Of a stretch of 64,000 nucleotides of DNA, positions 1-64,000 are shown in pieces. Position 1 is the stretch's first letter. Every line of letters begins with the position of its first letter. The notes under the pieces were generated by a model. That model was not told the DNA's origin and did not search any database. It saw only the letters and a list, made by a program, of their open reading frames with translations. The position numbers and the translations under genes are program-made. The stretch lies in contig NZ_CP073751.1 in assembly GCF_020025155.1 (NCBI RefSeq), positions 124,001 through 188,000 on the forward strand, given 5' to 3'. The stretch comes from Halopseudomonas nanhaiensis (GTDB lineage Bacteria > Pseudomonadota > Gammaproteobacteria > Pseudomonadales > Pseudomonadaceae).

Positions 1-1098
1 CACCTGCTCGGCAGAGCAGCGGCAGCGCCCCGAAGGGTCGCCCTGATAGCCGCAGGGGCACGGGTTCATGGCTGCAATCAGTTGAAAGCGGGCGGGAAAC
101 GTCAGCTGCTCGCGTGCTCTGGCAATATGCACCGCTCCGGATTCCATCGGCTCGCGGAGCATCTCCAGCACCTTCCGATCAAATTCCGGCAGCTCATCGA
201 GAAACAGAACGCCGTGGTGCGCCTGACTGATCTCACCGGGACGCGGCTGACTGCCACCTCCGACCAGTGCCGCAGCCGATGCACCATGGTGAGGCGCGCG
301 AAACGGGCGGGCCGGCCATTGCGTCAGCGGGCCGCGTCCACACACTGATTGTACGGCGGCCACCTCCAGCGCTTCGTCTTCTGCCAGGGGCGGCAGCAAT
401 CCCGGTAACCGGCTGGCCAGCAGAGTCTTGCCGGTTCCTGGAGGACCGAAGAGCAGCAGGTTGTGCGCACCGCTGGCGGCCACGATCAGGGCGCGCTTGG
501 CCTGCGCCTGACCCTGGACCTCGGCCAGGTCGGCGTAGCCACTGGCTGGGATGCTGGTGTGTGCCGGCACCGGATGCAGCTCACGTTCGCCGCGCAAATG
601 CTCACACAGTTCGAGAATGTGATCGGCCGCGACGATATGCACGCCACGGACCATGGCCGCCTCGGCAGCATTGGCGCGGGGCAGCAACAGCGTTCTACCG
701 GCTTCCCGGCAGGCTATCGCGGCAGGTAACACGCCCTGGACCGGGCGCAGCTCTCCGGACAGTGCCAATTCACCCAGGCACTCGCAGTGCTCGAGACTGT
801 CGGCGGGAATCTGTCCGCTCGCGGCGAGCAGGCCGAGGGCGATAGCCAGATCGAATCGCCCGCCCTCCTTTGGCAGGTCGGCAGGCGCCAGGTTGATGGT
901 GATGCGTTTGAGGCTCGGGAAGTCCAGGCGCGCGTTCTGCAGAGCACTGCGCACACGGTCCTTGCTCTCGCGAACAGCTGTTTCAGGTAGCCCGACCAGC
1001 GTCAGGCTGGGCATGCCGTTGGCGAGATGAATTTCGACCGTGACGGTCGGAGCCTGGACGCCGAGCTTGGCACGGCTGTGCACGATGGCAAGGGACAT
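1..1098 (-). CDS. comM: ComM/YifB family Mg-chelatase-like AAA+ ATPase (3' end outside window)
   Basis: Translating the minus strand from the ATG at 1098 gives [19 protein letters not shown], the usual start of YifB/ComM proteins, and the frame stays open to base 1. The visible 366 residues hold the N-terminal ribosomal-S5-like domain and the AAA+ module. A Walker A motif (GPPGTGKT) and a Walker B-like LFLDELPEF are readable, and the fragment ends in the Cys-rich stretch [15 protein letters not shown]. In naturally transformable bacteria ComM is a hexameric helicase that promotes branch migration during chromosomal integration of incoming DNA. The neighbouring ubiK, glnK and amtB match the Pseudomonas order. 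The C-terminal domain lies beyond the window. Confidence 0.93.
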
Positions 1099-1129
1099 GA
1101 TCGCTCCTTGATCAGGCCCGCCAGGAGGG

Positions 1130-1405
1130 TCAGGCGGGCGGTTGCGGGACGCTATCGTCCGATCGACCGGTGCGTTCCATTTCGGCGACGCGCTTTTCCA
1201 GGGCCTCAAGCCGCTCACGGGTGCGCATCAGCACGACCTGTTGCGTCTCGAATTCCTCGCGGCTGACCACGTCGAGTCGCGACAGGGCGCTCTGCAGCAC
1301 CGCCTTGACCCGCTTTTCCAGCTCCGGCCCAGGGAGGTTGTGCTCACCTGAGAAAAGGCGGCTGGCCTGGCTGGTCACTGCATCGATGAAATCCTTGGGC
1401 AACAT
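1130..1405 (-). CDS. ubiK: Ubiquinone biosynthesis accessory factor UbiK (YqiC/BMFP family)
   Basis: This 91-residue protein begins [20 protein letters not shown] and ends in a Glu/Arg-rich predicted coiled coil ([20 protein letters not shown]), the layout of the YqiC/BMFP family. UbiK binds the lipid-binding factor UbiJ and assists the soluble Ubi complex that makes ubiquinone under aerobic conditions. I chose the ATG at 1405 because it fits family length. The same frame is open much further upstream, but that part overlaps the glnK regulatory region and shows no family similarity. comM follows 31 bases downstream on the same strand. Confidence 0.9.
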
Positions 1406-1519
1406 GGCGTGAGTCCCGTAATGACTGGAAGCGGGCGAACGTACCGGCGTAAGCGGAGATTCTAGCACAGCCTCCGGCGCGGCTTTTCCCAACGCGGTCT
1501 CATCCGTGTACGCAAACAG

Positions 1520-1556
1520 CGCACCTTGATTACGCACGCTGCACACTATTGGTGCG
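1520..1556 (+). promoter_or_regulatory. Putative tandem NtrC binding sites upstream of glnK
   Basis: Bases 1540-1556 read TGCACACTATTGGTGCG. This matches the NtrC dyad TGCACC-N5-GGTGCA at 10 of 12 arm positions. A poorer half-site starts at 1520 (CGCACC...TACGCA), with its centre 20 bases upstream, which puts the two on the same helical face. The main site centre lies about 110 bases before the start predicted from the -24/-12 element at 1632-1648, a normal enhancer distance. Confidence 0.65.
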
Positions 1557-1631
1557 CCAACGCTGCCGCCGCACCGCTTGATCCTACCCCGTTTAGCCGC
1601 TAATTCATTGAATAAGTTAGGGAATCGCAAA

Positions 1632-1648
1632 TTGGCAGGGATTCTGCA
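1632..1648 (+). promoter_or_regulatory. Putative sigma-54 (-24/-12) promoter for glnK-amtB
   Basis: TTGGCAGGGATTCTGCA carries the GG and GC dinucleotides exactly 12 bases apart and fits the consensus YTGGCACGrNNNTTGCW with two mismatches. With the upstream NtrC-like dyad it makes a standard nitrogen-limitation promoter, as expected for glnK-amtB. A weaker -24/-12-like match at 1816-1831 lies closer to the gene, so the start site needs mapping. Confidence 0.55.
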
Positions 1649-1895
1649 GAGGACTCCCCAGCTGCCTTCAAAGCCGTGACCCAATTTGGGTATACGGCAA
1701 GAGGCCAGCATGATTTGAGAGACGCATCGTAGGGAGCGCATAAGAAGATGAAGCAGTTGACCTGTGGCTTCACGGCTGTTGAAAAACCCGCTGCTGCCCA
1801 CGGAGCGGACAACTGCGGCAGCGTCTGTGCATTGTCCGTTTCTAAAAGTCGCTAACTCGGCATAGACTTGTCCTGTCCCCCAGGGCAGTCGATAA

Positions 1896-2249
<354 letters not shown>

Positions 2250-2299
2250 TTCAGCCAGTTCATTACATGAAGTAACTAAGCCTAATTGGGGGGCTTATT

Positions 2300-3550
<1,251 letters not shown>

Positions 3551-3573
3551 ACTTCACGCTGGGATACTCCTCC

Positions 3574-3609
3574 AACAGACAGGGCGCCGCATGGCGCCCT
3601 GTCTGTTTT
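3574..3609 (+). terminator. Rho-independent terminator after amtB
   Basis: A perfect 15-base stem (AACAGACAGGGCGCC, 3574-3588) with loop GCAT pairs with 3593-3607, and two further T bases follow. It lies 23 bases after the amtB stop and separates glnK-amtB from the YjbQ gene. Confidence 0.9.
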
Positions 3610-3631
3610 CGTACTGGTCAAGGAGCATGTC

Positions 3632-4054
3632 ATGTGGCTTCAACGCACCATCCGCCTGCGCGGGCGCAGCCGTGGCTTTCACATCATCACCGAGGAAATC
3701 GTGGGCGCAATGCCGGAGCTCACTCGGGTGGAAACGGGTCTGTTGCATCTCTGGCTGCAGCATACCTCGGCGTCTTTGAGCATCAATGAGAACGCCGATC
3801 CGCTGGTGATGGGCGACCTTGAAGCCTTTCTGCGTCGCCTGGTACCGGATGACACGCCGTATTTCCAGCATACGTACGAAGGGCCGGACGACATGACTGC
3901 GCACGTCAAGAGCAGTCTGCTTGGCGTGCAGCTGAGCATTCCGGTTGCCGGCGGCGCTCTGGCGATGGGTACGTGGCAGGGGATCTATCTGGGTGAGCAC
4001 CGCGAGCAGGGCGGGTCGCGTCGCATCGTTGCGACGCTGCAGGGTGAGCATTGA
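3632..4054 (+). CDS. yjbQ: YjbQ/UPF0047 family protein (secondary thiamine-phosphate synthase enzyme)
   Basis: This 140-residue protein has the YjbQ family hallmarks [14 protein letters not shown] (about residues 48-61) and [13 protein letters not shown] near the C-terminus, with conserved His, Glu and Trp. E. coli YjbQ shows weak thiamine-phosphate synthase activity, but the physiological role of the family is unsettled. An AAGGAG ribosome-binding site lies 8 bases before the ATG. The amtB-yjbQ order is seen in other Pseudomonas genomes, where sutA normally lies close by; here about 9.5 kb separates them. Confidence 0.9.
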
Positions 4055-4155
4055 CTGGTTCGGTCGGCGCAAAGGTTACGGCATCTGTATCAGGCGAACC
4101 ATGCGCTGCCGCTGGCGGTCCTATCTAGCACAGACTCAACCAGGAAGGAGATGCC

Positions 4156-4614
4156 ATGAAAGCGCAGACGTTCCAGTACCTGACCGAATGGACGGCCCAA
4201 TTCCACACCAATCTCGCCGATGCGATGGAGAAAGGCCGGCCACAGCAGACCGACGAACGCGCCAAATGGGTGCTGGAATACCTCATCGACCACGAGCGTA
4301 CGCTCGCCAAAGAGGTCGAAGGCTTCAAGGATCAGGCCGACCCCAAGGCCCTGGAAACCTGGCTGTACGAGCATCTTACCGAGACGCTGCCGCCGGACGC
4401 GCGCACCCGTGACATCGACTTCGGGACCATGGATTTCACTGCCATCTCCAACGAAGTCTTCGACGTCCACAATCAGGTGATCGAAGTATGGGAGAGCATG
4501 GTCAGCAAGGGCGCCGTGCCTGAGGCCAAGGAGCTGGCGCAGAAGATCCACGATCTGGAAAAAAACGAAACGCTGCGGCTGGCCGACCAGATAACCAGCG
4601 TCCAGCAGATGTAG
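4156..4614 (+). CDS. Conserved hypothetical protein, predicted helical bundle with spaced His/Glu residues
   Basis: A 152-residue soluble protein I cannot assign to a named function. It is almost entirely predicted helix, with His residues at roughly regular intervals (QFHTNL, LIDHERTL, LYEHLTE, DVHNQVIEV). A ferritin-like or hemerythrin-like fold is possible, but no textbook di-iron motif is complete. A strong AAGGAG site precedes the ATG by 6 bases. It lies between yjbQ and the guanidine-riboswitch operon on the same strand, separated from the latter by 400 bases that hold a new promoter. It is probably not part of that operon. Confidence 0.7.
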   Translation: MKAQTFQYLTEWTAQFHTNLADAMEKGRPQQTDERAKWVLEYLIDHERTLAKEVEGFKDQADPKALETWLYEHLTETLPPDARTRDIDFGTMDFTAISNEVFDVHNQVIEVWESMVSKGAVPEAKELAQKIHDLEKNETLRLADQITSVQQM

Positions 4615-4776
4615 GTCTCCCTCCTCCCGGCCGGCCGGCGTGATGCACCGCGCCAGCCCAGCCCGCCCCCTTTTCGGGCGCTATCGCTGCCCTGATCGCC
4701 TGCCAAGTCTCCCTGTCAGATCGCCTGCTACTCGCCAGGGCCCGTCGCAGACGGGTTTGGGCGTGTATACGGGAAG

Positions 4777-4793
4777 TTGGCATCAACCATGCA
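4777..4793 (+). promoter_or_regulatory. Putative sigma-54 promoter of the riboswitch operon
   Basis: TTGGCATCAACCATGCA carries GG (4779-4780) and GC (4791-4792) exactly 12 bases apart. It matches YTGGCACGrNNNTTGCW except at two positions. Transcription would start near 4803, about 58 bases before the aptamer. Together with the half-site TGCACC at 4644 it suggests NtrC-type nitrogen control, which remains an inference. Confidence 0.55.
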
Positions 4794-4860
4794 AAACCTA
4801 TGATGAAGCGGGATGAGTCACCAGCAAGCATGACGCATCACACAAATCGGAGTGGTACTT

Positions 4861-4965
4861 AGGCGAACTAGGGTTCCGGTCTGCAGGACGCAGATGCTGG
4901 TCCGAGAGTTTTCCGGCTTCCATGGATCAGGAGGCTACACGGCGGGATAAAAGCCCGGGAGACCG
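4861..4965 (+). promoter_or_regulatory. Guanidine-I riboswitch aptamer (ykkC/yxkD motif, subtype 1)
   Basis: The conserved blocks of the ykkC RNA occur in order. They are CTAGGGTTCCG (4868-4878), a short stem-loop with GGACG in its loop region (about 4879-4895), GCTGGTCCGAGAG (about 4896-4908), a variable arm, ACACGGCGGGATAAAAGCCC (4937-4956) and the closing GGGAGA. These blocks are diagnostic. Subtype 1 binds free guanidinium, whereas subtype 2 variants bind ppGpp, PRPP or ADP-type ligands and lack the ACG-containing loop. The loop seen here favours subtype 1. The downstream NitT/TauT ABC importer is a known partner of guanidine-I riboswitches. Confidence 0.88.
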
Positions 4966-4993
4966 TCATGACGACGCGATCCCGTGCTTTTTT
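4956..4993 (+). terminator. Intrinsic terminator forming the riboswitch expression platform
   Basis: CGGGA (4956-4960), part of the aptamer's conserved 3' block, can pair with TCCCG (4980-4984). The short inner dyad GTCATGAC sits between them and a run of six T bases follows (4988-4993). Aptamer folding and terminator formation compete for 4956-4960. Ligand binding should therefore prevent termination, giving an ON switch as known for ykkC RNAs. Confidence 0.75.
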
Positions 4994-5017
4994 CTCACTG
5001 TGTAGGAGTTGCACATC

Positions 5018-6025
5018 ATGACCGTCTCTATGCTGCGTTGCTTTCGCAAGACCCTGCTCGGCGTCGGCCTGGCGAGCGTATCTTTCGTTGCGCCCATGGC
5101 CGCACAAGGGGCCGAGACCCTGAAGATCGGCACTGTGGTCTGGGCCGGCTACGGTCCGTTCTACGTGGCTGATGAGCTCGATCTGTACGACGAATTCGGG
5201 CTCGACGTCGATCTGCAATTTTTCAATGATCCGGCACTCATCCCCTCCGCCATGGCCAGTCGCGCGGTGGACGGCGGCATGTTGACCTATGACCAGGTCG
5301 TCGGCTCGGTGGCCAAGGGGCTCAAGCATCAGGTCGTCATGCCCATCGACTTCTCCAATGGCGGCGATGCCATCGTGGCCGACAAGTCGATCACCTCGAT
5401 CGCCGATTTCAAGGGCAAGGCGGTTGGCTACAACCCCCTGTCTCCTTCTGACTTTCTGCTGGCTTACGCGTTGCAGAGCAACGGCATGAGCGAAAAGGAT
5501 ATCCGCCCGGTGAACATGACCCCTGAAGGCATTCCGGGCGCCATGGCCTCCGGCAGCCTGCCGGTCGGGGTGACCTACGAGCCGAATGTGTCGCAGATTC
5601 TCGGCATGGGCAAAGGTGACAAATACCACGTGGTGTACTCCTCGAAGGACGCCCCTGGCCTGATCACCGACGTGCTGGTGTTCGACCAGAGCGTGATCGA
5701 GAAGCGCCCCGAGGCCATCACTGCAATGATCAAGGGCTACCAGGCCGGGCTGGATTACATGCAAGCCAACCCCGAAGAGTCCGCGAAGATCATCGGCAAG
5801 GTGCTCGGCGTCACCGCTGAAGAAGCCGTCGAGCAGATGGAGGGCGCCTACAATCTGCCCCTGGACGAGATGGCCAAGAGTTTCGAGAAATCGGAAGACA
5901 CCACCTCGTTCTTCGGCAGCGGTGCGGTAATTGCCGACATTCTGGTGAAGAACCAGCAGATCCAGGCGGCTCCTGATTTTGCCGAGACCTTTGATGCCAG
6001 CTTCGTTGAAGCCCTGACCGAATAA
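5018..6025 (+). CDS. ABC transporter substrate-binding protein, NitT/TauT-like, guanidine-riboswitch linked
   Basis: A 335-residue secreted solute-binding protein. Residues 1 to about 32 form a signal peptide (basic MLRCFRK, hydrophobic core, cleavage near AAQGAE). The mature part begins TLKIGTVVWAGYGPFYVADE, typical of NMT1/TauA-type binding proteins. The ATG at 5018 is chosen because AGGAG lies 9 bases upstream; an in-frame TTG at 5009 overlaps that site. It is the first gene of the riboswitch operon, while its permease and ATPase are the last two. By context the ligand may be a guanidine derivative, but no residue seen here proves it. Confidence 0.88.
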   Translation: MTVSMLRCFRKTLLGVGLASVSFVAPMAAQGAETLKIGTVVWAGYGPFYVADELDLYDEFGLDVDLQFFNDPALIPSAMASRAVDGGMLTYDQVVGSVAKGLKHQVVMPIDFSNGGDAIVADKSITSIADFKGKAVGYNPLSPSDFLLAYALQSNGMSEKDIRPVNMTPEGIPGAMASGSLPVGVTYEPNVSQILGMGKGDKYHVVYSSKDAPGLITDVLVFDQSVIEKRPEAITAMIKGYQAGLDYMQANPEESAKIIGKVLGVTAEEAVEQMEGAYNLPLDEMAKSFEKSEDTTSFFGSGAVIADILVKNQQIQAAPDFAETFDASFVEALTE

Positions 6026-6084
6026 CCACAGGTATCGCGGATGCTGCCGTGGGCGCATCCGCTGCATCGCCATCCGGAGGAGCC

Positions 6085-7137
6085 ATGACCACGTCCGCAT
6101 CCACAGGCAGGCCCGCTGCCAAGCGCAAGCCGCTGTTCCGTTATACCGACGGTCCGCTGCCCAATATCCTGGCCATGACCTACAGTCTGGCCGGCTACGT
6201 CGTCGGCATCGGCCTATTGCTCGCCGATTCCTGGCTGCTCAAGGCAGGCGGGACGCTACTGCTCGCGCACGCGATGATCATCGGTGCCTATCTGATGCAC
6301 GAGTTCGCCCATGGCACCATTTTCAGTTCACCGCAGCACAACGCTCGCGCCGGTGCGGTATACAGCTGGATGACCGGCGGCTGCTACGCCGAATTCCAGG
6401 ACCTGCGCCGAAAGCACATGCGTCACCACGTGGACCGGGCCGATGTACTGACCTTCGACAGCAAGCAGTTCATCAACGGCCTGCCTGTCGGGGTGCGTAA
6501 GCTCATCCTGGCGCTGGAGTGGGCCTACATTCCCGCCGTCGAATTACTGCTGCATGGCTACGTCATCCTGCTGCCGTTCCTCAGCGACAGCGAGAAGCAG
6601 CGTGCCCGCCGTCCTGCCGTGGCCACCATCCTGGTGATCCGTATCGCCGCGTTCGCCCTGCTCGGCTGGTTGTCTCCCGCGGCGCTGGTGCTCTACGCGG
6701 TGGCCTGGCTGATCATGATCACCGTGCTGCGCTTCACCGACGCCTACCAGCACACCTATGACGCCTTCGCCGTGCTGGAGGAAGGCGACATCCCGGCCGA
6801 CAAGCTGCGCGACCGCGCCTACGAGCAGCAGAACACCTTCAGCAATCTGGTTTCCCTGCGCTGGCCTGCACTCAATCTGCTGCTGCTCAACTTTTCCTAC
6901 CACAACGCCCACCATGAAAAGCCGGTCGCGCCGTGGTATCGCCTGCCCGCCTTGCATGCATCGTTCTACAGCGATGGTTACCGGCAGGTGGTGCCAATGA
7001 GAGAACTGGTCAGCAGTTTCCATCGGCACCGGCTACGTCGGGTCACCGATGACGACTACGGGCAGTTCGGTGACGGGCCGAAGCGTGCAGACAACTTCTA
7101 TGGCGCGGTCGGCGTCTCGTTCCTGACGGCGGTGTGA
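6085..7137 (+). CDS. Membrane fatty-acid-desaturase-family di-iron enzyme
   Basis: A 350-residue integral membrane protein of the FA_desaturase superfamily. The three histidine boxes are HEFAH (72-76), HMRHH (111-115) and HNAHH (273-277), with a further His in DAYQHTYD. Several hydrophobic segments surround them. This set is the di-iron site of membrane desaturases, hydroxylases and ketolases, which use O2 to oxidise C-H bonds. The ATG at 6085 has GGAGG close upstream; an in-frame GTG at 6049 is an alternative. In a guanidine-controlled operon the substrate need not be a fatty acid. Hydroxylation of an N-alkyl group is one possibility and is pure inference. Confidence 0.85.
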   Translation: MTTSASTGRPAAKRKPLFRYTDGPLPNILAMTYSLAGYVVGIGLLLADSWLLKAGGTLLLAHAMIIGAYLMHEFAHGTIFSSPQHNARAGAVYSWMTGGCYAEFQDLRRKHMRHHVDRADVLTFDSKQFINGLPVGVRKLILALEWAYIPAVELLLHGYVILLPFLSDSEKQRARRPAVATILVIRIAAFALLGWLSPAALVLYAVAWLIMITVLRFTDAYQHTYDAFAVLEEGDIPADKLRDRAYEQQNTFSNLVSLRWPALNLLLLNFSYHNAHHEKPVAPWYRLPALHASFYSDGYRQVVPMRELVSSFHRHRLRRVTDDDYGQFGDGPKRADNFYGAVGVSFLTAV

Positions 7138-7138
7138 T

Positions 7139-7921
7139 ATGCGAGACGTCGATTACAGCGGCCGTACTGTACTGATCAGCGGAGCCGGTAGCGGCATCGG
7201 CCGCGGGCTGGCTCGCGCGTTCGCCGAGCAGGGCGCGCGGCTGGAGCTGATTGATCGTGACGCTGAAGGCCTCGCCAGAGTGGTAGACGAGCTCGGCGCG
7301 CGCTGCGTGCGCGGCAGCTGTGTCGATCTTGGCGATGATGCGGCGGTCTCCGCGTTTGCCGACGTGCTGCGCGAGCGTTGTGGGCGGCTCGACGTGCTGG
7401 TGAACAATGCCGGCATCGAGCTGCCGACGCCGCTGCTCGACGCTGCAGCCGACGCTAATTCGCGCTGGCAGGCTCAACTGGACAACAACGTGGTCAGCAT
7501 GCTGCGACTGACGCGGGCTGTCCTCCCGTTGCTCGGTGAAGGCAGCAGCGTGATCAACCAGTCCTCGATCTGGGGGCTGAGTGCGGTTGCCGGCTTTTCG
7601 GCCTATGTGGCGAGCAAGCACGCGGTGATCGGTCTGACCCGCTCGCTGGCCTGGGAGCTGGGCCCGCAGCGGGTACGGGTAAATGCGGTCTGCCCGGGCT
7701 GGATCGCCACGGACGCGGCCATGGCGTCCCTGCGCAGCATGGCCGCTGTCAGCGGACGCAGCGAAGCCGCCGAACTGCAACACATTCTGTCTGCCCAGGC
7801 TATCCCCGAACTATTGACGCCAGCAGACCTGGCCGGAACCTTCCTGTTTCTCGGAAGCCCGCTCGCAGCGGCCATGACCGGCCAGGCGCTGGTCGTCAGT
7901 CGCGGGGAGATGATGCATTGA
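7139..7921 (+). CDS. Short-chain dehydrogenase/reductase (SDR), first of two
   Basis: A 260-residue classical SDR. The nucleotide-binding GAGSGIG is at residues 15-21, and NNAG is at 89-92. A catalytic Ser lies around 142-143, with Tyr156 and Lys160 in YVASK. Asp39 at the end of the second strand (LELIDRD) suggests NAD(H) rather than NADP(H). It starts one base after the desaturase stop and ends overlapping the next gene, so translation is likely coupled. It probably oxidises an alcohol formed by an upstream enzyme, which is inferred from context only. Confidence 0.88.
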   Translation: MRDVDYSGRTVLISGAGSGIGRGLARAFAEQGARLELIDRDAEGLARVVDELGARCVRGSCVDLGDDAAVSAFADVLRERCGRLDVLVNNAGIELPTPLLDAAADANSRWQAQLDNNVVSMLRLTRAVLPLLGEGSSVINQSSIWGLSAVAGFSAYVASKHAVIGLTRSLAWELGPQRVRVNAVCPGWIATDAAMASLRSMAAVSGRSEAAELQHILSAQAIPELLTPADLAGTFLFLGSPLAAAMTGQALVVSRGEMMH

Positions 7922-8679
7922 GTATGCCGTCCAGCCTTGCAGATCAGTGCATTCTGGTGACAGGCGCCGCGACCGGTATCGGCCGTGCGTGCGTCGAGGC
8001 ACTGGCCGGACGTGGCGCCCGGGTCTGGGCAGGGTATCAGACAGGCCAGGAACACCTCATGGATGAGCTGATCCGCTCGGTTGCAGCGCAGGGCGGCATC
8101 GTCCGGGGCCTGGAAGTGGACGTCGCCGACGCGGCTTCAGTGAAGGCGATGTTCGCCCGCATGGAAAAGGACGGTCCTTTGCATGGTCTGGTCAACAATG
8201 CGGGCGTCATTCTTGAAAAGCCCTTCCTGCAAACGGGAGAGGAGGACTGGCAGAGGGTGATGTCGGTCGATCTGGACGGCGTCTATCGCTGCTGCCGCCT
8301 GGCCCTGCACGGTATGTCCGCACGTGGTGGCGGGAGCATCGTCAACGTCGCCTCAGACCTGGGCTTTCTCGGCCGCGAGGATTACGTCGCCTATTGTGCG
8401 GCCAAGGCTGGCGTGATCGGTCTGACCCGCGCTCTGGCACGCGAGTTTGCGCCGCTGATCCGCATAAATGGGGTTGCTCCCGGGCCGATCGAAACGGCGA
8501 TGGTCTCGCCAGCTCACATGAGCGCCGAATGGATGGCTCGGGAAGTTGCGATTCCGGCGGCGCGCCTCGGTCAGCCGGCGGAAGTGGCCGCTGCGGTGTG
8601 CTTTCTCCTGTCGAGCGAAGCGAGCTTCTTTACCGGACAGATACTCGGGCCCAACGGCGGCTCCTGGATGGGTGGCTGA
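7918..8679 (+). CDS. Short-chain dehydrogenase/reductase (SDR), second of two
   Basis: A 253-residue FabG-like SDR. It has TGAATGIG (15-22), NNAG, the catalytic Tyr and Lys in YCAAK, and a conserved C-terminal FFTGQILGPNGG. I prefer the TTG at 7918 because GGGGAG (7904-7909) lies 8 bases upstream; the ATG at 7924 is 14 bases away. The TTG shares bases with the previous stop. The two adjacent SDRs are divergent in sequence, so they are unlikely to be a recent duplication. They may act on successive intermediates. Confidence 0.87.
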   Translation: MSMPSSLADQCILVTGAATGIGRACVEALAGRGARVWAGYQTGQEHLMDELIRSVAAQGGIVRGLEVDVADAASVKAMFARMEKDGPLHGLVNNAGVILEKPFLQTGEEDWQRVMSVDLDGVYRCCRLALHGMSARGGGSIVNVASDLGFLGREDYVAYCAAKAGVIGLTRALAREFAPLIRINGVAPGPIETAMVSPAHMSAEWMAREVAIPAARLGQPAEVAAAVCFLLSSEASFFTGQILGPNGGSWMGG

Positions 8680-9557
8680 TGCTGCGGCCTGAGCTCGTTC
8701 TGATATTCGCGACGCTCCTCTGGGGTACCAGCTGGATCCCCCTGCGGGCCTTCGCCGAAGCCGGTATTAGCGGCATGCCCATGGTATTTGCCAGTTACGG
8801 ACTGATCGCGCTGGTGGCGGTGCCGCTTCTCTGGTGGCAACGCCGGGCGTGGCGGGGTCAAGCGTGGGGATTGCTTGCAATCGTGGTCTTCGGCGGGTGG
8901 GCCAACACGGCGCTGATCGGGTCGCTGTCATTGGGGCATGACATTGTCCGGCTCATGCTGCTGTTCTACCTGGCGCCGGTGTGGGCCGTGCTCGGCGGCT
9001 GGCTGCTGCTGCGCGAGCAGCTCACGGCGTTGCGTCTCGGTGCGCTTGCATTGGCGTTGCTCGGCATTGCGCTCACGCTGGGAATCGGCCTGGATACCCT
9101 CAAGCCGCTGCAAGGTATCGATTGGCTGGCCCTGAGCGCAGGCTTCGCCTTCGCCATGAACAACCTGGCTACCCGTGCCGCCCACCGCATTCCGCTGTTC
9201 AGCAAGACCTTCGCCGCCTTCATAGGCAGTGTCGTCTTTGCCGGTGTCGCCTGCCTGATCCTGGACCAGGGCCTGCCCACACTGCGCCCGGTAACCTGGG
9301 TACTGGTTGCCCTGTTCTCCGTTGGCTGGCTGCTCGCAACATTGGCAGCGCAGTACGGCGTCACGCATCTGGAAGCCAGCCGCGCAGCAGTAATCATCGT
9401 TTTCGAGTTGATCGCGGCTGTGCTGTCTGCAGCCTGGCTGGGCGACGTACCGCTCGGGCCGCGCGAAAGTCTCGGTGCCGGTCTGGTGTGCGTGGCCGCC
9501 GTACTGGCCGCCTGGCCAGACCAGCCCCAACCTGCCCTGCCGAGGAGTGCAATCTGA
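8679..9557 (+). CDS. EamA/DMT-family transporter
   Basis: A 292-residue membrane protein with about ten hydrophobic segments in two EamA repeats. The first begins MLRPELVLIFATLLWGTSWI and the second starts around GIDWLALSAGFAFAMNNLATR. The family exports or imports small metabolites. The start overlaps the preceding stop (TGATG). In guanidine-riboswitch regulons small drug/metabolite exporters of the related SMR family remove guanidinium, so an efflux role for a toxic product is plausible. Direction and substrate are not visible in the sequence. Confidence 0.85.
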   Translation: MLRPELVLIFATLLWGTSWIPLRAFAEAGISGMPMVFASYGLIALVAVPLLWWQRRAWRGQAWGLLAIVVFGGWANTALIGSLSLGHDIVRLMLLFYLAPVWAVLGGWLLLREQLTALRLGALALALLGIALTLGIGLDTLKPLQGIDWLALSAGFAFAMNNLATRAAHRIPLFSKTFAAFIGSVVFAGVACLILDQGLPTLRPVTWVLVALFSVGWLLATLAAQYGVTHLEASRAAVIIVFELIAAVLSAAWLGDVPLGPRESLGAGLVCVAAVLAAWPDQPQPALPRSAI

Positions 9558-10327
9558 TGACAAGCGTATTCATGGACCAGATCAGCTGGGTGGAATATCA
9601 GCAACGCGTCAATGACAGCGCAGTGGTGTTTCTGCCCTGCGGCGCCACCGAGCAGCACGGGCCGCACCTGCCGCTTGGCACCGATGCGCTGCTGTCCACT
9701 GCCATCGCTGCAGATGCTGCGCGGCAGGTCGGCGGCATCGTCGCTCCGGCCCTGGCCTACGGCTACAAGTCGCAGCCCAAGTGCGGCGGTGGGCAACACT
9801 TCTGCGGCACCACCAGTCTGGATGGCGCGACGCTGATCGCACTGGTTCAGGATGCGGTGCGCGAGTTCGCCCGCCACGGCGTCAGGCGGCTGGTACTGGT
9901 GCTTGGTCACTACGAGAATCAGTGGTTCGTGGCCGAGGGAATCCAGCTGGCGCTGCGCGAGCTGGGCCAGGGCTGTGCGCTGGAAGTCATGCGTCTGGAA
10001 CACTGGGATTACTGCAGCGAGCAGACACTGGCCGACGTGTTCCCGGACGGTTTCCCCGGCTTCTCGCTGGAGCATGCAGCGGTGATCGAGACCTCGCTGA
10101 TGCTGCATTACCACCCCGCTCTGGTTCGTCTGGACCTGATTCCGGATGATGGCCCGGCGGACTTTCCCCTGTACGACATGTATCCATCGCGTACCGAGTG
10201 GGTGCCACCGTCCGGCGTGCTCTCCTCGGCGCGCGGCTCCGATGCGGCAAAGGGCGCGCGGATGGCCGACGATATCGTCAGCGGCATCGTCGCCGCGGTG
10301 CGGCATGAATTCCGGCTGGAGGCTTGA
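9557..10327 (+). CDS. Creatininase (creatinine amidohydrolase) family protein
   Basis: A 256-residue protein very close to biochemically known Pseudomonas creatininase. It has Glu32, His34 and Asp43 (ATEQHGPHLPLGTD), His118 and Glu120 (GHYEN), and Glu172-His173 (LEHAA), which match the di-metal ligands. The segments YGYKSQPK-GGG and GTTSLDGATL are also present. The GHYEN form is typical of true creatininases rather than the wider family (GHGGN). Creatininase opens the cyclic guanidine creatinine to creatine. No creatine amidinohydrolase follows, so the substrate may be another cyclic guanidine or lactam. Start and stop overlap the neighbouring genes. Confidence 0.88.
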   Translation: MTSVFMDQISWVEYQQRVNDSAVVFLPCGATEQHGPHLPLGTDALLSTAIAADAARQVGGIVAPALAYGYKSQPKCGGGQHFCGTTSLDGATLIALVQDAVREFARHGVRRLVLVLGHYENQWFVAEGIQLALRELGQGCALEVMRLEHWDYCSEQTLADVFPDGFPGFSLEHAAVIETSLMLHYHPALVRLDLIPDDGPADFPLYDMYPSRTEWVPPSGVLSSARGSDAAKGARMADDIVSGIVAAVRHEFRLEA

Positions 10328-10330
10328 AGC

Positions 10331-11113
10331 ATGAGCCAGGTCCTCAAGCTGTGGCCGCTACTCACCGCCACCCACCGCTATGACAAGTCCTATTCCACCC
10401 GCAATCGGGGCGAAGGGACGCTGATCGAGGCACCCATCCTCGCCTACCTGATCGAAACGCGGCAGGGCCGGGTGCTGTTCGACGTCGGTTGCGACTTCCA
10501 CAAACTGGACGATCCGGTTGCCCGGCAGCGCTGGTTCGACCCGGTGGACTTCCCCATGGGGCCACCGGAGATGAGCGAAGAGCAGCGGCTGACTGCGCAC
10601 TTGCAGCGTATGGGGCTGACTTGCGCCGATATCGATCTGGTGTTTCTCAGCCACCTGCATTTCGACCACGCAGGCGGGCTGTGCGAAGTGTGCGGTGCCG
10701 ACGTGCATGTCCATGAAGCCGAACTTGAGGCCGCGCGGGAGCCTGCGGACAACGCGTATTTCGCCGACGACTTCGCCGGCGATGTGCGCTGGAAGCTCCA
10801 GCGCGACGAGTACGACCTGTTGCCGGGGGTGCGCGCAATTAACACGCCGGGTCATACGGCCGGGCACATGTCCCTGTTGATCGAGCTGCCGACGGGCGCG
10901 CCGGTGATTCTCGCCGGCGACGCGGCCGATCTCACGGAGAACCTGGCTGACGAGGTTGCGCCTGGGCTGTGCTGGCGTGATCGGGATGATCTGGCAGTGG
11001 ACAGCATTCGCAAGCTCAAGCGGGTGGCAGTAGAGACCGGCGCCGAGCTCTGGCCCAACCATGACATGGCCTTCTGGCGGACCCTCAAACGCTTCCCGGA
11101 GTACCACGCATGA
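10331..11113 (+). CDS. Metallo-beta-lactamase-fold hydrolase, AHL-lactonase-like
   Basis: A 260-residue MBL-fold enzyme with a complete di-zinc site: His108, His110, Asp112 and His113 (SHLHFDHAGG), His175 (PGHTAGH), Asp197 (AGDAADL) and His244 (WPNHDMAF). The layout resembles AttM/AiiA N-acyl-homoserine lactonases, which are cytosolic and open lactone rings. In this operon it more likely hydrolyses an ester, lactone or lactam intermediate than a quorum signal, because no luxI/luxR pair is present. It starts 3 bases after the creatininase stop. Confidence 0.85.
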   Translation: MSQVLKLWPLLTATHRYDKSYSTRNRGEGTLIEAPILAYLIETRQGRVLFDVGCDFHKLDDPVARQRWFDPVDFPMGPPEMSEEQRLTAHLQRMGLTCADIDLVFLSHLHFDHAGGLCEVCGADVHVHEAELEAAREPADNAYFADDFAGDVRWKLQRDEYDLLPGVRAINTPGHTAGHMSLLIELPTGAPVILAGDAADLTENLADEVAPGLCWRDRDDLAVDSIRKLKRVAVETGAELWPNHDMAFWRTLKRFPEYHA

Positions 11114-11877
11114 ATGTACCCGAACCCTATCTGGGTGTATGGCAGCGCACGCTGCTGCGGACCGCGAACGGTTTCGAAGACCGTACCACGCGGGTGTTCT
11201 GGCTGCAGACCGAATCGCTGCATGCGGATATTCGCATCCCGGAGCCCCGTCCACGCTCACTGGAACAGCGCTGCCTGCAGGCCGGGTTCGCCGGGGTCAC
11301 CCGCGTCGAGGGAGATCTGTGCCGCTGGCATCGAGTGATAGATTTCCATCCGGCAAGCCCGCCCGATGTCGGCCGGATGACCTTCGTCGGGCCTGACGAA
11401 CTCCATGAAAGAGCCCTCGATGGCAGCTACCTGGAAGTATGGAAGCGATTGCCCGGTTCGCAGGGAGAAAGCCAGGCGCAATGGCTGACCGACGCTGACA
11501 CCGGGGTCCGCAGTGCCTGCCTGTTACGCGCCGGGACGTTCTTCCTGTTCGTGGCCAGCCGTCCGGAACCGCTGCGCGAGGATGCCTCGCTGGTCAGGCA
11601 GCTCACCACCGCCTCCGCCGAGCAGGCAGAGCGGATGCTGGACATGGAGCTGTCTTTCGGCCGGATCGACTCGACCGGCCATGCATGGCGCATCGAGCTC
11701 TCGACGCTGCCTTGTCGCCTGGGCAAGGCGTTGCTGCTCAATCCGGAGCCGACCGCACCGCTGACGACGTGGCCCGCGACGCGACTCGCCAAGCTGGGTG
11801 CCCATGCGCCGGCAGGTGGATGGCTCAGAGTGGCGAATCCGGTATGTCGTCCCGTTCCCGAGGAGGACTTCGCATGA
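11110..11877 (+). CDS. Conserved protein of unknown function in the guanidine operon
   Basis: A 255-residue protein I do not recognise with confidence. Its conserved-looking segments are Trp-rich: VFWLQTESLHADIRIP (about residues 29-44), LCRWHRVIDFHP and YLEVWKR. The alternation suggests a beta-barrel, perhaps a lipocalin-like fold. There is no signal peptide or membrane segment. Its start ATG overlaps the previous stop and its stop overlaps the permease start, so it is firmly embedded in the operon. A small-molecule-binding or accessory role is conceivable. Confidence 0.8.
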   Translation: MNVPEPYLGVWQRTLLRTANGFEDRTTRVFWLQTESLHADIRIPEPRPRSLEQRCLQAGFAGVTRVEGDLCRWHRVIDFHPASPPDVGRMTFVGPDELHERALDGSYLEVWKRLPGSQGESQAQWLTDADTGVRSACLLRAGTFFLFVASRPEPLREDASLVRQLTTASAEQAERMLDMELSFGRIDSTGHAWRIELSTLPCRLGKALLLNPEPTAPLTTWPATRLAKLGAHAPAGGWLRVANPVCRPVPEEDFA

Positions 11878-12716
11878 ACGCACAGGCACCGCTGCCGGTC
11901 TCCGGCGCCCCGACCACGCCCGTTCGGCGCCGCAGTCGCTGGTGGACCATTCGTGGGGACATGGGTGGTCGCAGCGCCGCCATCCTGGCCACGATCGGCC
12001 TCTGCTCACCCTTCATCGCCTGGTGGTTGTACACCGCGCTGGGCCTCGCCGATCCGCTGTTCATGCCAAGCCCGGAAGCGGTGGCCCAGCGGGTCTGGCG
12101 CTGGTGGACCGATGAAGGCCTGCTGGCCGACATCGGCATCAGCGTCTACCGGGTCATGGCCGGCTTTCTGCTCTCGGCGCTGTTCGCGCTGCCACTGGGC
12201 CTGTATCTGGGCACCTACCGCACGGTGCAGGCGACGCTTGAGCCGCTGATCGACTTCATCCGCTACATGCCCGCGGTTGCGTTCATCCCGCTGGTCATGC
12301 TGTGGGTCGGCATCGACGAGGGCTCGAAGATACTGATCATCTTCATCGGCACCTTCTTCCAGATGACGCTGATGGCGGCGGAGGACGTGCGCCGGGTGCC
12401 GATGGCGCAGATCGAGGCGGCGCAGACCATGGGCGCCTCACGCGGGGAAATCATTCGCCTGGTGATCCTGCCATCCGCGCGGCCGGCCCTGCTCGATACC
12501 CTGCGCATCACCTGCGGCTGGGCCTGGACCTATCTGGTCGTGGCCGAGCTGGTGGCGTCCAACTCCGGTCTGGGTTACGCCATCCTGCGCGCCCAGCGCT
12601 ACATGCATACCGACAAGATCTTCGCCGGCATTCTGTTGATCGGCCTGATCGGGCTGCTCACCGACCAGGCGTTCCGCTGGATCGGGCGCCGCGCCTTCCA
12701 CTGGCAGAAGAGGTGA
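11874..12716 (+). CDS. ABC transporter permease, NitT/TauT-like
   Basis: A 280-residue inner-membrane permease with about six hydrophobic segments. The binding-protein-dependent transport motif is EAAQTMGASRGEIIRLVILP (about residues 183-202), which docks the ATPase. The N-terminal 30 residues are basic and cytosolic. The ATG overlaps the previous stop and the ATPase gene follows 4 bases after its own stop. It pairs with the binding protein at 5018 and the ATPase at 12721. Confidence 0.9.
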   Translation: MNAQAPLPVSGAPTTPVRRRSRWWTIRGDMGGRSAAILATIGLCSPFIAWWLYTALGLADPLFMPSPEAVAQRVWRWWTDEGLLADIGISVYRVMAGFLLSALFALPLGLYLGTYRTVQATLEPLIDFIRYMPAVAFIPLVMLWVGIDEGSKILIIFIGTFFQMTLMAAEDVRRVPMAQIEAAQTMGASRGEIIRLVILPSARPALLDTLRITCGWAWTYLVVAELVASNSGLGYAILRAQRYMHTDKIFAGILLIGLIGLLTDQAFRWIGRRAFHWQKR

Positions 12717-12720
12717 GACC

Positions 12721-13563
12721 ATGGACAAACCCTGTATCGGCATCCGCCAGCTCGGCAAGCAGTTCGTCACCCGCAGCCAGACCATCGAAGCGCTGCGCAA
12801 CATCGATCTGGACATACGACCGAACGAGTTCGTGACCTTTGTCGGCGCCTCCGGTTGCGGCAAGTCCACCCTGCTGCGCATCCTCGCCGGGCTCGAGACG
12901 CACAACAGCGGCGATCTGTTGCTGCACGACCAGCCGATCGACGGCCCCGGTGTCGATCGCGCAATGGTCTTCCAGCATTACAGTTTGTATCCGTGGCTGA
13001 CGGTGATGCAGAACATCAAATTCTGCCGTCAGTTACGCGCGATCTCCGATACCGTATACAGCCAGTCCGACGTGGAAACGGCGAGCGGGCGGGCCGACGC
13101 GCTGCTCAGCCTGATGGGCCTTGCGCCGTTTGCCGATGCCTATCCCAGCCAGCTGTCGGGCGGCATGCAGCAGCGCGTGGCGATCGCACGCGCGTTGATG
13201 CCGCGCCCGGACATCCTGCTGATGGATGAACCGTTCGGCGCGCTGGATGCGCAGACCCGCGAGGTGATGCACGATCTGATTCGCCACGTGCACCGGCTGG
13301 AAAAGACCACCATCGTGTTCGTCACCCACGATGTGGAGGAGGCAATCTACCTGGGCAGCCGTATCGTGCTGATGGCGCCGCGGCCCGGTCGCATCGATAC
13401 CATCTATGAAGTACCGCTGCCTGAGGCGCGCCATCAGGACATGAAGCTGGAACCGTCCTTCATCCACCTGAAGCGGCAGATCCTGGCGCGCATTCGCGAA
13501 ACGTCAGGCGTACAAACGGACCTGGACCAGCTGGCCCGACTCACGCAGGGGGCATCTGTCTGA
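12721..13563 (+). CDS. ABC transporter ATP-binding protein, NitT/TauT-like
   Basis: A 280-residue ABC ATPase with Walker A GASGCGKST (42-50), Q-loop Gln85 in VFQHYSLYPW, signature LSGGMQQR (145-152), Walker B ILLMDE (165-170) and H-loop FVTHD. It resembles the SsuB/TauB/NrtD group that energises import of nitrate, sulfonate, taurine and related ligands. The residues after about 240 form a short extension without an obvious regulatory domain. It ends the operon; I see no strong terminator in the 87 bases before sutA. Confidence 0.93.
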   Translation: MDKPCIGIRQLGKQFVTRSQTIEALRNIDLDIRPNEFVTFVGASGCGKSTLLRILAGLETHNSGDLLLHDQPIDGPGVDRAMVFQHYSLYPWLTVMQNIKFCRQLRAISDTVYSQSDVETASGRADALLSLMGLAPFADAYPSQLSGGMQQRVAIARALMPRPDILLMDEPFGALDAQTREVMHDLIRHVHRLEKTTIVFVTHDVEEAIYLGSRIVLMAPRPGRIDTIYEVPLPEARHQDMKLEPSFIHLKRQILARIRETSGVQTDLDQLARLTQGASV

Positions 13564-13650
13564 ACCATGAAAAATAATCTTCGTGCCCTCTAGCCAAAAA
13601 GTTTCGTTGCGCTATAAATAGCCTGTTTTTCCCGCTGCGAGAGTCAGGTG

Positions 13651-13947
13651 ATGAGCGACGACGATATTGAAGACGAAGAGCTGGAGAGTGTGGACGACAA
13701 TGACGTCGACGATCTGCCAGAGGTAGAGGACGACGAACCGGCTCCCAAGCCGAAGAAAAAGGCTGCAGTCGTCGAGGATCCGCTTGAGGGCCTGTCGCTC
13801 GAAGCCAAGGCGCGTGAGCGCGAAATGCTGGCGCGGCAGATCGAGGAGTTCATGGCGCGCGGCGGCAAGGTGCAGGAAATTGACGACAACGTGGTAGGCG
13901 ATCCGCCGAAGAAGCCGGACAGCAAGTACGGTAGCCGTCCGATCTGA
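13651..13947 (+). CDS. sutA: Transcriptional regulator SutA
   Basis: A 98-residue protein with a strongly acidic N-terminus (DDDIEDEELESVDDNDVDDL), a Lys-rich linker, a predicted helix (AKAREREMLARQIEEFMARG) and the invariant tail PPKKPDSKYGSRPI. This matches SutA of P. aeruginosa, an intrinsically disordered RNA-polymerase-binding protein that raises expression of housekeeping genes in slow-growing cells. The ATG at 13651 is chosen; a GTG lies immediately upstream. It is probably transcribed from its own promoter in the AT-rich stretch 13565-13640 (GCTATAAATAG). Confidence 0.92.
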   Translation: MSDDDIEDEELESVDDNDVDDLPEVEDDEPAPKPKKKAAVVEDPLEGLSLEAKAREREMLARQIEEFMARGGKVQEIDDNVVGDPPKKPDSKYGSRPI

Positions 13948-13960
13948 TCCGGGCTGGCGG

Positions 13961-13991
13961 ACCCGAGCCGTGCGCTGGCCCAGGCTCGGGT
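13961..13991. terminator. Inverted repeat between convergent sutA and yigB-like gene
   Basis: ACCCGAGCC (13961-13969) pairs with GGCTCGGGT (13983-13991) around a 13-base loop. There is no clear T-run on either strand, so it may be a weak bidirectional terminator. Confidence 0.45.
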
Positions 13992-13999
13992 TCGCAGTC

Positions 14000-14704
14000 T
14001 CAGAGCCGGCGGAGGTATGCCTCCAGCCAGCCTTCCACTTCACTCAGGCATTTCACTTCACCGTGCGGCCGTGGCTGATCCGGCCAGGGCAATTCAAGAC
14101 GGTTGAACCAGAGCGTGTGCAGGCCCACCCCTTGTGCGCCCTGAATATCGTCGACCGGATGATCACCGATGTGCAGCGTCTCATGCGGCTCGACACCGGC
14201 TCGCTCGAGCGCAGCGAGAAACGGCGCCGGGTCCGGCTTGCCGACGCCGACTTCATCTGCCGAAACGATGACCTTGAAATACTGTTCCAGACCGAGCCGC
14301 TTGACGTCGGCATTGCCGTTGGAGATGGTCGCAAGCTGATACCGACTGGCGAGTCGACCCAGCAGCGCCTCGGCGTGCGGAAAGAAGGTCAGCGCGTGGC
14401 GCGCCTCCAGAAATACCTCGAATCCCTCTAGCGCCAGCTCGCGCGCATGCTCGTCCGAATACCCTGCCCGACGTAGGCCCAATTCCAGAATGGCTATGCG
14501 CAGCGCCGTCACCCGATGGCGCAGCAGCGGTTCGGCAGCGAGCACGTCCTTGCGCAGGGCGCGTCGGGCGGCTGCGTCCAGATTTCGCACGAACAGCGGG
14601 GCCTGCTCGGCGAGCCACTCGAGCAGTCTCGCCTCGGCGGCGATGACCACCGGCTCGGTTTCCCACAGGGTGTTGTCGAGGTCGAAGGTCAGCAGGCGGA
14701 TCAT
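14000..14704 (-). CDS. yigB: HAD-family hydrolase, YigB-like phosphatase
   Basis: A 234-residue HAD phosphatase. Motif I is DLDNTLWE with the nucleophile and acid Asp residues, motif II is TISNGN, motif III is the Lys in VGVGKPDPAPF, and motif IV is HIGDHPVDD. E. coli YigB dephosphorylates the riboflavin precursor 5-amino-6-(5-phosphoribitylamino)uracil among other substrates. Its start overlaps the xerC stop by one base, as in the xerC-yigB pairs of many gamma-proteobacteria, which supports the name. Confidence 0.87.
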   Translation of the reverse strand: MIRLLTFDLDNTLWETEPVVIAAEARLLEWLAEQAPLFVRNLDAAARRALRKDVLAAEPLLRHRVTALRIAILELGLRRAGYSDEHARELALEGFEVFLEARHALTFFPHAEALLGRLASRYQLATISNGNADVKRLGLEQYFKVIVSADEVGVGKPDPAPFLAALERAGVEPHETLHIGDHPVDDIQGAQGVGLHTLWFNRLELPWPDQPRPHGEVKCLSEVEGWLEAYLRRL

Positions 14705-15636
14705 CAGTCTTTCCCGTGTTTGCGTTTCGAGCGTGGATGCGCCTTGTCGTAGACCTGCGCCAGATGCTGAAAGTCCAGATGGGTGTAGATCTGCGTAGTG
14801 CCGATATCTGCATGTCCGAGCAGCTCCTGCACCGCGCGCAGGTCGCCGGAGGATTCCAGCAGGTGGCTGGCAAAGGAATGGCGAAGCATGTGCGGATGCA
14901 CGTGCTGGCCGATGCTCTGCACACCGCTGCGCCTTACCCGCAGCTGGATTGCCCGCGGCGTCAGCCGGCGGCCCTGTCGCCCGACGAATACCGGCTGGTC
15001 TTCGGCACCCAGCGAAGGGCGCATGGCCAGCCAGTGCTCCAGCGCTTCACGGGCCTTGCGGCCGACCGGGAGTACGCGCGTCTTGCTGCCCTTGCCGAGT
15101 ACCCTGACCTCGCCCTCGCGCAAATCCAGATCGTGCAGGCTCAGGTCGGCCAGCTCCGAAAGGCGCAAGCCTGATGAGTAGAACAGTTCAAGCATGGCCG
15201 CGTCCCGCGTGCGCAGCCAGTCGTCGTCATCACCCCCGGCGACGCCGGCCTGGTCGAGCAATGAGGCGGCGAGATCCGCGTCCAGCGTTCTGGGCAGCCT
15301 TCGCGGCGACTTGGGTGCGCGCAGATCGGTAGCCGGATCGTGCCGGCAGACGCCTTCGCGGATCAGGTAGCGATACAGCGCGCGCACCGAGCTCAGCTGT
15401 CGTTGCAGGCTACGGCCGGACTGACCGCCTTGGTGGCGACGTGCGACGAAGCTGCGCAGCACCTGAGTATCAACCGCATCCCAACGCTCGATGCCGTTGG
15501 CCTGCAGATAGGTTTGCAGCGTCTGCAGATCGCGACGGTAGGCATCCAGCGTGTTCGCTGCGACCTGCCGCTCGCTGCGCAAGTGCTCGCAAAAGGACTC
15601 GAGCGGGCCCTGCAGCGATGCGGCGGGAGGGTTCAT
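14704..15636 (-). CDS. xerC: Tyrosine recombinase XerC
   Basis: A 310-residue site-specific recombinase. It has an N-terminal SAM-like core-binding domain (about residues 10-95) and a catalytic domain. The active-site residues are readable: Arg in SGLRLSEL, Lys in GKGSKTR, His and Arg in [11 protein letters not shown], His in LGHADIG, and the Tyr nucleophile in TTQIYTHLD. With XerD it resolves chromosome dimers at dif during division. It lies in the conserved dapF-DUF484-xerC-yigB string with overlapping starts and stops, and is a housekeeping gene rather than a phage or integron integrase. Confidence 0.95.
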
Positions 15637-16334
15637 CAGGCTCTGGCTTCGTCAGCCATCGGCCGCTGGCGTAGCAGCAGACGTGCCAGCGCATCGGCTA
15701 CATAGCCGAGGAAGAGCGTGCCGGTGGCACCCTTGTAATGGTTCGCGTCGCGGCTCCCGAGCGCCAGCACGCCATGCAGGCCCTGGTGCTGAATCGGCGC
15801 CAGTGCGGTTGAGGCGACATCATTGCCGCGGCGGCCGAACAGAAACTCCAGTTCGTCCGAGCGCAGTATGCCGCTCAGCGGCTTGCCGCTGTCGAGCAGA
15901 TGGCCGATGGCCGAACGGGCTTCGCTGTGAGGCACGCAGCGCGCATTGGAGAAGCGCCCGGCTTCGCTGAACAGGATCAGGCTGACGTAGGGGACCTGAA
16001 AGTCGTCGCGCAGGCTGTCTTCCATGCTGGCGATCAGCTCTTCCATGCTCTGCGCCTCGAGCATGCTGAGGATCAATCGCCGACTCTTCTCGAACAGTCG
16101 ATCGTTCTCCCGAGCAACGTCCATCAGCTGATTCAGTCGATGACGCACATCGATGTTGCGCTCGCGCAGCAGCTTGACCTGCCGTTCAACCAGCGAAACA
16201 GCCTGGCCGGGGAGGTGCGGGATGATCAGGTCCGGCAGCAGTTCGTCGTGCTCGGCAAAAAAAGCCGGATGACGGCGCAGGTACTCGGCGACCTGATCGG
16301 CGGAGAGTTCGGGTTGTTGCGGCGTGTCGGTCAT
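15636..16334 (-). CDS. DUF484 family protein (GAF-like)
   Basis: A 232-residue protein of the DUF484 family, beginning [20 protein letters not shown] and containing the family phrase [22 protein letters not shown] coiled-coil stretch (about residues 45-80) is followed by a GAF-like domain. I chose the ATG at 16334, which overlaps the dapF stop, over the longer open frame. The family is almost always encoded between dapF and xerC in gamma-proteobacteria; its function is not established. Confidence 0.9.
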
Positions 16335-17161
16335 ACGCGTATCTGCCCCTCGTAAACCCGCACGGCCGGGCCGGTCATCATCACCGGCTCGCCAGGACCT
16401 GCCCACTCGATATGCAGGATGCCGCCGGGCAGTTCGATCTTTACCGGTGAAACCAGATGCCCGGTCCGTATGCCTGCCACGGCTGCCGCGCAGGCGCCGG
16501 TTCCGCAGGCCTGGGTCTCGCCGACGCCGCGTTCGTACACCCGCAGTCGCGCATGATGGCTGTCGACCACCTGCATGAACCCGGCGTTGACCCGCCGGGG
16601 GAAGCGCGGATGCGCCTCGAACAGCGGGCCGAGTTCGGCCAGTGGCAGTTGTTGCAGATCATTGACCAACGTCACGCAGTGCGGATTGCCCATCGACACG
16701 GCGGCGACGTCATAGACCTGGCCACCTACCTGCAGCGGATAGGTCAGCGCTTCCTGCTCGGCCTGAAACGGGATCTGCGGCGGATCGAAACGCGGTGCGC
16801 CCATGTTCACGGTTACCTGACCGTCATCACGCACCGACAGGGTGATCGGGCCGCCGGCGGTCTCCACGTGGATCTCCGACTTGGCCGTCAGGCGCTTGTC
16901 CTGGACGAAGCGGGCGAAGCAGCGCGCACCGTTGCCGCACTGTTCAACCTCGCTGCCGTCGGCGTTGAAGATCCGATAACGGAAATCGACATCGGGCTGG
17001 CCCGGCGGCTCCACCACCAGCAGCTGATCGAAGCCGATGCCGGTGTGCCGGTCACTCCATTGCCTGATGAGTCTGGGCGACAGCTGGGCGTGCTGGGTCA
17101 CCAGATCGATGACCATGAAATCGTTACCCAGCCCGTGCATCTTGGTAAATCGCAACAGCAT
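16331..17161 (-). CDS. dapF: Diaminopimelate epimerase
   Basis: A 276-residue cofactor-independent racemase that converts LL- to meso-diaminopimelate for lysine and peptidoglycan synthesis. The two catalytic cysteines lie in [15 protein letters not shown] and [14 protein letters not shown]. The start [15 protein letters not shown] is the family N-terminus, so the ATG at 17161 is used rather than the longer frame. lysA ends one base upstream on the same strand, giving a tight lysA-dapF operon. Confidence 0.96.
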
Positions 17162-17162
17162 G

Positions 17163-18416
17163 TCAGGCCTCGGGTAGCTGTGACTCGCCGGCAAACAGCT
17201 CGCTGACGGTCTCGCGGCGGCGCACCAGATGTGCGGTTCCGCCATCCACCATGACTTCGGCGGCCCGCGGGCGGGTGTTGTAGTTCGAGCTCATGACGAA
17301 GCCGTAGGCACCGGCGGAGCGCACCGCGAGCAGGTCACCCTCGGCCAGTGCCAGGCGGCGATCCTTGCCAAGGAAGTCACCGGTCTCGCACACCGGGCCG
17401 ACGATATCCCACTCCAGCGCGCCGTCATCGCTGCGCGGGCGCACCGCGTCGATGCCCATCCAGGCGCTGTACAGTGCCGGGCGGATCAGGTCGTTCATGG
17501 CTGCGTCGATGATGGCGAAGTTCTTGTGCTCGGTGGGCTTGAGCAGATTGACCCGGGTCAGCAGCACGCCGGCATTGGCGACGATGGAGCGACCCGGCTC
17601 GAACAACAGCGTCAGATCGCGCCCGGCGACCAGCTCGCTGACCTTGCGCAGATAATCGCCGGGGGCGGGAGGCTGTTCATCGCGATAGGTCACGCCAAGG
17701 CCCCCACCGAGGTCGAGATGCTCGATGCGTATACCGTCCGCAGCCAGCTGATCGATCAGGCCCAGCAGTCGCTGCAGGGCATCGATAAAGGGTGCGTCGT
17801 CCGTCAGTTGCGAGCCGATATGGCAGTCGACGCCGACCACCCGGATGTTCGGCAGGTCCGCAGCGCGGCGATACACCGCTGGCGCGCTGGCGATGTCGAT
17901 GCCGAACTTGTTTTCCTTCAGCCCCGTCGAGATATACGGATGCGTCCCCGCGTCCACATCAGGGTTGACCCGCAGCGACACGGGTGCCTGCACGCCCATG
18001 TCCGCGGCTACCTGCTGCAGGCGCTCGAGTTCGGGCGCCGATTCCACGTTGAAGCAGTGAATGCCGACTACCAGCGCCCGGCGCATCTCCTCGGCGGTCT
18101 TGCCGAGGCCGGAGAACACCACCCGCGACGGATCTCCGCCAGCGGCCAGGACGCGCTCCAGTTCGCCACCGGAGACGATGTCGAAGCCCGAACCCAGGCG
18201 CGCCAGCAGGTTGAGCACCGCCAGATTGGAGTTTGCCTTCACGGCGAAGCACACCAGGTGCGGGACATCACGCAGGCCGCTGTCCCAGGCCTTCCAGGCC
18301 TGTTCGATGGCCTGGCGGGAATATACATAGCAGGGCGTGCCGAAGCGCCGGGCCACCGCTGACAGCGCGACTTCCTCGGCGTGCAGCTCGCCCTGGCGAT
18401 AATCAAAAGCTGTCAT
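17163..18416 (-). CDS. lysA: Diaminopimelate decarboxylase
   Basis: A 417-residue PLP enzyme (alanine-racemase-type barrel) that decarboxylates meso-diaminopimelate to lysine. The PLP lysine is in [13 protein letters not shown], the glycine-rich phosphate-binding segment is [11 protein letters not shown], and the catalytic Cys is in [11 protein letters not shown]. Length and motifs are normal. The small lipoprotein lptM gene ends 6 bases upstream, forming an lptM-lysA-dapF unit. Confidence 0.96.
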
Positions 18417-18422
18417 GCGCGA

Positions 18423-18569
18423 TCATTCATCCGTCGGTTGCTGGTTGAGTTCTTCCTGCGCAGGCGGGACAGTCTCGGCCGGCGTCTGCTGAGGCAGGAA
18501 GAGCGGGCCTTTCTGACCACAGCCGGCGAGAAGAAGCAGGCCGGCGAGGATGATGAAGCTCGGTTTCAT
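18423..18569 (-). CDS. lptM: LptM/LppL-type small lipoprotein
   Basis: A 48-residue lipoprotein with a short signal peptide ending in the lipobox LLAGC, so the mature protein begins CGQKGPLFLP. That CGQKGPL(Y/F)LP segment is the hallmark of YifL/LptM, which assists oxidative maturation of the LPS translocon LptD/LptE in E. coli. It is the conserved neighbour of lysA (lppL in P. aeruginosa) and is divergent from cyaY. Confidence 0.88.
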   Translation of the reverse strand: MKPSFIILAGLLLLAGCGQKGPLFLPQQTPAETVPPAQEELNQQPTDE

Positions 18570-18673
18570 GATGAAATCCTGTTGAAAAACCAAAGATATC
18601 CGGCAGTATACCCAGCCGTCCGGTTCGGCGCACCCGCGCCACGCCGGCAGATGAGCGGACGAGAGAACATGGC

Positions 18674-19009
18674 ATGCATGAGCTGAGTGAAGCAGCATTC
18701 AACAGGCAGGTCGATCGAATCCAGGATCTGATCGAACATGCCGTCGACGACTGCGGTCTGGACCTCGAGATGGAACATGTCGAAGGGTCGTTGATTCTGC
18801 GTCTCCCGGATGCCGGGCGCGTGGTGATTGGTCGACAGCCCGCGTCGCGCGAGCTCTGGGTTGCCACGCCATCGCGCACCCTGCATTTCGGCTATCAGCC
18901 CGACGATGGCTGGCAGCATGACGGCGACGGCGAGTCGCTGGGCGAGGTGCTGTCGCGGGTATTGAGTGATCTGACCGGCTACGACGTCGAACTGGACGTG
19001 GACGAGTAA
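18674..19009 (+). CDS. cyaY: Iron donor protein CyaY (frataxin homologue)
   Basis: A 111-residue frataxin-fold protein. The N-terminal acidic helix (VDRIQDLIEHAVDDCGLDLEM) and the ELWVATPSRTLHFGY sheet region are characteristic. CyaY modulates iron-sulfur cluster assembly by IscS/IscU. Its divergent position to lptM-lysA is standard in Pseudomonas. The stop overlaps the ATG of the DUF1289 gene, so the two are probably translationally coupled. Confidence 0.93.
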   Translation: MHELSEAAFNRQVDRIQDLIEHAVDDCGLDLEMEHVEGSLILRLPDAGRVVIGRQPASRELWVATPSRTLHFGYQPDDGWQHDGDGESLGEVLSRVLSDLTGYDVELDVDE

Positions 19010-19191
19010 TGCGCCAGTCACCCGGCAAGCAGCCTTCTCCGTGCGTGCGCCAGTGCTGTCTGGACGGGGAACAGTGCCTGGGCTGCGGCAGGCTGATGCC
19101 GGAGATTCTCGAATGGGCCTCAGCCAGCGATCAGCGCCAGCGCGATATCATCCAGGCGGCCCGTGCCCGCAAGCTCAGCCGCGGCGCATAG
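19009..19191 (+). CDS. DUF1289 family small Cys-rich protein
   Basis: A 60-residue protein with the DUF1289 pattern SPCVRQCCLDGEQCLGCGRLMPEILEW. Four or more cysteines could bind a metal or cluster. Function is unknown. Coupling to cyaY, a frataxin involved in iron-sulfur assembly, makes a metal-related role attractive but unproven. It is convergent with cyaA, with 24 bases between the stops. Confidence 0.88.
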   Translation: MRQSPGKQPSPCVRQCCLDGEQCLGCGRLMPEILEWASASDQRQRDIIQAARARKLSRGA

Positions 19192-19215
19192 CGGCAACCC
19201 GGTCTGGGCCGGGGA

Positions 19216-22053
19216 TCAACGCCGCTGCGCCAGTACTGCGGCGTTCAGCGTATCTTCCAGCTGCTGGCGGTAGCGCAGATACTGAACGGTGTGCAGGTTG
19301 CCGGTCTGGTCGAGCATCGACAGGTCCAGATCGGTGATATAGCACGGGTAGGCTTCCAGGCTGCGGCGCCGGCCCAGAATGTGGCGCGCGGCAACAGCGA
19401 ACAGCTGGTCACCGTATTCAAGCTGAGAAAACTCGCTCTGATCGCAGAAAATGGTAACGCTCAATTGCTGGCCGTCTCCCGGCTGGGCGATGGCCTGAAC
19501 CGGGAAATAGTCGGCCTCGATACCCTGGGCAGCCACCGCGACGGGCTCCACCTGCAGTGGGCGGCCATCGCCGGCCGGCTGGACCCGGTAGACCAGCACG
19601 TCCCCTTCACCCAGACTGCTTTCCAGCGTCATGCCGGCCTGACGGCGCATACGAATGCTGTGCAGAAAGCGTAGCAGCGGCAGCAGTAGCGTGCGTTCAT
19701 CGCGGTAGGGTTGACGGCTGCGCCAGAAGGCCCCCCGTTCATCCAGCACGCTCACTTCGGCCAGGTTGCCGGGGAGCAGCCGGTAAAACAGCTGGATCCG
19801 GCCGGGCACATCGTGTTCCAGGATGCTGCCGATGTCCTGGCCAGGCAAGGCATAGCTGTCCAGCGCCAGCCGACTGTAACTGGGACGCGCGCTGCCGAGG
19901 TAGCGCATCAGCCGGTCCTGGTCCGGCAGCTCGGTGATCTCGATGCCATCGGCGTGCTGTTCAAGCACGTTGAAGTGATTTTGCACCTGAATCAGGAAGC
20001 GCCCCGGCGGATTGTTCAGCACCTGCGCCGCGGCCTGCCTGAACAGTCCTTCGACGCGTTCGGCGATCGCCGCCGAGCGGTTGCGGCAGAAACTGCGTGC
20101 CGACAGTTCCGGCAGGCGGCCGTTTTCCCGGCCCTTGTTGAGGTAGTCGGCCAGGGCCAGCAGACAGGCGTCCTCGCCTTCGAAGCGAGTCACCATCAGC
20201 TCGTTCCAGCTGTTCAGCGCAATCTGATCGATGCTGCGGATCAGATTGTCCCGCAGCCCCGAATAGCCGAGCGCATCGGTGTGGCTGCTGATCAGATGAA
20301 GATTCTTCTGACTGGACCCGGGCATCGGGTCGAGCCCGACGTTGATCAATAGGAGGATCTGGCAGGGCTGCGCCGCCCGCAGCAGCGCCGCCTCGGTCAG
20401 CGCCGGGAGCGGTAGCGCGAACATCTGCTGCAGGCTGGCGGCCAGGTGATTGAGTTCGAACTCGGTCAGGTCGCTGTTGCCCGGATGTACTGCAAAGCGC
20501 GTGGCTGCATCGGCAATGCCATTGCGGTGTGCCCAGGCCAGCAGCTCGACAAGATGCCGGGTGCGCTTGATTGGCGGCTGATCGGCCAGTTCAGCCACGC
20601 CCAGTGTGCCGTGGTAGAGCGACCAGTTCGGCTGCGCCTGATCTCCGCGCAGGGCCACGGTCAGAAGGTCCTCACTGATGTCCGGTGCGATACCCGGGTT
20701 GACTACCTCGACCTTCCCGGCCTTGCGTTCGAAAGCCGCGTACAGGCGACGGCCGAGCAATGACAGATCGCGACTGGTGATGGTGTTGATCACGCCCTGA
20801 CTGCGCCCGAAATGCGACAGCAGCCGGTAGCTGTGTGTTAGCTCGCGCACCAGCTGGCGGCGCTCCTGGGCGACTTCGCGCACGCGCCATTCACTGCGGG
20901 CATCCATCTGCTGCAGCTGACGCGTGCCCCACTGCCATTCGCGCACCAGCTTTTCCATCAGGCTGCGTTTCCAGTTCAGCGTGCCGGTGCGCCGGCTCAG
21001 GCGTACGTCCGCCTTGATGTACAGGCAGCGGCGGATCAGCTCCAGACGGTCTGTCTCGCCGCGCCCGAGGAGGTAGCGTTCCAGGCGCCGGTACAGCATG
21101 ACGTAGGGATCGAGCTCGTCGACATCCAGCCGGTTGGCATAGATTGCACGCTTGAAATCCAGGCTCAGGCACTGCGCCTGCGGGTGTTCGCTGGCATAGA
21201 CCTCGGTCAGTACCAGCTTGAGCACCGACTTGTACGGCGAGTCGATACCCTTGTACAGCTGCCACAATCCGGCACCGACGTATTCGCCGGCAGGGATTTG
21301 CGCCACATGCCCCAGATCAAGGCTCTCATGCTGGCGGATGAAGCGCTTGTCGATCAGCTGGCGGGTGTAATCGGCGTAGTCCGGCTCTTCGTAATCAGGC
21401 ACCAGCCACCACAGCGGGAATCGTCCGCCGATCAGGATCGCGGTGCGGTAGAACTCGTCAAGCAGCAGGTAATGCTGGGTGCTGCCGCAGTCCTCGGTGC
21501 TGAGCTGGTTGTGCCGGTCACCACGGGCGAAGCTGGCCGGGTTGACCAGATGGAAATGCGCTTCGCAGCCTTGCGTGGCCGCCCAGTCGGTAATCAGCTG
21601 ACATTTGCTGGCAAGCTCCGCCACCGCCGGTGTGGACAGATCCGGCGCATGGCAGACCCAGACATCCAGATCGCTTTGATCGGACTGCGCAATGGTGCCG
21701 CCACTGCCCATCAGATACAGCGCCTGGATCTGATGTGAAAAACCAGCGGGATGACGACGATAGACGAAGCTGCGCGACAGTGCCTGTGCGCTGAAGAGCT
21801 GTTGCGAATCGGGCGTGAAGCCGGGCAGGCCGAAGGGCGTCTGGCGCGAGACATAGCCCGGCAGAAGGGGGTGATTCACATCGAACAGCAGCGGGATCAG
21901 CTGCAGCACCGTGTGCTGGCGGGGGCCGAGCGCCTGCTCGACACGGCGCAGGCGCTTCTGGTTGACCTCCATGAAGCGCCGGTAAAGCGTGGCGAGCGTC
22001 TTGCGATCGATACCTTCGCTGATCAGCGGCCGAATCTCGCCCCGGTCCTGCAC
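19216..22053 (-). CDS. cyaA: Class I adenylate cyclase
   Basis: A 945-residue class I adenylate cyclase that makes cAMP from ATP in the cytosol. The nucleotidyltransferase-type catalytic motif is MGSGGTIAQSDQSDLDVWVC (about residues 111-130), with the metal-binding Asp residues. The N-terminus REIRPLISEGIDRKTLATL aligns with family starts. The start codon is GTG at 22053 with only a weak ribosome-binding site. It begins 10 bases after the TIGR02647 gene, which likely helps its translation. In Pseudomonas CyaA feeds the Vfr/cAMP pathway. Confidence 0.95.
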   Translation of the reverse strand: MQDRGEIRPLISEGIDRKTLATLYRRFMEVNQKRLRRVEQALGPRQHTVLQLIPLLFDVNHPLLPGYVSRQTPFGLPGFTPDSQQLFSAQALSRSFVYRRHPAGFSHQIQALYLMGSGGTIAQSDQSDLDVWVCHAPDLSTPAVAELASKCQLITDWAATQGCEAHFHLVNPASFARGDRHNQLSTEDCGSTQHYLLLDEFYRTAILIGGRFPLWWLVPDYEEPDYADYTRQLIDKRFIRQHESLDLGHVAQIPAGEYVGAGLWQLYKGIDSPYKSVLKLVLTEVYASEHPQAQCLSLDFKRAIYANRLDVDELDPYVMLYRRLERYLLGRGETDRLELIRRCLYIKADVRLSRRTGTLNWKRSLMEKLVREWQWGTRQLQQMDARSEWRVREVAQERRQLVRELTHSYRLLSHFGRSQGVINTITSRDLSLLGRRLYAAFERKAGKVEVVNPGIAPDISEDLLTVALRGDQAQPNWSLYHGTLGVAELADQPPIKRTRHLVELLAWAHRNGIADAATRFAVHPGNSDLTEFELNHLAASLQQMFALPLPALTEAALLRAAQPCQILLLINVGLDPMPGSSQKNLHLISSHTDALGYSGLRDNLIRSIDQIALNSWNELMVTRFEGEDACLLALADYLNKGRENGRLPELSARSFCRNRSAAIAERVEGLFRQAAAQVLNNPPGRFLIQVQNHFNVLEQHADGIEITELPDQDRLMRYLGSARPSYSRLALDSYALPGQDIGSILEHDVPGRIQLFYRLLPGNLAEVSVLDERGAFWRSRQPYRDERTLLLPLLRFLHSIRMRRQAGMTLESSLGEGDVLVYRVQPAGDGRPLQVEPVAVAAQGIEADYFPVQAIAQPGDGQQLSVTIFCDQSEFSQLEYGDQLFAVAARHILGRRRSLEAYPCYITDLDLSMLDQTGNLHTVQYLRYRQQLEDTLNAAVLAQRR

Positions 22054-22063
22054 CCTGGCTATC

Positions 22064-22300
22064 TCAACGCGTGCGCAGAATGGTCATCAGCGTCTGCGCA
22101 TGCTCGGCTGCGTCCAGCCCGAGGCTGGTCAGGTAACCACCGTCCGGCAGGCTGATCAGGCCGCGTTGGTGCAGACGGCCTGCGGCGGCGACAGTATCGG
22201 GCGAGGCGTCATGGTCATGCACCTTGAGCCCTTCACGGGTATTGCCCAGATTGAACTGGTTGAGCAGGTTGATTTCTGCGACTTCTTCGGGTGTCAGCAT
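22064..22300 (-). CDS. TIGR02647 family conserved protein
   Basis: A 78-residue protein matching the TIGR02647 family by its phrases LLNQFNLGNTREGLKVH, RLHQRGLI and DGGYLTSLGLDAAEHA. It looks like a small winged-helix or helical protein. The gene sits just upstream of cyaA in Pseudomonas. No function is known. Confidence 0.85.
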   Translation of the reverse strand: MLTPEEVAEINLLNQFNLGNTREGLKVHDHDASPDTVAAAGRLHQRGLISLPDGGYLTSLGLDAAEHAQTLMTILRTR

Positions 22301-22483
22301 GATGGGCGTTACCTCTCGGGGGTAGCTGCTTTTTCCGCAGTCTAGCGTTAAAACATCGTCAGGTGGTGGGCAATCGCAGCGTTCGGCTCGACTTATTCAG
22401 TCGGTTGATGGCTATAGACCTTTGCCGTCCGGAGGGATACAACAGTGCGTCGCATCCACCAATCAGAATAATGGAGACACCGC

Positions 22484-23143
22484 ATGCTTACCCTGCACGG
22501 ATTCAACGTCAGTAACTACTTCAACATGGTAAAGCTGGCACTGCTGGAAAAGGGCGTTGATTTCAAAATCAACAACGTGCATCCCAGCCAGGACGAGGCG
22601 TTTCTGAAAATCAGTCCGCGCGGGAAGGTGCCTTGCCTGGAGACCGAGCAAGGCTGTTTCAGCGAGACCAACGTCATCCTCGAGTACATCGAAGAGACTC
22701 AGGGTGGCAAGCCGCTGCTGCCGAAAGACCCCTTCGAGCGCGCCAATGTCAGGGCGCTGGCCAAGGAAATCGAACTGTATATCGAGTTGCCGGCGCGCAT
22801 GTGCTACCCGGAAGTCTTCTTCGGCGGCAAGGTCGATCAGGCGATCAAGGACAAGGCCAAGGCCGATCTGCTCAATGGCGTGGCAGCGCTGAAGCGCCAC
22901 GGCAAATTTTCGCCCTATGTCGCCGGTGACCAGATGACCATCGCCGACGTGGTGTTCCTCTACAGCATCGATCTGGCGTCAATCGTCGCCAAAAAAGCGT
23001 TCGGCATCGACCTGCTGGCCGATTTGCCCGAGGCCGCAAAGCTGCTCGAGCTGCTCGGTCAGAACCCCCACGTCAAGCAGATCGAAGCGGACAAGAACGC
23101 GGAAATGCAGGCCTTTATCGCAGCGGCAAAGGCCGGTAAATAA
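22484..23143 (+). CDS. Glutathione S-transferase family protein
   Basis: A 219-residue GST. The N-terminal thioredoxin-like domain (1 to about 78) begins MLTLHGFNVSNYFNMVKLAL, with the cis-Pro in GKVPCLE and the glutathione-binding FSETNVILEYIEE. The C-terminal helical domain carries the conserved MTIADVVF. The substrate is unknown. It is transcribed alone, and a REP-type repeat follows at 23204. Confidence 0.9.
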   Translation: MLTLHGFNVSNYFNMVKLALLEKGVDFKINNVHPSQDEAFLKISPRGKVPCLETEQGCFSETNVILEYIEETQGGKPLLPKDPFERANVRALAKEIELYIELPARMCYPEVFFGGKVDQAIKDKAKADLLNGVAALKRHGKFSPYVAGDQMTIADVVFLYSIDLASIVAKKAFGIDLLADLPEAAKLLELLGQNPHVKQIEADKNAEMQAFIAAAKAGK

Positions 23144-23203
23144 CGTCCGACCCGTACGGTCATGCCCGCTCCTGCCGGGCACGAAGCGTGCGGTTGGTTC
23201 AGT

Positions 23204-23229
23204 GTAGGAGCGCACCTGGGCGCGAAAGC
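23204..23229 (+). repeat. Pseudomonas-type REP sequence
   Basis: The block starting GTAGGAGCGCACCTGGGC and ending GCGAAAGC is the conserved palindromic REP unit. Nearly identical units occur at 60736-60760 (inverted), 60786-60811 and about 60937-60962 in this window. It lies between convergent GST and fabY. Confidence 0.85.
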
Positions 23230-23302
23230 AGCGTCACAGGCGCCTCCTGCAGGGCCAAGGCTTCGCATGGACGCCGCCCCGGTACCAGTGCGGGGGTAGC
23301 AG

Positions 23303-25213
23303 TCAATCCCCCGCCATATCGCTGAACCGATCATCCTGTCGAAACACCAGCGGCTGTTCGAAGCCGGGGACCCTGATCGATTCCGTCGAGATCTGCAGTT
23401 CACGATCATCGATCATGTCGTTGCCGAAGTTATAGATGATATCCAGCTGACCCTTGAGAGCGCGCTGATCGTAAGCCGTCGCAGCAGCCTGCGTGGTCTT
23501 GCGGCGCGCGAGGTACTCGTCGAAGACGGCGTCGCCGTGGCGCTTGCGCAGCATTCGCTCGACGGCGCTGGGCGCGAGTACCACGGCGCTGGCGTTGTTG
23601 CCGCCGAATCCCTTGGAATTGATGAAGCACACTTCGAGCGGGTCATCGCTGCGCGGCACGTCGCGAGTGCTGATGCGCAGGTGCTGCTGGTGGACGTCGT
23701 CCGCCACCGCATCAATGGTCTTGATCCCGGGTACGATCTGATACTTGAAGGTGCCCAGTGCCGAAGCCAGCTGATCGGCGCTGGCGCTTGCCAGCGAGTG
23801 ACCGACGAACGCCTTGGCTGCGGCTATCGGCCAGTCGGCGATGCCGAATGCCTCGGCGATGCGGTCGAGCAGCTCGGACTCGGTCACCCGGTTGGCCGGG
23901 GTACTGGAGCCGTGGGCATGCACGAAGCTGCGGCTGCGTACCCGCTCCTCGCCAACGATCTGCATCGCGCTATGTACGGCCTTGGCCATGGTCAGGTAGT
24001 TGCCCGGCCCGGGCGCAGAGATGGATTTCTTGAAGCCGTCGGCGTTGATGAACACATCGGTCACCGCGCCATGGATATCCGCGCCCAGCTCAAGCGCGAG
24101 CTCGTCATCCATCAGCAGGAAGAACTGGGCCGACTCGGCCAGCGTGAAGCCGCAGTTCTGACTGAATGGGCGGCTGGCACGGCGGAAGTCGACGTCATCG
24201 CGGCCCTCGATCGCACGCAGGCCATCTTCGGTCGCCAGCGCGCCCATTGCGCCATACCCTTCGATGCATTCCTGGGTGACCGGCGCCTCGCCATTGCCGA
24301 CCAATACCACCCGAGCCCGACCGCTGGTGATCATCTCGGTGCCTTTCTGCAGGTTGTACAGAAAGCTGGCGCAGGCACCGGTGATTGCGCCGGTCGTGCC
24401 GACGCTGCCCAGAATGTAGGCATTGATGAAGTCGGCGGGCATGCTGTTGAGCCCCAGGGCCAGCTGCTTGGCGCTGACGCGGTTGCCCTTCAGACGTGAC
24501 TGCATCAAGCCGCCGAAGCTGTTCTCGTCCAGTTGACTCATGGCACTGCTGGCGAAGACGGCAACTTCGTCAGGCTGAACGCGATCGACAATGGTCTTCC
24601 ACTCCAGACCGCTGGAGCGCAGTGCATCGGTCGCGGCAATGATGGTCATCTGCAGACCACGCGGATGAAAGCGCGAGGCGTACAGTTCGGCCGGGTCGAA
24701 GCCGCTGGGCAGCTGACCAGCCGACTTCACCGGTAGCGGACGATAGCTGTCGAGCTTCATGTCGCAGCCGTCGTACATGGTCACCATGACTTCGGTATCG
24801 TTGAGGGGTTCGACCACCCAGTCCGAAGGCAGCGGCTCGGGAAGCTGCTTGGCCAGGGTGATGAACGAGAACGGCTTGCCCGCTTCGCCCGTGACGGTAA
24901 GATTCTTCTGCCAATGTGCCGCATCCACGTCGAGGTAGCGTTTCTCGATGCGGCGCACCAGCGTCCCCTGGATGATGGTCTCGGCAAACCGCGCCTCGAT
25001 GTCCGCAGGCGTCAGCACTACCCGCTCCTCGTCGAGATACTGCCCCTCTTCGACGCGCACCAGCTTCATCATCACCGCCAGTCCGGCCAGTGTCTCCTGG
25101 CGCACGGCTGCCGGAAGAGACTCAAGCACGGTGCGGCGAAATCCATGGTGAAACGAGCTGCGGCCAGCGGCGTTGTAGCCACCAAAGCCGACAATTACGG
25201 GCAAACGCGACAT
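23303..25213 (-). CDS. fabY: Beta-ketoacyl-ACP synthase FabY type
   Basis: A 636-residue ketosynthase resembling P. aeruginosa FabY (PA5174), which condenses acetyl-CoA with malonyl-ACP to start fatty acid synthesis. The catalytic Cys lies in TGACASFLYN, and the His residues in FVHAHGSSTPANRV and FVGHSLASASADQ. The length, far above FabF/FabB (about 410), reflects the large N-terminal extension of this subgroup. I use the ATG at 25213 (MSRLPVIVGFGGYNAAGRSS); a longer frame to 25264 lacks similarity. Confidence 0.92.
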   Translation of the reverse strand: MSRLPVIVGFGGYNAAGRSSFHHGFRRTVLESLPAAVRQETLAGLAVMMKLVRVEEGQYLDEERVVLTPADIEARFAETIIQGTLVRRIEKRYLDVDAAHWQKNLTVTGEAGKPFSFITLAKQLPEPLPSDWVVEPLNDTEVMVTMYDGCDMKLDSYRPLPVKSAGQLPSGFDPAELYASRFHPRGLQMTIIAATDALRSSGLEWKTIVDRVQPDEVAVFASSAMSQLDENSFGGLMQSRLKGNRVSAKQLALGLNSMPADFINAYILGSVGTTGAITGACASFLYNLQKGTEMITSGRARVVLVGNGEAPVTQECIEGYGAMGALATEDGLRAIEGRDDVDFRRASRPFSQNCGFTLAESAQFFLLMDDELALELGADIHGAVTDVFINADGFKKSISAPGPGNYLTMAKAVHSAMQIVGEERVRSRSFVHAHGSSTPANRVTESELLDRIAEAFGIADWPIAAAKAFVGHSLASASADQLASALGTFKYQIVPGIKTIDAVADDVHQQHLRISTRDVPRSDDPLEVCFINSKGFGGNNASAVVLAPSAVERMLRKRHGDAVFDEYLARRKTTQAAATAYDQRALKGQLDIIYNFGNDMIDDRELQISTESIRVPGFEQPLVFRQDDRFSDMAGD

Positions 25214-25404
25214 CTTCGCAAGACTCCTGGCAGTACCCCTCCGCTCGCTGCGGGTGGCTGACAACCGTCGTGGCGGGTAGCGTATGGAACGCAGGTACCG
25301 TCAGCCTGGGCATGAATTGTGGGTTCGAATGCTTATGCTGACGAAGACTGTAACCGGTTGGTCACGTTTAGACCATGCTGTGGCCGACGCATGGGCCTGC
25401 GCCG

Positions 25405-25767
25405 CTATTCACCCGGTTCGTAGATCACATACACCTTGCGCGTACGCGTCACCACCTCCCAGCTACCGGTAAAGCCGGCTGGAATTACGAAGCGGTCGCC
25501 AGCGCGGACGGTGCGCTCGTTCCCCTGCTCATCCCGCAGAATCGACTCGCCTTCGAGAATCTCGCAGTACTCATGTTCGCTATAGCTGATCGACCACTGG
25601 CCAGGCTCCGCTTCCCAGACCCCGGTGGCGAATCGCTCGTCAGGGCTGGAATAGTGGTTGCGTACGTTCTGGGCAGGGTCGCCCTTGAGGATCTTCTCAG
25701 GCGCCGGACGGTAGTGTTCGGCTGGGGTTGTGGTGGTGGCGAAGTCGATGATCGATGTGGTCGGCAT
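25405..25767 (-). CDS. Cupin-domain protein (DUF861-like), possible BauB
   Basis: A 120-residue single-cupin protein. The barrel phrases WSISYSEHEYCEILEGES and GDRFVIPAGFTGSWEV are readable. The ATG at 25767 has AGGAG upstream and excludes a spurious N-terminal extension. Its position next to mmsA/bauC and bauA fits the second gene of the bauABCD locus of P. aeruginosa (beta-alanine and polyamine use), but that name rests on synteny. A palindromic element separates it from mmsA. Confidence 0.8.
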   Translation of the reverse strand: MPTTSIIDFATTTTPAEHYRPAPEKILKGDPAQNVRNHYSSPDERFATGVWEAEPGQWSISYSEHEYCEILEGESILRDEQGNERTVRAGDRFVIPAGFTGSWEVVTRTRKVYVIYEPGE

Positions 25768-25806
25768 GGCGGGCTCCTGAAGATTCATAGCGGCTCGCAA
25801 GTCGTT

Positions 25807-25915
25807 GCGGTTACGGTGAGTCAGGCTGGACGGGCCGTCGGTGCCCATGGATGGGCACCGCGAGCTACATGGATGTACTTGTGCGTGTCCGGCTGGCCTG
25901 ACTCACCGTAGCCGC
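25807..25915. repeat. Palindromic intergenic element, copy A
   Basis: The 20-base arms GCGGTTACGGTGAGTCAGGC (25807-25826) and 25896-25915 are inverted repeats with 19 of 20 matches. Between them lie two nested hairpins: GGTGCCCATGGATGGGCACC (25840-25859) and TACATGGATGTA (25866-25877). Read on the minus strand the core shares ACACGC...AAGTACATCCATGTAG..CTCG...CCG with copies B, C and D. It lies between mmsA and the cupin gene. Confidence 0.85.
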
Positions 25916-25934
25916 TTTGCACATACTTACAGCA

Positions 25935-27431
25935 TCACTTCATCGTCGGCATCACAAATTCCGCACCCGAACGAATCCCGGTCGGCCAGCGCGAGGTGAC
26001 CGCCTTGCGCTTGGTATAGAAGCGCACCCCGTCCGGACCGTGCATGTGCAGGGGACCGAACAGCGAGCGCTTCCAGCCGCCGAAGCTGTGGAACGCCATG
26101 GGCACCGGGATCGGCACGTTGACGCCGACCATACCGACCTGAATTTCGTTGCAGAACTGCCGCGCAGCGTCCCCATCACGGGTGAAAATTGCCGTGCCGT
26201 TGCCGTACTCGTGCTCGTTGATCAGCCTCACGCCGGTGGCAAAGTCCGGCACACGCACGATGCACAACACCGGTCCGAAGATCTCTTCGCGGTAGATGGT
26301 CATCTCCGGCTGCACCTTGTCGAACAGGCAGCCGCCCATGAAGTAACCGCTTTCAAGGCCCGGTACCGTTACGTCGCGACCGTCGACAACCAGTTCGGCG
26401 CCCTCGCTGACGCCCTGATCGACGAAGCCTTTCACCTTCTGCAGGTGTTGCGCAGACACCAGCGGGCCCATTTCCATGCCCGGACGCATGCCGTCGCCGA
26501 TCTTGAGGGCTTTCACCTTCGGGCTTAGCGCCGCCACGAGCTTGTCGGCTACCTCGTCACCCACGGCGACCGCTACCGAGATGGCCATGCAGCGCTCGCC
26601 GGCACTGCCGTAGGCTGCGCCCATCAGCGCGTTGACGGTCTGGTCGAGGTCCGCGTCGGGCATGACCAGCATGTGGTTCTTCGCACCGCCAAGCGCCTGC
26701 ACGCGCTTGCCGTGCTCACAGCCCTTGGCGTAGATGTACTCGGCGATCGGCGTGGAGCCGACGAAGCTCACCGCCTGAACATCCGGGTGGGTGAGCAGTA
26801 CGTCGACCGCTTCCTTGTCGCCGTTGACCACGTTGAACACGCCTTTCGGCAGGCCGGCCTCGGTAAGCAGTTCGGCCAGGCGCAGCGGTACGCTCGGGTC
26901 CTTCTCCGACGGCTTCATGATGAAGGTGTTGCCGCAGGCGATGGCGATCGGAAACATCCACATCGGAACCATTGCCGGAAAGTTGAACGGCGCGATACCT
27001 GCCACCACACCCAGCGGCTGGTTCACAGACCAGGCATCGACGCCGCCGCCGACCTGCTCGGTGTGCTCGCCCTTGAGCAGATGCGGGATGCCGCAGGCAA
27101 ACTCGACCACTTCCAGACCGCGTGTCAGCTCGCCCTTGGCGTCATCGAACACCTTGCCGTGCTCGCGGGTAATCAGCTCGGCCAGTTCGTCGGCATGGGC
27201 TTCGAGCAGCGCCTTGTACTTGAACAGAATGCGCGCACGATTCAGCGGTGTGGTCGCCGCCCACGCAGCGAATGCCTGCTTGCCGGCTTCGATGGCCTGT
27301 TCGACTTCGCCGACACTGGCCAGCGAGACGTCGCCGCGTGCTTCGCCGGTGGACGGCTCGTAGGTGGTCTGGGTGCGGGCGCTCGGTGCGGTGCGCTGGC
27401 CGTTGATGTAGTGGGTCAGTTGCAGGGTCAT
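25935..27431 (-). CDS. mmsA: CoA-acylating methylmalonate/malonate-semialdehyde dehydrogenase (MmsA/BauC)
   Basis: A 498-residue aldehyde dehydrogenase of the MmsA subgroup. The catalytic Cys lies in [12 protein letters not shown], the family-specific form. The NAD-binding [10 protein letters not shown] and C-terminal [12 protein letters not shown] are also typical. It converts malonate semialdehyde (from beta-alanine) or methylmalonate semialdehyde to acetyl- or propionyl-CoA. The gene lies downstream of the beta-alanine aminotransferase bauA, so the BauC role is likely. Palindromic elements B and A flank it. Confidence 0.92.
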
Positions 27432-27486
27432 GCGTCATCCTTCCTGTAATCCGTGCAGTCGCACCGATCGTAGAGTTTTGTGGGGT

Positions 27487-27595
27487 AGCGTCGAGGCGGT
27501 CCGGCTGGTTCGGACACGCAGCGAGTACATCCATGTAGCTCGGCGGTGGCATCCTTGCCACCGACGGTCCGCCCCAGCCGAACCGCCTCGACGCT
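27487..27595. repeat. Palindromic intergenic element, copy B
   Basis: Arms of 22 bases (27487-27508 and 27574-27595) pair with one mismatch. Inside are the hairpins TACATCCATGTA (27525-27536) and GGTGGCATCCTTGCCACC (27545-27562). The core begins CGGACACGC and ends GACGGTCCG. The total length of 109 bases equals that of copy A, although the arm sequence is unrelated. It lies between bauA and mmsA. Confidence 0.85.
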
Positions 27596-27644
27596 GTCAG
27601 GATCCGGCGCGGCGATCAGCGATCACCAGACCCTGCGGCTCACG

Positions 27645-28988
<1,344 letters not shown>

Positions 28989-29181
28989 GGGACCTTCCCG
29001 GATAAGACCGTGCTGTGGCGGACGAATGTTCGAGAGTCTATGTCAAAAATAACAAACGAAAAAGACCAATAAGTGCTTCACTGTCAAAAATATTGAATTT
29101 CATATAACCGCTGCTTTACTGTGTCCGCACTTCCAAATCACAGACTGGCGACGCCGGTGGGCGTTCCGCAGCGAGGCACCT
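28989..29181. promoter_or_regulatory. Divergent bauA/kauB promoter region with 11-base direct repeats
   Basis: This 193-base AT-rich region holds TGTCAAAAATA twice, at 29041-29051 and 29082-29092. The spacing of 41 bases, about four helical turns, suits a regulator binding one face. No LysR gene is adjacent, so the binding protein is unknown. Confidence 0.5.
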
Positions 29182-30681
29182 ATGGCAAACACACTGACTC
29201 TGGCAGATTGGCAGAAGCGCGCAGCGAACCTCAAGGTTCAGGGACAGGCTTTCATTGATGGAGGCTACCAGCCAGCGCTGAGCGGCGAAACCTTCGACTG
29301 CGTCAGCCCTGTCGACGGACGGGTGCTTGGGCAGATAGCCAGCTGCGGACAGGCCGATGCCGATGCCGCGGTTCAGGCCGCCCGCAGCGCCTTCGATTCC
29401 GGTGTCTGGTCGCGGCGCCCGCCGGCCCAGCGCAAGCAGGTGATGATTCGGCTTGCGGATCTGATCGAACAGAACATCGAGGAGCTTGCGCTTCTGGAAA
29501 CGCTGGACATGGGCAAACCGATCAGCGACGCGCTGGCTGTGGACATTCCCGCTGCGGCCCGCGCGCTGCGCTGGAGCGGCGAGGCCATCGACAAGATCTA
29601 TGACGAGGTCGCGGCCACGGCGCATGACGAGCTGGGGCTGGTAACGCGCGAGCCTGTTGGAGTGGTGGCCGCCATCGTGCCATGGAATTTTCCGCTGCTC
29701 ATGGCTTCCTGGAAGCTTGGCCCGGCGCTGGCAACCGGCAACTCGGTGATCCTGAAGCCCTCGGAGAAGTCGCCGCTGACGGCGATTCGCTTGGCTCAGC
29801 TGGCGATCGAAGCCGGCATTCCGGCTGGCGTGCTGAACGTGCTGCCAGGCTACGGCCATACCGTAGGCAAGGCGCTGGCGCTGCACATGGATGTCGACAC
29901 GCTGGTCTTTACCGGTTCCACCCGCGTAGCCAAGCAGCTGATGATCCATGCCGGCGAGTCGAACATGAAGCGCGTCTGGCTGGAAGCCGGCGGCAAGAGC
30001 CCGAACATCGTATTTGCCGACGCGCCTGATCTGGAGGGCGCCGCGCAGGCGGCTGCCAGCGCCATCGCCTTCAATCAGGGCGAGGTCTGCACCGCCGGCT
30101 CGCGTCTGTTGGTCGAGGCTTCGATCAAGGATGCCTTTGTCGACAAGGTGATCGCAGCGCTGAAGGCCAGTTGGCAACCGGGCCATCCGCTCGATCCGGC
30201 GACCACCGTCGGTGCGCTGGTTGACACCACGCAGATCGAAACGGTCATGCGTTACATCGAAGCCGGACAGGCCGACGGCGCGACGCTGAAGCTCGGTGGC
30301 AAGCGGGTGATGCAGGAAACCGGTGGCCTGTACGTCGAGCCGACATTGTTCGATGGGGTCTCCAATCACATGCGCATCGCTCGCGAGGAAATCTTTGGGC
30401 CGGTGCTCTCGGTAATCAGTTTCGACTCCTTCGAGGAGGCGATTGCCATCGCCAACGACACGGTCTATGGATTGGCGGCTGCGGTCTGGACCAGCGATCT
30501 GTCACGGGCGCACAGAGCGGCCAAGGCACTGCGCGCCGGCAGCGTCTGGGTCAATCAGTATGACGGTGGCGACATGACGGCGCCCTTCGGCGGCTTCAAG
30601 CAGTCGGGGAACGGCCGCGACAAGTCGCTGCATGCCTTCGACAAGTACACCGAGATCAAGGCTACCTGGATCAAGCTGTAG
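29182..30681 (+). CDS. kauB: Aminobutyraldehyde/guanidinobutyraldehyde dehydrogenase (KauB/PuuC)
   Basis: A 499-residue NAD(P)-dependent aldehyde dehydrogenase. The active-site segments are VWLEAGGKSPNIVF (Glu) and FNQGEVCTAGSRL (Cys). The overall sequence resembles KauB of P. aeruginosa (PA5312), which oxidises 4-guanidinobutyraldehyde, 4-aminobutyraldehyde and related polyamine aldehydes; E. coli PuuC is the counterpart. Its position divergent from bauA, with gabDT about 9 kb away, fits polyamine to GABA and beta-alanine degradation. The MFS gene follows after 2 bases. Confidence 0.9.
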   Translation: MANTLTLADWQKRAANLKVQGQAFIDGGYQPALSGETFDCVSPVDGRVLGQIASCGQADADAAVQAARSAFDSGVWSRRPPAQRKQVMIRLADLIEQNIEELALLETLDMGKPISDALAVDIPAAARALRWSGEAIDKIYDEVAATAHDELGLVTREPVGVVAAIVPWNFPLLMASWKLGPALATGNSVILKPSEKSPLTAIRLAQLAIEAGIPAGVLNVLPGYGHTVGKALALHMDVDTLVFTGSTRVAKQLMIHAGESNMKRVWLEAGGKSPNIVFADAPDLEGAAQAAASAIAFNQGEVCTAGSRLLVEASIKDAFVDKVIAALKASWQPGHPLDPATTVGALVDTTQIETVMRYIEAGQADGATLKLGGKRVMQETGGLYVEPTLFDGVSNHMRIAREEIFGPVLSVISFDSFEEAIAIANDTVYGLAAAVWTSDLSRAHRAAKALRAGSVWVNQYDGGDMTAPFGGFKQSGNGRDKSLHAFDKYTEIKATWIKL

Positions 30682-30683
30682 CC

Positions 30684-31859
30684 ATGCGCTGGGGCACCTA
30701 TCTCGTTGTTACCGCGGCAGTGGTCATCGTCGGGCTGGCGATGGGAATCACGCTGCCGCTGGTATCGCTGCGGCTGGACGGCTGGGGCTACGATGCCTTC
30801 GCCATCGGCGTGATGGCAGCGATGCCGGCCATAGGTGTGCTGCTCGGCGCGAAGATCACCGGCACCCTGGCCGGCTGGCTTGGTTCGGAACGCTGCATGC
30901 GAGGCGTGATGCTGGTCAGCGCGGTGTCGGTCATCCTGCTTGCGCTCTGGCCCAGCTACGGGGTGTGGCTGCTCTTGCGACTGCTGCTGGGCGTCTCCCT
31001 GACCATCACCTTTGTGCTGGGCGAGAGCTGGATCAATCAGCTGGTCGAGGACCGTCTGCGCGGGCGATTGGTAGCGGTCTACGGCAGCGCCTTTGCCGTC
31101 AGCCAGCTGTGCGGTCCTCTGCTGCTCAGCTTCATCGGTACCGAGGCGGATACCGGCTTCTGGCTGTCCGTCGCACTGCTCGGGCTGGGTTTCGTCATGC
31201 TGCTCATGGTCACCGGCGCGCCGCGTGTGGATTCACACAACGCCAACAGTCAGGGTATCCGGGTCTTCGTGCGCAGGCTGCCGGCAGTCGCCTGGGCGAT
31301 CATGCTGTTTGCCGCGTTCGAAGCCATGACGCTGACGCTGTTGCCTGTGTATTTCCTCCGCGAGGGCTTCCCCCAGGCTCTGGCCCTGGTCATGGTCAGC
31401 GCGGTCGTGGTGGGCGATGCCGCCTTGCAGGTGCCCATCGGCTGGCTGGCCGACAGGGTTTCCCGCACTGCGCTGTACCAGGTGTGCGGCGTCACGCTAC
31501 TGGGCAGCAGTCTGGCACTGCCGGTGTTTCTGCACACGCCGTTGATATGGCCGGTATTGGTGCTGTTCGGCGCGAGCGCAGGAGGGCTGTATACGTTGTC
31601 GCTGATTCTGGTCGGCCAGCGTTATCGGGACGACGCGCTGGTGCGTGCCAACGCCCATATCGCGCTGCTCTGGGGGGCAGGTTGCCTGCTGGGGCCGCTA
31701 TCGACCGGCGCCGCCAGCAAATGGCTGAGCAGCCACGCATTGCCGGGCCTGATGGCGGCGGGCGCGCTGGGTTTCATCCTGCTTGCATGGCGGCGCGGAG
31801 CCTTCACCGAGCTGGCGGTGCCAGCCCGGGACGAGGCGGCTGATCCTCAGCGCCACTGA
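30684..31859 (+). CDS. MFS transporter, YcaD-like (UPF0226-type)
   Basis: A 391-residue 12-segment transporter. The N-terminal half has the MFS loop GSERCMRGVM and LLLRLLLGVSLTITFVLGESWIN, whose GESW is typical of the YcaD group. It follows kauB by 2 bases and is probably co-transcribed, so it may carry a polyamine-related compound; that is an inference. Its last 13 bases overlap the convergent TonB-receptor gene. Confidence 0.87.
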   Translation: MRWGTYLVVTAAVVIVGLAMGITLPLVSLRLDGWGYDAFAIGVMAAMPAIGVLLGAKITGTLAGWLGSERCMRGVMLVSAVSVILLALWPSYGVWLLLRLLLGVSLTITFVLGESWINQLVEDRLRGRLVAVYGSAFAVSQLCGPLLLSFIGTEADTGFWLSVALLGLGFVMLLMVTGAPRVDSHNANSQGIRVFVRRLPAVAWAIMLFAAFEAMTLTLLPVYFLREGFPQALALVMVSAVVVGDAALQVPIGWLADRVSRTALYQVCGVTLLGSSLALPVFLHTPLIWPVLVLFGASAGGLYTLSLILVGQRYRDDALVRANAHIALLWGAGCLLGPLSTGAASKWLSSHALPGLMAAGALGFILLAWRRGAFTELAVPARDEAADPQRH

Positions 31860-33922
31860 TACTGCAGGCTGAGCCCGGCCAGCCAGTTGCGCTCCGGTGC
31901 AGGTTCGTAGAAGCGTCCGCCCGGTCCGTTGACGATCAGTGAGCCGATATACTCCCTGTCGCCCAGATTATCCACGCGAACGAACGGCTCTACCGCCCAG
32001 CCGGCCACCTCGTGACGGTAGGCTGCTCGCCAGTTGAACACGGCGTACCCCGAGGCCTGATCTTCATTGGTGTCGTTGGCATAGCGCTCGCTCAGGCCCT
32101 GCGCTTCGAAGGCGGTGGTGAAGCCGGTCCCCGGCGGCTGCCAGGCCAGTTCGGCGAACAGACTGTGATTCGGCACGCCCGGCAGATCATTGCCCGACAG
32201 GTCGCCATCCTCGGTGGCATAGCGATCGAAGCGTGCCTGCAGATAGGTGTAGGCCGCGTAGGCAGTGATCCCATAATCGAAGCGCTGTTCCAGCGCCAGT
32301 TCCACGCCCTTGCGGGTGGACTCGGCGGCGTTGGCGTAGGTCGAACGGCCGGTGAACGCCTGGTCCGGACCGGTGACGATTTCATCGTCAACAAGGGTGT
32401 GGAACAGTGCTGCAGTGACGGACGTATCTTGCCGGCGAAGCTTGAGACCGATTTCGCTATTGCGCGAGCGTGCCGGTGACAGGCCGAAATTAAGCCCGCT
32501 GCCTTCGGGTCGATAGGCCAGTTCCTGCGCGGTCGGTGTCTCGAAGCCCTGACCGATGGCGGCATATACGCTCAATTCAGGCGTCCACTGGTAGCTCAGG
32601 CCCAGCGCTGGATTGGTCTGCTCGAACAACACGCTGCCGCTGTCGTCGTTGCCGTCGGTGAAATAATCGTCCTTCGACTCGAATTCTACCTGGCTGTGGC
32701 GCAGCCCGGCGGTCATCGTCCACTTCGGCGCCAGGGTCCAGGTGGTGATGAAATAGGCATCCTGGCCGTCGACGCGGTTGAACTCGTCTCGTTGCAAGCC
32801 GCCCTTGACGCCTTGTTCGTTGACGAAGCCGAGACGGTCCTCGCCCTGATAGTCATACGTCAGACCCGCTGCAAGCTCCACTGGCAGTCCGAATGCCTCG
32901 CTGTCACGCTGCCAGCCGATTTCCCCGCCGCCGAAGGTGCGATCCAGCTCGATGACCCCGCCGCCGGCGAACTCGCCACTGCCAGGGAACGCCAGATACT
33001 GCTGCACGTAACGCTCGCCGCCGTACACCATCACAGTGATGCGGTCGTCGTTGGCGAGCCGGCGCTGGTAGTTCAGCCCGGCCTGGTTGTGCCGGACGCT
33101 CTTGCGTGTATTGAAGCGATAGGCATTGCTCACCGCCTGCCGTCGGTCCTCACGCAGCGCCTGCTCGGTCAAGCCTAGAGGATCCTGCGTGTCCGGCTGG
33201 TCGAGGGTATTCACCAGCAGCGTCAGACTTGAGGCATCGTCGATATCCCAGCCAAGGCGCAGGTTGGCCAGATCACGGCGGGTCTCGCTGTGATCCCGGT
33301 AGCCATCGGTTTCCAGGCGGGAAACGTTGGCCTGTATGTTCAATGGTCCATGCTGGCCGCCGTAGCGCAGACGCGAGCGCCAGAGGCCGTCGCTGCCGAT
33401 CGCGCTGCGATTTTCCAGCGTCGGGTAGAACGGCGCCTCGCCGGTGAAGCCTTGAATGATCCCCCCGGAGGCGTTGCCGTACAGTGCCGCGAGCGGCCCG
33501 CGAAGCACCTCGATGCGCTGCAGCGAATCCAGATCGAACAGCGCCGGCTGGCCCTGGCCGTCAGGCATGGTCAGAGGAATGCCGTCCTGAACCAGGCGTA
33601 CACCGCGAACGCCAAACTGCGCCCGCGAGCCGAAGCCGCGGGATGAAATCTGCAGGTCCTGCGCGTAGTTCTGACGATTCAGCGCAACGATGCCGGGGAG
33701 CCGCTGCAACGACTCGGACACGTTTGCGCCCAATGTCTGCGGCTGTAGGCGATCCCCACTGAGCGTATCGCGTGCCAGCGGCACGCGGAGATCTTCGGCT
33801 GGTCGTTCGCTGCCCAGAACCACCTGTGCAGGCAGGCTGAGGGGGCGCGGCCCGGTCTGGGCAGCGACGGAAACCGCTATTGTCAGCAGCGGAAATGCCA
33901 GGATGCTAGGGCTTGTCTTCAA
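31847..33922 (-). CDS. TonB-dependent outer-membrane receptor
   Basis: A 691-residue receptor with a signal peptide (MKTSPSILAFPLLTIAVSVA), an N-terminal plug (SESLQRLPGIVALNRQN...RGFGSRAQFGVRGVRLVQDGIP) and a 22-strand-type barrel. The barrel ends in an aromatic/Arg terminus (LSLQYQWR). The start codon is TTG at 33922 with AAAGGA 7 bases upstream. Such receptors import siderophores, metal chelates or other large ligands with TonB energy. No siderophore genes or Fur box were seen nearby, so the ligand is open. Confidence 0.88.
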   Translation of the reverse strand: MKTSPSILAFPLLTIAVSVAAQTGPRPLSLPAQVVLGSERPAEDLRVPLARDTLSGDRLQPQTLGANVSESLQRLPGIVALNRQNYAQDLQISSRGFGSRAQFGVRGVRLVQDGIPLTMPDGQGQPALFDLDSLQRIEVLRGPLAALYGNASGGIIQGFTGEAPFYPTLENRSAIGSDGLWRSRLRYGGQHGPLNIQANVSRLETDGYRDHSETRRDLANLRLGWDIDDASSLTLLVNTLDQPDTQDPLGLTEQALREDRRQAVSNAYRFNTRKSVRHNQAGLNYQRRLANDDRITVMVYGGERYVQQYLAFPGSGEFAGGGVIELDRTFGGGEIGWQRDSEAFGLPVELAAGLTYDYQGEDRLGFVNEQGVKGGLQRDEFNRVDGQDAYFITTWTLAPKWTMTAGLRHSQVEFESKDDYFTDGNDDSGSVLFEQTNPALGLSYQWTPELSVYAAIGQGFETPTAQELAYRPEGSGLNFGLSPARSRNSEIGLKLRRQDTSVTAALFHTLVDDEIVTGPDQAFTGRSTYANAAESTRKGVELALEQRFDYGITAYAAYTYLQARFDRYATEDGDLSGNDLPGVPNHSLFAELAWQPPGTGFTTAFEAQGLSERYANDTNEDQASGYAVFNWRAAYRHEVAGWAVEPFVRVDNLGDREYIGSLIVNGPGGRFYEPAPERNWLAGLSLQYQWR

Positions 33923-33951
33923 GTGAGTTTCCTTTCCCGGCTGCGGCCGGC

Positions 33952-35166
33952 TCAGTCCTTCTTGTGGGAATGATGTTCCGTTTCGTGCGCTTCGGAGGCA
34001 AACACTTCCTCGAGGGGAGGCAGGACCGTTTCGTTGCCGGTCACCGTACCCGGAGACAGCTGTCCGTGGAAGTTCTCCAGCGGCGGATCGGTGCGCTCGT
34101 CATGCTCGAACATCGGCGGGCTGTAGACATACGCTACCAGCAGCCGAGTCAGGGCCTCGAGACTGTCACGGTGGGTACGCTCGTAGCCATGCGTGGCATC
34201 CGTTCCGAATCCGATCAGGGCGATGCGCGTATCAGTACCAGAGCGGATCGCGGACTCTGCATCGCTGTGGTAGTAGCGGAACAGGTCCCGGCGCACCGGA
34301 ATCTCGTCACGCTGGCACAAACTCAGCAGATGGCGGGTCAGGTGGTAGTCGTAGGGCCCGCCGGAATCCTGCATGCACAGTGTCACGCAACGCTCATGGG
34401 TGCTCTGGCCCGGAGCCGACGGGGCAATATCCACGCCGACGAATTCGCTCACATCCCAGGGCAGGGCGCCGGCCGAACCGGTGCCGGTTTCCTCGGTGAT
34501 GGTGAAGATCGGGTGGCAGTCGACAGCGAGCAGTTCGCCGCGATCCACCACCTGCTTGATCGCCGTCAGCAGAATGGCGGCGCCGGCCTTGTTGTCCAGG
34601 TGACGCGAGCTGATGTAGCCGTTCTCGGTGAACTCGGGCAGCGGATCGAAGGCGACGAAGTCGCCGACATTGATGCCGAGCTCGAGTGTCTCGGCGCGGC
34701 TGGTCGTGTGCGCATCGATGCGCAGCTCCACGGTGTCCCAGTTCACCGGCAGGGAGTCCACCCCTTCGTTGAAAGCGTGACCGGAAGCCATCAGCGGCAG
34801 GACACTGCCCCTCATGCACCCGTTGTCGCCAAATATGCTCACCCGGCTGCCTTCGGCGAAGCGACTGGACCAGTGGCCGATCGGTGAAAGCTCCAGTCGA
34901 CCGTTGTCCTTGATGCCGCGCACCATGGCGCCAATGGTGTCCAGGTGCGCGGCGATGGCGCGGTCCGGCGACGGGCGCTTGCCCTTGAGTGTGGCGCGGA
35001 TGGTGCCGCGGCGGGTCAGTTCATACGGGACGCCCATGGCGTCCAGGTGCTCGGCGACGTAGCGAACCACGCCGTCGGTGAAGCCGGTCGGGCAGGGAAT
35101 TGCCAGCATTTCCAGCAACGTGCGCTCAAGATAGGCCATGTCAGGCCCCGTGTGCGCGTGCGTCAT
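33952..35166 (-). CDS. M42-family peptidase of the NAGGN osmoprotectant system
   Basis: A 404-residue M42/M20-type metallo-aminopeptidase. Metal-binding motifs are AAHLDTIGAM, SRHLDNKAGAAIL and TITEETGTGSAG. It has a His-rich acidic C-terminus (HETEHHSHKKD). It is the third gene of the asnO-ngg-peptidase operon found in osmotically tolerant Pseudomonas, where it is annotated as the NAGGN-system peptidase. It may recycle the dipeptide osmolyte. GGAGG lies 6 bases before the ATG. Confidence 0.9.
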   Translation of the reverse strand: MTHAHTGPDMAYLERTLLEMLAIPCPTGFTDGVVRYVAEHLDAMGVPYELTRRGTIRATLKGKRPSPDRAIAAHLDTIGAMVRGIKDNGRLELSPIGHWSSRFAEGSRVSIFGDNGCMRGSVLPLMASGHAFNEGVDSLPVNWDTVELRIDAHTTSRAETLELGINVGDFVAFDPLPEFTENGYISSRHLDNKAGAAILLTAIKQVVDRGELLAVDCHPIFTITEETGTGSAGALPWDVSEFVGVDIAPSAPGQSTHERCVTLCMQDSGGPYDYHLTRHLLSLCQRDEIPVRRDLFRYYHSDAESAIRSGTDTRIALIGFGTDATHGYERTHRDSLEALTRLLVAYVYSPPMFEHDERTDPPLENFHGQLSPGTVTGNETVLPPLEEVFASEAHETEHHSHKKD

Positions 35167-35189
35167 TGCGTACCTCCGTTAGTCTCCGC

Positions 35190-36938
35190 TCATGGATTGG
35201 CACGGCTGAGCGGGAACAGCAGATCGATAAATCGCTCCGCTGTGGGCTGGGGTTCATGATTGGCCAGCCCAGGCCGTTCGTTCGCTTCGATGATCACGTA
35301 TTCCGGCTGATCGACGGCGGGCACCAGAAAGTCCAGGCCTACTACCGGAATCTGCAGCAGTTCGGCTGCCTTGATCGCATCCTCGCGCAGGCGCGGATGC
35401 AGGTCGTCGGTGACGTCGATCAACACGCCACCGGTATGCAGGTTGGCCGTACGGCGGACGAACATCTGTTCCCCTGCAGGCAGAACATCGTCCATCGAAT
35501 GGCCCTGCGCCTCAACCGTGCGGCGGGTTTCGTCATCCATCGGGATGCGGCTTTCGCCGCCGGTGGCGGCCTGGCGCTTGCGGCTCTGCCGTTCGATCAG
35601 TTTCTCGATGGTACGGCTACCGTCGCCACGAATTTCGGCCGGTCGGCGGACCGCGGCGGCCACTATCTGGTAATTGATCACCAGAATGCGCAGATCGTCG
35701 CCCGGGTGGTAGCTCTCCAGCAGTACGTCACTGTCATAGTGTCTGGCAGCTTCGATGGCGGCCTCGAGCTCCGCCTCGTCGCGGATGTCGACCGAAATAC
35801 CCTTGCCCTGCTCGCCGTTGTTCGGCTTGACCACAACCGAGCCATGTTCCTGCAGGAAGGCGGCGTTGCTCTCGGGCTCGGCTGCAACGCGAAAGCTGGG
35901 CGTACTCAGGCCGGCACGCTCGAGGGTGCGGTGCGTGAGGTGCTTGCTCTGACAATAGGTCATGCTCACCGCGCTGGTCAGGTCGCTCAGCGACTCGCGG
36001 CAGCGGATGCGGCGCGCGCCCTGTGTAAGCACGAAAATCCCGGCCTCAGCGTCCTGAATGGTCACTTCGATGCCGCGCCGCCGTGCTTCGCGGGTGATCA
36101 GCCGGGCGTAGGGATTGAGCTCCCGATCCGTATCCGGCCCAATGAAGAGTGACTGGTTGATGGTGTTCTTGCGCTTGATGGTGAAGGTGCGCAATTTGCG
36201 AAAGCCGAGTTTTCGATACAGCGCCTTGGCCTGCTTGTTGTCGTGCATCACCGACAGGTCGAGATAGTCACAGCCGCGGCTCATGAAATACTCGACGAGA
36301 TGGCGCACCAGCGCTTCGCCGACACCCTGGCGTGGGGTGTTGGCGTCAGCCGCCAGACACCACAGGCTTGAGCCATTCTCCGGATCATCAAAGGCCCGCT
36401 TGTGGTTCAGCCCCATGACGGTGCCGATGACTTCGCCGGTGTCTTCGTCTTCGGCCAGCCAGTAACTCGGGCCACCCTTGTCGCGCGGGGTAATGCGCTG
36501 AGGATCGACCTTGACCATCCCGGCAGCACTGTAGAGCGTGTTGATCGCCGTCCAGTCTTCCTCGTCCTGCGGGCGGCGGATCATGAAACCCCGTACGCTG
36601 TTGTGCGGCGGCCGGTAATCGCTGAACCACAGCCGCAGGGTATCGGAAGGATCGAGGAACAGCTGCTGCGGAGCGTAGGACAGCACGACCTGCGGGTCGG
36701 CGACATAGAGGGCGATGTCTCGTTCGCCGGGCTTCTCCTGCAGCAACGTATCGGCAAGCACCTCATAGTCGGCGAAGGTGTGCCCGACCAGCAGTCGACC
36801 CCAGCCGCACTGCAGCGTCACACTCGACCTCACCCCCTCATCCATACCCTGCTGGGCATGGCCGGCGCGCAGACCTTCATAAGTCGGGGTCTGGCCGCGC
36901 ATAAGTCGGCGCTGGTCAGAGGGTTGATGCTTGGTCAT
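35190..36938 (-). CDS. ngg: N-acetylglutaminylglutamine synthetase
   Basis: A 582-residue fusion. Residues of roughly 100-290 form a GNAT acetyltransferase domain (RQGVGEALVRHLVEYFMSRG). Residues of roughly 300-575 form an ATP-grasp ligase domain (SVVVKPNNGEQGKGISVDI, YVIIEANERPGL). The enzyme makes N-acetylglutaminylglutamine from two glutamines, the precursor of the osmolyte NAGGN. It follows asnO and precedes the M42 peptidase. An intergenic hairpin at 37041-37063 separates it from asnO. Confidence 0.93.
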   Translation of the reverse strand: MTKHQPSDQRRLMRGQTPTYEGLRAGHAQQGMDEGVRSSVTLQCGWGRLLVGHTFADYEVLADTLLQEKPGERDIALYVADPQVVLSYAPQQLFLDPSDTLRLWFSDYRPPHNSVRGFMIRRPQDEEDWTAINTLYSAAGMVKVDPQRITPRDKGGPSYWLAEDEDTGEVIGTVMGLNHKRAFDDPENGSSLWCLAADANTPRQGVGEALVRHLVEYFMSRGCDYLDLSVMHDNKQAKALYRKLGFRKLRTFTIKRKNTINQSLFIGPDTDRELNPYARLITREARRRGIEVTIQDAEAGIFVLTQGARRIRCRESLSDLTSAVSMTYCQSKHLTHRTLERAGLSTPSFRVAAEPESNAAFLQEHGSVVVKPNNGEQGKGISVDIRDEAELEAAIEAARHYDSDVLLESYHPGDDLRILVINYQIVAAAVRRPAEIRGDGSRTIEKLIERQSRKRQAATGGESRIPMDDETRRTVEAQGHSMDDVLPAGEQMFVRRTANLHTGGVLIDVTDDLHPRLREDAIKAAELLQIPVVGLDFLVPAVDQPEYVIIEANERPGLANHEPQPTAERFIDLLFPLSRANP

Positions 36939-37040
36939 GTCGGGTCGTCCTCACCTGTTGGAATGCTGATCGAACGGCCTGGAAAGAGGAGTGCTGGTTC
37001 ACGGTATGCATGCTCAGGCTGTCAGCCATCCTGACCATGC

Positions 37041-37063
37041 AGGGCGGGCAAAGTGCCCGCCCT
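37041..37063 (-). other. Strong hairpin between asnO and ngg
   Basis: AGGGCGGGCA and TGCCCGCCCT form a perfect 10-base stem around a 3-base loop, starting 4 bases after the asnO stop. On the coding (minus) strand no T-run follows. It therefore looks like an mRNA-stabilising or partial-attenuation element inside the operon rather than a full terminator. Confidence 0.6.
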
Positions 37064-37067
37064 TTCG

Positions 37068-38840
37068 TCACAGATCATGTGCATCGAGCCACAGGCACAG
37101 TACGGCCAATTGCCACAATTTGGAGCCGCGCAACGGGGTAATGTGGCTCTTCGGATCACTGAGCAGCTTGTCGACGTATTCGGGATTGAACAGGCCGCGG
37201 GCGCGGGCGCGCTCGCTGGTCAGCGCTTCGCGCACCCATTCCAGCGTGCTGCCTTCCAGATATTTCAGGCCCGGCACTGGAAAGTACCCCTTGGGCCGAT
37301 CGATCACGGCGGCAGGAATGACCTTGCGCGAGGCTTCCTTGAGCACATACTTGCCTTCGTCGGGCAGCTTGAAGCGGCCAGGCACGCGGGCGGCCAGTTC
37401 AACCACTTCGTGGTCGAGGAATGGCACGCGCGCCTCCAGGCCCCAGGCCATGGTCATGTTATCCACGCGCTTGACCGGGTCATCGACCAGCATCACCGTG
37501 GTGTCCAGTCGCAGCGCCTTGTCCAGACCGCTGTTCGCGCCCGGCTGGGCGAAATGATCGCGTATGAACTGTCCGGCATAATCTTCCTTCGCCCATTCCG
37601 GCATCACGGTCTGGCGATACTCGTCAAAGCTGCGATCCATGAAGGCTTCCTGGTAGGCGCGCACCGGGTCGCTGGCCTGATCCACCTTCGGATACCAGTG
37701 GTAGCCGGCGAAAATTTCATCTGCGCCCTGCCCGCTTTGTACCACCTTGCAATGCTTCGATACCTCGCGCGACAACAGGAAGAAGGCGATGTTGTCATGG
37801 CTGACCATCGGCTCGTTCATGGCCTTGAAGGCGAAAGGCAGCTCGGAAAGAATTTCCTGCTCGGGAATCATCAGCTGGTGATGGTCGGTGCCGAAGTGCT
37901 CGGCAATCAGGTCCGAGTACTTGAATTCGTTGCCCGCTTCGCCGCCCACGTCGGCAAACCCGATCGAGAACGTCTGGAGCTTCTCCGCACCGGCCTCGCG
38001 CAGCAGGCCGACCAGCAGGCTCGAGTCAACGCCACCCGACAACAAAACGCCAACATCCACCGCCGCCAGGTTGCGCCGCTTGACCGAAGTACGCAGGGCG
38101 TCGAGAACCCGGTCCTGCCACTCGTCAAACGTCAGATCCTTTTCGTCGTCATGCGTGCCGTAGGGCAGATCCCACCAGCAGCCGGTCTGCTCGCTACCGT
38201 CTGCTTCAACGCGCATCCAGTGCGCTGGCGGCAGTTTCTGCACACCCTTGAGAATGGTGCGTGGCGCCGGGACAACGGCGTGGAATGACATGTAGTGATT
38301 GAGCGCTACCGGGTCGAGCGAGGTATCAACATCGCCGCCCTGCAATATGGCAGTCAGGCTGGAGGCGAAGCGCAGCCGCTGCTTGGTGCGGCTCAGGTAC
38401 AGCGGCTTGATGCCCAAACGATCACGTGCCAGGAACAACCGCTTGCCGTCCCGCTCCCAGATGGCCAGCGCGAACATGCCGTTCAGGCGGGGCAGCAATT
38501 TTTCGCCCCAGGCGTGGTAGCCCTTGAGCAACACCTCGGTGTCGCCACCGGAGAAAAACCGATAACCCAATCCCTCGAGCTCCGCGCGCAGCTCGGGGTA
38601 GTTGTAGATTGCGCCATTGAAGATCATCGACAGACCCAGTTCGGCGTCGACCATCGGTTGGCCGGACGCTTCGGCCAGATCCATGATTTTCAGGCGTCGA
38701 TGGCCGAAGCCAATCGGACCGTGTGACCACAGGCCTGCGCTATCCGGCCCGCGCTGGGTCATATGGTGCGTGGTACGGTCCAGCGCACCCATGTCGACGG
38801 GACGGCCATCGAAGCGAAACTCACCTGCTAGTCCACACAT
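37068..38840 (-). CDS. asnO: N-acetylglutaminylglutamine amidotransferase (asparagine-synthetase family)
   Basis: A 590-residue class II glutamine amidotransferase. It begins MCGLAGEF with the N-terminal nucleophile Cys2, has an Ntn glutaminase domain (to about residue 200) and a synthetase domain with the PP-loop LLSGGVDSSLLVG. It amidates N-acetylglutaminylglutamine to NAGGN, an osmoprotectant. It is the promoter-proximal gene of the operon; AAAGGA lies 9 bases upstream of the ATG. A MarR-type regulator is divergent, with a matching palindrome at 38915-38932. Confidence 0.94.
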   Translation of the reverse strand: MCGLAGEFRFDGRPVDMGALDRTTHHMTQRGPDSAGLWSHGPIGFGHRRLKIMDLAEASGQPMVDAELGLSMIFNGAIYNYPELRAELEGLGYRFFSGGDTEVLLKGYHAWGEKLLPRLNGMFALAIWERDGKRLFLARDRLGIKPLYLSRTKQRLRFASSLTAILQGGDVDTSLDPVALNHYMSFHAVVPAPRTILKGVQKLPPAHWMRVEADGSEQTGCWWDLPYGTHDDEKDLTFDEWQDRVLDALRTSVKRRNLAAVDVGVLLSGGVDSSLLVGLLREAGAEKLQTFSIGFADVGGEAGNEFKYSDLIAEHFGTDHHQLMIPEQEILSELPFAFKAMNEPMVSHDNIAFFLLSREVSKHCKVVQSGQGADEIFAGYHWYPKVDQASDPVRAYQEAFMDRSFDEYRQTVMPEWAKEDYAGQFIRDHFAQPGANSGLDKALRLDTTVMLVDDPVKRVDNMTMAWGLEARVPFLDHEVVELAARVPGRFKLPDEGKYVLKEASRKVIPAAVIDRPKGYFPVPGLKYLEGSTLEWVREALTSERARARGLFNPEYVDKLLSDPKSHITPLRGSKLWQLAVLCLWLDAHDL

Positions 38841-38914
38841 GTTCGTTCATCCTTTCAGATTCGGGTTGATCAAAAAGCGGCGCTGATCAGTTGGCGAACA
38901 ATTTAAACGGCAAA

Positions 38915-38932
38915 TACTTTGATGTCAAAGTA
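38915..38932. promoter_or_regulatory. Putative MarR operator between asnO and the MarR gene
   Basis: TACTTTGATGTCAAAGTA has two perfect 8-base arms around TG. MarR-family proteins typically bind such dyads. It sits 74 bases before the asnO start and 161 bases before the MarR start, so it could serve both promoters. Confidence 0.65.
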
Positions 38933-39093
38933 ACGATGGTGTAGCATTTTGCTCTTCCATCTCACGAGACGCCCGTTTTACGGAGATGAAGCCGATATTT
39001 CCGGTCGTTCCCGGACATATCTATTTACTACTGGAATATTTAGAGTGTGTGGCAAAATGCACACCTTCAGAGGTGCCTTGCCGGGAGCAGACT

Positions 39094-39561
39094 ATGCACA
39101 TGATGCACGACCTTTATCTCAGCCTCCGCCGGCTGCAGCGCGCCAGCGAAATCCACGCCAAACGACTCGGCCGCCACAGCGGGCTGACGCCGATCCAGTT
39201 GCTGATACTGCACAGCATCAGAGCCATGGGCGAAGGAACACTTGGCGATCTCGCCAAGCAGGTCAGCGTTTCGCAGGCGACTCTGAGCACTATCATTGAC
39301 CGCCTCGAGAACCGAGAGTTGCTCCAGCGTATTCGCAGCAAGAGCGATAAGCGCAAGGTGCACCTGGCATTGTCCGACAAGGGGGTCGCTGCGATTCAGG
39401 CAGAACCTGCCCTGCTGCCGACCGAATTCCTCGATCGTTTCGGCAAGCTCGCCGATTGGGAGCAGTTGATGCTGCTGGCCAGCCTGCAGCGGGTGGCTGG
39501 ACTGCTTGAGGCCGATCAGCACGGCACGCCGGAGCTGTTCGACAGCGAAACTGCCGCCTGA
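39094..39561 (+). CDS. MarR-family transcriptional regulator, NAGGN-linked
   Basis: A 155-residue winged-helix protein. The helix-turn-helix is LGDLAKQVSVSQATLSTIIDRLE and the wing is SKSDKRKVHLALSDKG. I use the ATG at 39094, with GGAG 7 bases upstream; a longer frame to 38986 is open but lacks a ribosome-binding site. The MarR gene next to asnO-ngg is conserved in P. aeruginosa (PA3458). It likely controls its own promoter and the NAGGN operon. Its ligand or signal is unknown. Confidence 0.88.
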   Translation: MHMMHDLYLSLRRLQRASEIHAKRLGRHSGLTPIQLLILHSIRAMGEGTLGDLAKQVSVSQATLSTIIDRLENRELLQRIRSKSDKRKVHLALSDKGVAAIQAEPALLPTEFLDRFGKLADWEQLMLLASLQRVAGLLEADQHGTPELFDSETAA

Positions 39562-39642
39562 ACGGCATGTGCGCTGATTGATCAGCGGCCGGTTAGTGTC
39601 CGGTTCGCTTCCTCTTGCCTGAACGGCTCGCTCGGCATAGCA

Positions 39643-39660
39643 TGTTTGAAATTTCAAACA
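39643..39660. promoter_or_regulatory. Perfect 18-base palindrome upstream of gabD
   Basis: TGTTTGAAATTTCAAACA is fully self-complementary and lies 43-60 bases before the gabD ATG, an operator-like position. Its half-site TTTGA...TCAAA also occurs in the palindrome at 38915, but with a spacer of 4 rather than 2 bases. Confidence 0.6.
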
Positions 39661-39702
39661 CGCATGTAGCAAATGCGTTACGTATGCTTGCCGGAGATCC
39701 TC

Positions 39703-41163
39703 ATGCAACTCAACGCCCCCGCCCTGTTTCGCCAGCAGGCGTTCATCGATGGCCGCTGGTGCGAGGCCGACAACGGCGCCCGCACCGATATTCACAACCC
39801 TGCCAATGATGAGCGACTGGGCAGCGTGCCGAATATGGGTCGAGCAGAAACGCAACGGGCCATCAAGGCAGCACGGGCGGCACAGCTAGCCTGGCGCAAG
39901 CGCACCGCAAAGGAGCGGGCTGCGGTGTTGCGAAAGTGGTACGAGCTGATGATGCTCAACCAGGAGGATCTGGCACGCATCATGACTGCCGAGCAGGGCA
40001 AGCCGCTTGCCGAGGCGCGCGGCGAGGTTGCCTACGCGGCGTCGTTTCTCGAGTGGTTCGCCGAAGAAGCCAAGCGCGTCTACGGTGACGTCATTCCCGG
40101 CCATCAGCCGGACAAGCGCATCATCGTGCAGAAAGAGCCGATTGGCGTTGCTGCCGCGATCACCCCCTGGAACTTCCCCGCCGCAATGATCACCCGAAAG
40201 GTCGGGCCGGCGCTGGCCGCTGGCTGCGCCATGGTTCTCAAACCGGCCCCGCAGACACCGTTCTCGGCGCTGGCGCTGGCCGCGCTGGCGGAAGAAGCCG
40301 GATTACCGGCAGGCCTGTTCAGCGTGATCCCTGCCGACGTGTCGCAATCCCGGGACGTTGGAGCCGAGCTGTGCGCCAACCCCATCGTGCGCAAACTCTC
40401 CTTCACCGGCTCGACTGCCGTCGGCATCAAGCTGATGGAGCAATGCGCGCCGACACTCAAAAAACTCTCCCTCGAACTCGGTGGTAACGCCCCGTTCATC
40501 GTCTTTGAGGACGCGGATCTCGACGCTGCCGTAGAAGGGGCAATGATCTCCAAGTACCGCAACGCCGGGCAGACCTGCGTCTGCGCCAATCGGATCTATG
40601 TGCAGGACGGCGTTTACGATGCCTTCGCGGCGAAATTGGCCGAGGCAGTCAAGGGCCTCAAGGTCGGCGACGGAACCGAGGCAGGCGTCACCACCGGTCC
40701 GCTGATAAATGCCGATGCGGTAAAAAAGGTTCAGGCGCATCTCAAGGACGCTCAGGACAAGGGCGCGCAGCTACTGATCGGCGGCAAGCCACACGAACTG
40801 GGCGGCTTCTTTTTTGAGCCGACAGTACTGACCAACGTCGACAGCAGCATGCTCGTCGCTCGTGAGGAAACCTTCGGCCCGTTGGCGCCCCTGTTCCGCT
40901 TCAGCGACGAGGCCGACGTTATACGCCAGGCCAACGATACCGAGTTCGGCCTGGCGGCCTACTTCTACGCCCGCGATCTGGGGCGCGCGTTCCGGGTTGC
41001 CGAAGCACTTGAATACGGGATGGTGGGGGTCAACACAGGTCTGATCTCCAACGAGGTCGCACCCTTCGGCGGCATGAAGGCGTCCGGGCTCGGTCGAGAA
41101 GGCTCGAAGTACGGCATCGAGGAATATGTCGAGATCAAATATGTGTGCTTAGGCGGGATCTGA
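39703..41163 (+). CDS. gabD: NADP-dependent succinate-semialdehyde dehydrogenase
   Basis: A 486-residue aldehyde dehydrogenase of the GabD type. The active-site Glu is in LSLELGGNAPFIVF and the Cys is in NAGQTCVCANRI, the GabD signature. It oxidises succinate semialdehyde to succinate in GABA breakdown. The ATG at 39703 has GGAG 8 bases upstream; ten further in-frame residues precede it. gabT follows on the same strand after 326 bases that hold two palindromic elements, so the pair may still be co-transcribed. Confidence 0.93.
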   Translation: MQLNAPALFRQQAFIDGRWCEADNGARTDIHNPANDERLGSVPNMGRAETQRAIKAARAAQLAWRKRTAKERAAVLRKWYELMMLNQEDLARIMTAEQGKPLAEARGEVAYAASFLEWFAEEAKRVYGDVIPGHQPDKRIIVQKEPIGVAAAITPWNFPAAMITRKVGPALAAGCAMVLKPAPQTPFSALALAALAEEAGLPAGLFSVIPADVSQSRDVGAELCANPIVRKLSFTGSTAVGIKLMEQCAPTLKKLSLELGGNAPFIVFEDADLDAAVEGAMISKYRNAGQTCVCANRIYVQDGVYDAFAAKLAEAVKGLKVGDGTEAGVTTGPLINADAVKKVQAHLKDAQDKGAQLLIGGKPHELGGFFFEPTVLTNVDSSMLVAREETFGPLAPLFRFSDEADVIRQANDTEFGLAAYFYARDLGRAFRVAEALEYGMVGVNTGLISNEVAPFGGMKASGLGREGSKYGIEEYVEIKYVCLGGI

Positions 41164-41184
41164 TACTTCGATTCCGTGCAAGCA

Positions 41185-41290
41185 CAGCCGGCCGATCAGC
41201 TAAGCCGGACACGCCGCAAGCACATCCATGTGGGCTCGTAGATGCCCGTCCAGGGCATCTAACGGTCCGGATTAGCTGACCGCCCGGCTG
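41185..41290. repeat. Palindromic intergenic element, copy C
   Basis: Arms CAGCCGGCCGATCAGCTAA (41185-41203) and 41272-41290 pair at 17 of 19 positions. Inner hairpins are CACATCCATGTG (41221-41232) and a stem TAGATGCCC/GGGCATCTA (41239-41261). The core shares ACACGC, AAG, ACATCCATGT, GCTCG and ACGGTCCG with the other copies. Confidence 0.85.
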
Positions 41291-41330
41291 CGCGCTAGCT
41301 TCGTGTGTGGCCGGACTCGAAGTCAGACCG

Positions 41331-41440
41331 GCGTTTGCTAGTTGAGACCATGGCGGACCGAAGGCGCCCCGGACGGGCGCCTTCGAGCCTACAGGGACGT
41401 ACTTGTGGCGTGTTCGTCATGGTCTCGACTAGCAAGCGTC
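41331..41440. repeat. Palindromic intergenic element, copy D
   Basis: Arms TTGCTAGTTGAGACCATG (41335-41352) and 41418-41435 pair at 17 of 18 positions. The core runs in the opposite direction to copy C. The variable hairpin is GAAGGCGCC...GGCGCCTTC (41360-41384), and the conserved hairpin region reads CAAGTACGTCCCTGTAGGCTCG on the minus strand. Confidence 0.83.
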
Positions 41441-41489
41441 GCTGCACGGCGGGCGAGCATCCATTTGTTTTTTAACGAGGGCTGTACAC

Positions 41490-42761
41490 ATGAAAACCAA
41501 CGAATCCCTGATGCAACGTCGACATGCTGCAGTGGCCCGCGGTGTCGGCCAGATCCATCCGATCTTTGCTCAGCGGGCCGAGAACGCTACCGTCTGGGAC
41601 GTCGAGGGTCGCCAGTACATCGATTTTGCCGGCGGCATCGCGGTACTCAACACCGGCCATCGTCACCCAAAGGTGATGGATGCTGTTCGCCGGCAACTGG
41701 ACCAATTCACCCATACCTGCTTTCAGGTGCTGGCCTACGAGCCCTACGTCGAGTTGTGCGAGCGGCTGAACGCGTTGGTACCGGGCGACTTCGCCAAGAA
41801 GACGCTGTTGGTCACCACCGGATCGGAAGCCGTCGAGAATGCCGTGAAGATTGCCCGTGCAGCGACAGGCCGGGCGGGTGTGATCTGCTTCACCGGTGGC
41901 TACCACGGCCGCACCATGATGACCCTGTCGATGACGGGGAAGGTCAATCCCTACGCCGCGGGAATGGGGCTGATGCCGGGCGGTGTCTATCGGGCGCAGT
42001 ATCCGTGCGCGATACACGGCGTCAGCGAAGATGATGCAATTGCCAGTATCGAGCGCGTGTTCAAGAACGATGCCGAGCCGCGCGACATCGCCGCCATCGT
42101 CATCGAGCCGGTGCAGGGCGAAGGTGGTTTCTACGCATCGTCGCCTGCGTTCATGAAGCGCTTGCGCGAGCTGTGCGATTTGCACGGGATCCTGCTGGTG
42201 GCCGATGAAGTGCAGACCGGCGCAGGCCGGACCGGCACCTTCTTTGCCATGGAGCAGATGGGCGTGGCGCCCGACCTGACGACCTTCGCCAAGTCGATCG
42301 CTGGCGGCTTTCCAGTCGCCGGCGTCTGTGGGCGTGCCGAGGTGATGGATGTCATCGCCTCCGGTGGCCTGGGCGGCACCTATGCGGGTAACCCGCTGGC
42401 CTGCGCCGCGGCCTTGGCGGTTATCGACATCTTCGAGGAAGAAAATCTGCTGGCGCGTAGCCGCAAGATAGGAGAGCTGATCACTGGCCGGCTGAGCGAG
42501 ATCGCCAGCGAAGACCAGCGCATCGCCGACGTTCGCGGACTGGGTGCCATGGTCGCCTGTGAGCTGTTCACCAACGATGGTCATCCGCACGCCGAACTGA
42601 CTGCGCGCATCGTTGCGGCCGCGCGCGAAAAGGGCCTGATCCTGTTGTCGTGCGGCCAGTATGGCAATGTCATCCGGATCCTCGTGCCACTGACTGCGAC
42701 CGATGTCGAGGTGCACCAGGGCATGGATATCCTGTCGGCCTGTTTCCGCGAACAGCAGTGA
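41490..42761 (+). CDS. gabT: 4-aminobutyrate--2-oxoglutarate transaminase
   Basis: A 423-residue class III PLP aminotransferase that converts GABA and 2-oxoglutarate to succinate semialdehyde and glutamate. Typical segments are FAGGIAVLNTGHRHPKV, VTTGSEAVENAVKIAR and LLVADEVQTGAGRTG. The PLP Lys lies in TTFAKSIAGGFPVAGV. With gabD upstream it completes GABA catabolism to succinate. The downstream PLD-family gene is convergent, and its stop abuts this one. Confidence 0.95.
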   Translation: MKTNESLMQRRHAAVARGVGQIHPIFAQRAENATVWDVEGRQYIDFAGGIAVLNTGHRHPKVMDAVRRQLDQFTHTCFQVLAYEPYVELCERLNALVPGDFAKKTLLVTTGSEAVENAVKIARAATGRAGVICFTGGYHGRTMMTLSMTGKVNPYAAGMGLMPGGVYRAQYPCAIHGVSEDDAIASIERVFKNDAEPRDIAAIVIEPVQGEGGFYASSPAFMKRLRELCDLHGILLVADEVQTGAGRTGTFFAMEQMGVAPDLTTFAKSIAGGFPVAGVCGRAEVMDVIASGGLGGTYAGNPLACAAALAVIDIFEEENLLARSRKIGELITGRLSEIASEDQRIADVRGLGAMVACELFTNDGHPHAELTARIVAAAREKGLILLSCGQYGNVIRILVPLTATDVEVHQGMDILSACFREQQ

Positions 42762-44216
42762 TCAGAAGGTCGACATGCCGGTCGCTTCCATGACTCGATA
42801 CAGCCAGTAGCGTACCCGGCTGTGGTCAGCAAAGGCAGCGTAAGGCAGGCTGAACGGCCTGCTATCGTCGTTATGCCACAACGCGTCGAAGTGCTCGCGG
42901 GCTTCGGTGATCGCCTGCTCGGAGGACTGGCCTACCAGCCGCACACTGGTTTCCAGGTTCAGGTCGTCGAGATTACGCCGGGTCAGATTGGCGGAGCCGC
43001 TGAGCAATTCGGCGGTGCCGTCCTTGCGATCCAGGCGTAACCACTTGCGATGGCATTGCTCCCCCTGCGTGTTGCACCAGCGAACCGGCACGCCAGCCTG
43101 ATGCAGATCCCAGGCTGCCTGGCGATTGGGAATACCGTTCTTCTCGCGCCCGAACGCGTCGCGGTTGGGGTCGAGCAACACCCGCAGCGCTACGCCTCGC
43201 TGCTGCGCGTCGATCAGCGCATCGATGACGGCTCTGTGCGACAGATAAAATACTTCCAGATCCAAACGGTCGCCGGCTTCGCTCGATTCAATCATTTTCA
43301 GCAGCGCGTCACGGATCGCGCCTTCGGTCAGTACCTGCACCGCCGGCAGCACGCTGCTGGACATCTCTGCCGGCTCAGGCCAGTCCGCTTCCACTCCGGC
43401 CATGGCCAGCACCTCCTGTTCCGATACCAGCAGATCGAGCGCGGCGCCGCCATTGAAGCGCAGCGCCGCGTTCCAGTGATGGCTGCTGGCGTTATGCGGG
43501 TTGGCCGACGTGACCAGCCCGGTCCAGTCCTCACCGTGATCGACCACCAGCGTCTTGCGATGGTTGGCGCGGAAGTTGAGCAGGCGCAGCCAGCCGCGCA
43601 GGGTCACCTTGCCGTCGGCGACCGGATTCGGAAGCCACCCGCCGCTTTCGCTTTCGCTATTGCCCAGCCAGCTACAGCACAGATGCCATAGCCCGGACCA
43701 CACCGGATTGGACGCGCGAAGCTGAGCCACCGGTGTCTCCACCACCGTGATGCCTGCACTGCGCAGTGCCTCGATGACCGGCGCCTGCATGCTGCCGTAA
43801 AACGTATTGAACGGATCGGTGATTACGACGATCTCAATATCAGTGTGCTGGCGACGGGCCGCCACTAGCGCGTCGGTCAACTGCTCGCTCAGCGGTCGGT
43901 GATCGGCGGTGGAGGCAAAGTCGTTGAACAGGAACATGTCGACGACGATCAGGCGACGAGCCTGTCGGATCAGGGCCAGGGCTTCATCGAAGATCGCCTG
44001 CTGGGTGACGCGTTGATCGCCTACATGATGGGTCTGGTCGATGAGCAGGCGGATGTCGCTGGCAGGCCTTAACGGCGCAGTGACAGAGAGGCCTTCCGGC
44101 AGCGGTTTGAATGCCTGATACACCGCCATGCCCAGCCAGCAAAACAGCAACAACAAGAACAGGCTCTGGAGCCAGCGGCGGGGCGAAGAGTGACGAGGTT
44201 CATCCATGCGAATCAT
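42762..44216 (-). CDS. Phospholipase D-superfamily membrane protein (cardiolipin-synthase-like)
   Basis: A 484-residue protein with one N-terminal membrane anchor (LQSLFLLLLFCWLGMAVYQAF) and two PLD half-sites. The first is NHRKTLVVDHGEDW...NPHNASSHHWN and the second is QCHRKWLRLDRKDG...SGSANLTRRN. Both retain the HxK part of the HKD motif. Cardiolipin synthases, phospholipases and nucleases share this fold, so the substrate is open. The start is uncertain: ATG codons lie at 44216 and 44207 and neither has a clear ribosome-binding site. Confidence 0.85.
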   Translation of the reverse strand: MIRMDEPRHSSPRRWLQSLFLLLLFCWLGMAVYQAFKPLPEGLSVTAPLRPASDIRLLIDQTHHVGDQRVTQQAIFDEALALIRQARRLIVVDMFLFNDFASTADHRPLSEQLTDALVAARRQHTDIEIVVITDPFNTFYGSMQAPVIEALRSAGITVVETPVAQLRASNPVWSGLWHLCCSWLGNSESESGGWLPNPVADGKVTLRGWLRLLNFRANHRKTLVVDHGEDWTGLVTSANPHNASSHHWNAALRFNGGAALDLLVSEQEVLAMAGVEADWPEPAEMSSSVLPAVQVLTEGAIRDALLKMIESSEAGDRLDLEVFYLSHRAVIDALIDAQQRGVALRVLLDPNRDAFGREKNGIPNRQAAWDLHQAGVPVRWCNTQGEQCHRKWLRLDRKDGTAELLSGSANLTRRNLDDLNLETSVRLVGQSSEQAITEAREHFDALWHNDDSRPFSLPYAAFADHSRVRYWLYRVMEATGMSTF

Positions 44217-44287
44217 CCGGGGTGTGCGTCAGCCTGACACGAAGAAGCTGCATGCTACCTTGAGCGATAGCTGATGAGGAGAGTGCG

Positions 44288-46870
44288 ATGCAAAGGGCAT
44301 TGCGGATAGGGCTGGTGATAGTGCTGTTCCTGGTACTGGCCTGTCTGTTCGTCTATCACTGGGCGCAGCGGGCTCTGATCGACGCCGGGGTGGAGCAGCT
44401 CGACTGGCAGGGATTGAGCTATTCCAGTGGTGAATTCCATCTTGAACGGGTCAGCGGCGTGTACAACGGGGCCGACGGCCGTCTCGAATTCAGCTTTGAA
44501 GAGGTTCGCCTGGCGCCGACCTGGAAGGGTGGACCCCGGGTGCTCCTGCTTGATGTGCGTGATCTGGATCTCGACTGGGATGCCCGCCCCGAGCGCACCG
44601 CCAGCGACAAGCCGCCGGGTAACCAGCCGGTAGACGATTTTTTGCATGAGCCGCAGGACTGGTTCGATGCTTCGCGCTCGCTGCCCGACGTTATCCGCGT
44701 TCATGCCCTGCAGCTTGATCTTCCCTGCCAGGCGACGCGCTGCCGGTTGGTGGGCGGGCTCGAGGTCCGCAATCACCTCGCCGATCAGCAACTCGAGGCG
44801 CGCGCCCAGTTGAGCTCCGGCTCAGACCGGCTGGAGCTCGAGGCCGGGGTCTCCCGCAATGGCGAGGCGCTGGCCTTGTCCACCAACCTGCGTCTCAACG
44901 ATCAGCCGGGTGCGGCGCTGCTCGCTCATTGGTCGCACGGCGCCGGCGGTGCTGAGCTGTCCGGCGAGCTGACCGTACCGTCTCTTCCCGCCAGCGAGGT
45001 CCTCGTCGGATTGGTCCGGCCCTGGGCGGACGTGGGCGCCCTGCCCGTCGAGTTGCCCTCGGGCCTGAGTCTGCAAGCCCGGTGGGCCCTGCAGCCGCCG
45101 GGTGCGCCTCGATCCTGGCAGGACTGGCTGGCGGGCGAGGTTCGACTGGATGCGCAGGCTGATCTGACACGCCCCTGGCAGGTGGCGGATGTGGGGGACG
45201 TCAGTGGCTCGATGAGCCTGAGCCTGGCAGGTGACCGAGGCCGTTGGCTGTTGAATCAGGGCAGCGCCGATGTTCGACTCGAGCAGCCTGCGATTGCCGT
45301 GTTGAACAGCTTGCCAGAGCAGGCTCGGCCGCAGGTCCTGCACATGAACATCCGTCCGAGCCCCGCATTGGCGCTGGGCTGGCAGGAGGAACTGGTGTTG
45401 GCGCTCGAAGCCCGGGCCGAGGGCGGCTTGAAGGGCACGGTCGCCGGACTCGTGCACCTGACCCCCGGTCAGGCCTGGCAGGCCCGTCTCGACGACGGGC
45501 GAATCGACCTGCAGGTGGCGCGGCTCGACCAGCAGGGGATGCGCCTGCAGAACGTGCGCGCGCAGCTTCCACTGCAGGCGCGAATGGACGCCGAGGCTGT
45601 ACATCTCCTGTTGGGTCAGGGCGCTTTTCTCAGCGCCGGGCTGGCCTCGCACGCCGAGCTGGGCCTGGCGCTGTCGGATGTCCGCCTTGGTCTCCCTGGC
45701 ATGACAGTCGAGGCGCCACTCAATGATCCGGCAGCGACCAGTATCGCAGGCCAGACCCTGATTGCAGCCAGCCAGGTGCAGCACGCTGCACTCCGGCCGC
45801 AGGGCTGGACGCTGCAGGGCGCACTGCGCCAGGGTAACGATGGCCTCAGCTGGAGCGGTACAGTCGCCACCGTCGGCGGGCTGGGGCTGGACGTGGCCCT
45901 GGTGTGGCCGCTTGATCAGCCATGGCGTGCCGAGGTGCAATTGCAGGAAGTGTTTTTCCGCGCGGACAATCCGATCGCCGCTACGCTGGCAGACTGGCCG
46001 GAGCTGCTGACGTTGGCGAGCGGGCGACTGCGCGGGCGGTTCGATGTCAGTGGAGTGACCTCGCTTGAGCGGCTCGACGGGACGGTTGATGCCAGCGGCA
46101 TTGCCGGAATCTATGACCGGGCGACGTTCGAGGGGCTCACCCTGCCGCTGGACATCGCCATCGCCCGCGACGTGCTCAGCGTGCAGACCGACGGCCTGAG
46201 ACTGACGACCCTGAACCCCGGAGTCGAGCTGGGTCCCCTGTCGGCCCGATTCGGCTATGACGCGCCGCTGAACGCCCCGATCGAGGGGCGTTTTACGGTC
46301 CACCAGGCGCAGATGGGGCTGCTCGGTGGCGAGCTTGTGGTGCAACCGGCGACCCTCGATCTGGCTGCCGAACGCCAGCATCTGGTGATTGACTTGCGCG
46401 GACTGCAGCTGGCGAGTCTGTTCGAGGCTTACCCTGCCGACGGGCTGAGCGGGCGAGGTACGCTGGACGGACAGCTGCCAGTGAGCCTGGTCGACGGCCA
46501 GGTGACGGTTGACTCGGGCTCGGTTCGCGCCCGTGAGCCGGGCGGCGTGCTGCAGTATCGGTCCGAGCGGCTCAGCGAGCTGGGGCGAAGCAACCTGGGC
46601 ATGCGCGAGCTGGCAGTGGCACTGGATGACTTCCGCTACAGCGTGCTATCGAGTGAGCTTGACTACGGCGAGGACGGTATGCTCATACTCGGTCTGCGTC
46701 TGGAGGGCAATAATCCGGATCTGCAGAACGGCCGGCCGGTACACCTCAATATCAATCTCGAGGAAAACATCCCGGCGCTGCTCGCCAGCCTGCAGCTCAG
46801 CGGTCAGGTCAGCGACATCATTCAGAAGCGGGTTCAGGAGCGGCTGTTGCGGCAGCGGCTCGTCCAGTAG
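44288..46870 (+). CDS. ydbH: YdbH-family AsmA-like intermembrane bridge protein
   Basis: An 860-residue protein with one N-terminal membrane anchor (ALRIGLVIVLFLVLACLFVYHW) followed by a long beta-rich periplasmic part, as in E. coli YdbH (about 879 residues). The C-terminal NPDLQNGRPVHLNINLEENIPALLASLQLS is the conserved end that contacts YnbE. YdbH belongs to the AsmA-like proteins thought to carry phospholipids from inner to outer membrane, in parallel with TamB and YhdP. ynbE and ydbL follow within 15 and 10 bases, so the three form one operon. Confidence 0.92.
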   Translation: MQRALRIGLVIVLFLVLACLFVYHWAQRALIDAGVEQLDWQGLSYSSGEFHLERVSGVYNGADGRLEFSFEEVRLAPTWKGGPRVLLLDVRDLDLDWDARPERTASDKPPGNQPVDDFLHEPQDWFDASRSLPDVIRVHALQLDLPCQATRCRLVGGLEVRNHLADQQLEARAQLSSGSDRLELEAGVSRNGEALALSTNLRLNDQPGAALLAHWSHGAGGAELSGELTVPSLPASEVLVGLVRPWADVGALPVELPSGLSLQARWALQPPGAPRSWQDWLAGEVRLDAQADLTRPWQVADVGDVSGSMSLSLAGDRGRWLLNQGSADVRLEQPAIAVLNSLPEQARPQVLHMNIRPSPALALGWQEELVLALEARAEGGLKGTVAGLVHLTPGQAWQARLDDGRIDLQVARLDQQGMRLQNVRAQLPLQARMDAEAVHLLLGQGAFLSAGLASHAELGLALSDVRLGLPGMTVEAPLNDPAATSIAGQTLIAASQVQHAALRPQGWTLQGALRQGNDGLSWSGTVATVGGLGLDVALVWPLDQPWRAEVQLQEVFFRADNPIAATLADWPELLTLASGRLRGRFDVSGVTSLERLDGTVDASGIAGIYDRATFEGLTLPLDIAIARDVLSVQTDGLRLTTLNPGVELGPLSARFGYDAPLNAPIEGRFTVHQAQMGLLGGELVVQPATLDLAAERQHLVIDLRGLQLASLFEAYPADGLSGRGTLDGQLPVSLVDGQVTVDSGSVRAREPGGVLQYRSERLSELGRSNLGMRELAVALDDFRYSVLSSELDYGEDGMLILGLRLEGNNPDLQNGRPVHLNINLEENIPALLASLQLSGQVSDIIQKRVQERLLRQRLVQ

Positions 46871-46884
46871 AAGGAGAGTGGCGC

Positions 46885-47073
46885 ATGCGATGGCGCGTCT
46901 TGTCGGTCGCGGTTCTGGTGTGGGGAATAACGGCCTGCACCCCGACGGTAAGGGTTGCGGCTCCCAGCGAGCCGATCAACATCAACCTGAATGTGAAGAT
47001 TCAGCACGAAATCTATATCAAGGTCGATCGTCAGCTGGACGAGATTTTCAACGAATCCAGCGGCCTGTTCTGA
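46885..47073 (+). CDS. ynbE: YnbE-family outer-membrane lipoprotein
   Basis: A 62-residue lipoprotein with a signal peptide ending in the lipobox ITAC. The mature part holds the conserved PININLNVKIQHEIYIKVDRQLDEIF. In E. coli YnbE multimerises and stacks on the C-terminus of YdbH to complete the bridge to the outer membrane. AAGGAG precedes the ATG by 8 bases. Confidence 0.92.
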   Translation: MRWRVLSVAVLVWGITACTPTVRVAAPSEPININLNVKIQHEIYIKVDRQLDEIFNESSGLF

Positions 47074-47083
47074 GGGAAAACGC

Positions 47084-47428
47084 ATGCGTATGACGTTTCG
47101 TATCGGCGGGCTTGTGCTCGCCCTCCTGCTCAGTGTTTCTGCCTGGGCCATGACCCTCAACGAGGCGATGTCCGCGTTGCCCGCAGCCAAGGCGGCCGGT
47201 CAGCTGGGTGAACAGCCGGATGGTTATCTTGGGGTGGTGGCTGCCGGCGGCAGCGCCGCGCAGATTGCCGAGCAGATCAACCGCGCACGGCGCGCCGAGT
47301 ATCAGCGCCTGGCCAGGGAAAACGGCATACAGCAGTCCGATGTCGAATCGATTGCCGGCAAGAAGGCCATCGAGCGTACCGCCAAGGGGCAGTACATCAT
47401 GCTCAACGGCGTGTGGATGAAGAAGTAG
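47084..47428 (+). CDS. ydbL: YdbL-family (DUF1318) periplasmic protein
   Basis: A 114-residue protein with a signal peptide (RIGGLVLALLLSVSAWA) and the DUF1318 body GQLGEQPDGYLGVV...INRARRAEYQRLARENG...KGQYIMLNGVWMKK. YdbL is encoded with YdbH and YnbE and modulates the bridge in E. coli, apparently as a chaperone-like negative factor. An alternative in-frame ATG lies 6 bases downstream. Confidence 0.92.
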   Translation: MRMTFRIGGLVLALLLSVSAWAMTLNEAMSALPAAKAAGQLGEQPDGYLGVVAAGGSAAQIAEQINRARRAEYQRLARENGIQQSDVESIAGKKAIERTAKGQYIMLNGVWMKK

Positions 47429-47452
47429 CCTTCACCTCCAATCCAGTGTGAA

Positions 47453-47686
47453 TCAGGGCTTGTCAGAGTCGGGCGAAGGCTTGCCGGGGGACGCGGGCGG
47501 CTCGTCCTCGACAATGCCGTGCCGGGCCTTGTAGGCCTCCCATTCTTCCCAGTCATGCGGTGTGCCGGCCTTCGGCCGGCCCGGATGCATGGCACGCTCC
47601 AGTGACTTGCCCTTCAGGCTGCTGTCCTTGAAGTCGTCGTCGTCCCCATCCAGTCCGTACTTCTTGAGAAATTCGTCGGCGCGCAT
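47453..47686 (-). CDS. Small acidic hypothetical protein
   Basis: A 77-residue protein starting MRADEFLKKYGLDGDDDDFK, with a Pro-rich tail (EPPASPGKPSPDSDKP). The composition is hydrophilic and charged, with no signal peptide. I do not recognise the family. It lies between ydbL and lifO and may be an independent unit. Confidence 0.65.
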   Translation of the reverse strand: MRADEFLKKYGLDGDDDDFKDSSLKGKSLERAMHPGRPKAGTPHDWEEWEAYKARHGIVEDEPPASPGKPSPDSDKP

Positions 47687-47776
47687 GCTGTATCCCTCGA
47701 GTGGGAAAACCCCAGTATGGGCGCCGACCCGGTCGGTTGCACCGCCGATGGTCGGCAGAGCTGTTACAGCATTTGT

Positions 47777-48754
47777 TCAGTCGATCAGCGTAGCCACGCG
47801 CATGCGCTCTCGCTCGTCAAACCGGTCCGCGAGCAGCTCGCTGACGGCGGCCTGCTTGTCCTGATCAGCCAGTCCCGGATCGGCAAGAATCGCCTGGCGC
47901 TCCTCCGCGAATTGGTCCAGCCGTTGCTGCCATCGGGCGCGCTCCTGGTCCAGTTGCTCCAGCCGCTCGGTGGCTTCCGGCCCAACCAGCTCGAGCCGTA
48001 ACTGGCGTACCGCCTGCGGCGGCGCCCCCTCTGCCTGCAACGCCCGGGTGCGCTCACCCAGTTGCTGGTGCAGCTGTACTGCCAGCGAATCACGCAAGGC
48101 GTCCGGTTGGCGCTGGCGCAGCTCTTCCAGGGCCAGCGCCCGACCTGTTTCATCCAGCTCGCTGTCGTGAAGTATGGCCAGCCGTTCCAGGTGATACTGG
48201 TTGTACTGCTCCTCCCGGCCAAACAGGGCTTCGTGTACCAGAGGATCGAAGAGTTCGGCCCGCAGCCGGCGTACGGCCTCCTCGCGCTCGGCAAGCGCGG
48301 CCAGGTCAGCGACCACGGGCAGGTCCTGCTCTAACGCGGCTACGCGTTGCTTGTATTCCAGGTACGCATCCAGCAGCTCGTACGCCTCGGTCAGGGCTGG
48401 CTGGTTCAGTTGAGCGGCCAGCTGCTGGCGAATCATCTCGACCGCCTGATCCGACTGAACCTCGCCGATCGTAGCCAGGTAGTACTCGAACAGGTCGCGC
48501 AGTTGCTCGGTGACCAGCAAATGGCCTCGATGATCGGTCTGCAGTGTGCCGTCCACCTCGGTCCCGCGCAGCGAGGCCGGCGCTTGCCGAGGGATCGCGC
48601 TGGTCGCGGCAGGTCTGGTCGACACCTGCTGCAGGGTGGAGCGTGGTGCTTGCAGCGCAGGCGACAGTTCCGCCACCTCCACGGCAGGCCGCGTCAGGTG
48701 CCAGCCAAGCAGCAGAATGCAGCCGAGCAGTGGAGCGTAAACGATGGCTTTCAT
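47777..48754 (-). CDS. lifO: Lipase secretion chaperone (steric foldase, Lif)
   Basis: A 325-residue foldase with an N-terminal membrane anchor (YAPLLGCILLLGWHL), a variable Ala/Pro linker, and a largely helical catalytic part rich in Gln, Glu and Arg. The hallmark Rx1x2FDY motif occurs as RDLFEYYLATIGE (Glu for Asp). Lif proteins stay in the inner membrane and fold the secreted lipase in the periplasm before type II export. It lies 48 bases downstream of the lipase gene, as in Pseudomonas lipA-lif operons. Confidence 0.93.
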   Translation of the reverse strand: MKAIVYAPLLGCILLLGWHLTRPAVEVAELSPALQAPRSTLQQVSTRPAATSAIPRQAPASLRGTEVDGTLQTDHRGHLLVTEQLRDLFEYYLATIGEVQSDQAVEMIRQQLAAQLNQPALTEAYELLDAYLEYKQRVAALEQDLPVVADLAALAEREEAVRRLRAELFDPLVHEALFGREEQYNQYHLERLAILHDSELDETGRALALEELRQRQPDALRDSLAVQLHQQLGERTRALQAEGAPPQAVRQLRLELVGPEATERLEQLDQERARWQQRLDQFAEERQAILADPGLADQDKQAAVSELLADRFDERERMRVATLID

Positions 48755-48802
48755 GGTGTGAGGTCCTCGTCGAGCGAAGCCGGCCCGCAGGCCGGCCTGC
48801 GC

Positions 48803-49909
<1,107 letters not shown>

Positions 49910-49955
49910 TCATTGACGGCAGTGATCCGACGAACGGTCATTCATGGTTTGGTTG

Positions 49956-51012
49956 TTAGCGGTGCCCCAGGTAAGCATCCATCAAGGATTGCCACTCGGC
50001 CGACTCCGTCACGCGCAGCACCTCCTGAGCCAGCGGGCCGCGAAGTTCGCTTCCGGCGGGCAGGGCGAAGGCATACAACTGCTCGGCAAAGGTGTTGCGC
50101 AGGATATCCAGACGCCGCTCGCCCAGTTCCCGGTTGCGATACTGCAGCAGGGGCTGGTCGTAGACCACCGCATCCGCCGCGCCATCGGCCACGGCGCGCA
50201 TGGCGGTGGGCAGGTCGGGATAGCGGGCCTGCTCGATGCGTTGTTCGGTGAGGTACTGGGCGCTGGCTGTATCGGCAACGGTCGCTACCCGCAAACCGGG
50301 CAGATCACGCGGGCCGTTGATCTGGCGCTGCAGGTTGCTGACGGTCAGGGCTGACGTGATTGCTGCGGTGAAACTGGCGACCATGATCAAACCGGCAAAC
50401 ATCCAGACCAGCGCTATCAGGCGGCCGGCGAGTGTAACCGGTGCCTTGTCGCCGTAGCCGACGGTGGTCATGGTCACCGCCGCCCACCAGAAACTCGCGC
50501 CGATGCCCTGTGCGGGCGAGCCGCCAAACTGCTCGGCATTGCGCCGGCGCTCCACCAGCCATAGCAGCGACCCGACCGCCAGCAGCAGCAGACCCAGCCC
50601 GGCGACCAGGCTGAGGAACTGCCAGCTGAGCAGAGCGCCCAGACTTCGCAGGATGCCTGCGGAATCTTCTCGCGGCACACCGATCGCCAGTCCGGTCTGG
50701 TAGAACGGATGCGTGAAATCAAATTCAGCCTCGCGCTCGGCAGTCATGGTCAAGGCGCCGACGGCGACGTCAGCAGAACCGTCCCGCGCTGCTGGCCAGC
50801 AGCTCGGGAAAGGGCATCGGCACCAGCTGGTACTCGATATCGAGGTTGTCTGCGATCTGCGCCCACAGGTCGATGCTGATCCCTTCCCACTCGCCGCTGT
50901 CATTCTGCATGACGAATGGCGGTACTTCGGTAATGCCGACGCGGATCGGCTCCGCGTGCGCATAGGTACCGAAACAGAACAGAACGGGCAGCAGGAATTG
51001 GATCAGTCGCAT
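49956..51012 (-). pseudogene. Frameshifted glutamate-receptor-like channel (periplasmic binding domain plus K+-channel pore)
   Basis: From the ATG at 51012 the frame encodes a signal peptide and the first part of a binding-protein domain (AEPIRVGITEVPPFVMQ...PMPFPELLASSAGRFC), then stops at 50770. The next frame continues the same protein. It has ARDGSADVAVGALTMTAERE, two membrane segments around a K+-channel filter (AVTMTTVGYGDKAP), and the second binding lobe to 49956. The layout is that of prokaryotic ionotropic glutamate receptors (GluR0-like). One extra base near 50790-50803, inside a perfect palindrome, explains the break. A real mutation and a sequencing error cannot be told apart here. 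Confidence 0.82.
50783..50808. repeat. Inverted repeat at the frameshift site
   Basis: GCTGCTGGCCAGCAGC (50788-50803) is a perfect palindrome. One mismatched base and a further 4 paired bases on each side (CCCG/CGGG) extend it. The shift between the two reading frames of the channel gene falls here. Confidence 0.85.
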
Positions 51013-51145
51013 GGTCTTCTCTCCGTGGTATCAGGGCCGATGGTAGCAAACTGGTCTGCGCCGTTCGGCGCGCCCGCTGAATCGTGGTTAAATGCAGATG
51101 CACGTTTGTGAGGCCTGTGTCCGTTCATCACACAAGGATCTGTAT

Positions 51146-51634
51146 ATGCTTGCCGGCAGTCTGTTCACCAGTTTCGGGTTCTGGCTCTTGCTTGGCCTGG
51201 CCCTGTTCATCTCGGAATTTTTCGTTCCCGGTCTGATTGCTGCGTTCTTCGGCATCGGCGCGGTCGTAGTCGGTTTGCTGACCTGGATGGGTGTCATCGA
51301 CACGCTTCCGATCCAGCTGCTGACCTTCGCCGTCATCAGCGTGGTGGCGCTGTTCGCGCTGCGTAGCCATTTCAACAACTGGCTCCGTGGCGGCGTATCG
51401 GACCGCAGCGAAGGCTATTCGCAGGACGACGGGCTGGTCGGTTCACGGGTGTTCGTCGCCACCGACTTCGCCAACGGCACCGGCGCGGTTCAGCTTAACG
51501 GCGCGAAGTGGGACGCCGAATCCGATGAGCCACTGAAGGCCGGCGACGCCGCCTGGGTGACCCGACACAGCGGTATCGTATTGACCGTCAGCGGGCGTCA
51601 GCCGACGTCTTCTCATACATCGCAAGGAGCTTGA
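51146..51634 (+). CDS. NfeD-family membrane protein
   Basis: A 162-residue protein with two or three hydrophobic segments (FGFWLLLGLALFISEFFVPGLIAAFFGIGAVVVGLL and a following one) and a C-terminal OB-fold (GLVGSRVFVATDFANGTGAVQLNGAKW). This is the short NfeD/YbbK type. The ATG at 51146 has AAGGA upstream; the longer open frame is not favoured. It is paired with the SPFH gene 2 bases downstream, the usual partner in membrane-microdomain and membrane-protein quality control systems. Confidence 0.9.
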   Translation: MLAGSLFTSFGFWLLLGLALFISEFFVPGLIAAFFGIGAVVVGLLTWMGVIDTLPIQLLTFAVISVVALFALRSHFNNWLRGGVSDRSEGYSQDDGLVGSRVFVATDFANGTGAVQLNGAKWDAESDEPLKAGDAAWVTRHSGIVLTVSGRQPTSSHTSQGA

Positions 51635-51636
51635 GC

Positions 51637-52560
51637 ATGGAATTGGCAACCATCATTTCACTGGCGGTACTGGCCTTGGTGATCATCACCATCGCCAAGA
51701 CCGCACAGATCGTTCCCCAGCGGTCGGCCTACGTGGTCGAGCGTCTGGGCAAATACACCAAGACGCTGGATGCGGGCTTTCACCTGCTGATCCCCTTCGT
51801 CGACCGTATCGCCTACCGGCACACCCTCAAGGAAGAAGCGATCGATGTCGACCGGCAGGCCTGCGTGACCAAGGACAACATCCAGGTCGTGGTCAACGGC
51901 GTGATCTATCTGCAGGTCGTCGACCCCAAATCGGCCAGCTACGGGATCAATGACTACCGCTATGCCGCCATGCAGCTGGCGCAGACCACGCTGCGCTCGG
52001 TGGTCGGCAAGATCGATCTGGACAAGACCTTCGAGGAGCGCGAGACCATCAACGTGCAGGTGGTGCAGGCGCTGGACGAAGCAGCCCGGCCCTGGGGCGT
52101 GAAGGTGATGCGTTACGAGATCGCCGACATCGAACTGCCGGCCACCATCCTCGATGCGCTGGAAAAACAGATGCGCGCCGAGCGTGAGCGTCGCGCGGTT
52201 GTCGCCCAGTCCGAAGGCGAGCGTCAGGCCAAGATCAACGTGTCCGAAGGCCAGAAGCAGGAAACCATCAACCTGTCCGAAGCCGAGAAGCAGCGTCAGA
52301 TCAACGAGGCCGAAGGTCGGGCGCGCGAGATCGAACTGATCGCGCTGGCTACCGCCGAAGGGTTGCGCCGTGTCGCCGAGGCCATCAACACCCCCGGCGG
52401 CAAGGACGCGGTCGGCCTGCGGGTTGCCGAGCAGTACGTCGAGGAGTTCGGCAAGCTGGCCAAGACCAACAACACCATGATCCTGCCCGCCGAGCTGACC
52501 AACATAGGCTCTGCGGTAGCGGCGATCACCAAGACCATGGAGCAGGTCAACCGCCCCTGA
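51637..52560 (+). CDS. qmcA: SPFH/band-7 (stomatin-like) protein QmcA
   Basis: A 307-residue stomatin-like protein. It has an N-terminal membrane segment (MELATIISLAVLALVIITIAK), an SPFH domain (VPQRSAYVVERLGKYTKTLDAGFHLLIPF...) and a long coiled coil rich in Glu, Gln, Ala and Lys (about residues 170-240). AGGAG precedes the ATG at 51637 by 8 bases. With NfeD it forms the conserved pair (E. coli QmcA/YbbK) linked to membrane organisation and FtsH-type proteolysis. Confidence 0.92.
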   Translation: MELATIISLAVLALVIITIAKTAQIVPQRSAYVVERLGKYTKTLDAGFHLLIPFVDRIAYRHTLKEEAIDVDRQACVTKDNIQVVVNGVIYLQVVDPKSASYGINDYRYAAMQLAQTTLRSVVGKIDLDKTFEERETINVQVVQALDEAARPWGVKVMRYEIADIELPATILDALEKQMRAERERRAVVAQSEGERQAKINVSEGQKQETINLSEAEKQRQINEAEGRAREIELIALATAEGLRRVAEAINTPGGKDAVGLRVAEQYVEEFGKLAKTNNTMILPAELTNIGSAVAAITKTMEQVNRP

Positions 52561-52576
52561 CCGGTCGAGGCCGCAT

Positions 52577-55500
52577 TCAGCCTGTGCTGGTTGCGGCCCG
52601 TTCTGCCCGACGTATTCTCGCCGTCTCCAGCCAGGACAGCAGCGCAGGAATCACGAACAGTACCAGCAGGGTCGAAAAGCCCAGCCCGAAGGCGATGGAC
52701 GTGGCCATCGGAATCAGGAACTGCGCCTGCAGCGACGTTTCGAACAACAGCGGCAGCAGCCCGCCGACTGTCGTCAGGGATGTCAGCAGTACCGCCCGCA
52801 ACCGCTGCACCACCGCCTCGCTCAACGCCTGATTGACCTCCAGCCCCCGTTCGCGCTGATCCTGGTAGAAGCTGACCAGAATGATCGAGTTGTTGACCAC
52901 GATGCCGGAGAGGCCGAACAGCCCGAACAATGACAGGATGGTCAGATTCAGCCCCATGAACCAGTGCCCGAGCAGCGCGCCAACCAGGGCCAGGGGAATC
53001 ACCGCCATGACGATCAGCGGCGTCGCCCAGGATGTGAACACCCATACCAACACCGCATACATGAGTGCCAGGCCGACCAGCAGGCCGGTGCGCATGTCCG
53101 CCAGCGTATCGCGTTGATCTGCGGAGCGACCTTCGAAGCTGTAACGCACGTTGTGCCGTTCGGCCAGCGCCGGCAGCTCGGCCATCATCGCTTCCAGCAC
53201 CACGCCGGCGGTGGTCTGCGCCTGATCGATGTCGGCAGTCACCTCGACCGCTAACTGCCCCTCGGCGTGGCGTAGCGCTTCGAAGCCCTGGCGGGTGGAG
53301 AACTCGGCGACCTGGTACAGCGGCACGCTGCGCCCGTCATCCAGCCGAATCGACAGATCGCCAAGGCTGGCCAGGCTGGCCCGCTCGGCTCTGGGCAATT
53401 GCACGCGCACTTCGATTTCATCCGAGCGCTGCTGATAGATCTGCGCCAGGCGCCCGTCATAGGCGGCGCGCAGTTGCCGGCCGAGGCTCTGGGTGCTCAG
53501 CCCGAGGGCCTGACCATAGGGTGTCAGCGAGTAGATCAACTGCTCGCGCCCCCAGGGCATGTCGTCGTCGGTACTGGTGACGCCGTCGATGGAAGCAAGC
53601 ATCACCGCGACCGCATCGGCAGCGGCCTTGAGCTGATGCGGTTCGCTGCCGGTCAGGCGTACGTTGATGTCCTTGCCGGGTGGCCCGGCAACGCGCTCGC
53701 TGATGCTCAGCCGGTCGATGCCGGCGGGCATGACGATCCGCTCGCGCCACTCGGTGATAAAGGTACGGTTTCGTACCTCGCGGTGATCCGGCGAGACCAG
53801 TTCGATCATGATCGAGCCGAGTTGATCACCCTGGCGGGCGCCGCCGCCGGAGCCGCTGACTTCGCCCTGACGGATGACGAAGGTCTGCAACACGCCGCCA
53901 CCCAAGGCCGCGTCGGTCTCGAGCAGCGTGTCTTCCAGGTGATCGAGAAAGCGCACCACCTCGGCACGCGGCGTACCCGCCACGAAGCTGGCATTGGCAT
54001 AGAGCACCTGGGGCTCGGGCGTCGGGAAGAAGCTGAAGCCGATCCGCCCGCTGCTGACCAGGCCGATGGCAAGCAGGACGCTGACCAGGGCACAGGCCAG
54101 CGTGGCGCCGCGATGGCGCAAGGTCAGCGCAGAGAAGCGTCGGAAACGGCCATCGCGGAACCGGTCGAAACTCTGATCGAAGCGCTGGCGAACCGCATCC
54201 ACGCGACGGGCAGCACCGGAATACCAGCGCTGGCGGCTGCCGGTGCCGGGCTTGAATGCCCCGCGCAAGTGATGCGGCAGCACCACGAAGCATTCCAGCA
54301 GCGAGGCGATCAGCACGCAGATCATCACCGTGGGAATGTCGCCGAGGATGTTGCCGAACACGCCGCCGACCATCAGTAGCGGCATGAAGGCGGCAATGGT
54401 CGTCAATGAGGAAGCGACTACCGGCCAGAGCATCCGCTTGGCTGCACCTTCCGACGCGTAGCCGGGTTGCTCGCCGTTGCGGAAGTGGGCGTCGGCGTCC
54501 TCACCGACCACGATGGCATCGTCGACGATCACCCCCAGCGCCATGATCAGCGCGAACAGGGAAATCATGTTGATCGAACCGCCGATCAGCCAGAACACCG
54601 CGAGCGCTGCGAGGAACGCCGTGGGAATGCCCACCGCGACCCACAGCGCCACCCGGCCGGGCAGGAACAGGTAGAGCAGCAGCAGAACCAGTACCAGACC
54701 GCTGACGCCGTTGTTGACCAGCAGCGCGATGCGGTCGTTGATCAGTTGCCAGGCTTCATCGTAGACATGGATCGACACACCGGGCGGCAGCGTGGGTCTC
54801 ACCTCGTCGAGCCAGTCGTTGAGAATCTTCGCCGAGGTCAGCGAGTTGCCGTCCTCGGCGCGCTGCAGCAGCAGTTCGACCGCCGGATGTCCGTCGTGGC
54901 GCAGCTGAACCTGGTTGCGCATCGGTTCCTGAATGATCTGCGCGACATCGCCCAGGCGCAGGTGCGCGCTGGCACCTTCGACCAGCGGGATGCTGGCAAA
55001 CTCGTCTGCCGAGCGACGTTGCTCGATGGCGCGCAGTTCGCGTGCCGAGTCGTCCTCACCGGCCAGACCGGCTGGCAGATCCCGCGACTCGGCAGCAATG
55101 CGGTCGGCCACCTGATCCAGCGACAGGCCCAGCCGTTCAAGCTGGGTGGTGGAAATCTCCACGCTGACCTGCTGCTGGGGCAGGCCGGCGAGCGTGATGC
55201 GATCGATGCCGCGGGTCAACAGATCGCGCTCGAAGCGGTTGGCCAGCGAACGCAACTCGGCATCTGTGTACGGGCCGTATACCAGCACGCTGGCCACGGG
55301 ATCGAAGCGTGCGACGCGTACCACTTCGGGGCGCTCGGCATCCGAGGGCAGGTTGCGAAATTCTTCGACGCGCTGGCGTGCGTCGTCCAGCGCGATGATC
55401 GGATCGGTGCCCTCGGTGAACTCCAGGGTGATGCTCGAGATGCCCTGTGCGGAGGTCGATGTCATCGACTTGAGGTTTTCCAGACTGCGCAGACGCTGTT

Positions 55501-55714
55501 CCAGCGGCTGGGTGATCGCCTGTTCGATGTCCTCGGCCGCCGCACCGCTCCAGACCACGCGTACGGTGACGAAATCCAGCGCGAAGGTGGGGAAGAACTG
55601 GATGTTCATGCGCAGCAGGCCGAGCACGCCGCCCATGAGCATGACCAGCATCAGCAGATTCGCCGCGACCTTGTGGTTGACGAAAAAGCCGATCGGCCCG
55701 CCGGTCTGGTTCAT
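52577..55714 (-). CDS. RND-family efflux permease (HAE-1-like)
   Basis: A 1045-residue inner-membrane RND pump with about 12 membrane segments and two large periplasmic loops. The N-terminus NHKVAANLLMLVMLMGGVLGL and the proton-relay segment ALGVIVDDAIVVGEDA with paired Asp residues are typical. It resembles the group of tripartite exporters encoded with a single adaptor and no local outer-membrane factor. Its start overlaps the adaptor stop by 4 bases. The substrate is unknown. Confidence 0.92.
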   Translation of the reverse strand: MNQTGGPIGFFVNHKVAANLLMLVMLMGGVLGLLRMNIQFFPTFALDFVTVRVVWSGAAAEDIEQAITQPLEQRLRSLENLKSMTSTSAQGISSITLEFTEGTDPIIALDDARQRVEEFRNLPSDAERPEVVRVARFDPVASVLVYGPYTDAELRSLANRFERDLLTRGIDRITLAGLPQQQVSVEISTTQLERLGLSLDQVADRIAAESRDLPAGLAGEDDSARELRAIEQRRSADEFASIPLVEGASAHLRLGDVAQIIQEPMRNQVQLRHDGHPAVELLLQRAEDGNSLTSAKILNDWLDEVRPTLPPGVSIHVYDEAWQLINDRIALLVNNGVSGLVLVLLLLYLFLPGRVALWVAVGIPTAFLAALAVFWLIGGSINMISLFALIMALGVIVDDAIVVGEDADAHFRNGEQPGYASEGAAKRMLWPVVASSLTTIAAFMPLLMVGGVFGNILGDIPTVMICVLIASLLECFVVLPHHLRGAFKPGTGSRQRWYSGAARRVDAVRQRFDQSFDRFRDGRFRRFSALTLRHRGATLACALVSVLLAIGLVSSGRIGFSFFPTPEPQVLYANASFVAGTPRAEVVRFLDHLEDTLLETDAALGGGVLQTFVIRQGEVSGSGGGARQGDQLGSIMIELVSPDHREVRNRTFITEWRERIVMPAGIDRLSISERVAGPPGKDINVRLTGSEPHQLKAAADAVAVMLASIDGVTSTDDDMPWGREQLIYSLTPYGQALGLSTQSLGRQLRAAYDGRLAQIYQQRSDEIEVRVQLPRAERASLASLGDLSIRLDDGRSVPLYQVAEFSTRQGFEALRHAEGQLAVEVTADIDQAQTTAGVVLEAMMAELPALAERHNVRYSFEGRSADQRDTLADMRTGLLVGLALMYAVLVWVFTSWATPLIVMAVIPLALVGALLGHWFMGLNLTILSLFGLFGLSGIVVNNSIILVSFYQDQRERGLEVNQALSEAVVQRLRAVLLTSLTTVGGLLPLLFETSLQAQFLIPMATSIAFGLGFSTLLVLFVIPALLSWLETARIRRAERAATSTG

Positions 55715-56961
55715 TGCGCTGCTGCTCCGGCTGGCGCCTGCTCGGTGGGGTCGACGCGCAGGCCGTCGACCGCGTTGGGCAGATGGGTGACGACGATGCG
55801 CATGCCGGGCTGCAGTTGCTCGGAGCGCACCAGCACCCAGCGCGAGCCGTCTTCGCGAAGCGTTTCGCCGACGCGCTCGACCTGCAGCCGTTTCATCCGA
55901 CCATCGACCAGCTGGTACAGGGTGTCATTGCCGTAGAGTGCGCTGTAGGGCACGGCGACGCTGCTCTCGCGCACCGGGCGCGGTACGCTGACAGCCAGCA
56001 GCGTGCCCAGGCGCAGGTTCGGCGCCGCGTCGTCGAGCCGGAATATCGCCTCGACGCCCCGCGCTTCGGCGAGACCGGCAATGCGCTGCAGGGTCATGGT
56101 TACGGCCGGCGAGACATCCAGCGTCCGCGCCACCAGTTGCTCGCCTTCAGCCAGCGCCTGAATGAAGTCCTGACTGTACATCTGCGGCAGCGTCGCACGC
56201 AGCTCCATGCCTTCCACCGGATAGAACTGCAGCAGCGCCGCATTGGCCGATACCTGGTCGCCGACGGCTACCTGAACCTCGCCGACCACGCCATCGAACG
56301 GCGCGCGAAAACGGCTCCGCTGGGCGTCACGTTCGGTGCTCTCCAGGCTGGCCCGGGCACGGTCGACGCGCGCTTTCAGTGCCGCTTCGCGAGAGGGAAA
56401 CGATTCGATCGCACGCGAGCGCGTGGCAACGGTCAAGGCGGCACGCTCCAGCGCATCGTTTGCGGCCTCCAGCTCGGCGCGGGAGACCACCTGCCGCTCG
56501 ATCAGCTGCTCGGTACGCTCGACGCTGCGACGGGCGTTGGCGAGGATGCGCTTTTCCAGCTCGAGCGCCTGACGGTCATTGGCATGTGCCGAACGCTCGC
56601 TGGTCAGCTGCGCCTGCGCGTCGTGCAGCTCTGCACGCGCCTGCTGCAGGCGCGGTTCGATGTCGGCCTCATCCAGTGCGACCAGCAAGGTGCCTTCTTC
56701 GACCACCTGACCATCACGCACCGGCAACTGGTCGATCCGGCCGGCCAGCGGTGCGACCACGGTGAAGCGGCGCGGTGATTCCAGCTGTCCGTAAAGCGTC
56801 AAGCTCGGCTGCAGGGTGCCCGGCTCGATGGCCATCGTATCCACCCGCCAGCTGCGTTCCTGCGGCGCCACGGGCTCGGGAGCGTCCCTGGTGATACGGA
56901 GCAATACGAAAATGGCAATACCGATGGCGATGATCAGCACCGGAACCAGACGTTTGCGCAT
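55711..56961 (-). CDS. RND efflux periplasmic adaptor subunit
   Basis: A 416-residue membrane-fusion protein. It has an N-terminal anchor (RLVPVLIIAIGIAIFVLL), a lipoyl half-motif (VVAPLAGRIDQLPVRDGQVVEEGTL), a helical hairpin (about residues 85-190) and the returning half (RFRAPFDGVVGEVQVAVGDQV). The ATG at 56961 follows GGGAG; a longer frame to 57018 is unlikely. It links the permease just downstream to an outer-membrane channel encoded elsewhere. Confidence 0.9.
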   Translation of the reverse strand: MRKRLVPVLIIAIGIAIFVLLRITRDAPEPVAPQERSWRVDTMAIEPGTLQPSLTLYGQLESPRRFTVVAPLAGRIDQLPVRDGQVVEEGTLLVALDEADIEPRLQQARAELHDAQAQLTSERSAHANDRQALELEKRILANARRSVERTEQLIERQVVSRAELEAANDALERAALTVATRSRAIESFPSREAALKARVDRARASLESTERDAQRSRFRAPFDGVVGEVQVAVGDQVSANAALLQFYPVEGMELRATLPQMYSQDFIQALAEGEQLVARTLDVSPAVTMTLQRIAGLAEARGVEAIFRLDDAAPNLRLGTLLAVSVPRPVRESSVAVPYSALYGNDTLYQLVDGRMKRLQVERVGETLREDGSRWVLVRSEQLQPGMRIVVTHLPNAVDGLRVDPTEQAPAGAAAQ

Positions 56962-57152
56962 GGGCACTCCCTGCGGGGGTTTGACAGTCGTCCTGTATAC
57001 CTGCCGGCTGACGGCCATTCAATAGGCGCAGCGGTGTCAGGCGGGTTTGTAGCTATAGTGCTTCATATCTGTCGTCGATTTGTATATCGGCAGAGACACT
57101 TGCGGGCTACCTTCTAAGACCGAGACAACAACAATACATACGGAGGCGTACC

Positions 57153-58844
57153 GTGGACGCTGATATGCGCTGGTTGAAATCCTACCCTGCAGACGTGAGA
57201 TGGGACGTGGAGCTGGAAGCTGTGCCGGTCTACAGCCTGCTCGAGCGCTCCGCTGAGCGTTACCCTGAGCGTCCGGCGATCAACTTCTTCGGCAGCAGGA
57301 TCAGCTACGCCCGTCTGCAGGAGCTGGTGGGTCATGCCGCTGCAGGTTTCCAGGCACTTGGCGTCAAGCCGGGCGTGCATGTAGGTCTGTATCTGCCCAA
57401 TTGCCCGCACTACTACATCGCCTTCTTCGGCGTGCTTCGCGCTGGCGGGACGGTGGTCAACTATTCGCCGCTGGATGCCGAGCGCACGCTCGAGCACAAG
57501 ATCGAAGACAGCGAGACGGACGTGATGGTGACGCTCGATCTGGCGGCGTTCTATCCCAAGATGGCCAGCTTGCGGGCGCGCACGCGCTTGCAGCATCTCG
57601 TCGTCGGCTCGCTGGAAGACTTCTGCGAAGGCCTGACACCGGTCCAGGCCGAGCTGCTGGGGCCACGCGCAGATGTGGAAGTGGGTAACGGCTGCCAGCT
57701 GTTTACCGATCTGCTGAACAACGACGGCAACTATCATGCGTATCCGATCGCCGACGCGGCGACGGAATTGGCCGTGCTGCAATACACCGGCGGTACCACG
57801 GGTGCGCCGAAGGGCGCCATGCTCACCCACGGCAACATCACCACATCCTGCGCGCAGCTCGAGGAGATCCTGCGCGGTACGCTCGAGATGGGCAACGAGC
57901 GCGTCCTGGCCGTGCTGCCTCCCTTCCACATCTACGCGCTGATGGTGAACATGGTGTTCGGTCTGAGCAGGGCGGCCGAAATTCACCTGCACCCGCGGTT
58001 CGATGTCGAAGCAGCGCTCAAGGAGATCAGCCAGAGCCGCATCACCACGTTCCCGGGCGTGCCGACCATGTTTATCGGTCTGCTGAGCCATCCGGATACC
58101 GCCAGCTACGATCTCACGTCGCTGAAGATGTGCAACTCCGGTGGGGCTCCGCTGCCGGTAGAGGTCCAGCAGCGCTACAGCCGCACGGCCGGCTGCGCGC
58201 TGAAGGAAGGCTGGGGCATGACCGAAACCACCACTACCGGTACGTTCTCGCCCAAGGACGCCGAGCCACGCCCTGGCTCCTGCGGTATTCCGGTCCCGGG
58301 AGCGCGCATCCGTATTGCGCCGCTGGACGGCTCGGCGGGCAGCGTAGCGGTGGGTGAGCGTGGTGAGGTATGCATCGCCGGCCCGAACATCACCGTCGGT
58401 TACTGGAAGCGCGACGACGCCACGGCCGAAACCATGACCGCCGACGGCTACCTGCGCACCGGCGATGTGGGCTACATGGACGAGGACGGCTACGTTTACA
58501 TCGTCGATCGGACCAAGGACATGATCCTGTGCAGCGGCTACAACGTGTATCCGCGGGTGATCGAGGAAGCCATCTACGAGATGCCGAGCGTCGAGGAAGT
58601 GTCGGTGATCGGCGTCGATGACCCCTACCGCGGTCAGGCACCGAAGGCGTTCATCAAGCTCAAGGCGGGCGCTGAGCCGCTCGATTTCGAGACGCTGCAG
58701 GCTTTCCTGGCGACTCGCCTGGGCAAGCACGAGCGCCTGCAGTCGATGGAGGTGCGTGATGCGCTGCCGCGCACGCCGGTCGGCAAGCTGTCGAAGAAGG
58801 AGCTCTACGAGGAAGAACGGCTGCGTGGCCAGGCCTGCGCCTGA
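57153..58844 (+). CDS. AMP-dependent acyl-CoA ligase (FadD-like)
   Basis: A 563-residue adenylate-forming ligase. The P-loop is YTGGTTGAPKGAMLTHGN (about residues 212-229), followed by motif GWGMTETTTTG, the Tyr/Thr motif YLRTGDVGYMDEDGYV and the catalytic Lys in TPVGKLSKKEL. The start is GTG at 57153, with GGAGG 6 bases upstream. It activates a carboxylic acid, probably a medium- or long-chain fatty acid, as an acyl-CoA thioester. It is divergent from the RND pair. A very long antisense frame across it is a GC-codon artefact. Confidence 0.9.
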   Translation: MDADMRWLKSYPADVRWDVELEAVPVYSLLERSAERYPERPAINFFGSRISYARLQELVGHAAAGFQALGVKPGVHVGLYLPNCPHYYIAFFGVLRAGGTVVNYSPLDAERTLEHKIEDSETDVMVTLDLAAFYPKMASLRARTRLQHLVVGSLEDFCEGLTPVQAELLGPRADVEVGNGCQLFTDLLNNDGNYHAYPIADAATELAVLQYTGGTTGAPKGAMLTHGNITTSCAQLEEILRGTLEMGNERVLAVLPPFHIYALMVNMVFGLSRAAEIHLHPRFDVEAALKEISQSRITTFPGVPTMFIGLLSHPDTASYDLTSLKMCNSGGAPLPVEVQQRYSRTAGCALKEGWGMTETTTTGTFSPKDAEPRPGSCGIPVPGARIRIAPLDGSAGSVAVGERGEVCIAGPNITVGYWKRDDATAETMTADGYLRTGDVGYMDEDGYVYIVDRTKDMILCSGYNVYPRVIEEAIYEMPSVEEVSVIGVDDPYRGQAPKAFIKLKAGAEPLDFETLQAFLATRLGKHERLQSMEVRDALPRTPVGKLSKKELYEEERLRGQACA

Positions 58845-58935
58845 ACAGGCATTTGCGGAACAGGCGGTTCGCTCCGCTGGTCGGAAGGGCATGTTTTGCC
58901 GATAATGGCGCCCTGCTGACCACGGAGAATTGTTC

Positions 58936-59910
58936 ATGCTGATGGCTTTTGCCGCTGTAATCGCCGGACTGGCGCTGCTGGTGTGGAGTGCCGACAAGTT
59001 CGTCGACGGCGCTTCGGCCACCGCTACGCACTTCGGGATGCCGACCCTGCTGGTGGGCATGCTGATCATCGGCTTCGGTACCTCGGCACCGGAGATGGTC
59101 GTCTCGGCGCTGGCCGCCTCGCAGGGCAATCCCGGTCTGGCGCTGGGCAACGCCTACGGCTCGAACATCACCAACATTGCACTGATTCTCGGTCTGGTCG
59201 CAGTGATCAGCCCGATCTCCGTGCACTCCCAGGTACTGCGCAAGGAGCTGCCCATCCTCATGGGCGTGACGCTCCTGGCCGGTTACCAACTGCTCAATGG
59301 CCAGCTCAGCCGCATGGATGCCTGGGTGTTGCTCGGCGTGTTCTTCCTGCTGATGGGCTGGTCCATCTTCCAGGGCATGCGCGGGCGCGGCGACGCACTG
59401 GAAAGCGATTACGACGCCGAGCTCAAGGCCAACGCCATGCCGCTTAAGTCTGCGCTGATCTGGCTGTTCGTCGGCCTGCTGTTGCTGGTGCTCAGCTCGC
59501 GGGTGCTGGTATGGGGTGCGGTCAGCATCGCCCAGAGCCTGGGCGTGAGTGATCTGATCATCGGTCTGACCATCGTCGCCATCGGCACCTCGTTACCCGA
59601 GCTGGCCTCATCCATCGCGGCGATCCGCAAGAACGAGCATGATCTGGCGCTGGGTAACGTGATTGGCTCCGGTCTGTTCAACACCCTGGCAGTAGTCGGC
59701 ATCGCTGCCGGCATCATGCCGCTTTCGGTCGACCCAGTCGTTCTGTATCGGGACTGGATGGTCATGGCCGGCCTGACCCTGGCGCTGTTTATCATGGGTA
59801 TCGGCCTGCGCGGCCGCCAGGGGCGCATAAACCGCCTGGAAGGCGCGCTGCTGCTTTGCGTGTATGCCGGTTATACCGGTTACCTGGCCTATACCATCAT
59901 CGGCGCCTGA
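58936..59910 (+). CDS. yrbG: Calcium/sodium antiporter, YrbG family
   Basis: A 324-residue CaCA-family exchanger with two alpha-repeats, GFGTSAPEMVVSALAASQGNPGLALGNAYGSNITN and AIGTSLPELASSIAAIRKNEHDLALGNVIGSGLFN. These repeats hold the ion-binding acidic residues. About ten membrane segments are seen. The ATG at 58936 has GGAG 8 bases upstream; an in-frame TTG at 58930 is less likely. It is a stand-alone gene here, not next to the kdsD/lpt cluster as in E. coli. Confidence 0.9.
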   Translation: MLMAFAAVIAGLALLVWSADKFVDGASATATHFGMPTLLVGMLIIGFGTSAPEMVVSALAASQGNPGLALGNAYGSNITNIALILGLVAVISPISVHSQVLRKELPILMGVTLLAGYQLLNGQLSRMDAWVLLGVFFLLMGWSIFQGMRGRGDALESDYDAELKANAMPLKSALIWLFVGLLLLVLSSRVLVWGAVSIAQSLGVSDLIIGLTIVAIGTSLPELASSIAAIRKNEHDLALGNVIGSGLFNTLAVVGIAAGIMPLSVDPVVLYRDWMVMAGLTLALFIMGIGLRGRQGRINRLEGALLLCVYAGYTGYLAYTIIGA

Positions 59911-60003
59911 CGGCCGGCGGTTGCCGGCAGGCCGACGGCTGCGAACACCGCAGCCGGGCCGTGTATGATGGTGGCCGATACGAACGAGACCGACTGAGCT
60001 TCG

Positions 60004-60717
60004 ATGACTGACTCCACACCCCGCACGCCGCAACACAAACCCCGCCCCATGGTCGACCTGCTGGTCAGCATCCTGCTGCCCTCGGTGATCCTGATGAAGT
60101 TCAGCGGCGACGAGGACCTCGGCGCGCCGCTGGCGCTCATCGTGGCACTGGCGTTCCCGATCGGCTGGGGGCTGTTCGAGCTGCTGCGCTATCGCAAATT
60201 CAATTTCATCGCGGTGCTCGGGGTGGTCAGCGTCATGCTTACCGGCGGCATCGGCCTGTTCGAGCTGGACCCGCAGTGGCTGGCCATCAAGGAAGCTGCC
60301 GTACCGGGGCTGATCGGCATTGCCGTGTTGATCTCCACACGCACGCGCTATCCGCTGATCCGCACCCTGCTGTACAACGACACTGTACTGAACGTCGCCC
60401 GAGTGCAGGAGCGGCTGGAAGAGCGCGGTCAGGTGTCAGTGTTCGAAGGGCGTCTGTCGCGCGCCACCTACTTCCTCGCCGGGACCTTCTTCTTTTCGTC
60501 CGTGATGAATTACCTGGTCGCCAAATGGATCGTCACCAGCCCGGCCGGGACCAGCGCCTTCAACGAAGAACTTGGCCGCATGACCCTGGTCAGCTACCCG
60601 ATGATCGCGCTACCCACCATGGTCATGATGGTGCTGATCATGCTGTACCTGTGGAAAACCATCCACGGCCTGACCGGCCTGAAGATGGAAGATATCGTCG
60701 CGCAGAAGGCGGGCTGA
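60004..60717 (+). CDS. VC0807-family membrane protein
   Basis: A 237-residue protein with about five or six membrane segments. It has the family phrases LLVSILLPSVILMKFSG and FNFIAVLGVVSVMLTGGIGLFELDPQWLAIKEAAVPGLIG. The family (VC0807, septation-protein-A-like fold) has no firm function. It is probably transcribed alone; REP sequences follow. Confidence 0.82.
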   Translation: MTDSTPRTPQHKPRPMVDLLVSILLPSVILMKFSGDEDLGAPLALIVALAFPIGWGLFELLRYRKFNFIAVLGVVSVMLTGGIGLFELDPQWLAIKEAAVPGLIGIAVLISTRTRYPLIRTLLYNDTVLNVARVQERLEERGQVSVFEGRLSRATYFLAGTFFFSSVMNYLVAKWIVTSPAGTSAFNEELGRMTLVSYPMIALPTMVMMVLIMLYLWKTIHGLTGLKMEDIVAQKAG

Positions 60718-61028
60718 GCCCACCCGCTACACCCCCTTCGCGCCCAGGTGCGCTCCTACGACCAATCCGGAACCCGGGGGTTTTTGTAGGAGCGCACCCG
60801 GGCGCGAAAGCGAAGCCCGACCACCCCACCAAACCCTTACAACTCACTCCCTACCCCCGAACCCCCCATCATCCGAATCCGCCGAATCACCCCAAGAATG
60901 CCCTCGTACCCAAGCAATCCGCGACCCGGGTTTTTTGTAGGAGCGCACCCGGGCGCGAAAGCAAAGCCCGACCACCCCACCAAACTCGCAGATGGACGGC
61001 TTTGGCGATGCACGTTCTACGAAGCGAT
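60718..61028. repeat. Intergenic REP cluster between VC0807-family and DinB genes
   Basis: This 311-base gap holds three REP units: an inverted one at 60736-60760, and two direct ones within a duplicated block of about 71 bases at 60763-60834 and 60915-60985. Each block reads CAATCC..., CCCGGG, a T-run, GTAGGAGCGCACCCGGGC, then AGCCCGACCACCCCACCAAA. No RAYT transposase is adjacent. The cluster lies between convergent genes and may aid termination. Confidence 0.85.
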
Positions 61029-61571
61029 CTATAAGTCGCCCTCATCCGGAATCAAAGCAAGAAGATCGGTAACGCCGACATCGACCCCCGCCTGCGACAA
61101 CAGGGTCGTTACCTGCCCACGGTGATGCGTCTGGTGATTGAACAGGTGAAGCATCAGGCTGGAGAAGCGTTTGCCGGCAGCAACGCCCTTGGTGTTGTGA
61201 TAGCTGAGCACGAGCTCCAGATCATCATCGGTCAGCGCCTGCACCCAATCGATAATCTGACGATCCATCCAGCTCCGTTGCCGAGCCAGTTCAGCCAGAT
61301 CATCGAACAGCATCTGATCGAGACCAGCAGGGCTGGGCAACTCCGAGACCTGCTGCAACAGGGTGTGGCAACGCGGGTGTTTCGCGAATCGCTGAAGCCA
61401 GATCGTGTCGGCCACGAGAATATGATTCAGCGTGCCGAGAATGGAGCCGAAGAACGCTCCGCGATCCCTGGTCAGCTCCGCCTCGTCAAGCTGAGCGGCA
61501 GCTTCGTAGACCTTCGCATTCATCCACTGGTTGTAGTCAGCCAGCAGTGTGAAACGTGCCTGCAGAGTCAT
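61029..61571 (-). CDS. DinB-family protein
   Basis: A 180-residue four-helix-bundle protein of the DinB/YfiT-like superfamily. Metal-binding His residues are at LGTLNHILVADTIWLQRF and HLFNHQTHHRGQ. Such proteins act as thiol-dependent transferases or nickel/zinc hydrolases, and many are uncharacterised. The ATG at 61571 has GGAG about 8 bases upstream. The gene is close to the VF530 gene on the same strand. Confidence 0.88.
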   Translation of the reverse strand: MTLQARFTLLADYNQWMNAKVYEAAAQLDEAELTRDRGAFFGSILGTLNHILVADTIWLQRFAKHPRCHTLLQQVSELPSPAGLDQMLFDDLAELARQRSWMDRQIIDWVQALTDDDLELVLSYHNTKGVAAGKRFSSLMLHLFNHQTHHRGQVTTLLSQAGVDVGVTDLLALIPDEGDL

Positions 61572-61618
61572 CACCGTCTCCCTCCAGTATCCGCCAGGCT
61601 AAGCGGCCTGAGCCGATC

Positions 61619-61840
61619 TCAACGCACCATCGAAATATACAGCGCCTCGACCTTCTCGCGAGCCCAGGGTGTCTTCCGCAAAAAACGCAGGCTCGATTTC
61701 ACGCTGGGGTCATGGGTAAAGCAGCGGATATTGATCCGCTGCCCAAGCCCTTCCCAACCGTAGTGCTCAACCAGCTCGTTGATCATGCGCTCCAGCGTAA
61801 CGCCATGGAGGGGGTCGCGCGATGGCGTGGGGTCGGGCAT
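61619..61840 (-). CDS. VF530-family (DUF2132) DNA-binding protein
   Basis: A 73-residue protein that fits the VF530 family: [57 protein letters not shown]. The structure of the V. fischeri member is a compact helical fold with DNA-binding character. Its role is unknown. It starts divergently from the quinone-reductase gene. Confidence 0.88.
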
Positions 61841-62152
61841 AGGACGGGCTCCATTAGATGATCAGGCAGGTAAGACTATCGCACGCCGCGATCTGAGGGC
61901 GAATCGGTAGTTGACCGCGCATATGGATCCCTCGCCTTGCCTTGCATGCTGGCCCGGGCTGCTTGGCGGTAGGTCGCCTGCCGTTCGAGAAGGAGCAGAT
62001 CCATTAAGTGGGCTACTCTAGCCCCATTGATCACGGGGATCAGGCAGTCCCAGCGACGCGGATCAAGCAGGCGTCAAGGGGATGCCACGCAGTTTTATGC
62101 ACCAACACCGGTCAGCGAAGCACCAGACCACCTACATTTGAAGGAGAAACAC
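61841..62152. other. Intergenic region without recognised feature
   Basis: These 312 bases between the divergent VF530 and oxidoreductase genes contain no ORF with coding character. A small stem (CCCC...GGGG around 62021-62038) and the AAGGAG ribosome-binding site (62141-62146) are the only signals I see. Confidence 0.6.
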
Positions 62153-63280
62153 GTGTCAGATACCAACATCGAACTCATTTCAACGATCAGTGAAGACAAC
62201 AAACTGGAACTTGCCCTGCGCGATATCGAGATCCCCCAGCCGGGCGAGAATCAGGTGGTCATCCGCATCGAAGCCGCCCCTATCAACCCCTCTGATCTGG
62301 GCGTGATGTTCAGCGTGGGCGATATGACCACTGCCAGGCAATCCGGCAGCGCCGATCGCCCGGTCATCAATGCCGATGTACCGCCCAAATTCATGGGTGC
62401 AGTCAAGAAGCGGGTGGGCAAGTCCATACCCGTGGGCAACGAAGGCGCCGGCACTGTTGTCGCGGCGGGCTCGTCAGCCGCTGCGCAGAGCCTGATGGGC
62501 AAAACCGTTGCGTTCATTGGTGGGGGTAGCTACCGCAAATACGTATGCGCCAATGTCCAAAGCTGTCTGGAACTGGAGCCGGGTACTACCGCAGTCGAAG
62601 GCGCATCAAGCTTTGTTAATCCGCTGACTGCACTGGCCATGGTAGAGACCATGCGCGCCGAAGGTCACAAGGCTATCGTTCACGCTGCCGCCGCCTCCAA
62701 CCTCGGGCAAATGCTCAACCGCATCTGCATCGCCGACGGCATCGACCTGGTCAATATCGTCCGCAAGCCGGAACAGGAAGCCTTGCTGCGCGGCCAGGGT
62801 GCCAAGTACGTGGTCAACTCCAGCAGCGACAGCTTTATGGCTGACCTGACCCAGGCACTGATCGATACCGGCGCGACCATCGCCTTCGACCCTATCGGTG
62901 GTGGTCGCCTGGCCAGTGACATCCTCACCTGCATGGAAGCCGCCGTCTCCCGCGACATGACTGAATACAGCGTGTACGGCTCGGACATCTACAAGCAGGT
63001 GTACATCTATGGCGGCCTTGATCGCGGCCCCGTCACGCTGAACCGCACCTTCGGTTTTGCCTGGGGCGTGAACGGCTTTCTGTTGTTCAATGCGCTAGGC
63101 AAGCTGGGTCAGAACACCGTCGCAGCCATGCGCAAACGCGTAGCGGCCGAAATCAAAACCACGTTCGCCAGCCACTACACCCACGAAGTATCCCTGTCCG
63201 GTGCGTTACAGCTGGATGCGATCTCGGTTTATGGCAAGCAGGCGACCGGAGAGAAGTTTCTGATCAAACCACAGAGCTAA
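62153..63280 (+). CDS. Zinc-binding-type alcohol dehydrogenase / quinone oxidoreductase (MDR superfamily)
   Basis: A 375-residue medium-chain reductase. It has an N-terminal GroES-like domain (PQPGENQVVIRIEAAPINPSDLGVMFS) and a Rossmann domain (KAIVHAAAASNLGQMLNRIC), as in quinone oxidoreductase-like or trans-2-enoyl reductase-like members. No structural-zinc Cys cluster is seen. The GTG at 62153 is favoured because AAGGAG lies 6 bases upstream. The NADPH preference and substrate are not clear from sequence. It appears monocistronic, with an inverted repeat after the stop. Confidence 0.85.
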   Translation: MSDTNIELISTISEDNKLELALRDIEIPQPGENQVVIRIEAAPINPSDLGVMFSVGDMTTARQSGSADRPVINADVPPKFMGAVKKRVGKSIPVGNEGAGTVVAAGSSAAAQSLMGKTVAFIGGGSYRKYVCANVQSCLELEPGTTAVEGASSFVNPLTALAMVETMRAEGHKAIVHAAAASNLGQMLNRICIADGIDLVNIVRKPEQEALLRGQGAKYVVNSSSDSFMADLTQALIDTGATIAFDPIGGGRLASDILTCMEAAVSRDMTEYSVYGSDIYKQVYIYGGLDRGPVTLNRTFGFAWGVNGFLLFNALGKLGQNTVAAMRKRVAAEIKTTFASHYTHEVSLSGALQLDAISVYGKQATGEKFLIKPQS

Positions 63281-63309
63281 CGTTTAGCGGGTGCTGTGAG
63301 GCCATCTCA

Positions 63310-63340
63310 AAGCGCTGGAGTCAGATTGATTCCAGCGCTT
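63310..63340 (+). terminator. Inverted repeat after the oxidoreductase gene
   Basis: AAGCGCTGGA (63310-63319) pairs perfectly with TCCAGCGCTT (63331-63340) around an 11-base loop, 29 bases after the stop. There is no T-run, so termination efficiency is uncertain. Confidence 0.6.
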
Positions 63341-63467
63341 GCATGGGACAATGCCTAGGAGGGCGGGACGCTTGGGGAAAATTGTCCATGGTCGTTCCGT
63401 TTGGCTAATACGAATAAATCTCTCGCCTTTTTGGTACAGAAACTCTCATCTGACCCCAGTTTCTAAA

Positions 63468-63498
63468 GCCGCGCCGCGCCGCGCCGCGCCGCGCCGCG
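63468..63498. repeat. GCGCC pentanucleotide tandem repeat
   Basis: Five exact GCGCC units (63471-63495) plus partial units on both sides form a 31-base tract. GCGGCGGCGG, which can pair with it, follows almost at once. Such tracts are prone to slippage and hard to sequence. It lies between the oxidoreductase and the DUF4145 gene. Confidence 0.85.
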
Positions 63499-63531
63499 AA
63501 GCGGCGGCGGTTTGAATGAATTTTTAGCCTT

Positions 63532-64000
63532 CTACCCCCGCCTTATCACGCTTTTGCCGATTCGCCGCGATGAGCTCGAGCATTCTACAGCTTGAATCGC
63601 ACCAGAAGGCAATCCTTCGTAGAAGGATTCGATCTCCTTGGGCTCGGTAATCATCTTGTTCGCAATGAAGTTGATCAATTCGAAGAGCTTGAGAACTCGA
63701 TCAGGTTCTTCAGAGAGATCAAGCTCGCCTGGGTGGACAGCGTTGTTGCCGGTGATCCTGAGGGCGTCGAGAGATTTCTGTACGAGTGGATTTAGGCCCT
63801 TCTTAACCAGATTTTTGATATCGTCGTTAATGTTCTTCCCTTGCTCTCCAAGCTGCACACACAGTTTTTGCAAAGCGAATCTCAAAAGCGCGGCGGCCGC
63901 CCTCGGAGAATCTGCAAGAACGCTTGCTGCCTCGCGGTAGTCCGCCTGAATGGACTCTGAGAGATCTACGTTCGGTGGAGTGGCGATGCTTTTCTTGGGG
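63532..64000 (-). CDS. DUF4145-domain protein (5' end outside window)
   Basis: The minus-strand frame is open from the window edge to the stop at 63532. The sequence ADYREAASVLADSPRAAAALLR, LQKLCVQLG...GKNINDDIKNLVKKGL, ALRITGNNAVHPGELD and LFELINFIANKM matches DUF4145 in order. The start lies beyond base 64000, so an internal TTG near 63885 is not the real start. DUF4145 is often found alone, or fused to restriction enzymes and other defence proteins; the missing part will decide which applies. Codon use is less GC-biased than in neighbouring genes. Confidence 0.8.
   Translation of the reverse strand, partial: PKKSIATPPNVDLSESIQADYREAASVLADSPRAAAALLRFALQKLCVQLGEQGKNINDDIKNLVKKGLNPLVQKSLDALRITGNNAVHPGELDLSEEPDRVLKLFELINFIANKMITEPKEIESFYEGLPSGAIQAVECSSSSRRIGKSVIRRG

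Follow-up and report, generated by a model that had tools for sequence, protein, structure and literature searches.

A guanidine-riboswitch operon of Halopseudomonas nanhaiensis with a putative role in releasing guanidine from substituted guanidines

Guanidine riboswitches are widespread, yet the known sources of free guanidine are few. The closest described system to the locus presented here is the MgdH/MgdL operon of Vreelandella boliviensis; the 2025 report (PMC12508155) gives the gene order gca-mgdH-mgdL-atzF, with MgdL an N-(hydroxymethyl)guanidine lyase, together with a guanidine riboswitch and a carboxylase pathway in the genome. Guanidine carboxylase operons (gca, CgdAB, atzF), associated with Guanidine-I or Guanidine-II riboswitches, degrade free guanidine. 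A cluster on plasmid pMET-2 (CP098607.1) pairs an ABC importer with an assayed guanylurea hydrolase (PMC9800807); a LysR gene lies upstream, we found no Guanidine-I match in the cluster's stretch, and it contains no annotated oxygenase or lyase.

Here we describe an operon in a 64,000-nucleotide stretch of the H. nanhaiensis genome (NZ_CP073751.1, positions 124,001 to 188,000; hereafter the window). Ten ORFs lie on one strand, separated or overlapping by a few bases, with a larger gap between genes 1 and 2 than between other neighbors. Their order and families, as an earlier note had read them from the letters, were confirmed by ORF, Pfam, and NCBIfam searches. As in the MgdH/MgdL operon, a guanidine riboswitch, an oxygenase, and an MgdL-type protein occur together in a genome that also encodes the carboxylase pathway. 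Unlike that operon, the window operon encodes a membrane di-iron oxygenase unrelated to the 2-oxoglutarate/Fe enzyme MgdH, adds its own importer, SDRs, and creatininase-like and MBL enzymes, and lies apart from the carboxylase operon of the same genome. Our literature search, which does not establish absence from print, found no paper on this gene set. The features, in window positions, are as follows:

4777–4804, + strand: predicted sigma-70-like promoter (TTGGCA-16-TATGAT, 10/12 in consensus scan)
4857–4963, + strand: Guanidine-I aptamer, RF00442 (cmscan 83.5 bits, gathering threshold 63, E 2.1e-13)
4949–4993, + strand: predicted intrinsic terminator hairpin (RNA fold), overlapping the last bases of the aptamer
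5018–6025, + strand: SBP, periplasmic binding protein of NMT1/SsuA type (Pfam NMT1, 90 bits)
6085–7137, + strand: FA_desaturase-family membrane di-iron oxygenase, proposed alkylguanidine hydroxylase (PF00487, 114 bits)
7139–7921, + strand: SDR1, short-chain dehydrogenase (adh_short_C2)
7918–8679, + strand: SDR2, short-chain dehydrogenase (adh_short_C2)
8679–9557, + strand: EamA (DMT) transporter, possible exporter (PF00892)
9557–10327, + strand: creatininase-family hydrolase, substrate probably other than creatinine (TIGR04448, 371 bits)
10331–11113, + strand: MBL-fold hydrolase, lactonase-like, probable amide/lactone hydrolase (PF00753)
11110–11877, + strand: MgdL-type protein (protein 8), proposed hydroxyalkylguanidine (hemiaminal) lyase (profile match)
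11874–12716, + strand: PERM, ABC permease (BPD_transp_1)
12721–13563, + strand: ATP, ABC ATPase (ABC_tran)

The SBP probably starts at ATG 5018 and the oxygenase at ATG 6085, each with a GGAG-type site ahead, rather than at TTG 5009 and GTG 6049, from which the ORFs were listed.

We favor, with moderate confidence, a guanidine-induced feeder operon that would convert a substituted guanidine to a hemiaminal and then to guanidine for the carboxylase pathway. What we observe directly is the aptamer, the operon, its recurrence, the MgdL-type homology, and the co-occurrence with the carboxylase pathway; we infer all reactions, the substrate, and the order of the steps. The ABC transporter would take up a small substituted guanidine, for which methylguanidine is the leading but tentative candidate. 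The membrane oxygenase would hydroxylate a carbon next to a guanidino nitrogen and so yield a hemiaminal that is fairly stable, as the methylguanidine hydroxylase MgdH does, but by means of an unrelated enzyme. The MgdL-type protein would then cleave this intermediate, releasing guanidine along with an aldehyde. Acylguanidines formed on the side or at the end would be hydrolyzed by the MBL enzyme or, in relatives, by a guanylurea-hydrolase-like enzyme, with the SDRs and the creatininase-like hydrolase providing an optional oxidize-then-hydrolyze branch. Whereas the carboxylase operon degrades free guanidine, the window operon would produce it, making this a candidate bacterial source of guanidine in Pseudomonas, Stutzerimonas, Halopseudomonas, Thiobacillus, and others. 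The operon may also shed light on the use of urine- and drug-derived substituted guanidines by bacteria in the environment.

Control by guanidine is suggested by the 5' leader. RF00442 was the sole Rfam match at the gathering threshold in the window, and the promoter scan returned one site at 4777–4804 against a shuffle mean of 0.1. The 3' part of the aptamer enters a hairpin running into TTTTTT, and the fold of 4937–5002 (−33.3 kcal/mol, z −6.0) was equaled by none of 200 shuffles; the aptamer and terminator reported in the earlier note thus both stand. The terminator call rests on this RNA fold, since a simple terminator scan, whose loop limit is 8 bases, gave no sites. Because the predicted terminator shares the last bases of the aptamer, the two would compete, and we propose an ON switch: free guanidine would prevent terminator formation, so that the first molecules released would turn the operon on.

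The riboswitch recurs with the gene set. Among 106 desaturase-like homologs, 80 loci were kept as relatives, and in 64 of these a Guanidine-I aptamer lies no more than 600 bases upstream; none was seen upstream on the operon's strand in the other 16. These counts come from a covariance model built in this analysis, with which the Rfam model agreed in 7/7 operon loci compared. Some of loci L016–L027 share genomes with the 80 (L100 with L017, for example), so the locus sequences are non-independent. With this recurrence, the best reading remains the one that the earlier note had proposed: the operon would take up a substituted guanidine and oxidize it with O2, and free guanidine would probably be its inducer. 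The operon core also occurs in Acidithiobacillus and Thiobacillus, which are autotrophs.

The note's scheme lacked a guanidine-releasing step, and had left protein 8 as an unknown. Profile comparison now shows clear homology to a gene in the mgdL position, between mgdH-like and atzF genes (E 1.6e-33 and 1.1e-40; probabilities 100% and 99.9%), and 13 positions are identical in 26/26 MgdL-type sequences; we treat protein 8 as an MgdL-type homolog with a proposed lyase role, which would supply the missing step. Gene order (gca-mgdH-mgdL-atzF, with a Guanidine-II riboswitch ahead) was the basis for equating the reference with MgdL, whose deposited sequence is A0A265DXW6. The protein 8 profile was applied to up to six candidates in each genome. 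Outside this operon type, the MgdL-type gene directly follows a 2OG oxygenase gene in 10/10 loci examined, of 18 found; in the window, the FA_desaturase-type oxygenase is encoded in the same operon, non-adjacent to the MgdL-type gene. If the feeder reading is correct, the same kind of hemiaminal lyase is paired with two unrelated oxygenases, and MgdL-type proteins have a wider role. Gene presence was scored anywhere in the fetched stretch of 67 loci (13 of the 80 were dropped for having less than 5 kb of downstream sequence), with an identity threshold of 45% for the SDRs. Eight of the 67 loci have no MgdL-type gene, whereas only one lacks both the MBL gene and an eleventh gene found in relatives (IHL), so the release step could belong to MBL or IHL.

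The oxygenase scores 114.2 bits on PF00487, against a Pfam gathering threshold of 29.7. Residues H72, H76, H111, H114, H115, H273, H276, and H277, which we take to be the expected di-iron site motifs of FA_desaturase proteins, are invariant in 92/92 sequences, some from the same genome; the alignment designated A5 comprises 28 sequences, with L090 and L109 excluded for a stop codon within the chosen coordinates. Foldseek gave modest support, its top matches being two chains of the plastid FtsHi motor complex (E 2.9e-4 and 1.2e-3), followed by AlkB (8f6t, E 0.08), and a PDB sequence search found no match up to E 1. Within the operon, we found no electron-transfer partner for the enzyme. A homology search of the window genome, operon included, gave no MgdH-like 2OG-Fe(II) oxygenase. 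The idea that the membrane enzyme strictly replaces MgdH was rejected: of 36 other desaturase-operon genomes tested among the 80 loci, three also have an MgdH homolog (55–58%), and the two oxygenases are therefore not strictly exclusive. Another 20 of the 36 gave only weaker matches, at best 41% or less.

The absence of known guanidine-degrading enzymes, claimed previously for the operon, holds there but fails for the genome. Near G000:C1:700,000-707,000 of the window genome, a second Guanidine-I riboswitch and one Guanidine-II riboswitch precede ABC, CgdAB-like, and carboxylase genes, and an allophanate hydrolase homolog (46%) is encoded at 608602-610341. Because this pathway is present in the same genome, the route does not stop at guanidine, and guanidine released by the operon would enter it. 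A carboxylase homolog lies within the fetched stretch, up to 10 kb either side of the oxygenase gene, in 30/80 kept loci. Of the 26 genomes whose desaturase-like match is strong, 19 have CgdA, as compared with 96 among the 364 without such a match (Fisher 2.4e-6); all of the 13 best-scoring genomes have it, the "strong" and "best 13" cut-offs having been chosen after viewing the lists; seven of the 26 have no CgdA, and the counts exclude five of 120 genomes with weak matches only.

The importer connects the locus to pMET-2. PERM and ATP are 59% and 58% identical to the pMET-2 transporter proteins and closer to them than to the proteins of their own carboxylase locus (ATP, 40% to the ATPase there). 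The SBP scores below cut-off on NCBIfam SsuA_fam (112 bits) and ABC_peri_uca (89 bits), and sulfonate or taurine uptake was rejected on the taurine and sulfonate cut-offs, which it also misses. The IHL gene, the eleventh gene in most relatives, encodes a protein whose nearest plasmid relative is the assayed guanylurea hydrolase, at 63.5% identity, and lies within the stretch in 55/67 loci, though outside the operon in L081, L096, and L103. These similarities would fit an operon for guanylurea or biguanides, in which importer and hydrolase handle guanylurea-type compounds once the oxygenase has stripped their alkyl groups. We consider this improbable: the SBP is only 33% identical to that of pMET-2, and IHL also scores 255.5 bits against the model for biuret hydrolase (cut-off 370). 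Moreover, a search run without a positive control found no IHL/GuuH match in the window genome, and none was found at L016, the locus of the window's nearest relative, although both keep all the other genes. A simple either-or distribution of MBL and IHL was also rejected (Fisher p 0.27, not significant). L086 is the single locus of the 67 without both.

Together, the SDRs and the creatininase-like enzyme behave as a module separable from the rest. SDR genes never occur without the creatininase-like gene (0/67), which is itself accompanied by SDR2 in 48/52 loci and by IHL in 49/52, but is absent in 15/67 loci that retain the oxygenase. For a 16th locus, L098, only a 32% homolog elsewhere was counted. 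The creatininase-like protein belongs to the family of Pseudomonas putida creatininase (PDB 1j2t, 1v7z), its 371 bits on TIGR04448 (cut-off 235) coming near the score of a fragment of that enzyme from P. putida (380). Residues E32, H34, D43, H118, and E120, presumably the creatininase metal ligands, are conserved in 65–66 of 66 members. The two differ at Trp174 and Asp175, which we assume to be substrate-pocket residues: both are present in the wild-type P. putida chain (1j2t), and all 66 members compared have Phe and Ala (the window protein, Ser) in their place, so that the enzyme probably does not act on creatinine. The MBL protein has HxHxDH and further metal ligands in 68/68 sequences and falls under the cut-offs of all 25 NCBIfam families shown. 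A quorum-quenching lactonase was rejected on these scores: the protein reaches neither the cut-off for the AHL lactonase AiiA (132.4 of 375 bits) nor that for 4-pyridoxolactonase (133.5 of 325). We counted it against the feeder reading that the SDRs, the creatininase-like enzyme, and MBL exceed the needs of a simple demethylation.

This module would suit a single linear pathway that opens the ring of a cyclic acylguanidine, for example creatinine. Hydroxylation of the ring carbon by the oxygenase would be followed by ketone formation by an SDR and ring opening by the creatininase-like enzyme; the acylguanidine would then be cut by MBL or the guanylurea-hydrolase-like enzyme, leaving the lyase only to complete methyl removal. 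Module linkage and the TIGR04448 score speak for this pathway, but the 15 loci without the creatininase-like gene and the replaced pocket residues make it unlikely, as does the lack of any Creatinase_N domain in the window genome, in a search whose control was positive in 13/14 genomes. The latter result also eliminates classical creatinine breakdown by creatininase and then creatinase. Ring opening by a creatininase homolog and a lactonase, as the earlier note had it, is unsupported in that form, given the same replacements and an MBL protein that reaches no lactonase equivalog cut-off. Still less likely is a complete oxidative route for a creatinine-type cyclic N-alkylguanidine that dispenses with creatinase and deaminase: oxygenase on the ring carbon, SDRs to a dione, opening of the dione by a repurposed creatininase, deacylation by an MBL or guanylurea-hydrolase-type enzyme, and demethylation by oxygenase and MgdL-type lyase to guanidine, the inducer.

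Detoxification, in which guanidine would signal toxic alkylguanidines that are oxidized and then exported via EamA, draws on the EamA gene in 48/67 loci and on exporters being also among guanidine-riboswitch targets, as reviewed in PMC12186494, but is very unlikely given the dedicated ABC importer, the co-occurring carboxylase assimilation pathway, and an operon core whose presence in Acidithiobacillus and Thiobacillus fits a nitrogen role.

A homolog on a Gloeothece plasmid (34%) was set aside: its neighbors are ectoine synthase and a halogenase, with no guanidine genes. MgdL-type proteins have the fold of yeast YLR301w (PDB 3rby), which we take to be Hri1, at 12% identity.

The operon described in the earlier note was borne out: the window holds a Guanidine-I aptamer and ten packed genes on the same strand, laid out as follows.

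4777-4804, promoter match (by sequence)
4857-4963, Guanidine-I aptamer, the single one in the window
hairpin sharing the last bases of the aptamer, then six T
ten tightly packed genes, ending at 13563

In order, these genes encode an NMT1 binding protein, an FA_desaturase-family membrane protein (6085-7137; the oxygenase), two SDRs, an EamA protein, a creatininase family member, a metallo-beta-lactamase-fold hydrolase (MBL), a protein for which neither Pfam nor NCBIfam gave a match at E values up to 0.01 (11110-11877; protein 8), an ABC permease, and an ABC ATPase. The operon's neighbors, named by eye, are an ammonium-transporter-like gene (2300-3550) and a gene for a small acidic protein resembling SutA (13648-13947); homologues border the operon in several same-genus loci.

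Using protein 8 as query against 58 genomes (our own, 36 of the same genus, and 21 of the same order), we found some match in 22. Strong matches (49-73% identity) occurred in 12 of the 36 same-genus genomes, with operon synteny around all 12; eleven of these loci carry the riboswitch, and the remaining one (L018) is truncated at the end of its contig. A scan with the oxygenase, from which 80 of 106 relatives were kept, recovered loci from Halopseudomonas, Stutzerimonas, Pseudomonas, Tepidiphilus, Plasticicumulans, Paraburkholderia, Thiomonas, Thiobacillus, Acidithiobacillus, Aquabacterium, Methylotenera, and others. In 64 of the 80, a Guanidine-I aptamer precedes the first gene by no more than 600 bases and shares its strand. 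The model used to detect it was made from eight aptamers, of which seven came from this operon type, and the Rfam model concurs in all seven operon loci submitted to it. Among the 16 other loci, three (L056, L084, L089) begin less than 130 bases from a contig end and three (L106, L108, L110) have an aptamer on the opposite strand, adjoining the oxygenase gene. The operon is real and widespread, and its gene set recurs with the aptamer, the check for which the earlier note had called.

The simplest account is that of a feeder operon. The substrate would be imported, the membrane oxygenase would hydroxylate the position adjoining a guanidine nitrogen, the hemiaminal would be cleaved by protein 8, a putative relative of the N-(hydroxymethyl)guanidine lyase MgdL of Vreelandella boliviensis, and the released guanidine would reach both the carboxylase pathway and the riboswitch. 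This reading accounts for the presence of the riboswitch, the oxygenase, and protein 8, as well as for the co-occurrence with the carboxylase-pathway gene cgdA; alone, it leaves the SDRs, creatininase-like protein, and MBL unexplained. Their task may be to oxidize the hydroxyalkyl compound, giving an acylguanidine that they then hydrolyze. Methylguanidine is our first-choice candidate substrate because an assayed precedent exists in the V. boliviensis 2-oxoglutarate (2OG) oxygenase MgdH, which also accepts N,N-dimethylguanidine (PMC12508155). The V. boliviensis Guanidine-I RNA binds guanidine and not methylguanidine (PMC12508155), so induction of the operon would need the product. The operon belongs with riboswitch-controlled guanidine assimilation, which is already known; what is new is the non-homologous oxygenase and the extra modules.

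Elsewhere in the window genome, a second Guanidine-I and one Guanidine-II riboswitch stand ahead of genes for ABC proteins, CgdAB-like proteins, and a carboxylase; a homologue of allophanate hydrolase is encoded at another site. NCBIfam labels the carboxylase a urea carboxylase; we take it as a putative guanidine carboxylase, given the CgdAB-like genes and the pair of riboswitches found with it. A carboxylase homologue shares the stretch with the operon in 30 of the 80 loci; in Stutzerimonas, its gene precedes the binding-protein gene by ~3-5 kb on the same strand. A survey of 390 genomes from the order found CgdA in 19 of 26 with a strong oxygenase match (E under 1e-60) versus 96 of 364 others (Fisher 2.4e-6, a guide only, since the genomes are related to one another), and in all 13 that score best for the oxygenase.

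Module content was counted at 67 loci (13 of the 80 were left out for short sequence), with SDRs counted at ≥45% identity. Such SDRs never occur without the creatininase-like gene, which co-occurs with SDR2 in 48, SDR1 in 46, and a cysteine hydrolase gene (IHL) in 49 of 52 loci. In two Paraburkholderia loci (L081, L096), the sole SDR accompanying the creatininase-like gene is one of 42-44% on the opposite strand. In L098, the third locus that lacks a close SDR, the sole creatininase homologue is a 32% one, located elsewhere. Protein 8 is present in 59 loci, and L086 alone lacks both MBL and IHL. Distant loci keep the oxygenase, usually the MBL, and often protein 8 or EamA. Together, these patterns point to a core of oxygenase, hydrolase, and, mostly, lyase-type protein, with the SDR-creatininase part as an add-on. 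Other genes seen include a class I glutamine amidotransferase-like gene flanked by MBL and EamA (L104:5525-6214) and, by eye at two distant loci, a TIM-barrel sugar-isomerase-like gene near the oxygenase (L106:11007-11873, L109:11047-11892), whose L106 product has no NCBIfam match. In Gloeothece verrucosa (NC_014533.1 634945-636048; L029), a 34% oxygenase homologue neighbors ectoine synthase, GNAT, and tryptophan halogenase genes, perhaps a biosynthetic cluster.

Catalytic residues are well kept: eight histidines of the oxygenase in 92/92 sequences, the MBL zinc motif in 68/68, and the metal ligands of the creatininase-like protein in 65-66 of 66. Creatininase 1j2t has Trp174 and Asp175 in its substrate pocket, whereas in 66/66 the creatininase-like family carries Phe and Ala (Ser for the window protein) at these positions. 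TIGR04448 does not separate the creatininase-like protein (371 bits) from creatininase (380 bits).

IHL, the eleventh operon gene in most relatives, follows the creatininase-like gene and precedes the MBL gene or protein 8 in Pseudomonadaceae. Eleven of the 12 same-genus loci carry it, as do 55 of the 67 wider loci when the whole stretch is counted (outside the operon in L081, L096, and L103); searches of the window genome and of locus L016 gave no match. Among proteins of solved structure, it is nearest to 6azo, a putative amidase (243 bits), and to 6xjm, a biuret hydrolase (237 bits), and it scores below the NCBIfam biuret hydrolase cut-off. The nearest plasmid relative, for which two near-identical plasmids tie in score, is the pMET-2 cysteine hydrolase (63.5% over 95%), which adjoins a nucleoside deaminase. 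We equate this enzyme with BB_00025, based on the same plasmid, family, and neighbor gene; BB_00025 was shown to hydrolyze guanylurea (apparent kcat, 4.4 per second; PMC9800807). The operon permease and ATPase share 59% and 58% identity with their pMET-2 counterparts, compared with 31% and 40% for the corresponding proteins of the genome's own carboxylase locus; for the binding protein, identity to the plasmid version is 33%.

MgdL-type genes also occur beside 2OG oxygenases. Within 9 kb, one Pseudomonadaceae locus (L138, G413:C14:460000-476000, 4204-12856) carries three Guanidine-I aptamers and a Guanidine-II aptamer beside a 2OG oxygenase and an MgdL-type gene. In L135 (6557-7611), the 2OG oxygenase upstream of an MgdL-type gene spans two overlapping frames.
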